From positions 1 to 26,273 of IMG/VR virus record IMGVR_UViG_3300046002_005059: a DNA stretch of 26,273 nucleotides. One strand, written 5' to 3'. Positions 1 through 26,273 of this stretch are shown here, piece by piece. The notes under the pieces were generated by a model. The model ran no database searches and had not been told where the DNA came from. It saw nothing but the letters and a program-made list of their open reading frames with translations. A program made the translations under genes and the position numbers. This stretch comes from a virus. Numbering within the stretch: position 1 is the stretch's first letter; the number at the start of each line of letters is the position of its first letter.

Positions 1-2
1 AC

Positions 3-236
3 AGTATTGATGAAGACTCAGATGAATTTGTTGAATATCACAACATGTCAGAAACAGATCAATTAATACTGGATGCTGCATTATACGAAGATTCTGTTTA
101 CGTTGATAATGAATTTACTGATTTAGATGAGTGGTGTCAACACACAGCAGAAGGTGAATATGAATCGTTAGATGGTGATATAGTAAAAGCAAAAATCAAC
201 AAAATGATTGAATTAGAATTAATTACAATTGATTAG
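3..236 (+). CDS. Small acidic protein, 5' end outside window
   Basis: The frame is open from base 3 to the TAG at 234-236. The first ATG inside it is at 45, but no promoter box or A-rich leader precedes that ATG, unlike every other gene in this block, and the codons before it read as the same acidic protein. I therefore treat it as a gene that began before the window; a 63-residue product from ATG 45 is the alternative. The visible part is rich in Asp and Glu, with no signal peptide or membrane segment. No family recognised. Its TAG stop is part of the upstream box of the next promoter (233-243). Confidence 0.7.
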   Translation, partial: SIDEDSDEFVEYHNMSETDQLILDAALYEDSVYVDNEFTDLDEWCQHTAEGEYESLDGDIVKAKINKMIELELITID

Positions 237-265
237 GACTACAAAGTTTATTAATGTATATTTAA
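233..265 (+). promoter_or_regulatory. Bipartite cassette promoter P1 (for 309 gene)
   Basis: TTAGGACTACA at 233-243, 12 nt, then GTATATTTAA at 256-265. The TAG stop of the preceding gene (234-236) lies in the box. TTAG to TATATTTA is separated by 20 nt, matching Bacteroides -33/-7 geometry. One of twelve copies with an identical spacer. Confidence 0.8.
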
Positions 266-308
266 AGTATAAAAGAAATAAATATAAACATTTAAAACAC
301 ACAACATT

Positions 309-575
309 ATGAAACAAGAATTAATTGACTTAGTATCTAACAATTTAGAAACAGTTAAACGAAACAAAATTAAATTTGAAATCGACTTAATACATAGTTG
401 TTATGATGGTTCAATGAGTAAAGACGATGTCATATATGAATTAGAACATATGTTTGATAGGTGTGTTACAGTTGAAGATGTTATTAATGAAATTGATTTT
501 AAAGATTTTGGTGGTGATCGTTGTTGTGATGAAGATTTATATAGCAATATTAAATCATTGATTGAAGATTATTAG
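309..575 (+). CDS. Hypothetical acidic protein, 88 aa
   Basis: An 88-residue soluble acidic protein, mostly predicted helical, with Cys at residue 31, 52, 72 and 73 but no regular zinc-binding spacing. No family recognised. The start at 309 is supported by promoter P1 about 45 nt upstream and by an A-rich leader ending AAAACACACAACATT just before the ATG. There is no Shine-Dalgarno sequence, as usual in Bacteroidota. It forms a single-gene cassette: its TAG stop (573-575) is inside the box of promoter P2. Likely an early host-takeover or accessory gene, judged only by setting. Confidence 0.75.
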   Translation: MKQELIDLVSNNLETVKRNKIKFEIDLIHSCYDGSMSKDDVIYELEHMFDRCVTVEDVINEIDFKDFGGDRCCDEDLYSNIKSLIEDY

Positions 576-604
576 GCTTACAAGGTAAATTAATGTATAT
601 TTAA
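572..604 (+). promoter_or_regulatory. Bipartite cassette promoter P2 (for 625 gene)
   Basis: TTAGGCTTACA at 572-582, 12 nt, GTATATTTAA at 595-604. The stop codon of the 309-575 gene is the TAG in the box. Confidence 0.8.
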
Positions 605-624
605 CTTAAACAAAAAAAAGCAAC

Positions 625-804
625 ATGGAAAAATTAATTAATGATAAAGAATTTATGGATGAATTTGTTTCAATAGCTAACGAATCATTTATGTTTGGTG
701 GAGATTATGAATCGGTGTATGATCACTATGAATATAAATTAAGTGATAAAGAAATCCTAACATTACTAGATTATTGTGAGGAAAATGATTTATTGGAGGA
801 ATAG
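625..804 (+). CDS. Hypothetical acidic protein, 59 aa
   Basis: An open frame of 59 codons starting MEKLINDKEF and ending in a run of acidic and Leu residues before TAG at 802-804. It sits between promoters P2 and P3 exactly as its neighbours do, with the ATG 20 nt after the TATATTTAA element and an A-rich leader ending AAAAAGCAAC. No domain, signal or membrane segment is visible, and I do not recognise a family. Short, but the conserved promoter, spacing and stop-in-box arrangement make it a credible gene. Confidence 0.7.
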   Translation: MEKLINDKEFMDEFVSIANESFMFGGDYESVYDHYEYKLSDKEILTLLDYCEENDLLEE

Positions 805-833
805 GACTACATAACACACTAACGTATATTTAA
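801..833 (+). promoter_or_regulatory. Bipartite cassette promoter P3 (for 858 gene)
   Basis: ATAGGACTACA at 801-811, 12 nt, GTATATTTAA at 824-833. The TAG stop of the 625-804 gene lies in the box. Confidence 0.8.
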
Positions 834-857
834 ACAACCAATTAAAACAAACACACA

Positions 858-1076
858 ATGGCAAAACGTATTAAATTATATTACATAGGATGGCGAGGCA
901 ATCCACAACTAAAAAACGGTGGATATTATAAAGCATTTGGACAACTAAGCAAAACAGAAGCAAAATACAAAGAGCAAACATTGTATGGTTCAATGTCGTT
1001 ATATGAGTACGAAACAGAAGAGCAATATAATTCAGCATTAATAAAACACAAAGAAGAAGGATATAATATTCATTAG
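858..1076 (+). CDS. Hypothetical basic protein, 72 aa
   Basis: A 72-residue protein unusually rich in Tyr and Lys, beginning MAKRIKLYYIGWRG. The first part looks like a beta hairpin (KLYYIGWRGN ... GGYYKAFG) followed by a helix rich in Lys and Glu. Unlike its acidic neighbours it is basic, so nucleic-acid contact is possible, but that is speculation; no family recognised. The start lies 24 nt after promoter P3 with leader AAACACACA, and its TAG stop (1074-1076) is inside the box of P4. Confidence 0.75.
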   Translation: MAKRIKLYYIGWRGNPQLKNGGYYKAFGQLSKTEAKYKEQTLYGSMSLYEYETEEQYNSALIKHKEEGYNIH

Positions 1077-1105
1077 GCCTACACTATTCACTAACGTATA
1101 TTTAA
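1073..1105 (+). promoter_or_regulatory. Bipartite cassette promoter P4 (for 1123 gene)
   Basis: TTAGGCCTACA at 1073-1083, 12 nt, GTATATTTAA at 1096-1105, overlapping the stop codon of the 858-1076 gene. Confidence 0.8.
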
Positions 1106-1122
1106 TTTAAACAAAAAGCAAT

Positions 1123-1365
1123 ATGAACGAAATTAAAACAAATATAGCATATAACAAAGTATCAAAACAATTTGGTATTATAGTGTATTGGAATATTTAC
1201 GGTAATTTAGCTAAAATAATGAATATGGGAGCTTGGTCTCAAGATGAAATACAAATACTAACTAAAGAACAATATGAAATGTTAAGTTATTATACGAGAG
1301 AAATTGATATTAATGAAGGATGGCATTGTCCTAGTAAAAAATTAATTGAATATGTTTTTAAATAA
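1123..1365 (+). CDS. Hypothetical protein, 80 aa
   Basis: An 80-residue protein, likely soluble, with a beta-rich N-terminal half (KQFGIIVYWNIYGN) and a helical second half containing KEQYEMLSYYTREI. It has single Trp and Cys residues near the C-terminus (GWHCPSKKL). No family recognised. The ATG is 17 nt downstream of P4, with leader AACAAAAAGCAAT. Unlike the preceding genes it ends in TAA rather than a box-embedded TAG, and is followed by a GC-rich non-coding island. Confidence 0.72.
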   Translation: MNEIKTNIAYNKVSKQFGIIVYWNIYGNLAKIMNMGAWSQDEIQILTKEQYEMLSYYTREIDINEGWHCPSKKLIEYVFK

Positions 1366-1517
1366 TTTATTTCATAGTAATGTGATAAACCGTTGTTTTG
1401 GAATCCCAACTAGAATATAACAAGTAAATGTTTATGTGAGGAACTGAGATATGGTGGTGTGGTGTGAGGGTTGTGGAATCCCAACCCTCCCGTTCCGCTC
1501 CCTCCCGCCCCTCCTCG

Positions 1518-1535
1518 TCGACAAAATATATACTT
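1518..1535 (+). repeat. 18-bp repeated element, copy 1
   Basis: TCGACAAAATATATACTT, exactly repeated at 4634-4651. Both copies lie just upstream of a gene with a divergent cassette promoter and just after a GC-rich non-coding stretch, so it may be a regulatory site or a second promoter class. Confidence 0.6.
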
Positions 1536-1540
1536 TTCCA

Positions 1541-1573
1541 CTGTGCTTCCCCAATCCCCCCACGTATATTCAC
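1541..1573 (+). promoter_or_regulatory. Degenerate cassette promoter (for 1591 gene)
   Basis: CTGTGCTTCCC at 1541-1551 matches the box of P5 at 8 of 11 positions. It is followed by exactly 12 nt and GTATATTCAC at 1564-1573. The ATG is 17 nt further on. Confidence 0.5.
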
Positions 1574-1590
1574 ATAAAAACGCGCAAAAT

Positions 1591-1797
1591 ATGAAAACTA
1601 AACACACATACTCTACAGATTTATCGATTCGAATCGATGCAAAGCTCAATCAAATGGTGTTAATTAATCAACATTCCATAAATTTACTGAACGAAGGCAA
1701 AACACAAGAACAAATTCAGGTATGGTGCTCTTTGTTTGATGACTTGGAAGCAGAAGTAGAATCATTAATTTTAATTAAAGAATGCCTTTACTCTTAG
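1591..1797 (+). CDS. Small protein, possible ribbon-helix-helix, 68 aa
   Basis: The frame is open from 1471, but codons before 1591 are the C-rich island. ATG 1591 follows a promoter-like element and an A-rich leader, so I start there. The N-terminus has a short alternating strand (LSIRID, residues 11-16) followed by two helices (about 17-35 and 39-62), which loosely resembles a ribbon-helix-helix DNA-binding protein; this is a shape argument only. The second helix is acidic. A perfect 16-bp palindrome (1623-1638) encodes the strand. The TAG stop lies one base before the box of P5. Confidence 0.65.
   Translation: MKTKHTYSTDLSIRIDAKLNQMVLINQHSINLLNEGKTQEQIQVWCSLFDDLEAEVESLILIKECLYS
1623..1638. 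repeat. Perfect 16-bp palindrome inside CDS
   Basis: ATCGATTCGAATCGAT reads identically on both strands. It lies 33 bp into the 1591 gene. It could be an operator-like or methylation-related site, or only a consequence of the coding sequence. Confidence 0.5.
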
Positions 1798-1830
1798 TTA
1801 GGCTTCCCAACCCCCAATTTGTATATTTAA
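1798..1830 (+). promoter_or_regulatory. Bipartite cassette promoter P5 (for 1846 ORF)
   Basis: TTAGGCTTCCC at 1798-1808, 12 nt, GTATATTTAA at 1821-1830. The box differs from consensus at its last three bases (CCC for ACA) and begins one base after the TAG stop of the upstream gene. Confidence 0.7.
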
Positions 1831-1845
1831 AATAAAACACACACC

Positions 1846-1932
1846 ATGAAACTAGAATTAATAGAAGAAATTAAATTTATTTGGGGTAACGGCGTAGTAG
1901 AGGAAATGGCCATAGCCATCTGTCTCAACTAG
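1846..1932 (+). CDS. Short peptide, 28 aa
   Basis: ATG 1846 to TAG 1930-1932 encodes 28 residues (begins MKLELIEEIKFIWGNG). It has a full-strength cassette promoter 16 nt upstream and the characteristic leader AAAACACACACC, so translation is likely even though the product is tiny. It may be a complete micropeptide, or a gene truncated when the tRNA-like region immediately downstream was inserted. Codons after about residue 15 are GC-richer than in the neighbours (GGCGTAGTAGAGG, ATGGCC). No function recognised. Confidence 0.5.
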   Translation: MKLELIEEIKFIWGNGVVEEMAIAICLN

Positions 1933-1972
1933 TTCAGCAAAATAAAACGTTGTTTGAGTTGAATTAACATAT

Positions 1973-2046
1973 AGTCAGGTAGCTCAATCCTAGAGCCCTA
2001 ATTTGGATTAGGAAGATGCAGGTACGATCGAATCCTGTCCTGACTT
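1973..2046 (+). tRNA. Atypical tRNA-like sequence, Pro(TGG)-like anticodon
   Basis: A perfect 7-bp acceptor stem (AGTCAGG 1973-1979 with CCTGACT 2039-2045), T8-A9, a 4-bp D-stem (GCTC/GAGC), a 5-bp anticodon stem (CCTAA/TTAGG) and a T-stem (GCAGG/CCTGT) make a 74-nt cloverleaf. Three features are abnormal. The D-loop is AATCCTA, without the GG normally contacting the T-loop. The anticodon loop is TTTGGA, six rather than seven bases. The T-loop is TACGATCGAAT, as if four bases had been inserted into TTCGAAT. With the usual T33 the anticodon would be TGG (Pro), but the short loop makes this uncertain (TTG, Gln, is possible). No CCA is encoded. It may be a decayed tRNA, a tRNA altered to resist host nucleases, or a tRNA-like regulatory RNA. 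Confidence 0.55.
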
Positions 2047-2308
2047 ATTTAACTAAACATAATTTCACCATATGTATCACCGAATAAAGAACGGGATACT
2101 AAAGGGCGCCACAGGTCGTAACTCCACAGTACCATCTCTAGTATTTACTCGATTAGAAAAGCTGTGGGACTCAGTAGCAAAATTCGTGAGCCAAGTGGGT
2201 GTAAATGTACCTCGACTATAAGAAACGAAATCGGCATGTTGTTATTGAAAAGCTGGTAAGAGATTGCCGGCTATCGTTATGCTTAAGAAATTTTACCTTT
2301 ATTATTCA
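2047..2308 (+). other. Unexplained GC-richer stretch, possible RNA or two tiny ORFs
   Basis: About 260 bp between the tRNA-like sequence and promoter P6. It has noticeably more G and C than its surroundings. It contains a 49-codon frame (2072-2221) and a 35-codon frame (2205-2312, whose TAG stop is inside the P6 box), overlapping by 17 nt. Neither has a cassette promoter or leader. Possible structures are CCACAG 2124-2129 with CTGTGG 2162-2167 and AGCTGG 2251-2256 with CCGGCT 2267-2272. I cannot decide between a structured RNA and short genes, and I recognise neither. Confidence 0.35.
2072..2221 (+). CDS. Doubtful ORF, 49 aa
   Basis: ATG 2072 to TAA 2219-2221. The product is basic (begins MYHRIKNGILKGATG) and uses codons such as CTG, GTG, GGC and GCC that are rare elsewhere here. 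No leader like those of the neighbours precedes it, and no promoter lies between it and the tRNA-like sequence. It may be foreign DNA, or an open frame by chance in a structured RNA. No family recognised. Confidence 0.25.
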   Translation: MYHRIKNGILKGATGRNSTVPSLVFTRLEKLWDSVAKFVSQVGVNVPRL

Positions 2309-2312
2309 TTAG
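2205..2312 (+). CDS. Doubtful ORF, 35 aa, stop in promoter box
   Basis: ATG 2205 to TAG 2310-2312. It is basic (begins MYLDYKKRNRHVV) and overlaps the end of the preceding doubtful frame. The only argument for it is that its TAG stop falls in the upstream box of P6, exactly as the stops of the 309, 625 and 858 genes do in theirs. A coincidence of the box always containing TAG is equally possible. Confidence 0.25.
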   Translation: MYLDYKKRNRHVVIEKLVRDCRLSLCLRNFTFIIH

Positions 2313-2341
2313 GATTACAGAACTTCACATCGTATATTTAC
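2309..2341 (+). promoter_or_regulatory. Bipartite cassette promoter P6 (for 2345 gene)
   Basis: TTAGGATTACA at 2309-2319, 12 nt, GTATATTTAC at 2332-2341. The ATG follows only 3 nt after the element, so the transcript is probably leaderless or nearly so. Confidence 0.75.
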
Positions 2342-2344
2342 AGT

Positions 2345-2509
2345 ATGAAAAAAGAAACACAACTGACAGTTGAAGAAGTACAGTATTCAACATCACTAAA
2401 CACTATAAATTGGGGTAAACAATTTAAACATTTTACTACTAAGAAACGAGTAATCAAAACGTTACCTATTAAGAACCCAGGTACAGATGTTTTTATATTT
2501 GCTGAATAG
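2345..2509 (+). CDS. Hypothetical protein, 54 aa
   Basis: The frame opens at 2264, but ATG 2345 is chosen because promoter P6 ends at 2341; any earlier start would place the promoter inside the gene. With a usual initiation distance of about seven bases from the -7 element, the ATG would be at or very near the 5' end of the transcript. The 54-residue product is basic, with a Lys/Thr-rich middle (FKHFTTKKRVIKTLPI), and carries no recognised motif. Its TAG stop (2507-2509) is inside the box of P7. Confidence 0.6.
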   Translation: MKKETQLTVEEVQYSTSLNTINWGKQFKHFTTKKRVIKTLPIKNPGTDVFIFAE

Positions 2510-2538
2510 GATTACAGAATAACACATTGTATATTTAA
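2506..2538 (+). promoter_or_regulatory. Bipartite cassette promoter P7 (for 2580 gene)
   Basis: ATAGGATTACA at 2506-2516, 12 nt, GTATATTTAA at 2529-2538, overlapping the stop codon of the 2345 gene. Confidence 0.8.
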
Positions 2539-2579
2539 ACAACTTAAAAAATTAATATAAACATTTAAAACAACTAACT

Positions 2580-2957
2580 ATGACAACAGAGACAAAATTA
2601 AAATTAGAAGCAATTTACAATGAATACTGTATGAATGACTTGAATTCATTAGGTAATGAAGATGTTGAATTTACTGACATGATGAAGCAATTTGTTAAAT
2701 TCAGACTAAAAGTAAGCGGGGGTGCAAAGACAACTATGGGTGCAGGTATGGGTTGTGAAAGTATAAGTAGTTTTTTAGATGAAATTTGTTTATATGATGA
2801 TATGATGTGTGATTGGGGTGGTGAGTATAGAGGTAGTTTTTGTTGGGAAAATTTAGAAGGTTTGAGTGAATTATTAAATGAAAGTGATTTAGATGAAGTA
2901 ATTAAAGATGAAATAATTGAAATGTATAAATTTAGATGTAATATGAATGAAGATTAG
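2580..2957 (+). CDS. Hypothetical acidic protein, 125 aa
   Basis: One of the larger proteins of the accessory block, strongly acidic, with a Gly/Met-rich middle segment (GGAKTTMGAGMGC, about residues 47-59) between helical flanks and several Cys residues. No signal peptide or membrane helix is visible, and no family is recognised. The ATG follows P7 with the shared leader ending AAAACAACTAACT. Its TAG stop is followed by a hairpin whose 3' arm is the box of promoter P8, instead of sharing the TAG with the box. Confidence 0.78.
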   Translation: MTTETKLKLEAIYNEYCMNDLNSLGNEDVEFTDMMKQFVKFRLKVSGGAKTTMGAGMGCESISSFLDEICLYDDMMCDWGGEYRGSFCWENLEGLSELLNESDLDEVIKDEIIEMYKFRCNMNED

Positions 2958-2971
2958 TTGTGAATAATATA

Positions 2972-2999
2972 GTAGGCCTAGTGTAATGACTAGGCTTAC
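2972..2999 (+). terminator. Hairpin fused to promoter P8 box
   Basis: GTAGGCCTAGT (2972-2982) pairs over 11 positions (one G-T) with ACTAGGCTTAC (2989-2999), loop GTAATG. The 3' arm is the upstream box of P8. No strong T-run follows, so termination is a guess; an inverted-repeat protein site is the alternative. Confidence 0.55.
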
Positions 3000-3022
3000 A
3001 TTACAATACATTGTATATTTAA
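2990..3022 (+). promoter_or_regulatory. Bipartite cassette promoter P8 (for 3072 gene)
   Basis: CTAGGCTTACA at 2990-3000, 12 nt, GTATATTTAA at 3013-3022. The box forms the right arm of the hairpin at 2972-2999. Confidence 0.8.
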
Positions 3023-3071
3023 ATTATAAGAAAATAAATAATTAATTTAAACAATTTAAAACACAACTACT

Positions 3072-3305
3072 ATGTCAAAATTTCAAATCAAATCAATGTT
3101 CGAGCAAATCGCAACACAAGTATTTACAATGAAAGATGTAAACGCTGCTAAAACGTTTATTAATGAGTTCGTTAATGATAAAGACATTAATGACATTGAT
3201 AAAAAAGTAATATTAAATAACATCAAAGACATTAAACACATTAACAAGCTTCAGACATATATTTGTAATTCATTACTTAAATATGAAGGAATGAGTGTTA
3301 ATTAA
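3072..3305 (+). CDS. Hypothetical helical protein, 77 aa
   Basis: A 77-residue, largely alpha-helical soluble protein (begins MSKFQIKSMFEQIATQVF), roughly neutral, with many Lys, Asp and Ile/Asn residues. No domain recognised. It is preceded by P8 and a long leader of the shared type ending AAAACACAACTACT, giving an untranslated region of about 50 nt. The stop is TAA; P9 begins a few bases later. A single-gene cassette by arrangement. Confidence 0.75.
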   Translation: MSKFQIKSMFEQIATQVFTMKDVNAAKTFINEFVNDKDINDIDKKVILNNIKDIKHINKLQTYICNSLLKYEGMSVN

Positions 3306-3309
3306 AACA

Positions 3310-3342
3310 TTAGGATTACAAAACATATTAATGTATATTTAA
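3310..3342 (+). promoter_or_regulatory. Bipartite cassette promoter P9 (for 3391 gene)
   Basis: TTAGGATTACA at 3310-3320, 12 nt, GTATATTTAA at 3333-3342. It matches the commonest form of the box. Confidence 0.8.
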
Positions 3343-3390
3343 ACAATTAAAAGATAAATAAATAATATAAACAATTAAAAACACACAATT

Positions 3391-3783
3391 ATGACAAATC
3401 AAACATTAGATCAATTCATCGCTCAAGAATTAAAAAACGAAGTAAAACAATTAGGACGCAAAGTAGATCCGAACAGTGAACGTCAGAAACGATTAGCTGA
3501 GTTAGCAACGAAACGTGAAAGCGGTGATTTTAAACGCGGCCGACCAATAAACGGTGAATCAGCACGTCAAGCAAGATTAGCAGATTTAAATGAACGTCGT
3601 GAAAGCGGTGAATTAAGAAAAGGTCGTCCTGTATCAGGTGACAGTGAACGTCAAAAACGATTAGCAGAACGTGAAGCGAAAGCAGCAGCGGGCGTAGAAG
3701 TAAAACGCGGACGACCAGCAGCGTCTAAAGTAGTAACTGAAGTAGTAGTAACAAGTGATGTGATTGATTCAGAAGATAAGTAG
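3391..3783 (+). CDS. AT-hook-type repeat DNA-binding protein, 130 aa
   Basis: After an N-terminal helix (residues 1-20), the protein carries units of about 32 residues with the pattern GRP-x-x-x-x-S-x-RQ-x-RLA. The basic cores are LGRKVDP (about 22-28), KRGRPIN (48-54), RKGRPVS (80-86) and KRGRPAA (104-110). The R-G-R-P core flanked by Lys/Arg is the AT-hook motif, which binds the minor groove of AT-rich DNA; the first unit has lost the proline core. The linkers are charged helices. The tail is acidic. A likely role is binding the phage's own AT-rich DNA or host DNA, as nucleoid-like or transcription factors do. Its codons are GC-richer than the neighbours' because of Arg, Ala and Gly. It is transcribed from P9. 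Confidence 0.78.
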   Translation: MTNQTLDQFIAQELKNEVKQLGRKVDPNSERQKRLAELATKRESGDFKRGRPINGESARQARLADLNERRESGELRKGRPVSGDSERQKRLAEREAKAAAGVEVKRGRPAASKVVTEVVVTSDVIDSEDK

Positions 3784-3796
3784 TGTTGTGTATAGT

Positions 3797-3824
3797 GTAA
3801 GTCTAATAGTAATGTTAGGCTTAC
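3797..3824 (+). terminator. Hairpin fused to promoter P10 box
   Basis: GTAAGTCTAA (3797-3806) pairs with TTAGGCTTAC (3815-3824), ten positions with one G-T, loop TAGTAATG. It is followed by TTATTTTT, so it could terminate the 3391 transcript while its 3' arm acts as the P10 box. Confidence 0.6.
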
Positions 3825-3847
3825 ATTATTTTTAAATGTATATTTAA
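3815..3847 (+). promoter_or_regulatory. Bipartite cassette promoter P10 (for 3894 gene)
   Basis: TTAGGCTTACA at 3815-3825, 12 nt, GTATATTTAA at 3838-3847. The box forms the right arm of the hairpin at 3797-3824. Confidence 0.8.
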
Positions 3848-3893
3848 TTAACTTAAAAATAAATAATTAATATAAACTTAAAACACAACGACT

Positions 3894-4043
3894 ATGAAAA
3901 CAATCACAATTAATGTAAATCAAGAACAACTAGACATGATTAAACAATTATTAAATTTAGAAGATGATGTAACTGATAGTTTCATTATACAAGAATTCAT
4001 AATTGAGAATACACGTATAGATGAAGACGGTGACGAGTTTTAA
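3894..4043 (+). CDS. Small acidic protein, 49 aa
   Basis: ATG 3894 to TAA 4041-4043. The product begins with an alternating strand (KTITINVN) followed by a helix (QEQLDMIKQLL) and a second helix, then an acidic tail ending DEDGDEF. The strand-helix-helix order is compatible with a very small ribbon-helix-helix fold, but no diagnostic residues confirm it. It lies between P10 and P11 with the shared leader ending AAAACACAACGACT, so it is a credible cassette gene despite its size. Confidence 0.65.
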   Translation: MKTITINVNQEQLDMIKQLLNLEDDVTDSFIIQEFIIENTRIDEDGDEF

Positions 4044-4056
4044 ATAATGATAATAA

Positions 4057-4084
4057 GTAGTTCTAACAGTAATGTTAGGACTAC
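4057..4084 (+). terminator. Hairpin fused to promoter P11 box
   Basis: GTAGTTCTAA (4057-4066) pairs with TTAGGACTAC (4075-4084), ten positions with one G-T, loop CAGTAATG. Compared with the P10 hairpin, both arms changed together (AG with CT there, GT with AC here). No T-run follows. Confidence 0.55.
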
Positions 4085-4107
4085 ATTATATCAAAACGTA
4101 TATTTAA
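4075..4107 (+). promoter_or_regulatory. Bipartite cassette promoter P11 (for 4152 gene)
   Basis: TTAGGACTACA at 4075-4085, 12 nt, GTATATTTAA at 4098-4107. The box forms the right arm of the hairpin at 4057-4084. Confidence 0.8.
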
Positions 4108-4151
4108 ATATAATAAAAATAAATAATATAAACAATTTAAAACAACTAACT

Positions 4152-4319
4152 ATGACAGTAAAAGAATTAATTGACAGATTAAGTAAGTATGATGACAATG
4201 TAATAGTATGTCTTAACATAGACAGAGAGTCAGGAACAATAGGATCAGAGTTAGAAATGATAGATGATGAAGGTATTAATTTTGATGAGCCATGTCTTAT
4301 ATTATCTGGTAAAGAGTAA
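4152..4319 (+). CDS. Small conserved-type phage protein, 55 aa
   Basis: The frame is open from an ATG at 4047, but promoter P11 (4075-4107) lies inside that extension, and ATG 4152 follows the shared leader ending AAAACAACTAACT, so I start at 4152. The protein begins MTVKELIDRLSKYDDNVIV, a helix followed by a strand. This resembles a widespread group of small phage proteins of unknown function that begin with a KELIxxLxKxDPxxxV pattern. The second half is acidic and beta-rich. No biochemical role can be read from it. Confidence 0.7.
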   Translation: MTVKELIDRLSKYDDNVIVCLNIDRESGTIGSELEMIDDEGINFDEPCLILSGKE

Positions 4320-4341
4320 ATAACTAATTAAGAACATAACG

Positions 4342-4370
4342 AACTCGAACCCTGTAAGGTTTGAGTTTTG
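4342..4370 (+). terminator. Hairpin terminator after 4152 gene
   Basis: AACTCGAACC (4342-4351) pairs with GGTTTGAGTT (4358-4367), ten positions with one G-T, loop CTGTAA, followed by TTGTGT. It ends the run of uninterrupted cassettes. Confidence 0.65.
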
Positions 4371-4561
4371 TGTCCCTGAGTTATGTATATATGCGTATGT
4401 ATATATTCATGATGTATACCCACGCGCGTTGGTATCCATGACGGCGGTGCGTACGCGCAGCGAAAAATGCGATATAATAATTCCGATATATTACCCTTTA
4501 CACCCCGATGTATATATACTTATATACTCAACACCAACCTCACCCAAACAAAAAGCACACC

Positions 4562-4621
4562 ATGTTCCCAAAAATGGATTTCAGGCCAAATCCAAAGGAC
4601 CACAAAAATATCTCCTTATAA
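4562..4621 (+). CDS. Possible micropeptide, 19 aa
   Basis: ATG 4562 to TAA 4619-4621, sequence MFPKMDFRPNPKDHKNISL. The leader AAAAAGCACACC before the ATG resembles the cassette leaders (compare AAAACACACACC before 1846), and GTATATATAC lies 43 nt upstream. These are the only reasons to list it. The product has no recognisable motif. Confidence 0.25.
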   Translation: MFPKMDFRPNPKDHKNISL

Positions 4622-4633
4622 GATCTTTCGGCA

Positions 4634-4651
4634 TCGACAAAATATATACTT
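4634..4651 (+). repeat. 18-bp repeated element, copy 2
   Basis: Identical to 1518-1535. It lies about 50 bp upstream of the ATG of the 4700 membrane protein gene. Confidence 0.6.
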
Positions 4652-4662
4652 ATATAAATTAA

Positions 4663-4696
4663 ATTGGATTAAACAAAAAATCATTAATATATTTAC
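4663..4696 (+). promoter_or_regulatory. Degenerate cassette promoter (for 4700 gene)
   Basis: ATTGGATTAAA at 4663-4673 matches the box at 8 of 11 positions and is followed, after 14 nt, by TATATTTAC at 4688-4696. The ATG is 3 nt downstream, as with P6, suggesting a leaderless message. Confidence 0.4.
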
Positions 4697-4699
4697 AAT

Positions 4700-4864
4700 A
4701 TGGAAAAAATAATAGGATTCTTCATAAGTAGTACCATCTGGTATTTAATATTTTCATTCGTTGCATGGAATATAAATGCATTTGAGTGGCATTGGGGTGT
4801 GCGTTTAGCATTCGCTTTAATTATATTGTTTAATATGCGCGATACTATTAATAAAGATGAGTAG
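4700..4864 (+). CDS. Small membrane protein, two helices, 54 aa
   Basis: ATG 4700 to TAG 4862-4864. Two hydrophobic segments are visible: about residues 4-24 (begins IIGFFISSTIWYL) and about 33-50 (VRLAFALIILF), separated by a short Trp-rich turn (FEWHWG) and followed by a charged tail. This is a two-pass inner-membrane protein of unknown function. Small phage membrane proteins of this kind often act in lysis or superinfection exclusion, but nothing here decides. The ATG is almost at the promoter, so the mRNA is probably leaderless. A tRNA-Glu gene follows. Confidence 0.65.
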   Translation: MEKIIGFFISSTIWYLIFSFVAWNINAFEWHWGVRLAFALIILFNMRDTINKDE

Positions 4865-4919
4865 GTAGTATATACGTATTGATATATGAAGAGCGCATGA
4901 TGTACTTTTAGAGTAAAAT

Positions 4920-4991
4920 GCTCCGTTCGTCTAACGGTTAGGACGTACCCCTTTCACGGGTAAAATATGAGTTCGATTCTCATACAGAGTA
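4920..4991 (+). tRNA. tRNA-Glu(TTC)
   Basis: A complete cloverleaf. The acceptor is GCTCCGT (4920-4926) with ACAGAGT (4984-4990; one C-A mismatch, one G-T). The D-arm is GTCT/GGAC with loop AACGGTTA, the anticodon stem TACCC/GGGTA with loop CTTTCAC (anticodon TTC), and the T-arm ATGAG/CTCAT with loop TTCGATT. The discriminator is A4991, followed by CA. The segment TTCGTCTAACGGTTAGGAC looks like bacterial tRNA-Glu, particularly that of Bacteroidota as I remember it. It probably supplements host Glu decoding in this GAA-rich genome. Confidence 0.9.
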
Positions 4992-5021
4992 CAAAAATAG
5001 GAGGAAGAAAGAAACTTAACC

Positions 5022-5053
5022 TTGCGCTTGTCTTATTCTTACATATATTTATA
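5022..5053 (+). promoter_or_regulatory. Probable promoter (for 5087 gene)
   Basis: TTG at 5022-5024 and TATATTTA at 5044-5051 are separated by 19 nt, fitting the Bacteroides consensus TTTG-N19-21-TAnnTTTG. It lacks the TTAGGNYTACA box. Confidence 0.45.
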
Positions 5054-5086
5054 ATAAAATTAAAACATATTTAAACTATAAAATAA

Positions 5087-5527
5087 ATGAAAAGAACAGA
5101 ATTACAATCTTTAATCAATGAATGTATTGGTGAAGTATTAAATGAAGGAAAAGTTAAAAAGAAAAAATTAGCTATTCAAGAAATCAAACGCATCATTGCT
5201 GAAAATGAATTAAGTGAAGCTGATTTAGATGAAATTAGTGTAATGGGTACTCTTAAAAGAGCAGGTGATATAGGTAAACAAACATTAGGTATTTCTTCTG
5301 AAAAAGATAAAGCCGCTGCTATGGCGTCACTTGATATGGCTATTAAAGGTTTAGGAAAAGAAATTTCTAAAGAACAAAAAGATAAATTAATAGCAAATGC
5401 TAAATCATATTCTTTTATGGGTGAGTTTAAAGTTACTAAAGATAGTAAAGGTAATAAAATCATTACTTTTGATGGTAAATCAGCTGCCCCTAAAACAACT
5501 AATCCAAATCCAACAGGCGCTAAATAA
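5087..5527 (+). CDS. Unknown protein with ELxxLI N-terminal helix, 146 aa
   Basis: A Lys/Ala-rich, mostly helical protein of 146 residues with a Pro/Thr/Asn-rich C-terminal tail (SAAPKTTNPNPTGAK). The N-terminus (MKRTELQSLINECIGEVLNE) has the same pattern as the 12893 gene (MKPSELKNLIKTAMKEAIQE). Short amphipathic starts of this sort recur in structural proteins of T4-like marine phages, so this may be virion-associated, but that is inference. Residues about 108-128 look like a beta hairpin (FMGEFKVTKDSKGNKIITFD). A strong terminator follows at 5551-5576, so it is probably a single-gene transcript. Confidence 0.7.
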   Translation: MKRTELQSLINECIGEVLNEGKVKKKKLAIQEIKRIIAENELSEADLDEISVMGTLKRAGDIGKQTLGISSEKDKAAAMASLDMAIKGLGKEISKEQKDKLIANAKSYSFMGEFKVTKDSKGNKIITFDGKSAAPKTTNPNPTGAK

Positions 5528-5547
5528 CTAATTAATATATTAATGAT

Positions 5548-5576
5548 AAAGCCGGTCTCTTCAGATCGGCTTTTTT
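5548..5576 (+). terminator. Rho-independent terminator
   Basis: GCCGGTCT/AGATCGGC (5551-5558 and 5563-5570), loop CTTC, preceded by AAA and followed by six T. It is the strongest terminator here. Its T-run ends two bases before promoter P12. Confidence 0.9.
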
Positions 5577-5577
5577 G

Positions 5578-5610
5578 TTAGGATTACACAGTTTTTGAAC
5601 GTATATTTAA
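5578..5610 (+). promoter_or_regulatory. Bipartite cassette promoter P12 (for 5624 gene)
   Basis: TTAGGATTACA at 5578-5588, 12 nt, GTATATTTAA at 5601-5610. This is the last full copy; it likely drives 5624 and perhaps 6166. Confidence 0.8.
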
Positions 5611-5623
5611 TCAACCAATTAAA

Positions 5624-6160
5624 ATGAATATCATGGAAACGAGAGATTTAGATAGATTAGTAAAAATTAATATTAATCCATTCACGGTGATGCATTTTAA
5701 AACAGATCATACCTCAGAAGAGTTAGAAGCTATGTTCACAGAAGTAGCAATAAATGGGGGTGCAGATTTAATTGAAAAAGCACTTAAAAATATAGTTGAA
5801 ATTGAAATTTCGTTGTTTGAGAGTATTATGTTTATGACTAAAAATGATTTAACTGCGTTTTTATCTTTACTTAATAAATGTGATATAAGATATGAAATGA
5901 GAAATTTTACTAAGGATTTATTTGAAATGGATAATTTAAATGAATTGTTACTTAAATTAGAAAATGATGATGATTTAAGTGAATTAGATAAAGAACTTAT
6001 CAATGATTGTTTTCCAAACCATAAAACACAAAGAGAAAAAGCTACTAGTATTATTAAGTCAATATTTTTAAATAACTTTACTACTGATGATGTATTAGAT
6101 ATAATTAATACTAAAGGATCAGGTTCATTAAATGAATTTCATAAAAACCTATTAAAATAA
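5624..6160 (+). CDS. Hypothetical helical protein, 178 aa
   Basis: A 178-residue soluble, helix-rich, acidic protein. Two start codons are possible: 5624, which I use because it is the first after promoter P12 and an A-rich leader, or 5633, three codons later. The middle (about residues 100-125) is very acidic with leucine repeats (LLLKLENDDDLSELDKEL). No family recognised. The 6166 gene begins 5 nt after its stop, so the two probably share a message. Confidence 0.78.
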   Translation: MNIMETRDLDRLVKININPFTVMHFKTDHTSEELEAMFTEVAINGGADLIEKALKNIVEIEISLFESIMFMTKNDLTAFLSLLNKCDIRYEMRNFTKDLFEMDNLNELLLKLENDDDLSELDKELINDCFPNHKTQREKATSIIKSIFLNNFTTDDVLDIINTKGSGSLNEFHKNLLK

Positions 6161-6165
6161 AAGTT

Positions 6166-6660
6166 ATGGATAAGCGATTTAAACCAATTAAAAAAATAAC
6201 AGTAGAAGAGTCACATGAGTATATATCTACAGAAGACGATTTTAGAAACAGTTTAGCTCATTTTTATACGCTATCTCCTTCAATACATCCTGATTATCCT
6301 GCTTCTGAAGGTTGGGAAGATGTGAAATATTTTACTAAACGACCTAAAAAATCTGTACCTAGTGATGGTCAAGGAGATGAATTAATATATGTATTATCTA
6401 ATCCTACATACCCTGGGTTGTTAAAAATAGGATATACTCGTAAGGAAATAGGTATTCGAATAAAAGATTTATCAAAGGCAACAGGTGTACCTACCCCGTT
6501 TAGATTAGAATATATATTTAAATGTTCTAATGGAATGGAATTAGAAAGTGAAATACATAGACATTTAAAAGAATTTAGACCTAATAACCAACGTGAGTTT
6601 TTTGATATAACCTTAAACCAAGCTGTCGAAGCAGTTAAATTTTTAGGGGGGGAACCATAA
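6166..6660 (+). CDS. T5orf172 / GIY-YIG-superfamily protein, 164 aa
   Basis: Residues 1-70 are a variable N-terminal region. Residues 73-160 match the T5orf172 (MUG113-like) branch of the GIY-YIG nuclease superfamily: IYVLSNP (74-80), PGLLKIGYT (83-91), a helix with Arg98 and TGVP-PF (107-112), and ESEIHRHLKEF (127-137) with the conserved Glu and His, then REFF. Members are widespread in phages and eukaryotic DNA viruses; nuclease activity is presumed from the fold rather than shown for most. As a free-standing gene it could cut or nick DNA, or only bind it. It lies 5 nt after the 5624 gene. A run of seven G at 6646-6652, near the end of the gene, is a possible slippage or error-prone site. 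Confidence 0.85.
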   Translation: MDKRFKPIKKITVEESHEYISTEDDFRNSLAHFYTLSPSIHPDYPASEGWEDVKYFTKRPKKSVPSDGQGDELIYVLSNPTYPGLLKIGYTRKEIGIRIKDLSKATGVPTPFRLEYIFKCSNGMELESEIHRHLKEFRPNNQREFFDITLNQAVEAVKFLGGEP

Positions 6661-6677
6661 TTAAACGTGCCTATCAT

Positions 6678-6687
6678 TATATTTATA
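6678..6687 (+). promoter_or_regulatory. Possible promoter element (for 6730 gene)
   Basis: TATATTTATA lies 43 nt before the lipoprotein ATG. There is no TTAGG box at the expected distance. It resembles the -7 part of other promoters here, but AT-rich sequence makes chance matches likely. Confidence 0.35.
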
Positions 6688-6729
6688 GTATATTAATTAA
6701 AAACAAATAAAAATAAAAACAAAAACCCA

Positions 6730-6912
6730 ATGAAAAAGATCATCATTTTATTAGCAGTTGCTTTAGCATCATGTAGTACCCCAATCGAAACTAAAGAAGC
6801 AACTCCTGTTGTAGATACAATTTCTGTAGTAGACACTACATGTTATTTAGAAGTAGACTCAGTTGCCGTAAGTACAGCTACTGTAAGTACAGCTACCGTT
6901 AGTGTTAAATAA
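6730..6912 (+). CDS. Small phage lipoprotein, 60 aa
   Basis: The N-terminus is a type II signal peptide: MKK, a hydrophobic stretch (IIILLAVALA) and the lipobox LASC with Cys15 as the predicted lipidated residue. The mature part is 46 residues, Thr/Val-rich, ending with a short repeat (VSTATVSTATVSVK) encoded by 15-bp tandem repeats. It is predicted to be exported and anchored in a membrane. Phage lipoproteins of this size often block superinfection or receptor use, but no such family is recognised here. It probably forms its own transcript, ending at the terminator at 6937-6973. Confidence 0.8.
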   Translation: MKKIIILLAVALASCSTPIETKEATPVVDTISVVDTTCYLEVDSVAVSTATVSTATVSVK

Positions 6913-6936
6913 CTAACAAGTACTAATTAAAGATTT

Positions 6937-6974
6937 GCTCCATATTTATATTAAAAGAATATGGAGCATTTTTT
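6937..6974 (+). terminator. Rho-independent terminator
   Basis: GCTCCATATT (6937-6946) pairs perfectly with AATATGGAGC (6958-6967), loop of 11 nt, followed by ATTTTTT. It ends the lipoprotein transcript. Confidence 0.85.
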
Positions 6975-6993
6975 ATTTCAAAACATCAATTAA

Positions 6994-7425
6994 ATGAATA
7001 TAAATAACATATTCAATTCGTTCAGTAGTTCAGATGATGAGTTTGACGATACATCTTTACTTATTGATTTTTCCGATCATCCATTATTCTGGATAGGAGG
7101 ATTTAATAAATTAATAGGTAACCATTTATTTTTTAAACAACACACAATTAAAATTTTTAAACATATTTCCCCTGAGTTAAATATAGAGGAGGTTGAAAAA
7201 GCAGGTGAACACCTTATGTTTGAAAAAGCGTGGGAATACATTAGAAACATTAATTTAGAAAACCAATTTCATGTAGAATGTATACGAGGTAAATCTTCAG
7301 ATGAATTCCTTAAAAACGTAGAATTCACCTTAAGGTTTTTTGAGGAGTTTGAAGAATATGAAAAATGTGCATTATTAAAAAAGATAGAAGATAAGATAAA
7401 AGAATTTACATTTAAGCTTGGCTAA
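6994..7425 (+). CDS. Hypothetical protein, 143 aa
   Basis: A soluble 143-residue protein with an acidic Ser-rich start (FSSSDDEFDDTS), a short aromatic segment (HPLFWIGGFNKLIGNHLFF, about residues 28-46) and a helical Glu/Lys-rich remainder. No family recognised. It starts 20 nt after the preceding terminator with no clear cassette promoter, so its promoter is unknown. Its stop codon lies within a degenerate copy of the promoter box that serves the 7511 gene. Confidence 0.75.
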   Translation: MNINNIFNSFSSSDDEFDDTSLLIDFSDHPLFWIGGFNKLIGNHLFFKQHTIKIFKHISPELNIEEVEKAGEHLMFEKAWEYIRNINLENQFHVECIRGKSSDEFLKNVEFTLRFFEEFEEYEKCALLKKIEDKIKEFTFKLG

Positions 7426-7449
7426 TAGATCTTATAAGCGTATATTTCA
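7417..7449 (+). promoter_or_regulatory. Degenerate cassette promoter (for 7511 gene)
   Basis: CTTGGCTAATA at 7417-7427 (7 of 11 to the box), exactly 12 nt, then GTATATTTCA at 7440-7449. It contains CTTG at the -33 position and the TAA stop of the upstream gene. Confidence 0.45.
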
Positions 7450-7477
7450 ATTACGGGTTTTAAGATAAATATATTAG

Positions 7478-7485
7478 TATAAATA
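7478..7485 (+). promoter_or_regulatory. Candidate T4-like late promoter
   Basis: TATAAATA, the T4 late promoter core read by gp55, lies 25 nt before ATG 7511. The sequence is AT-rich, so a chance match is possible. Confidence 0.35.
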
Positions 7486-7510
7486 AGTTAAAAATAAGAA
7501 AAATAAACAT

Positions 7511-7705
7511 ATGAGAAACAGAGAAGCAACGTTGAGAAAACTAGATGGATTAGAATCTAATCTAACTAAATTAAATTTCGCCTTAAGACAAGGTAATAGA
7601 GAACAGTATGATGAAGTACTATCTAACATTCAAGAACAGATTAGTCAATTAAAATTATACATTGAATCTGAACCTTTAGCAGGGCATGAATTAAATAGAG
7701 TTTAA
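7511..7705 (+). CDS. Small coiled-coil protein, 64 aa
   Basis: A 64-residue, almost entirely helical protein with a heptad-like pattern from about residue 6 to 52 (LRKLDGLESNLTKLNFAL ... YDEVLSNIQEQISQLKLYI), so a coiled coil is likely. It ends with a short non-helical tail. Similar small helical proteins sit near late-regulation genes in T4-like phages of marine bacteria, but I cannot name this one. It lies 17 nt before the HD-domain gene and is likely co-transcribed with it. Confidence 0.72.
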   Translation: MRNREATLRKLDGLESNLTKLNFALRQGNREQYDEVLSNIQEQISQLKLYIESEPLAGHELNRV

Positions 7706-7722
7706 CATTAAAAATAAAAGTT

Positions 7723-8511
7723 ATGAAGCTAACAGCAGAACAAATCCAGGATAACTGGAGTCAATTTATAGGTTATATAGATACTTACATTTCTGAACCT
7801 AGAGCATCTAAATTAAAAGCATTCTACAATCAATATTCTGAACGTATTATGTTAATGCCAGCATCACATAAGAAGGAATATCATAATGCATTTCCAGGTG
7901 GTTATGTAGAACATGTTAATCGTGTTATTGATGCTGCAATTAAAATTAATGCTGTGTGGGAAGAATTCGGAGTTGAACAAAATTATACTATTGAAGAATT
8001 AGTATTTTCAGCTATGAACCATGATTTAGGTAAAATGGGTGATGAAGAAAATGAATCATATATCCCTCAGACAGACCAATGGCGTAAAGATAAATTAGGT
8101 GAAGATTATACTTTTAATAATAAATTAGAATTCATGTCAGTACCTGATCGTGGTTTATTTTTATTAACGTCACATGAAATTAGTTATACCAAAAATGAAT
8201 GGTTAGCAATTAGATTACATGATGGGTTGTATGATGATGCTAATAAATCATATTTAATGTCTTGGGCTCCAGAAACTAAAGTTAGAACGGCATTAGTACA
8301 TATTGTACACCAGGCCGATTTTTTAGCTGCTAAAGTTGAATTTGAACGTGAGTGGTTTCCTAAATTTAAAGGTAACGGGTCTACGGTAAACGGGGATCGT
8401 ATATTAATTGATAAGCAACCAGTCAAAAAAGTAGCCATTAAAACTAAAGCATTAGGTAATATACAAAGCCAAGGCTTAAAGAATGTAATGGATGGATTTT
8501 TTAAAGACTAA
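7723..8511 (+). CDS. HD-domain phosphohydrolase-like protein, 262 aa
   Basis: The core (about residues 48-200) carries the metal-binding pattern of the HD superfamily: His64 in GGYVEHV, the His100-Asp101 doublet in NHDLGKMG, His151 in SHE, His166 in RLHDG, and Asp199 in HQAD. Members hydrolyse phosphomonoesters or phosphodiesters such as nucleotides, cyclic nucleotides or (p)ppGpp; the substrate here cannot be read. Uncharacterised HD proteins are common in T4-like phages. The C-terminal part (215-262) is Lys-rich and has no recognised domain. The leader AAAATAAAAGTT before the ATG is the same as that before the 6166 gene. A terminator follows at 8531. Confidence 0.82.
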   Translation: MKLTAEQIQDNWSQFIGYIDTYISEPRASKLKAFYNQYSERIMLMPASHKKEYHNAFPGGYVEHVNRVIDAAIKINAVWEEFGVEQNYTIEELVFSAMNHDLGKMGDEENESYIPQTDQWRKDKLGEDYTFNNKLEFMSVPDRGLFLLTSHEISYTKNEWLAIRLHDGLYDDANKSYLMSWAPETKVRTALVHIVHQADFLAAKVEFEREWFPKFKGNGSTVNGDRILIDKQPVKKVAIKTKALGNIQSQGLKNVMDGFFKD

Positions 8512-8530
8512 ATATTAATTAATAAAATAT

Positions 8531-8562
8531 AAAGGTTGTAATTAGTTTTACAGCCTTTTTTT
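8531..8562 (+). terminator. Rho-independent terminator
   Basis: AAAGGTTGTAA (8531-8541) pairs with TTACAGCCTTT (8548-8558), one G-T, loop TTAGTT, followed by seven T in all. Only 12 nt separate it from the next ATG, so the 8575 gene needs read-through or an upstream promoter. Confidence 0.88.
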
Positions 8563-8574
8563 AACCAAACAAAT

Positions 8575-8844
8575 ATGATAATAACAATAGTATTACTAGC
8601 AATTATTATAATAGTATTAGGATTTACTACTTATAATTTACTTAAGAAAAATGAAAAATGTGAAGACGTAATTAAATCATATGAAGCGTATATGACTAAT
8701 TTATCTACAACTATTGATTTCTCAGATAAAAAATTAAAAGAGATAGACGCAAAAGGTTCTTTTGAAAGTGATGATGAAGTAGGATACTTTTTCAAACAAG
8801 TAAAATTTTTACAAGAACAATTAAACAATTTCAAGGTAAATTAA
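8575..8844 (+). CDS. Small membrane-anchored protein, 89 aa
   Basis: One N-terminal membrane helix (about residues 2-22, IITIVLLAIIIIVLGFTTYNL) is followed by a soluble helical domain of about 65 residues with the conserved-looking segment FESDDEVGYFFKQVKFLQEQL. I recall proteins of this form beside the gp55 gene in other T4-like phages of Bacteroidota and marine bacteria, but no function is known to me. It ends 3 nt before the sigma factor gene, so translation is probably coupled and the two are expressed together. Confidence 0.75.
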   Translation: MIITIVLLAIIIIVLGFTTYNLLKKNEKCEDVIKSYEAYMTNLSTTIDFSDKKLKEIDAKGSFESDDEVGYFFKQVKFLQEQLNNFKVN

Positions 8845-8847
8845 ATT

Positions 8848-9552
8848 ATGTCCAAAAATTATTTCACACAAGAAACTGAAGATGCTATTGTAGCTTATAA
8901 TACTAGTATTGATTTTACTGAAAGAAGTAAAATATATGATGATAAAATTCATTATGCTTTTTTTAAATTAACTCAAAATATTATACATACATTTAAATTT
9001 TACTATACTGAAGTAGAAAATATAGAAGACTTACAACATGAGGTAATTATATTCTTACTATCTAAGATACATAAGTTTGATCCATCCAGAGGAGCAAAAG
9101 CGTATTCATATTTTGGGACAATTGTAAAACGTTGGTTGATTACATATAATGATGTAAATTACAAAAAACGCGTTAATTCATCTCCTGTATCTGTATTAGA
9201 AGAAGATAACTCACACTCTTACGTAATAGAAGAAAATAATTCACCCTCAGATAAATTACCTAATAGTGATAAAATTTCATTATTCATAGATATGTACATA
9301 GAATATTGCACTAACAATATATATACTTTGTTTCCTAAAGACATTGATGCTAAAATAGCAGATGCCATTCTTGAATTATTTAGAAAACGAGAAAATTTAG
9401 ATATATTTAATAAAAAAGCACTATACATATATATTAGAGAAATGGTAGATGTTAAAACACCAAAAATAACTAAAATAGCTGATAAATTATATGATATATA
9501 TAGAAAAAACTATATATTTTATTTAGAAAACGGATATATAAAATTTCAATAG
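8848..9552 (+). CDS. Late-transcription sigma factor, gp55-like, 234 aa
   Basis: Residues about 58-108 form a sigma region 2: NIEDLQHEVIIFLLSKI, then FDPSRGAKAYSYFGTIVKRWL, the pattern DLxQE...FDPxxGxxAxxYF used to bind the RNA polymerase clamp and melt the -10 element. Upstream are helices; downstream is a charged linker (about 109-140) and a C-terminal helical region without a clear region 4. This layout fits T4 gp55 (185 aa), the sigma that works with a sliding clamp to transcribe late genes from TATAAATA promoters; at 234 aa it is longer. An ordinary ECF sigma is less likely because region 4 is not evident. It lies directly before the structural block it probably switches on. Confidence 0.82.
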   Translation: MSKNYFTQETEDAIVAYNTSIDFTERSKIYDDKIHYAFFKLTQNIIHTFKFYYTEVENIEDLQHEVIIFLLSKIHKFDPSRGAKAYSYFGTIVKRWLITYNDVNYKKRVNSSPVSVLEEDNSHSYVIEENNSPSDKLPNSDKISLFIDMYIEYCTNNIYTLFPKDIDAKIADAILELFRKRENLDIFNKKALYIYIREMVDVKTPKITKIADKLYDIYRKNYIFYLENGYIKFQ

Positions 9553-9555
9553 TCA

Positions 9556-9571
9556 ATATTTATAATAAATA
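9556..9571 (+). promoter_or_regulatory. Candidate promoter before structural block
   Basis: ATATTTATAATAAATA lies 14 nt before ATG 9586 and contains AATAAATA, one mismatch from the T4 late core TATAAATA. It is well placed to start the virion gene transcript. Confidence 0.4.
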
Positions 9572-9585
9572 CATATTATCAAATC

Positions 9586-9930
9586 ATGAGTAATAATTTA
9601 GATTCCGATATCTTTGGTGGTAAAAAGCTTAAAGATTTATTTCAAGAAATATATAATAACCAAAAGAAAAAAGAAAAGCAAATTTCATCTTTAATTGATG
9701 AATTAAAACCAATGGTTGAAAGTATTGGTGATGCTACATTGGTTGTTCCTTTACTTAAAGAATACTTAGAGATAGGTGTTAAAAATGATGAACAATTAAT
9801 TAAGATGGCTACAATTATCCAACGTTGTTTAACAACAGGTAATTCAAGTGGTGGAGGAGATGGATTTACAATTTCAGAAGAAGAAAAAAGTCAATTATTA
9901 AACGACATAAATAAATTAAACGAAAAATAA
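9586..9930 (+). CDS. Conserved small structural-block protein, 114 aa
   Basis: A 114-residue helical protein: IFGGKKLKDLFQEIYNNQKKKEKQI (residues 9-33), a middle segment (GDATLVVPLLKEYLEIGVKNDEQLIKMA) and an SGGG linker before a short C-terminal helix. I recall proteins with this middle segment in T4-like phages of related hosts, ahead of baseplate genes, without assigned function. Its stop codon (TAA, 9928-9930) directly abuts the ATG of the gp5-like gene, so the two are translated together. A virion, assembly or late-transcription accessory role is possible. Confidence 0.75.
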   Translation: MSNNLDSDIFGGKKLKDLFQEIYNNQKKKEKQISSLIDELKPMVESIGDATLVVPLLKEYLEIGVKNDEQLIKMATIIQRCLTTGNSSGGGDGFTISEEEKSQLLNDINKLNEK

Positions 9931-11178
9931 ATGGTAAATTTTGGTTTTTCTGATAATTCATACATTAAAAATAACTTTAACACTAACACTGCTAATTCTT
10001 TAGAGGATTTAATTGTTGCTGTTAGAGTACTTAATATTATATTAGACGAAACTCATCCAAGATTTAATGAATTAGGTGGGTGGAATGCTTTGGGTACTAT
10101 AGAGTATGAATTAGTAACAAGTCCATTCTCAAGACCTATCTCTGATGCTCAAGTTATTCCAACTGCGTCACCACTTAATCCAAATATAAAAAATTATCCA
10201 TTAGTAAATGAAATAATATATTTAATTTCACTTCCCAATACAGAAATAGGTAAAACTAATGTTTCTCAAAAACAATATTATATTAATATTGTTAGTTTAT
10301 GGAATCACCCACACCACAATGCATATCCAATAAATCCAAATAATCCATTACCTGCTCAACAAAAAGATTATATACAAACAATAAACGGTAGTGTTAGACA
10401 AGTAACAGATCAATCTACTGAAATATTTTTAGGTAAAACATTTAAAGAACGTCCTAATATACATCCATTATTACCATTTGAAGGAGATATTATTCAAGAA
10501 GGTAGATGGGGGAATTCAATACGTTTAGGTAGTACTGTTAGCGGTACTCCTAATGAATGGTCAACTACTGGAGATAATGGAGATCCTATTACTATAATAA
10601 GAAATGGACAGGGTGCTCAAACTGAACAAGGATGGATTCCAATTACTGAAAATATTAAAAATAATAATACATCTATTTACTTAACAAGTACTCAAAATAT
10701 TCCAATAGCTGTTTCTAGTGATAGTTATGTAAGTTATGAGAGCTCTCCTCCTACTAATCCTAGTAAATATAATGGGGCTCAAGTTATTCTAGACTCAGGT
10801 AGATTAGTATTTAACTCATACAATGACAATATATTATTCAGCTCAGCAAATTCAATTAATTTAAATTCTCAAAAATCTGTTAATATAGATACTAAAAAAT
10901 TTATAGTCCAAGCGGATAAAATATATTTGGGTATAGAATCTTTAGCTAAAGAACCATTACTACTAGGAAATACTACTGTTGAGTTAATAAGAAACTTACT
11001 AACAGCATTAAGCCAATTAGCTGATGTATTAAAAACAGCACAAACATCTCCAACGATACCCTCTACCCCGGCTAATTTAACTTCAATAAATTTAGCTGCT
11101 GTTTTTTTATCTAGTAAATTAGAAACTTTAAATAAACAATTAGATACTTTAACTTCAAAACGTAATTTTACATTATAA
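9931..11178 (+). CDS. Baseplate hub / central spike protein, gp5-like, 415 aa
   Basis: An N-terminal OB-fold-like region contains the family segment PFEGDIIQEGRWGNSIRLGST (residues 182-202), typical of the T4 gp5 N-domain. From about 280 to 335 short beta repeats (AQVILDSGRLVFNS, INLNSQKSVNIDT, FIVQADKIYLG) resemble the triple-stranded beta-helix of the spike. The C-terminus (345-415) is helical. T4 gp5 has a lysozyme domain between the OB-fold and beta-helix; nothing here resembles its catalytic Glu-Asp-Thr set, so this spike probably has no lysozyme. In the baseplate it would form the membrane-piercing hub. It abuts the upstream gene and is one base from the next. Confidence 0.8.
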   Translation: MVNFGFSDNSYIKNNFNTNTANSLEDLIVAVRVLNIILDETHPRFNELGGWNALGTIEYELVTSPFSRPISDAQVIPTASPLNPNIKNYPLVNEIIYLISLPNTEIGKTNVSQKQYYINIVSLWNHPHHNAYPINPNNPLPAQQKDYIQTINGSVRQVTDQSTEIFLGKTFKERPNIHPLLPFEGDIIQEGRWGNSIRLGSTVSGTPNEWSTTGDNGDPITIIRNGQGAQTEQGWIPITENIKNNNTSIYLTSTQNIPIAVSSDSYVSYESSPPTNPSKYNGAQVILDSGRLVFNSYNDNILFSSANSINLNSQKSVNIDTKKFIVQADKIYLGIESLAKEPLLLGNTTVELIRNLLTALSQLADVLKTAQTSPTIPSTPANLTSINLAAVFLSSKLETLNKQLDTLTSKRNFTL

Positions 11179-11179
11179 C

Positions 11180-12025
11180 ATGGCTGAAATTCCACCAATA
11201 AAAATACCCACTGGGGATATATTATCTAAAAAAGATAATGTGTTTGGTGAAAAATCTGGAGTGGACTTGACAAAGAGTGTTAATTTAAATTCTAATCCTT
11301 TTCAAATATCTGGATTATTTTTAGGAGAAAAATTTATTGATGTCTCACCAGATTCATCATTATATGCTAATACAGCTGGGTGGAATGCATTTCAAAATTT
11401 TTTAACCGCAAAAGGAATAGTTAAAGATCCATCTAATAATTCTGAAGAGAATAAAAAATTAGCAAATGAATTAATAATAGAATTTAATTCAGGAACAGCT
11501 AAAATTAATGAAAAAACATTTGATCATGTGGTAAAATATCCTTTTAATAAGATTACAACTAAACAAATTATATTCGCACAAACATATCATAAAATAGTAG
11601 ACCCCAAAGTACAGATAGATGGGTGGGTGGGAAGTCAAACTTCCCAATTAAGATATCCTACGATTTTAGGAGCATACACACCAACACCTGGTGATGCTAC
11701 CATGCCTGCTAAAAAAACAGGTTTCATTCCAATAATTTGGGGTAATAAAAGATTTGTTACTAAAATAGAGGATCAAATTACAAATTCTAAAAATACTAAA
11801 ACACAATTACCACCTAAATCATTATGGATTATATATGATGAAAATCTTCATAAAGCAACTTTAGATCTTACACGCATAGGTAAAGAATGGTATCTTTTAG
11901 ATCAATCTCTTGAAATTACTAAATCTGCATCTCAATTAAATATAATAACAGCACAAACCAATAAAATAAAAGAAAATTTTAAAACTCAATCAAGTATTAT
12001 AAATTCTATTTTGCCTAAAGGATAA
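11180..12025 (+). CDS. Unknown tail/baseplate-block protein, 281 aa
   Basis: A 281-residue soluble protein. Residues 136-160 (YHKIVDPKVQIDGWVGSQTSQLRYP) contain DGWVGSQT, recalling the DGxxGxxT signature of peptidoglycan-binding domains, and the preceding helix (residues 60-110) would fit, but the match is partial. The C-terminal third is helical and ends with a likely coiled segment. It starts one base after the gp5-like stop, so it is presumably part of the hub or its cargo; it might supply the cell-wall contact that the gp5-like protein lacks. That is inference. Confidence 0.7.
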   Translation: MAEIPPIKIPTGDILSKKDNVFGEKSGVDLTKSVNLNSNPFQISGLFLGEKFIDVSPDSSLYANTAGWNAFQNFLTAKGIVKDPSNNSEENKKLANELIIEFNSGTAKINEKTFDHVVKYPFNKITTKQIIFAQTYHKIVDPKVQIDGWVGSQTSQLRYPTILGAYTPTPGDATMPAKKTGFIPIIWGNKRFVTKIEDQITNSKNTKTQLPPKSLWIIYDENLHKATLDLTRIGKEWYLLDQSLEITKSASQLNIITAQTNKIKENFKTQSSIINSILPKG

Positions 12026-12032
12026 TATCAAA

Positions 12033-12875
12033 ATGACAGGAAAAGACAAAATACCTATTTTATTAGTTGAAAAGAGCCAAGACTTAATCAAACTAATACT
12101 TCCCAAAATTACAGATATAGTAATTAAAATAGGAATCGAAAATATAGGCCAACCCGATGTTAAATTACCTGACATTTGCTTACCAGCATCTGAAATAAAA
12201 CCATTAATAGACTTAAGAAACAATATAATAGATAAATTAAATTCAGTGTCTAAGACAATTGAAAATTTATCTAAACCTCTTACTCCATTAAATAAAGTAG
12301 TAAATACAACAACACAAATTTTACAAACTTTAAGTACCGCTGTAACAGTAGCACAAACCGCAATTCCTCTTCTCCCAACACCTCCACCCGGCGCCCCAAA
12401 CCCAGCAAATATAGCATTAATAGCTTTAGGTAAAATACAAGATTTAGAAAGAAAATTATTCCCTGAAATTACAAAAACAAAAAACTCAATAAATAATATT
12501 ACAGACGCGGTAGATCATGTAAATTTAATTATATCCAAAATATTAAATATATTAAATTCAATAGATAAATACCTAATAAAGTGTAAACCAACTGACTCTC
12601 CTGATTTAGTATCATTAAATACTTATTTAACTACAGTTGTTGATAACGCTAATAAAGTTGAAAACGCGCCAATACTTAGTGAAAATTATAAAGGATTTAT
12701 ATTAGATATAGTTGAACAACCATTTTCTTCTACTACAAAAAGATCAAAAGCCGTGGCTAAAAACAATAGTGGTATTATATTATTACAAACATCCTTATCA
12801 TTCACATCAACACCACAAGTTTTAATTGAAGAACTTAAACTAATAATCGACAAAAATAATTTAAGAGCTGACTAA
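12033..12875 (+). CDS. Coiled-coil tail protein, 280 aa
   Basis: The N-terminal two thirds are helical with long Ile/Leu/Asn-rich segments (about 1-110 and 125-195) around a Pro-rich turn (LPTPPPGAPNP, about 114-124), suggesting an elongated coiled coil. The last 60 residues (YKGFILDIVEQ ... RSKAVAKNNSGIILLQTSLSFTS ... LIEELKLIID) form a compact alpha-beta module that I remember at the C-terminus of structural proteins in other large myoviruses. The name and exact place in the virion are not known to me. It follows the 281-aa gene by 7 nt and belongs to the baseplate operon. Confidence 0.72.
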   Translation: MTGKDKIPILLVEKSQDLIKLILPKITDIVIKIGIENIGQPDVKLPDICLPASEIKPLIDLRNNIIDKLNSVSKTIENLSKPLTPLNKVVNTTTQILQTLSTAVTVAQTAIPLLPTPPPGAPNPANIALIALGKIQDLERKLFPEITKTKNSINNITDAVDHVNLIISKILNILNSIDKYLIKCKPTDSPDLVSLNTYLTTVVDNANKVENAPILSENYKGFILDIVEQPFSSTTKRSKAVAKNNSGIILLQTSLSFTSTPQVLIEELKLIIDKNNLRAD

Positions 12876-12892
12876 TTTAATATTTATAACAA

Positions 12893-13252
12893 ATGAAACC
12901 ATCAGAATTAAAAAATTTAATAAAAACAGCCATGAAAGAGGCAATCCAAGAAGAATTAAAAGATATTTTATTGGAGGCAGTACGTAGTAATAAACAACCG
13001 ATTACTGAATCTTACCGAGTTAGTGATGATAGAACATTAAGTTTTAATACTAATGCTATTCCTCACCAACCAACTCCTTCACCAGTAAACGGTAGAAAAG
13101 CATATATGGATATATTAGGTGAAATGTCTCAACCATCCAAATCTGGTTTTGAAGGAGAATTTAAAGTACCAAGTAATATAGACCCGGTAAATGGAATATT
13201 ACCTGATGGGCAACTTGGTTTAGATGCTATAATGAATTTAATTAAGAAATAG
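12893..13252 (+). CDS. Unknown structural-block protein with ELxxLI helix, 119 aa
   Basis: The N-terminus is an amphipathic helix (MKPSELKNLIKTAMKEAIQEELKDILLEAV), followed by a low-complexity Pro/Ser/Asn region (about 40-100) and a short C-terminal helix (LGLDAIMNLIKK). The start resembles that of the 5087 protein. ATATTTATAA at 12880-12889 precedes the ATG by a few bases. The stop codon TAG shares its G with the GTG start of the gp25-like gene, so translation is coupled. It may be an assembly chaperone or a tail-tip connector; no family is recognised. Confidence 0.7.
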   Translation: MKPSELKNLIKTAMKEAIQEELKDILLEAVRSNKQPITESYRVSDDRTLSFNTNAIPHQPTPSPVNGRKAYMDILGEMSQPSKSGFEGEFKVPSNIDPVNGILPDGQLGLDAIMNLIKK

Positions 13253-13659
13253 TGGCATTCGGAGCGAAAAAGATATTCCCAATTGATACAAGACCTGGAA
13301 CGGCTGTAGGGGTTTCTATTCCTTTCAATTCACCATCTGTATTTTTTTCAACATTTACTACAAAGGATGCTATACGAAATAATTTACTAAATTTTTTTCT
13401 AACAAATAAAACAGAAAGATACTTAAACAATCAATTCGGGGCTGACTTAAGAGCATTTATATTTGAACAAATAACTTCAGACAATGTTAGTTTCTTAAAA
13501 GAAAATATCCAATCATTAATAAGTCAATATTTTCCTAATATAAAAGTAGAAAATTTAGAAATCTTAGAATATCCTGATAGTAATGAAATAAATGTACAAT
13601 TAACATATAGTATAATTAATACTGGATTAACAGATCAAGTTCAAATAACATTCGCATAA
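13252..13659 (+). CDS. Baseplate wedge protein gp25 (GPW/gp25 family), 135 aa
   Basis: A clear GPW/gp25 family protein of normal size (T4 gp25: 132 aa). Residues 36-72 carry the family core: a helix (TTKDAIRNNLLNFFLTN) and TERYLNNQFGADLRAFIFE, close to the usual GER...P.FG.DL..F.FE. The C-terminus is a beta sheet (INVQLTYSIINTGLTDQVQITF). gp25 joins the sheath to the baseplate wedge and is part of the conserved core of contractile machines. The start is GTG, overlapping the previous TAG stop. Its TAA overlaps the ATG of gp6 (TAATG). Confidence 0.93.
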   Translation: MAFGAKKIFPIDTRPGTAVGVSIPFNSPSVFFSTFTTKDAIRNNLLNFFLTNKTERYLNNQFGADLRAFIFEQITSDNVSFLKENIQSLISQYFPNIKVENLEILEYPDSNEINVQLTYSIINTGLTDQVQITFA

Positions 13660-15509
13660 TGGCAGCAAATAAAAATATAAAATATATAAATAAAGATTTT
13701 AGTGAACTTAGAGCTAGTCTAATTGACTATACTAAAACTTACTTCCCAACCACATACAATGATTTTAGTCCTGCCTCACCGGGTATGATGTTTATGGAAA
13801 TGTCAGCGTATGTAGGTGATGTTTTATCATTTTATTTAGATAATCAAGTACAAGAAAATTACTTACAATTTGCTAGACAATCAAATAATTTATTTGAATT
13901 AGCATATATGTTTGGTTATAAACCAAATGTAACAGGTATAGCGATTACTAATATAGATTTTTATCAAAAAGTACCATCTAAATTATCAGGTTCAACATAT
14001 ATTCCTGATTTTGACTACACTTTATTAGTTGGTGGAAATTCTAATATAACTACAGAAAATGGAATATCGTTTTTAATTAACGACCCTGTAGACTTCTCAG
14101 TATCTAGTTCTACGGATCCAACATCTATTTCAATTTATGAAATATCTAATAACAATCCAACATATTTTTTATTAAAGAAAACTCGTAAATCTATTTCATC
14201 TACAATTAATACTAAAACATTTTCATTTGGATCTCCTGTTAAATTTTCAACAGTTGAAATAAATACTCCAAATATAGTAGGAATATTAGATTGTGTTGAT
14301 ACTGAAGGAAATAAATGGTATGAAGTAGATTATTTAGGACAAGAAATGGTTTTTGATTCTATCAAGAATATAAATGTTAACGATCCTAATTTATCTCAAT
14401 ATAAGGGAGACGCTCCATATTTATTAAAATTAAAGAAAATTCAACGTAGATTTGCTTCTCGTTTTAAAAACTCAACCACACTACAAATCCAATTTGGCTC
14501 AGGAACAACATCTGATGCAGATGAAACTATAGTCCCTAATTTAGATAATGTGGGTATAGGTTTACCATTTGAACAAAATAAGTTAACAACAGCATATGCA
14601 CCATCAAATTTCTTATTTACAGATACTTATGGTATCGCACCTTCAAATACAACTTTAACAATTAGATATTTAACAGGAGGTGGAGTTTCAGCTAATGTAA
14701 CTTCAAATTCATTAACTAAACTAAATGGTACAGTAAATTTTATAAATACAAATTTAAATAGTACAACGGCTAATGATATTTTCGCTTCATTAGCAGTTAC
14801 AAATCCAGAAGCAGCAAGTGGAGGAGGAGATGGAGATACAATAGAAGAAATTAGACAAAACTCATCTGCTAATTTTGCTAGTCAATTAAGAAATGTAACA
14901 CAAGATGATTATTTAGTAAGAGCATTAAGTATGCCATCTAAATATGGAAACATAGCTAAAGCGTTTGCTCAACCAACTAGAGCACAAGACACATCATCTG
15001 GAGAATCAGTTGGTGTATTAGATTTATATGTTTTAACGGTTGATATTGATAGTAAATTAAATAATGCTTCATTAGCTTTAAAACAAAATTTATCTACTTA
15101 TCTTTCTTTATATAGAATGATAAACGATTCTATTAATATTAAAGATGCTTTTGTAATTAATATTGGAGTTAATTTTGATATAATTATATTACCTAACTTT
15201 AATAGTAATGAAGTTTTAACTAGATGTATTACTGCATTACAATCATATTTTGCAATTAATAATTGGCAAATTAATCAACCTATTATATTAAGAGAACTTT
15301 ATATTCTTTTAGATAAAATAGAAGGTGTCCAAACTGTTAAAACAATTGATATAAAAAATTTAACAGGAACAAATTTAGGCTATTCAGCTTATGCTTACGA
15401 CGTCTCAGGAGCAACTAAAAATAATGTGGTTTACCCATCACTAGATCCTATGATTTTCGAAGTAAAATTTCCTAGTATAGATATTTTAGGAAGGGTCTCT
15501 AATCTTTAA
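13659..15509 (+). CDS. Baseplate wedge protein gp6-like, 616 aa
   Basis: T4 gp6 and phage P2 gpJ belong to the same family; they form the ring that holds the baseplate together. The N-terminus has the typical segment SPASPGMMFMEMSAYVGDVLSFYLDNQ (residues 38-64). The middle is a beta domain (about 90-370). Residues 385-440 contain the gpJ-type signature (GGGDGDTIEEIRQNS ... FASQLRNVTQDDYLVRAL). The C-terminal helices complete the fold. At 616 aa it is slightly shorter than T4 gp6 (660 aa). Its ATG overlaps the gp25 stop, as expected for wedge components made in fixed ratio. Confidence 0.93.
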   Translation: MAANKNIKYINKDFSELRASLIDYTKTYFPTTYNDFSPASPGMMFMEMSAYVGDVLSFYLDNQVQENYLQFARQSNNLFELAYMFGYKPNVTGIAITNIDFYQKVPSKLSGSTYIPDFDYTLLVGGNSNITTENGISFLINDPVDFSVSSSTDPTSISIYEISNNNPTYFLLKKTRKSISSTINTKTFSFGSPVKFSTVEINTPNIVGILDCVDTEGNKWYEVDYLGQEMVFDSIKNINVNDPNLSQYKGDAPYLLKLKKIQRRFASRFKNSTTLQIQFGSGTTSDADETIVPNLDNVGIGLPFEQNKLTTAYAPSNFLFTDTYGIAPSNTTLTIRYLTGGGVSANVTSNSLTKLNGTVNFINTNLNSTTANDIFASLAVTNPEAASGGGDGDTIEEIRQNSSANFASQLRNVTQDDYLVRALSMPSKYGNIAKAFAQPTRAQDTSSGESVGVLDLYVLTVDIDSKLNNASLALKQNLSTYLSLYRMINDSINIKDAFVINIGVNFDIIILPNFNSNEVLTRCITALQSYFAINNWQINQPIILRELYILLDKIEGVQTVKTIDIKNLTGTNLGYSAYAYDVSGATKNNVVYPSLDPMIFEVKFPSIDILGRVSNL

Positions 15510-15523
15510 GACAGAGTAAATAA

Positions 15524-15531
15524 TATAAATA
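15524..15531 (+). promoter_or_regulatory. Candidate T4-like late promoter
   Basis: TATAAATA lies 15 nt before ATG 15547, in one of the few intergenic gaps of the structural block. It exactly matches the T4 late core. Confidence 0.45.
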
Positions 15532-15546
15532 AAATTTTAAACTAAT

Positions 15547-16653
15547 ATGGCTGTTTATAAAATATTCCCAACACAAGATACAACATTATACTCCATCTAT
15601 CCTGAAATGAATACTGGATTAGATGAAATTTTAGAAGCTTCTTTAGAAGTGGGGAACATAGGCACACCTGCTCCTCAAGCAAGTCGTTTTCTTATACAAT
15701 TTGACTCAGATGAAGTAACAAATGTAATAGACAATAAAATTTCAGGTTCACAATGGCAATCAAATTTAAAATGCTTTGTTGCTAATGTTACAGCTTTGAA
15801 TTCAACTACTACTGTAGAAGCATATGCTGTTTCTCAATCCTGGAATATGGGTACAGGTAGATTTGAATATGTCCCTCAAGTACAAAATGGAGCAAGTTGG
15901 GTTTGGAAAGATTCTCAAGGTGGAAATGCTTGGACTGATGGAACATTTAATATAGATACAACTGGATCTTATTCTTCATCAGTAGCTGTAGGTGGAGGTA
16001 CTTGGTATACAACATACTCTGGTTCTCAAACATTTAATTATTATACAGATAAAGATATAAATATTGATACTACAAACATTGTATCTGAATGGTATAGTAG
16101 TTCAATAGACAATAATGGATTTATTGTTAAACAAAAAGACGAATTTATAGATAATGAAAATCTTCAACCTAAAATGAAGTATTTTTCTATTGATACACAT
16201 ACTATCTATCCTCCATGTTTGGAATTTAAATGGATAGATGCTACTTTTGATACTGGTTCATCCACTTTACCTACAATTAATACTCAACCATTTGTAGTTA
16301 CTATAGGAGACAACTCAGGATATTTTTACCCTGAAAGCGTAAATAAATTTAGAGTATATTCAAGACCAGAATACCCAGCAAGAGTATTTGCAACCGCGTC
16401 TTATTTTACTCAAAATTCATATCTACCTACAGAATCTTATTATGCAATAAAAGATTTAGACACAGATGAATATGTAGTAGATTTTGATACAACTTATACT
16501 CAATTGAGTATAGATGATATTAGTAGTAATTTTACATTATATATGGGAGGTTTACAAACAGAAAGATATTATAAAATATTAATCCAAACCACAGTAAATG
16601 GAAGTGTAGTAATATTAGATAATAGTTATCATTTTAAAATAATTAATGGGTAA
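15547..16653 (+). CDS. Baseplate-block protein with DNRLRE-like beta domain, 368 aa
   Basis: Residues about 1-195 resemble the DNRLRE beta-sandwich seen in surface-associated carbohydrate-binding proteins: IFPTQDTTLYSIYPEMNTG, a FLIQFD strand, a segment like VEAYAVSQSWNMGTGRFEY, then aromatic turns (GASWVWKD, GGGTWY). The C-terminal part (about 240-368) is another beta domain rich in Tyr and Thr. In this operon position T4 has gp7, gp8 and gp9-12, so this is probably a wedge or peripheral baseplate component, possibly contacting the host surface. The DNRLRE match is by eye. Its TAA overlaps the next ATG. Confidence 0.7.
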   Translation: MAVYKIFPTQDTTLYSIYPEMNTGLDEILEASLEVGNIGTPAPQASRFLIQFDSDEVTNVIDNKISGSQWQSNLKCFVANVTALNSTTTVEAYAVSQSWNMGTGRFEYVPQVQNGASWVWKDSQGGNAWTDGTFNIDTTGSYSSSVAVGGGTWYTTYSGSQTFNYYTDKDINIDTTNIVSEWYSSSIDNNGFIVKQKDEFIDNENLQPKMKYFSIDTHTIYPPCLEFKWIDATFDTGSSTLPTINTQPFVVTIGDNSGYFYPESVNKFRVYSRPEYPARVFATASYFTQNSYLPTESYYAIKDLDTDEYVVDFDTTYTQLSIDDISSNFTLYMGGLQTERYYKILIQTTVNGSVVILDNSYHFKIING

Positions 16654-17006
16654 TGGAAGAGTTAAATTTAAATAAAAAAGTATATGCCAAAAATCAATAC
16701 GAAAAAGTTATTGACACTAACTTTACTCAATTAGCTACTTCCCCAACTATAGAAAATACTGTAATACCTCCATCTAATGATGTGTTAATATCAGAATTTT
16801 TTCAAAACTATAATGATCTATTTTTTAATATACCTAAACTTGGAGTTATAAATTCTCATGAGTATCTTATTAAAACAAGTATAGATTATATTGGATCAGA
16901 TGTAATAAATAATGATATTCAAGCATTGATTGAAGAAATAAACCAATTACAACAACAAAACTTAGATTTAAATCAACAATTAGTAGACTCACAACTTCCT
17001 AAATAA
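16653..17006 (+). CDS. Small structural-block protein, 117 aa
   Basis: A 117-residue protein with an extended N-terminal half and a C-terminal coiled coil (about residues 88-117, INQLQQQNLDLNQQLVDSQ). It starts at the A of the previous stop (TAATG) and its own TAA overlaps the ATG of the large gp7-like gene in the same way, so it is tied tightly to both. It may be a linker or assembly partner in the wedge. No family recognised. Confidence 0.75.
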   Translation: MEELNLNKKVYAKNQYEKVIDTNFTQLATSPTIENTVIPPSNDVLISEFFQNYNDLFFNIPKLGVINSHEYLIKTSIDYIGSDVINNDIQALIEEINQLQQQNLDLNQQLVDSQLPK

Positions 17007-20000
17007 TGGATAAAATAGTTAATATTCAAAATATCAACCCAACTAATTTTCAATTACAAAGTTATTCATCAGCAGACGAATCTCTTATATTGAATACTAC
17101 AACTAATATTACTTTTGATCCAACCCAAGATTATATAGAATATTTAATCTTAGATCTAAATAAAAATATATTATTTAGTAATACCGCTGGATATCCTAAT
17201 TATAGAATTCAAGATACTGTTGTAAAAATAGATCCTCAAATCGATTTAGAAATACAGGGTTTCAATGAAGGTCAGTATTATACAATATATAATTTCTTTA
17301 AAAGAAAACTTTCTTCATCCCCAAATAGTACTTTATATATTCAAGATATAAGTACAGATAGAACTGAGTTAAGATTAAATACTACAGCGATATCTAATTT
17401 AGAATTAATAAATCTAACAAACGAATTTACAACAGAAATATCTTTATCACCATATCAATATGTTGATTTTTATTTAAATTTTGGAGATAATAAATTATTA
17501 ATAGCTAATAATATAGCTTTAGATAATTCTATCCCAAATGATCCAACTGTTTTAATTAAATTATATGAACCATTACCTGTTGATTTTAACATTCAATCTC
17601 AATGTTGGGTTGTAGAACAAGTAGCGGAATCTAAAGCATACCAAATTGAATTAACTACTGTATTTAATTTTACTGAACAATTAAATTATATTGGTAGTCC
17701 AAATTTTAATTTAGATGTACAAGATCAAATTAACAATTCTACGGCATATGCTAATAAAACAACTTTAAGCCAAAACTCATCAGTAGTAGGTTCAGGTAGT
17801 TTATTATATCAAATTAATAGTATATTAGCAGACAAAGGAATAGAAATTAATGTAGACTACTCAGAGTATTCTAATTTTGTACATTTCTCGTCAGCACAAA
17901 CTAGACTAGAAAATTTTTACTATAAATTAGCATTAATTGAAGAATACACTGTTAGTAGTAGTTTTTCAAATCCATCGTCTTCTATTTCATCTAACTCATT
18001 TACAACAGCTAGTCAAGCAATATGGGACAATAAAATAAATGATATAATAACTCATTTTGACGGATATGAATATTACTTATATTATACATCAGAAAGCCAC
18101 GCTTGGCCTAAAACCAATTCAATAGCACCATATTTAAATTATTCAACTACTTCATCAACAGCAATAAATTGGTTTACATCCCAATCATACTCAGCTTCAT
18201 ATTTTGACTCAGAAAATAACAATGCTTTATTAAATGTTATACCTACATATTTAAGAGAAGATCCAAACAACGATCAATACTTTTTATTTGTTCAAATGAT
18301 TGGACAACATTTTGATAACATATGGATATATTTAAAAGATATTACTAATAAATTTGATGCAGACAATAGATTAGATTATGGTATTTCAAAAGATATTATA
18401 GCACAAGCCATTAGAGATTTAGGTGTAAAAATTTATCAAAACAATTTTTCAACTGATGACTTATATGCTGCATTTTTAGGTATTACTCCTGACGGTGGTT
18501 ATATGTTAAATACTAGTGGTGAATTAATTACTAATTATGTAACTGCTTCTGCTACAAGTTCATTAATACCTCTTAATGATATAAATGCTGAAACATATAA
18601 AAGAATTTATCATAACATTCCTTATTTACTTAAGAAAAAAGGTACTATAGAAGGTCTTAGAACATTAATTACATTATATGGTATCCCGGATACTATATTA
18701 CGAATCAATGAATATGGAGGAAAAGACAAAAATAATAGTAACGATTGGGATTACTTTCAAAACCAATTTAACTATGAATTTTACTCTACAGGTTCGGGAT
18801 ATATTACTTTTGATGTAGTAGATAATTCATATTATGGATGGGCATATTATGAAGGAGATGTTTATGGTCCTGTTAGTATAAATCCTGAAGATTCTCTTTC
18901 ATTCGAAGTAAGATTCAAAACAACAGGTATTCCTACAACGTCAAGTTTTAGTCAATCTTTAGCTTATATATCTCCAAGTTCTTCTTTAAATTTAGTTTTA
19001 GAATATACTGGTAGTGGATATGCTAGTGCATCATACGCTGGTTCAATACCAGATCTTTATAATCAATATGCAACTTTAAAATTAATTAACAATGTTACAA
19101 ATACTTCAGCTAGTGTTTATTTACCTTTCTTCGATGGAGATTGGTGGTCAGTATTAGTTACAGTAGATTCTTCATCTGTTTATACAAATAGCTTATTTGC
19201 TAAAAATAAAATATATGATGGATATGATGGCTCACAAATAGGATTTCAAGCATCTAGTAGTTTTACAAGTTCACAACATTGGATTACAATAAGTGGAAGC
19301 AATAAATTTTATCTATCTTCTCCTACTAATAGAACAATAGCAGGAAAAACATATACTCCATTCTCAGGTTCATTTCAAGAATTAAGAATGTATAACATTG
19401 CTATAAGTGAAAGTGTTTTTGATGATTATGTAATGAATCCATATTCAATTGAAGGAAATCAATTAATGGGTTCTCAGTCGTCTTTAAATTCATTAATATT
19501 TAGAGCTCCATTAGGTAGTGTTTTAGATAACGACTCTTCTACAACCAGAATTTCATTACATCCATCCTATACAACATATCCTTCTACAGGATCATGGGCA
19601 GCATCAGGAAGTTTATATTATTTAAGTGGTTCGTATTCGTTTTTAACTAATAGAGAAACAATATATTTTGATCAATTCCCAGCGGGTGTAAAAAATGCTA
19701 TTTCTGATAAAATAAAGATAGTAGATAATATTTTACCTGATGGAGATACTTTATCATCATTTATTTCTATTCAACAAAGTTTTCCTATAAGTGAAAGTTA
19801 TACAAAAGATACAAATTACTTAGAAGTAGCTTTTTCACCACAAAATGAAATAAATGACGACATAATTGCTCAATTAGGATATTTTAATATAGGAGACTAT
19901 ATAGGCGATCCGAGACAATTAATTAATACTAACGCTACTCAATACCCTGATTTTAATAAAATACGAGATATGTATTTTTCTAAATATCAAGGGAGATATG

Positions 20001-20596
20001 ATTTAAAAGATTATGTACGATTAATTAAATATTTTGATAACTCATTATTTAAATTAATTAAAGATTTCACTCCAGCTAGAACAAATTTGGCGTCGGGTGT
20101 TGTTATTAAACAACATTTACTAGAAAGAAATAGATACTCACCAGCTCAAACATCTTATGAATTTCATAATGAATTTTCAGCATCAGTAAAATCATTTCCA
20201 TATGATTATGCAGAAGACAAACTTTATAAAGTTGAAGGAGATTCGGGTGGGGGATTTCCTACATTGGGGGAATCTAATTCTAGTAGTTTTTTATATCCTG
20301 GAGCCATAAACATTACACAAAGTTGGACATCTGAATTTGATGGTCCAAAAGGCCTTTCATATATTAGCCATAGTTATAAAGACGAATTTTATACTGGAGA
20401 ATTAAAAGGAACAGAAATACCTGTAGCACTTAAAAGTTTATCAATTGGAGCTACATTATTTAACAATATATTCTTATCTAAACTAACCCCAGTATTATAT
20501 AAAATTGATAATATACCTAATACTAATTTCTATAATTCAAATACTGCTCCTGAACAAGGTGAAGTATTAATATTCATAGATCAAATAATTTATTAA
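17006..20596 (+). CDS. Large baseplate wedge protein, gp7-like, with LamG-like insert, 1196 aa
   Basis: The gp7-like assignment rests on size (T4 gp7: 1032 aa), position after gp6, and the segment NIPYLLKKKGTIEGLRTLI-TLYGIPDTILRINEYGG (residues about 533-570), which resembles the tail-protein-I-like part of gp7-type proteins in T4-like marine phages. The N-terminal 530 residues mix beta and helical parts. Residues about 620-810 look like a concanavalin/LamG-type jelly roll (SLSFEVRFKT, WWSVLVTVDSS, FSGSFQELRMYNIAIS), a fold that often binds sugars. The C-terminal 380 residues contain a helical part with DFTPARTNLASGVVIKQHLLER. It overlaps the preceding stop by one base. Confidence 0.8.
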   Translation: MDKIVNIQNINPTNFQLQSYSSADESLILNTTTNITFDPTQDYIEYLILDLNKNILFSNTAGYPNYRIQDTVVKIDPQIDLEIQGFNEGQYYTIYNFFKRKLSSSPNSTLYIQDISTDRTELRLNTTAISNLELINLTNEFTTEISLSPYQYVDFYLNFGDNKLLIANNIALDNSIPNDPTVLIKLYEPLPVDFNIQSQCWVVEQVAESKAYQIELTTVFNFTEQLNYIGSPNFNLDVQDQINNSTAYANKTTLSQNSSVVGSGSLLYQINSILADKGIEINVDYSEYSNFVHFSSAQTRLENFYYKLALIEEYTVSSSFSNPSSSISSNSFTTASQAIWDNKINDIITHFDGYEYYLYYTSESHAWPKTNSIAPYLNYSTTSSTAINWFTSQSYSASYFDSENNNALLNVIPTYLREDPNNDQYFLFVQMIGQHFDNIWIYLKDITNKFDADNRLDYGISKDIIAQAIRDLGVKIYQNNFSTDDLYAAFLGITPDGGYMLNTSGELITNYVTASATSSLIPLNDINAETYKRIYHNIPYLLKKKGTIEGLRTLITLYGIPDTILRINEYGGKDKNNSNDWDYFQNQFNYEFYSTGSGYITFDVVDNSYYGWAYYEGDVYGPVSINPEDSLSFEVRFKTTGIPTTSSFSQSLAYISPSSSLNLVLEYTGSGYASASYAGSIPDLYNQYATLKLINNVTNTSASVYLPFFDGDWWSVLVTVDSSSVYTNSLFAKNKIYDGYDGSQIGFQASSSFTSSQHWITISGSNKFYLSSPTNRTIAGKTYTPFSGSFQELRMYNIAISESVFDDYVMNPYSIEGNQLMGSQSSLNSLIFRAPLGSVLDNDSSTTRISLHPSYTTYPSTGSWAASGSLYYLSGSYSFLTNRETIYFDQFPAGVKNAISDKIKIVDNILPDGDTLSSFISIQQSFPISESYTKDTNYLEVAFSPQNEINDDIIAQLGYFNIGDYIGDPRQLINTNATQYPDFNKIRDMYFSKYQGRYDLKDYVRLIKYFDNSLFKLIKDFTPARTNLASGVVIKQHLLERNRYSPAQTSYEFHNEFSASVKSFPYDYAEDKLYKVEGDSGGGFPTLGESNSSSFLYPGAINITQSWTSEFDGPKGLSYISHSYKDEFYTGELKGTEIPVALKSLSIGATLFNNIFLSKLTPVLYKIDNIPNTNFYNSNTAPEQGEVLIFIDQIIY

Positions 20597-20599
20597 AAA

Positions 20600-23500
20600 A
20601 TGGCAATTGGATACTATATAGCATCTGTTAAAATTTCTAAACAAAATGTTACTGGAGATGATATTTCATCAAATGTATCTGAATTATTGAAATTTACTCT
20701 CCAATACTCAGATATAGACCCCATAACTTTTGAAATTCTTTCTAAAGTAGAATACCCTACTTATTATCAATTACAAGTAAAATTCCAAGGATACGGAAAT
20801 ATAAATACATTAGCAGCGAGTATTAATAACTATACACGTGATTATACTCTTTCAGCAGAATTTAATGCTTCTCAAACATCTAGTATTTTAATATTTAATA
20901 GTGTTACTGCTGGTAATTCATTAGGATATTATAATTCGTTAAATGGAGAATATACATTGGGGTATACTCCTAACACCACATTATATACTACGGCTTCTGT
21001 TTTAATATATTCAACAGCAGGATCACCTGACGCTCAATTAATTTTTGCCAAACAACTAGCCCCCAGTACTTATCAAACAATTTTAAGTACACCCCCCACA
21101 CTTATTACTCCATCATCTTTTGTAAATTTTGAATTGAGTGGTTCGTTTACTCCAATAAATGGAGAAATATATGTTACTTATGTAACTGACAGTACAACAT
21201 CTGATTTAACATCTTCACTTGCTAATTTTTATATAAATCAATTAGAGCTAGCTGCTTTAGGAACTAGTGGCTCAGGAAATGATGTAGTATTATATTTAGC
21301 AGGAGACAATAACGAAAATCCATTATATGGAAATGCTGAATATATAGTTGATAACCCACACTATTCTAAAGTAGATTATGTAGAATATATTTTACCTGAA
21401 AAAGATTTTGAAATAATATTATCAGGTTTAGGTACTAAGTCTAATGTTAGTCAATATAATTACGAATTACTAAGATCTATATATCCTAGATATGTAGGTA
21501 GTAGAACTATTAGTCCGGGTTTTAACTTAAACACTCTTCCAGTAGGTGCTTTACCTTTAGCCACGTATGGTGGGGGTTTAGGTTTAAAACCTAATGTTGA
21601 AAGAACTACTCCATATTTTTTATATTTTACTAAAATTATATCAAATAACCCACTATATAAGATGACTACATCTCTTCAATTAAAATATATGATTGATGAA
21701 AATGGTGAAGTATATAGTTTAAGTACAAATGATAACACATATTATAACTTAATAGATGGATTTGAAACTGATAAAAGCGTTTACCTTAATTTATTTACTG
21801 GAAATTCTTCTTTCTTTAATACTCCTAAAACAATTTTACTCTCAGGGTTAACTTACAAACCAATATTATATAGTTTATCTTCGTCTGCAGGAGGTACAGC
21901 TACTTTTACAGATAAATTAGAATTTACAAACGCCAAAGGTACTGTACTTCCTAATGCCCCGGATTTTGCTCTTAATAAAGCAAATAAAGCAGGAGGAGGT
22001 GATAATAATAAAAATAGTATGCAGATTGGTAGCGCTGGAGTAACTTCTATTCAAACCAATTTTGGTCCTCTTGTGTTTTTAACTTCTTCTCAAGTAATCA
22101 ATCCTTTTTATTTTGGGACTGGTTCTACAGCTGATTATCCTTATACTCCAGCCTTAGTAGGTTATGACTCTCAAAGTGGATGGATATCCAATCCAAGTGG
22201 TCCTCCATCACCTACACCTCCATTAGGATATGATTCTATATCTTACCCCAGATATAAATTTGAGGTACAACCCCAAACATCAGTAAATATAGATTTTTAC
22301 ATGTATATTCATAATGGAAATTATACATCACCTTACAATCCAAATCCTAATAATACTAGAATACAATTAAGTATATATCGTATAAGAGCAGGAAACCATG
22401 TAAGAATAGCAACTCAACCACATTATATTCAACCATATGCTACGGATAATATATATCGCTGTAAACTTGATGGTTATTATTTTAATAATCAAGATGAAAT
22501 ATACCCAGTTATAGAATGGCTTTCTGGTAATACAGTTTCTATATGTGATTATATAGTAAATTACGGAAATTACAATACTTGGTTTAATATAAAAACAAAC
22601 GGTTTAGAAGCCCCAAGTGTAATTGAACCTTTTTGGACAACTGGATCGGCAAACGATACTGTATTAACTAGTTCATTAGCATTAGGAAATATATTAAATG
22701 GAGGTTATCAACAAGTAGATATTACATCATCCGGACTACCACCAATAGATACTGAAGCAGTAATCTACCCTGGAGATGAAATACGATTTGAATACGATGA
22801 ATCTCTTGCTTATAAAGTAGTAGCTACTTCATCAACCATTATTCCTATACCAGGAATTACAGCATCCGCAACTTTAGATATTGCTCCTTTCTATGCTCAA
22901 ACTGTAGCTATAGGATCAAGTTCGTTTGGTTTATTTGGAGGAACAAGTGAAATAACCTTTTCATTAGTTGGACCATTAACTAACAATACTGCATCATATG
23001 ATTTAGATATGACTCCTTTCCATAACCAGACTGTAGCTATAGGATCAAGTTCATTTTCATTATATCAACTAGCACAACCTCCTATTAATATTGTATTAAC
23101 AGGAAGTATTGGTGGTACAAATGATGCAACTCATATTTACGTTCGTTCTGGATCTTCAGTTACTGACTCAATATCTAGATTAGTATTAGCTATTAATAAC
23201 AGTTCATCTATAGGTCCATACAATACATCAATAGGCGATATAAGTGCAAGTATTAATAGTCCATCATTGCGTGTACATGCTAAAACACAAGGTATAATAG
23301 GAAATAGTCACATTATAACATCAGGAAGCAATATATTTAACTTTGCAGGAGCAATTAATCGCACAAACGACTCAACTAATATCTTTGTACTATCAGGATC
23401 TAATAGCATTACATCAACAGCAGCAATAGTGGAAGCTATTAATTTTAGTTCATCTTTATACCCAGATATATCTGACATTAGTGCAAGTAGTACTACTTCT

Positions 23501-23845
23501 ACTTTAAATATACATGCCAAAACAGCAGGTGTAGTAGGAAATTCTTATTTTATAGATTCTGGAAGTATTAATATTTATCTTACCGGTGGAGTTAATGGTG
23601 CACCTTCTAATTCTAATGTTGCTGTTTTATATTTAGATAGACCAATTCCTAACTCCCCATCACTTAATATTAATCACTTTGTGGTTAGAAGAAAAGTAAA
23701 AGATGTAAATAACGGGATAACATTAAATGTAAATGTACCATCATCTGAGGACACAGGATTTTTATTCCCCGAATTTCCAACAGATAAAATAAAAGAAAAC
23801 TTACCAACCATAATTGCCAACCTTCAACAAAAAGGCTTAATTTAA
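20600..23845 (+). CDS. Large structural protein with tandem beta repeats, 1081 aa
   Basis: The first 740 residues are beta-rich, Ser/Thr/Asn/Tyr-rich and without a recognised domain. From about 755 to 995 there are repeats. Two short units (TVAIGSSSF) lie 43 residues apart, and two longer units of about 80 residues each contain an AIN-SSS helix, DISAS, LxxHAKTxGxxGNSxxI and a GSxxIxLxG strand, a pattern known from phage tail and fibre proteins. The short units share 23 identical bases (22901-22923 and 23030-23052). The C-terminal end (from about 1010) is more conserved in style. A baseplate periphery or fibre-attachment role fits its place after the gp7-like gene. It begins 4 nt after that gene. 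Confidence 0.75.
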   Translation: MAIGYYIASVKISKQNVTGDDISSNVSELLKFTLQYSDIDPITFEILSKVEYPTYYQLQVKFQGYGNINTLAASINNYTRDYTLSAEFNASQTSSILIFNSVTAGNSLGYYNSLNGEYTLGYTPNTTLYTTASVLIYSTAGSPDAQLIFAKQLAPSTYQTILSTPPTLITPSSFVNFELSGSFTPINGEIYVTYVTDSTTSDLTSSLANFYINQLELAALGTSGSGNDVVLYLAGDNNENPLYGNAEYIVDNPHYSKVDYVEYILPEKDFEIILSGLGTKSNVSQYNYELLRSIYPRYVGSRTISPGFNLNTLPVGALPLATYGGGLGLKPNVERTTPYFLYFTKIISNNPLYKMTTSLQLKYMIDENGEVYSLSTNDNTYYNLIDGFETDKSVYLNLFTGNSSFFNTPKTILLSGLTYKPILYSLSSSAGGTATFTDKLEFTNAKGTVLPNAPDFALNKANKAGGGDNNKNSMQIGSAGVTSIQTNFGPLVFLTSSQVINPFYFGTGSTADYPYTPALVGYDSQSGWISNPSGPPSPTPPLGYDSISYPRYKFEVQPQTSVNIDFYMYIHNGNYTSPYNPNPNNTRIQLSIYRIRAGNHVRIATQPHYIQPYATDNIYRCKLDGYYFNNQDEIYPVIEWLSGNTVSICDYIVNYGNYNTWFNIKTNGLEAPSVIEPFWTTGSANDTVLTSSLALGNILNGGYQQVDITSSGLPPIDTEAVIYPGDEIRFEYDESLAYKVVATSSTIIPIPGITASATLDIAPFYAQTVAIGSSSFGLFGGTSEITFSLVGPLTNNTASYDLDMTPFHNQTVAIGSSSFSLYQLAQPPINIVLTGSIGGTNDATHIYVRSGSSVTDSISRLVLAINNSSSIGPYNTSIGDISASINSPSLRVHAKTQGIIGNSHIITSGSNIFNFAGAINRTNDSTNIFVLSGSNSITSTAAIVEAINFSSSLYPDISDISASSTTSTLNIHAKTAGVVGNSYFIDSGSINIYLTGGVNGAPSNSNVAVLYLDRPIPNSPSLNINHFVVRRKVKDVNNGITLNVNVPSSEDTGFLFPEFPTDKIKENLPTIIANLQQKGLI

Positions 23846-23847
23846 CA

Positions 23848-23855
23848 ATATTTAT
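23848..23855 (+). promoter_or_regulatory. Possible promoter element (for 23875 gene)
   Basis: ATATTTAT lies about 20 nt upstream of the 23875 ATG, as similar elements lie before 9586 and 12893. A weak signal in AT-rich DNA. Confidence 0.3.
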
Positions 23856-23874
23856 CAATAAAACATAATAAAAA

Positions 23875-24531
23875 ATGGGATATTTAAACAATTCAACTAT
23901 AACAGTAGACGCCATACTAACAAAAAAAGGCCGTGAGCTTTTAGCTAAAGGTGACGGTACATTCAAAATTACTCAATTCTCATTAGCAGATGATGAAATA
24001 GATTATACATTATATAATCCAAACCACCCATCAGGTTCAGCTTACTATGGTCAAGCTATAGAAAATATGCCATTATTAGAAGCATTTCCTGACGAAACCC
24101 AAATTATGAAATATAAATTGGTAACTTTACCTAGAGGTACATCTAAAATGCCTATTCTAGATTTAGGTTATGCATCTATAGTAATAAAACAAGGTGCTGT
24201 ATTAGCTATTACTCCTCAAACTTTAAATTATTTAGGTGGAAACCAAACATTTGAATCATCAGGATACACAGCTACTATATCAGATGTTAGATTATTTAGT
24301 TCATTCAATGGTGTTGGTATTCAAACCCCAACAGCCCAAAATTTAAATTCAACTGTTACTATAGGAACTAACGTATCTAAAACAGTTGTTGGTACTACTA
24401 TAAACTTAACAGCAACTACAATTAATACTTTATTTGGAACAGCAACTGAATTGTATGCTTCCTTAACAATAATAGGTAGAGATAGTGGTGCTAGATTAAC
24501 AATCCCAGTAACAGTTAAAAAAACTCAATAA
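23875..24531 (+). CDS. Conserved virion structural protein, 218 aa
   Basis: The N-terminal half strongly resembles a structural protein often annotated only as a virion protein in T4-like cyanophages and other marine myoviruses: AILTKKGRELLAKGDGTF, ITQFSLADDEIDYTLYNPNHPSGSAYYG and ENMPLLEAFPDETQIMKYKL (residues 13-82), then LPRGTSKMPILDLG. The C-terminal 110 residues are beta-rich and less conserved in style. The precise location in the virion is not known to me; the position suggests the tail or baseplate periphery. No enzymatic motif. It is separated from the previous gene by 29 nt, one of the larger gaps in this block. Confidence 0.8.
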   Translation: MGYLNNSTITVDAILTKKGRELLAKGDGTFKITQFSLADDEIDYTLYNPNHPSGSAYYGQAIENMPLLEAFPDETQIMKYKLVTLPRGTSKMPILDLGYASIVIKQGAVLAITPQTLNYLGGNQTFESSGYTATISDVRLFSSFNGVGIQTPTAQNLNSTVTIGTNVSKTVVGTTINLTATTINTLFGTATELYASLTIIGRDSGARLTIPVTVKKTQ

Positions 24532-24540
24532 TAAATAGAT

Positions 24541-25560
24541 ATGTCATTTACTAGATTAGATCCACAGGATTTCTTAATATCAGCTGAATCAATAACCTCA
24601 GCTTTATGGTCAGGTTATAACCCAACGCTAACAGAATTTTTTACTGATTCTACTCAAATTGCTAGTAATGCAGGTAATTACTATATAAGTGTATATCAAA
24701 CATCATCAACTGATACTAATGCTGAAATTCAATTCGATATAACTTATGGTGATATTTTAGGTAGTGGTAGTCAATTATATGATCCAAGTGTTCCTGAACT
24801 TTCCCCAACTAGAACCATTTATGGTCAATATAGAACATTAGTTTTAGGTAGTGAATTAGAATCATTTACGTTTGGTAATTTCACTTCTCCTAATTTTTAT
24901 GCTATATCAATAGAAAGAAATAGATATAAAGAATCACTATTCCCCGGATCATTAACACTACAATTAACATCAGGAAGTAATTCTCTAACATTAACTGATG
25001 ACTCTAGATATACAACATCTAATGTATTTAAAGACGCAGGACGTGTTTATAACTTAATTAGTGGTTCTGCAGGAACTATTAATTCATCAGTAAATGCTAA
25101 TGGTTGGTCTAATGGTTCTGGTTCTTATGGGTGGTTCTTACCAGACATATCAACTATAATTTTAAATCCAGCTGCATTAGGATCTAGTGTTATTAATGGA
25201 GGAATTAATTTTATAACGTCCAGAACCAATAATTCAGACGGATTCAACCCAGAAGGACTATTCAATGCTATAGTAACTGGATCTCAATTTACTTTAAATT
25301 CACAAGAAACTTTAACATCAGATTTTATATTTGTTAGAGCTAGAAATGCAGAATATAACTATTCTGAAAATCCAAGCTTCATTTCAGGTAGTAATGGTAC
25401 TGTTATATATAATGATTTTATAAATAACCCACAAACATTCCCTACTACTATAGGTTTATACAATGATGCTAATGAATTATTAGCAGTTGCTAAATTATCA
25501 AGACCTTTAAAGAAAGATTTTACAAAAGAAATGCTAGTGCGGGTTAAATTAGATTTCTAA
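24541..25560 (+). CDS. Virion structural protein, 339 aa
   Basis: The protein begins FTRLDPQDFLISAESITSAL and ends TIGLYNDANELLAVAKLSRP-LKKDFTKEMLVRVKLDF; both ends resemble structural proteins found next to the preceding type in T4-like marine phages. The middle (about 60-270) is beta-rich and Ser/Asn/Gly-rich, probably variable. No membrane segment or enzyme motif is seen. It starts 9 nt after the previous gene and ends 3 nt before the next, so it belongs to the same transcript. Confidence 0.78.
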   Translation: MSFTRLDPQDFLISAESITSALWSGYNPTLTEFFTDSTQIASNAGNYYISVYQTSSTDTNAEIQFDITYGDILGSGSQLYDPSVPELSPTRTIYGQYRTLVLGSELESFTFGNFTSPNFYAISIERNRYKESLFPGSLTLQLTSGSNSLTLTDDSRYTTSNVFKDAGRVYNLISGSAGTINSSVNANGWSNGSGSYGWFLPDISTIILNPAALGSSVINGGINFITSRTNNSDGFNPEGLFNAIVTGSQFTLNSQETLTSDFIFVRARNAEYNYSENPSFISGSNGTVIYNDFINNPQTFPTTIGLYNDANELLAVAKLSRPLKKDFTKEMLVRVKLDF

Positions 25561-25563
25561 TGA

Positions 25564-26273
25564 ATGACAGCATTTAAGCAATTTTTAGCTCAAGATATAT
25601 TAGTTACTCCCTTCCCCGTAAATAAAAATTTTAAATTTACTGGAGAGGGAGAATTAACGTCTACCGATGTAGCAATAGATAGATTTATAGGTAAAAATAT
25701 TAGTGGGCTTTTTAGCCCCATTACTGACCCAACTACTGGACAATTTAATACTGGTTCATATCAAAGATTAGTATACAATTCTATTAAAGAACTATACTAC
25801 ACTAATTTTCTTTCTTCAAGTAAAGGAGATATAGCTACGTTAACTATTACAGAAAATGGAGTTCAAATCCAAGCCAATAATCAACAACCAAGTTACGAAA
25901 ATTATTTACAATCTACTTTAGTTCCATATAGATATTTTCCTACAGGTTCAGGAGATGAAATAGGTGTTATATCTATTCCTATGCCTTTGTTTGGAGAACA
26001 AATAAGGGCAAAAAGCTTTATATTAAATACTCCAAGCGGTAGTTTAGCAGATGATGGTGAGGGAAATGTATATTACTTTACTTCTCCATATGTAGATATA
26101 AATTATGTAAATTCAAATTACTTTGCTACCAATTTAGGAATAGTAGGCAATATAATTTATTCACATGGGATAGTAGCTCTTACTACACCTCAACTTTTAA
26201 ATGTAGGAACTTCATCAATAGATATTTACAATACATTCATTTCGTCTTCTAATGTTACTATGTCATTTGCTAG
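25564..26273 (+). CDS. Structural protein, cut by window end (>=236 aa)
   Basis: An open frame from ATG 25564 to the last complete codon of the window. The visible 236 residues begin MTAFKQFLAQDILVTPFPVN and contain SYQRLVYNSIKELYYTNFLSSS (about 65-86), which I associate with structural proteins of T4-like phages in this gene neighbourhood. The remainder is beta-rich with many Ser, Asn and Tyr residues. The ATG comes 3 nt after the previous stop. Total length and C-terminus are unknown. Confidence 0.78.
   Translation, partial: MTAFKQFLAQDILVTPFPVNKNFKFTGEGELTSTDVAIDRFIGKNISGLFSPITDPTTGQFNTGSYQRLVYNSIKELYYTNFLSSSKGDIATLTITENGVQIQANNQQPSYENYLQSTLVPYRYFPTGSGDEIGVISIPMPLFGEQIRAKSFILNTPSGSLADDGEGNVYYFTSPYVDINYVNSNYFATNLGIVGNIIYSHGIVALTTPQLLNVGTSSIDIYNTFISSSNVTMSFA

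Follow-up and report, generated by a model that had tools for sequence, protein, structure and literature searches.

The stretch of viral DNA analysed here (the window; 26,273 nucleotides, IMG/VR record IMGVR_UViG_3300046002_005059) comes from a T4-type, immuto-like myovirus, of which it is a fragment, and carries on its + strand twelve copies of a bipartite element, TTAGGNYTACA-N12-GTATATTTAA, each with zero to two mismatches. These probably constitute a prereplicative array of single-gene promoters, at which the host RNA polymerase would act at the -7 element together with a phage-encoded protein reading the upstream box, in a manner resembling sigma appropriation. The synteny typical of the immuto-like group is present, comprising the array, T5orf172, an HD phosphohydrolase, a sigma region 2 protein and the baseplate wedge.

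The twelve copies had been listed in a first-pass annotation, and every one was found where it had been placed, on the + strand throughout. A search allowing three mismatches returned twelve matches and none on the - strand, compared to an expectation of 0.07 in dinucleotide shuffles. With a 33-position matrix trained on other contigs alone, the window being left out, the twelve sites scored 22.5–36.5, and two extra degenerate + strand copies were found at 1542 (score 18.1) and 7418 (score 16.5). One - strand match is located within a gene (759, score 17.4), and all further positions of the window scored below 4. The array promoters listed below are each based on the motif search and the other-contig matrix.

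233..265, + strand: array promoter 1, box TTAGGACTACA, N12, GTATATTTAA; putative driver of 309-575; the ORF ending at 236 uses the box TAG as its stop codon
572..604, + strand: array promoter 2, putative driver of 625-804; 309-575 uses the box TAG as its stop codon
801..833, + strand: array promoter 3, putative driver of 858-1076; 625-804 uses the box TAG as its stop codon
1073..1105, + strand: array promoter 4, putative driver of 1123-1365; 858-1076 uses the box TAG as its stop codon
1540..1572, + strand: degenerate copy TGTGCTTCCC-N13-TATATTCA, ahead of 1591-1797; absent from the first-pass list
1798..1830, + strand: array promoter 5, TTAGGCTTCCC, two mismatches; ahead of the 28-codon ORF 1847-1933
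2309..2341, + strand: array promoter 6, putative driver of 2345-2509
2506..2538, + strand: array promoter 7, putative driver of 2580-2957; the preceding ORF uses the box TAG as its stop codon
2990..3022, + strand: array promoter 8, putative driver of 3072-3305
3310..3342, + strand: array promoter 9, putative driver of the AT-hook repeat gene 3391-3783
3815..3847, + strand: array promoter 10, putative driver of 3894-4043
4075..4107, + strand: array promoter 11, putative driver of 4152-4319
5578..5610, + strand: array promoter 12, putative driver of 5624-6160
7416..7448, + strand: degenerate copy TTGGCTAATA-N13-TATATTTC, ahead of 7511-7705; matrix score 16.5

The sequence backs a repeated arrangement of one-gene units, and the earlier proposal of one small gene per copy holds in nine of the eleven intervals of the window; the sole ORF that follows the copy at 1798 has 28 codons and precedes a tRNA-like stretch. 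The description of the units as interchangeable is consistent with a near-complete turnover of array genes between phages, the AT-hook gene being the main exception.

The fixed spacer is equally true outside the window. When gaps of 5–25 nt were tested with one mismatch allowed per half, the distance between the box and TATATTTA was essentially invariant at 13 nt (216 pairs in 11 box-bearing contigs), and the other 20 gaps gave scattered single matches only. Across these contigs the copies are confined to one strand, intergenic, and positioned a median of ~20 nt upstream of start codons, with the box TAG terminating the reading frame of the gene before it in 63 of 214 copies. The motif avoids genes and the opposite strand, as only 3 of 214 copies lie inside ORFs longer than 100 aa and the strand counts agree. 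A logo of 261 copies shows approximately ten strongly conserved box positions, the -7 element and an A-rich leader; where transcription should start, 5 nt past the -7, there is also an A. The -7 is TATATTTA in 211 of the 261 copies, and its final base is A in 98%.

In Flavobacterium, the -7 element spans -12 to -5, starts occur 4–5 nt downstream, and a -33 element is barely evident (PMC6847099); as the -7 spans these positions, we infer -35 to -26 for the box, in place of a host-type -33 TTG. Compared to promoters of the Bacteroidota primary sigma factor (sigma-ABfr, TTTG / TAHHTTTG), the array shares the position and most of the bases of the -7 as well as the total -33 to -7 spacing, as does immuto. 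However, the array has A at -5 where sigma-ABfr has a nearly invariant G, so TAHHTTTG is not fully matched, and most copies lack the -33 TTG while conserving an additional GNYTACA. At position 2 of the box, 85% of the 261 copies have A and 11% have T, and the boxes of one contig (G003) are half TAGG and half TTGG; TTG is thus not the conserved feature. These comparisons back the earlier reading of the elements as putative promoters of Bacteroidota -33/-7 geometry, and of the upstream box as longer than a -33 element.

The syntenic array of the sister phage immuto carries a plain TTG-N20-TATATTTA(G), with 23 nt from the start of TTG to TATA, which equals the distance from the start of TAGG to TATA in the box phages. 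Orthologous arrays of related phages have kept a Bacteroidota-like -7, several of them with unrelated boxes in the upstream slot (CCGAG, GTGGNGGGGCA, AGGAATA and GGTAGTCA). Matrices for box types A–F and immuto recognised 56–96% of their own promoters and mostly 0–11% of one another's. Such unlike tags in related viruses suggest that each virus may bring its own tag-reading protein, and the exchange of the box around a kept -7 lends real support to the phage activator suggested in the first-pass annotation, whose interpretation was partly supported overall. Some of the family might be host-read, as box types A, G, H, I and J are variations on T(A/T)GGCTT, a series with overlap to the Bacteroidota -33 TTTG.

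In the arrangement we favour, each of the twelve elements would be the promoter of an early or middle single-gene unit, and the immuto-like T4-type phage would infect a Bacteroidota host. The -7 element TATATTTA would be read by the host RNA polymerase, the 10-bp box TAGGNYTACA would stand in for the host -33 element, and a phage-encoded specificity factor would dock on the polymerase and read the box. With one factor reading all boxes, the whole array would be switched on together; with every lineage keeping all boxes matched to its own reader, box and reader would diverge in step, with the -7 and the layout unchanged. We give even chances to the broader proposition that the box is a lineage-specific address tag across this group of Bacteroidota T4-type phages, under control resembling sigma appropriation. 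A fast-diverging phage protein would then read each exchanged box, orthologous arrays would keep the -7, and each phage would activate its own accessory array alone.

It is possible, albeit rather unlikely, that the elements are instead very strong immediate-early promoters for the unmodified host RNA polymerase, the box being an extended -33 tuned to the host sigma factor, and differences between lineages arising from differing host sigma factors or other polymerase contacts. The box does occupy the -33 position, there is a gradation from TTGG variants to TAGG, arrays of tiny genes without known function resemble early host-takeover genes, and T4 early promoters have consensus beyond that of host promoters and control many genes whose function is unknown (PMC2988021). 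The early promoters of T4-like phages ('uber' UP/-35/TGn/-10) similarly have an extra-long consensus and are strong, repeated and located ahead of many novel ORFs. Those of enterobacterial T4-like phages, which are host-read, share a common GTTTAC -35 (PMC1524935), a likeness that is kept, whereas the array slot is unrelated between several lineages and the exchanged boxes named above bear no relation to TTTG. Furthermore, ~85% of copies are without TTG, and F. johnsoniae promoters show nearly no -33 signal (PMC6847099). The strict motif, scanned with TATATTTA as the -7 where the host consensus ends in G, is essentially lacking in 84,980 cellular genomes, with one chance-like match in Paraglaciecola, outside Bacteroidota; the box was rejected as a host promoter element within the terms of that scan. 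These sequences fit a host polymerase at the -7 combined with a phage reader more readily than a host promoter that is simply strong.

Like the middle promoters of T4 (MotA/AsiA), the array combines a host-type core with a phage box 12–13 bp upstream, inferred at -35 to -26 and centred near -30 in place of the host -35/-33 element, and has many copies under one switch (here a proposed one); the MotA box occupies the same place when 13 bp from the -10 (PMC2988021). T4 likewise has late-type promoters of a separate kind, along with a sigma-region-2 (gp55-like) protein. The array consensus TTAGGMYTACA does not match the MotA box wwwTGCTTtA apart from GCTT, which a subset of array boxes has in common with it, by chance or not. 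In contrast to T4 middle promoters, the array core is of Bacteroidota type, the box is exchanged wholesale between related lineages, and the genes driven are mostly tiny and of unknown function. Profiles of MotA and AsiA (PF09114, PF09010) had no match in 15 records, the positive controls being equally silent. The SAS/ESAS of mycobacteriophages are also short one-strand repeats that precede many small genes and seldom occur in host genomes (PMC3203893), but SAS are proposed to work at translation starts, whereas the array element has promoter geometry and lies upstream of the leader. A literature search gave no relevant account of Flavobacterium or Bacteroidetes phage promoter motifs.

Candidates for the reader, and late-type elements, were found at the following positions.

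3391..3783, + strand: AT-hook repeat protein (RGRP/KGRP repeats), the most conserved array gene across relatives
5044..5054, + strand: late-promoter-like TATTTATAATA, a one-strand motif in most box contigs
8848..9552, + strand: sigma-70 region 2 protein (PF04542, E=2.7e-6)
9557..9567, + strand: late-promoter-like TATTTATAATA, ahead of 9586-9930

A phage sigma factor (e.g. 8848-9552) or a phage RNA polymerase reading the box as well as the -7, independently of the host sigma, is improbable. The phage does encode a sigma-70 region 2 protein, and a fixed spacing would suit a single reader; however, a 46.5% identical protein is found in immuto despite its plain TTG promoter, the -7 is of host type, and a separate late-type TATTTATAATA precedes structural genes, on a single strand in most box contigs. 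Relatives with very different boxes also encode the protein, making it an unlikely box reader, and it was discarded as such; it is probably a gp55-like late sigma. The array promoters also differ from the T4-type late promoter (gp55, TATAAATA), a core motif without upstream element. The AT-hook gene is present in all ten TAGG-array records tested and absent from immuto; its occurrence in some other records, and the perfect box preceding it in the window, led to its rejection as the sole reader. Another candidate reader, an XRE-like helix-turn-helix protein, has one clear counterexample, as no member of the family was found in G058 (174,694 bases, TAGG-type array), which rules it out as an obligatory reader. 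The family is also found in two TTGG-type records. In favour of the main reading, all five TAGG phages with the gene have a host-type TTG near -33 in the promoter of that gene. The AlphaFold model of the protein is good (pLDDT 85), with PDB matches that are mostly XRE, all at E > 0.5.

Hairpins adjoin or include several boxes; a strong hairpin with the box as its 3' arm is formed at three of the twelve window copies, a feature overlooked in the first-pass annotation.

2972..2999, + strand: hairpin, 3' arm is the promoter 8 box; -18.2 kcal/mol, z -4.5, 10/10 pairing
3792..3829, + strand: 17-bp hairpin, 3' arm is the promoter 10 box; -19.3 kcal/mol, z -7.65
4048..4093, + strand: hairpin, 3' arm is the promoter 11 box; -19.8 kcal/mol, z -6.5
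5548..5579, + strand: intrinsic-terminator-like hairpin and T-run, adjoining promoter 12 upstream; from sequence and folding

In other contigs, some promoters overlap terminator-like hairpins. That the repeats are mainly sites of homologous exchange, or RNA hairpin or terminator elements with incidental promoter activity, is very improbable: the repeats persist while array genes turn over, those overlaps occur, and the three strong hairpins contain G-U wobble pairs, but across the 261 copies hairpins in which the box forms the 3' arm do not exceed their frequency in shuffles, so that a general role as hairpin or terminator arm was rejected, and the conserved -7, A-rich leader, strand bias and nearness to start codons are promoter features.

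A 2010 review of T4 prereplicative control states that sigma appropriation had at that time been discovered in no phage beyond the T4 type, and the cases it covers infect Gammaproteobacteria (PMC2988021). If true, the proposed control by host polymerase and phage reader would be a parallel system in another host phylum with a different primary sigma factor. The constant core and exchangeable boxes of orthologous arrays would provide a natural series for studying how the code of a promoter and the protein reading it change in concert, which also bears on how phages bar competitors from their promoters, and the motif may serve as a search handle for early accessory genes of uncultured phages, candidates for host takeover or counter-defence.

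All 12 promoter sites proposed in the first-pass annotation were recovered, each precisely at its listed position and on the + strand, compared with 0.07 expected from shuffled sequences. Scored with a matrix trained without the window, they reached 22.5–36.5, three other sites formed weaker copies, and all remaining window sites fell below 4.

Putative promoter copies and neighboring features of the window
233, 572, 801, 1073, 1798, 2309, 2506, 2990, 3310, 3815, 4075 and 5578, + strand: array promoters
1542 and 7418, + strand: weaker copies
759, − strand: weaker copy (729–759, score 17.4), antisense within gene 625–804
1370–1590 and 4330–4690: non-coding, differing composition, TCGACAAAATATATACTT in each; no Rfam match
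1969–2045: tRNA-like, acceptor AGTCAGG/CCTGACT, T-arm apparently expanded; no ARAGORN or Rfam call

The minus-strand site could be either chance or an antisense promoter, the two non-coding stretches are possible further promoters or RNA genes, and the tRNA-like element may be a tRNA that has decayed or been interrupted.

Among viral contigs, exact matches to the motif occurred in 30 stretches, with 13–46 copies on a single strand in several contigs. G023, a contig reached via an HTH protein and not via the motif, held 40 matches on one strand (reversed control 1 + 1). The claimed fixed spacing also held: allowing one mismatch per half, 216 pairs in 11 contigs (including near-duplicates G004/G007 and G005/G006) had 13 nt between the upstream box and TATATTTA, with only strays at other distances; the related contigs are fragmentary, metagenomic and non-independent. 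The motif is rare inside genes, as anticipated, with 3 of 214 copies within ORFs >100 aa, while in 63 of the 214 the box supplies the TAG stop codon of the upstream ORF; the inferred leader has a median length of 20 nt. The consensus of 261 copies was RTTAGGMYTACAARAT ... TATATTTA; A is over-represented 5 nt past the −7 element, and the leader is A-rich.

The window, a virus record of 26,273 bases, comes from a T4-type myovirus that is a relative of Flavobacterium phage immuto. The baseplate wedge proteins are 46% identical over the full length, and both phages share the order small-gene array, T5orf172-domain gene, HD phosphohydrolase, sigma-region-2 protein and baseplate genes. The −7 type and this kinship point to a Bacteroidota host. 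The sigma-region-2 proteins of two related contigs, G007 (67255–68130) and G017 (11462–12340), carry an insertion of ~55 residues that is absent from the window protein (8848–9552) and other relatives. Microcystis phage Mel-JY01 (PP395634) resembles the immuto group in its baseplate (46% identity) and sigma-region-2 (38%) proteins; its stated cyanobacterial host may need checking.

Syntenic array promoters in immuto read AGTTG-N20-TATATTTAG, placing TTG 23 nt upstream of the −7, the same distance as TAGG in the window. In Flavobacterium johnsoniae, the −7 spans −12 to −5, starts lie 4–5 nt downstream, and a −33 signal is almost absent (PMC6847099). From this geometry and the 23-nt distance, the box is predicted to occupy −35 to −26 relative to the inferred start, the slot that the T4 MotA box takes at a distance of 13 bp from the −10 (PMC2988021). 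At least two promoter classes are suggested by sequence, the array promoters and a late-type motif, TATTTATAATA, upstream of structural genes; the latter is confined to one strand in most box contigs, with five copies also on the opposite strand in contig G001. Host-type TTG promoters may form a third class.

At 2990, 3815 and 4075 the box forms the 3′ arm of a hairpin that starts 5–15 nt past the upstream stop codon (−18 to −20 kcal/mol; z −4.5 to −7.7), and a terminator-like hairpin lies immediately 5′ of promoter 12. Several boxless promoters of G001 (loci L098, L099), among them those of the genes at 123826, 125027, 136955 and 142574, overlap a terminator-like hairpin, GGCTTGGGAAACCAAGCC, with TTGG 23 nt upstream of TATATTTA and the T-run inside the spacer. 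The hairpin–promoter association is local, not general.

Scanning for an AT-hook repeat protein, independently of the promoter, gathered 74 loci, most with a recognizable T5orf172-to-baseplate downstream block. Their promoters share TATATTTA or near forms as the −7 and vary in the upstream box; this constancy is partly a selection effect, as promoters were chosen by −7 and leader, with no selection on the box region.

Upstream boxes by locus
Window type: TTAGGMYTACA
L267: GGTAGTCAAAA
L255: ACGTGGNTGGGCA
L221: AGAGGAATA
L218: TTANCCGAGRTT
L246/L248: TTTTGANAAAC
L272: GTTTGGCTTCAC
L278: AGTTTGGCTAA
L241: ATTTGGTTA
L123/L126: GTTTGGCYYNC (added by sigma-protein scan)

In matrix cross-scoring, box types A–F and immuto were almost exclusive, and A, G, H, I and J overlapped via a T(A/T)GGCTT core. 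Loci L271, L272, L278, L241, L255, L218 and L267 are further promoter arrays, each with its own long box; L272 and L278 also have conserved long spacers (GATGT, ACACGATTCG).

A host sigma factor should not favor CCGAG in one phage, GTGGNGGGGCA in a second, with the −7 unchanged. The strict motif (−7 ending in A) had one match in 84,980 cellular genomes. Candidate phage-encoded readers of the box are the AT-hook repeat protein and an XRE-like HTH protein. The HTH recognition helix varies between groups with different boxes, differences that could also stem from common descent, and no HTH homolog was detectable in contig G058, which has TAGG boxes. In all five TAGG phages with the HTH gene, the promoter of that gene carries a host-type TTG near −33, as expected for a regulator made ahead of its targets, a fit noticed post hoc. 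Whereas the early −35 stays GTTTAC-like among enterobacterial T4-like phages (PMC1524935), the box is swapped between lineages in the window group; we propose that it changes at constant −7 because a phage-encoded reader would change together with its boxes.

Follow-up and report, generated by a model that had tools for sequence, protein, structure and literature searches.

The IMG/VR viral stretch analyzed here (26,273 nt, in the following the window) carries a T4-type baseplate gene. Compared by its 616-aa baseplate protein, the window is closest, among named phages, to Flavobacterium phage immuto and Microcystis phage Mel-JY01 (46% identity). The promoter and hairpin element described below belongs to a Flavobacterium phage-related family of uncultured phages. 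Numerous small ORFs on the plus strand occupy the first 5.6 kb of the window. Further downstream, a protein with Sigma-70 region 2 is encoded at 8848-9552 and may serve this phage group as its late sigma factor (gp55-like). The region at 1973-2300 contains a tRNA that Rfam detects with 35.2 bits and ARAGORN misses, and then approximately 250 nt of noncoding sequence, which has 83% identity over 64 nt to a counterpart in L015 and L016 that is likewise located 3' of a tRNA-like sequence. This noncoding part gave no match in Rfam and is possibly an undescribed structured RNA.

The 31-nt promoter and its neighboring genes

The intergenic gaps of the window contain 11 exact copies of a promoter, TAGGNYTACA-N12-GTATATTTA, all of them 31 nt long and on the plus strand, with 0 expected by chance. 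A twelfth, less perfect copy is positioned at 1799. There was no match to this promoter on the minus strand of the window, and a divergent promoter on the opposite strand was rejected; sigma70 consensus sites are no more frequent in the window than in shuffled sequences. The copies relevant here are P8 (2991-3021) and P10 (3816-3846), both with the sequence TAGGCTTACA-N12-GTATATTTA, P11 (4076-4106; TAGGACTACA-N12-GTATATTTA), P9 (3311-3341), and P12 (5579-5609). At window positions 234, 573, 802, 1074, and 2507, and at related promoters, the upstream gene ends on the TAG of the promoter, which thus also acts as its stop codon; this is another kind of overlap within the element.

Many related viral contigs carry the same promoter; its copies cluster on one strand, with as many as 29 per contig, and the control count in those contigs was 0. 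Neither Flavobacterium phage immuto nor Mel-JY01 gave a match to it, so that the element is so far available from uncultured phages only. A scan of 84,980 bacterial and archaeal genomes returned only seven matches, single and scattered and taken as chance, and the promoter thus looks phage-specific.

P8 is preceded by a plus-strand ORF of 125 aa (2580-2957), which had no match in Pfam and for which a protein search of viral contigs found no relative. The gene before P10 (3391-3783, plus strand) encodes a protein with KRGRP repeats (AT-hook-like). This protein matched neither Pfam nor PHROG and gave no match in named phages; a search with an alignment of eight relatives identified 54 viral loci, and relatives are present in more than 50 viral contigs. 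Upstream of P11 lies a plus-strand ORF of 49 aa (3894-4043), for which a protein search found no relatives, and P11 itself would drive the ORF at 4152-4319 on the same strand. Because the ORFs upstream of P8 and P11 have no relatives, there are no orthologous gene ends to compare for the hairpins at these two sites.

Hairpins formed by the promoter box

Only at P8, P10, and P11 in the window is the box TAGGNYTACA complementary to the stretch that separates it from the upstream stop codon. As the initial annotation had noticed, the box forms one arm of a hairpin at these sites, and it is the 3' arm in all three. The P8 hairpin (2972-3000, plus strand) has 11 pairs and the loop GTAATG, with the box at 2991-3000 as its 3' arm and a predicted stability of -18.2 kcal/mol (z -5.7). 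At P10, the hairpin (3792-3829, plus strand) has 16-17 pairs and the loop GTAA, the box at 3816-3825 is its 3' arm, and TTTTTAAAT follows; its RNA folds range from -16.1 to -19.3 kcal/mol (z -6.5 to -6.7). The P11 hairpin (4057-4084, plus strand) has 12 pairs and the loop GTAA, with the box at 4076-4085 as its 3' arm (-16.3 kcal/mol, z -5.7). A stem of 10-11 bp with a GTAATG-containing loop, originally described for all three sites, is what we find at P8, but not at P10 or P11, where GTAATG is partly paired and the length of the stem had been understated. The arms do change together as reported, with GTAAG opposite CTTAC at P10 and GTAGT opposite ACTAC at P11; at P8, GTAGG pairs with CTTAC through one G-U.

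None of 200 shuffles gave an RNA fold as stable as the observed one at any of the three sites, and at each of them the upstream-to-box pairing outscored every one of 200 dinucleotide shuffles of the respective upstream sequence (P ≤ 1/201). For the other nine promoter sites tested in the window, this pairing had P ≥ 0.22. No other 37-nt fold on either strand of the window is as stable as those of P8, P10, and P11, among which P8 ranks first. No Rfam family was found at these hairpins. The 86-nt repeat family D1 holds P8, P10, and P11 together with P9, which is hairpin-free in the fold tests; given this one shared repeat family, P8, P10, and P11 look like copies of a single cassette. A competing helix, TAATG...CATTA, at 2983-3006, 3810-3829, and 4070-4089 would place the box in a loop.

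At 17 of 199 non-redundant promoter copies (approximately 9%), the box contributes the 3' arm to a strong hairpin. In 16 of these 17, the distance from the stop codon to the box is 20-44 nt, which leaves room for the 5' arm and can account for the unmerged stop codon at hairpin promoters; the exception, L032:3236, is A+T-rich, and its hairpin may be a chance occurrence. The initial annotation had remarked on the separation of stop codon and box at three sites, and this proved to be general: the upstream stop codon is merged into TAGG in 68 of 141 hairpin-free promoters versus 0 of 17 hairpin promoters. An unmerged stop codon does not imply a hairpin, as is evident from P9 (3311), which is unmerged and hairpin-free. 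P12 (5579) also has an unmerged stop codon and, instead of a box hairpin, an ordinary intrinsic terminator immediately upstream (5548-5573, plus strand), which does not overlap with the promoter.

A plain terminator scan picks both the P10 hairpin and the terminator ending directly before P12, and hairpins with T-rich tails are found at many promoters, either overlapping the box or just upstream of it. The T count in the 8 nt following the box is 4.4 at promoters with a hairpin versus 2.6 at those without (P = 1e-4). A U-tract is present at P10 and most related sites, weak at P11 (ATTATATC), and poor at P8 (ATTACAATACATTG). The P10 hairpin is the best terminator candidate. A function as terminator appears convincing at P10, and weaker at P8, where the hairpin would end the transcript of the 125-aa ORF, and at P11, because the U-tracts of these two are poor.

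Strong G+C-rich box stems without a U-tract were observed at L069:2811, L052:2729, L053:2366, and L091:1177, some of which extend through the spacer. Judged by sequence, the hairpins of L069, L052, and L091 and one hairpin of L053 are not canonical terminators, and another 3'-end role is possible at P8, P11, L091, L069, and L052. There is also a second register, in which a hairpin resembling a terminator has TAGG in its 5' arm and ends just before TATATTTA, for example GGGGTTAGGCTTACCTAACCCCTTATTATATATTTA. The second-register sites are L111:1091, L119:4726(-), L115:5648(-), G004:C1:20143, and G011:C1:18568, and some of them may be chance.

Association with the upstream gene and covariation of the arms

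The KRGRP gene before P10 allows a comparison of orthologous gene ends. A strong hairpin (for example, GAGGGCGAATGAAAGTCATTCGCCCTTT in L050 and AAGAGCGCTTCGTAATGAAGCGCTTTTTG in L075) is present at 33 of the 51 KRGRP gene ends examined, most of them without this promoter nearby, and classical terminators such as GAGCGCTTCGTAATGAAGCGCTTTTTG are found at orthologous KRGRP gene ends. Of 14 cases with the 31-nt promoter no more than 100 nt from the KRGRP gene end, 13 have the box overlapping the stem, a tally that admits a few one-base promoter variants; in the fourteenth case, L049, the promoter box begins in the T-tract of the terminator. An overlapping hairpin is present at 8 of 10 KRGRP-following promoters versus 9 of 189 others (Fisher P = 1.9e-8). 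The two exceptions are L049, with its adjacent terminator, and L050, which has a longer imperfect hairpin.

An arrangement like that at P10 follows the orthologous KRGRP gene in L037 (GGGTAGTCCGTTAGGACTACCTTATTTTATCTCATATATTTA), L040, L046 (GGGTGAGTCGATAGGCTCACCCATTTTTTTACATTATATTTA), L057, L059, L065, L068, and L073. From TAGG to the end of TATATTTA, the KRGRP elements span 31 nt, the same as in hairpin-free promoters. Different genes are positioned directly downstream of the KRGRP element in L037 and L040, with the hairpin retained in both. Conversely, the orthologues in L091 and L092 of the ORF that follows P11 are preceded by a hairpin-free promoter. As judged from this comparison, the hairpin belongs to the upstream gene.

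In an alignment of eight-pair arms from 16 sites, 96% of cells are paired, and at five of the eight pairs both partners have changed. Covariation was scored at 0.65 versus 0.29 in shuffled alignments, of which 0 of 500 reach the observed value, and slid registers score at most 0.14. Pairing is broken when arms are swapped between sites: 0 of 20,000 permutations of all arms reach the observed total, and 2 of 20,000 do so for the KRGRP-following sites. Some of these covariation sets were partly picked for having a hairpin, a selection that is avoided, with fewer sites, in the tally of KRGRP gene ends and in a test of the box ending. In the latter, which involved no selection on hairpins, a hairpin is present in 8 of 11 boxes ending in TACC versus 4 of 123 TACA boxes (P = 4e-8), and the TACC ending adds a G-C pair to the stem. 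Covariation in related contigs, the absence of which had been named initially among the findings that would refute the proposal, is thus present.

Among the 20 non-Watson-Crick cells in the covariation alignment, 15 are G-U, a count to be read with caution since the scoring used for hairpin detection is somewhat tolerant of G-U; seven sites share a G-U position. The G-U pairs and the varied arm sequences suggest RNA pairing rather than a dimer site.

Proposed function, alternatives, and known systems

Comparison supports the earlier suggestion that one transcript may end and the next begin at the element: alongside the hairpin itself, the link to the upstream gene end, the covariation as RNA, and the constant promoter spacing of 31 nt are established at the level of sequence, and the spacer is T-enriched. 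We consider it probable that the hairpins are intrinsic transcription terminators superimposed on the promoter of the next gene. As double-stranded DNA, the TAGGNNNACN box would be the upstream element of a phage-specific promoter; as RNA, it would be the 3' arm of the stem, with the 5' arm located between the upstream stop codon and the box, and the T-rich 12-nt spacer of the promoter would double as the U-tract. RNA polymerase arriving from the upstream gene would then stop within the spacer, and a new transcript would begin approximately 35 nt past the first position of the box. If TATATTTA is placed at -12 to -5, as is the -7 box in flavobacteria (PMC9723704), the predicted position of the box is approximately -35 to -26, and upstream transcripts would be expected to end near -20 relative to the next start. 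We infer termination and initiation, as well as their strength at P8 and P11, from these features.

An unlikely alternative is that the hairpin is an mRNA 3'-end, processing, or stability element, acting as an exonuclease barrier or nuclease site, with termination absent or factor-dependent and read-through normal. Hairpins at the 3' ends of messages stabilize phage mRNAs, and the stems at P8, P11, L091, L069, and L052 are strong and lack a good U-tract. However, T residues are enriched right after the stem at most sites, and orthologous gene ends carry classical terminators like GAGCGCTTCGTAATGAAGCGCTTTTTG. We regard it as very unlikely that the hairpin is a regulatory hairpin or attenuator of the downstream gene, in which the TAATG...CATTA helix and the box hairpin would switch read-through. 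A competing TAATGT-box-ACATTA helix is possible at P10 and P11, as is one of 5 bp at P8, but it was not seen in related loci, where loops and flanks differ, and the hairpin stays with the upstream gene even though the downstream genes differ, as in L037 and L040.

The initial annotation had alternatively envisaged a dimeric regulator on an inverted repeat; such a DNA-binding protein would control a subset of promoters. In its favor, the box is part of an inverted repeat made up of the two arms, and P8, P10, and P11 are neighbors. On the other hand, the two half-sites are not both conserved: the 5' arm varies in sequence with the 3' arm, pairing alone is conserved, and the second half-site is missing at most promoters. 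The prevalence of G-U, even if somewhat favored by the scoring, suits RNA rather than a DNA palindrome. We rejected such an operator as highly improbable. A hairpin promoter of the N4 virion-polymerase type, an extruded DNA structure recognized by the polymerase, would fit a box within a hairpin arm, but was dismissed as next to impossible given that the hairpin is present at only 17 of 199 promoters, with approximately 91% of the family hairpin-free at the box, and that the box is conserved as sequence.

As a promoter, the element can be compared with the Bacteroidetes sigma-A type, the -7 box of which is TAnnTTTG (PMC9723704, PMC7366714). By comparison, TATATTTA retains TA at positions 1-2 and TTT at positions 5-7 and differs in the last base; unlike the Bacteroidetes sigma-A promoter, the present one has a long, strongly conserved TAGGNYTACA box at a constant distance. 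As a terminator, the element resembles intrinsic (Rho-independent) terminators in its stable RNA hairpin at the gene end, followed by a T-rich stretch at most sites, and in pairing that is kept by compensatory change. It differs from them in that the 3' arm is restricted by promoter sequence and that the U-tract falls within the 12-nt spacer and is poor in several cases.

Should terminators indeed be superimposed on promoters in these phages, a terminated polymerase would be located between the promoter boxes. In vitro, single-molecule work on post-termination recycling revealed that a terminator near a promoter lets polymerase restart nearby (PMC6978380, PMC6978322). That phages would place terminators on promoters for such a restart is a proposal. 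It is doubtful, but conceivable, that the element constitutes a polymerase relay, in which the terminated polymerase rebinds a sigma factor and restarts at once. If true, successive small genes would be separate messages made by a handed-over polymerase, and selection for the handover would explain why the box following KRGRP genes is positioned inside the terminator, not beside it (13 of 14).

Arbiol et al. reportedly described, in 2010, PeSL (promoter early stem-loop) cassettes in the T4-type phages RB49 and phi1. Of the known systems, these come closest: they reportedly couple a strong promoter with a terminator stem-loop in the early region and mediate recombination and mini-circles. The present element is similar in that it couples a promoter with a putative terminator stem-loop and recurs between the small genes of a phage whose baseplate is T4-like, and in that the copies are related in sequence. 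In the gaps of the window, promoter and putative terminator overlap at P8, P10, and P11 and are adjacent at P12, and the region of P8-P12 may be early, as judged from its small ORFs. The present element differs from PeSL cassettes in that the upstream box of the promoter is itself the 3' arm of the stem, and in that the promoter is of a Bacteroidetes-like type rather than a sigma70-like early promoter.

We found no description of a phage promoter box inside a terminator stem in the open literature, of which our coverage was incomplete. Adjoining promoters and terminators are ordinary; the unusual part is the shared 10-nt arm, recurrent across phage contigs and kept by covariation. The element provides a clear natural example in which two selective constraints, as promoter DNA and as putative terminator RNA, act on the same 10 nt, with the covariation readable across contigs. 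It could serve as a compact terminator-promoter part for AT-rich Bacteroidetes hosts, and, as a defined element, it permits a test of a current question from single-molecule work, of whether, in nature, a polymerase that has terminated starts again from a promoter nearby.
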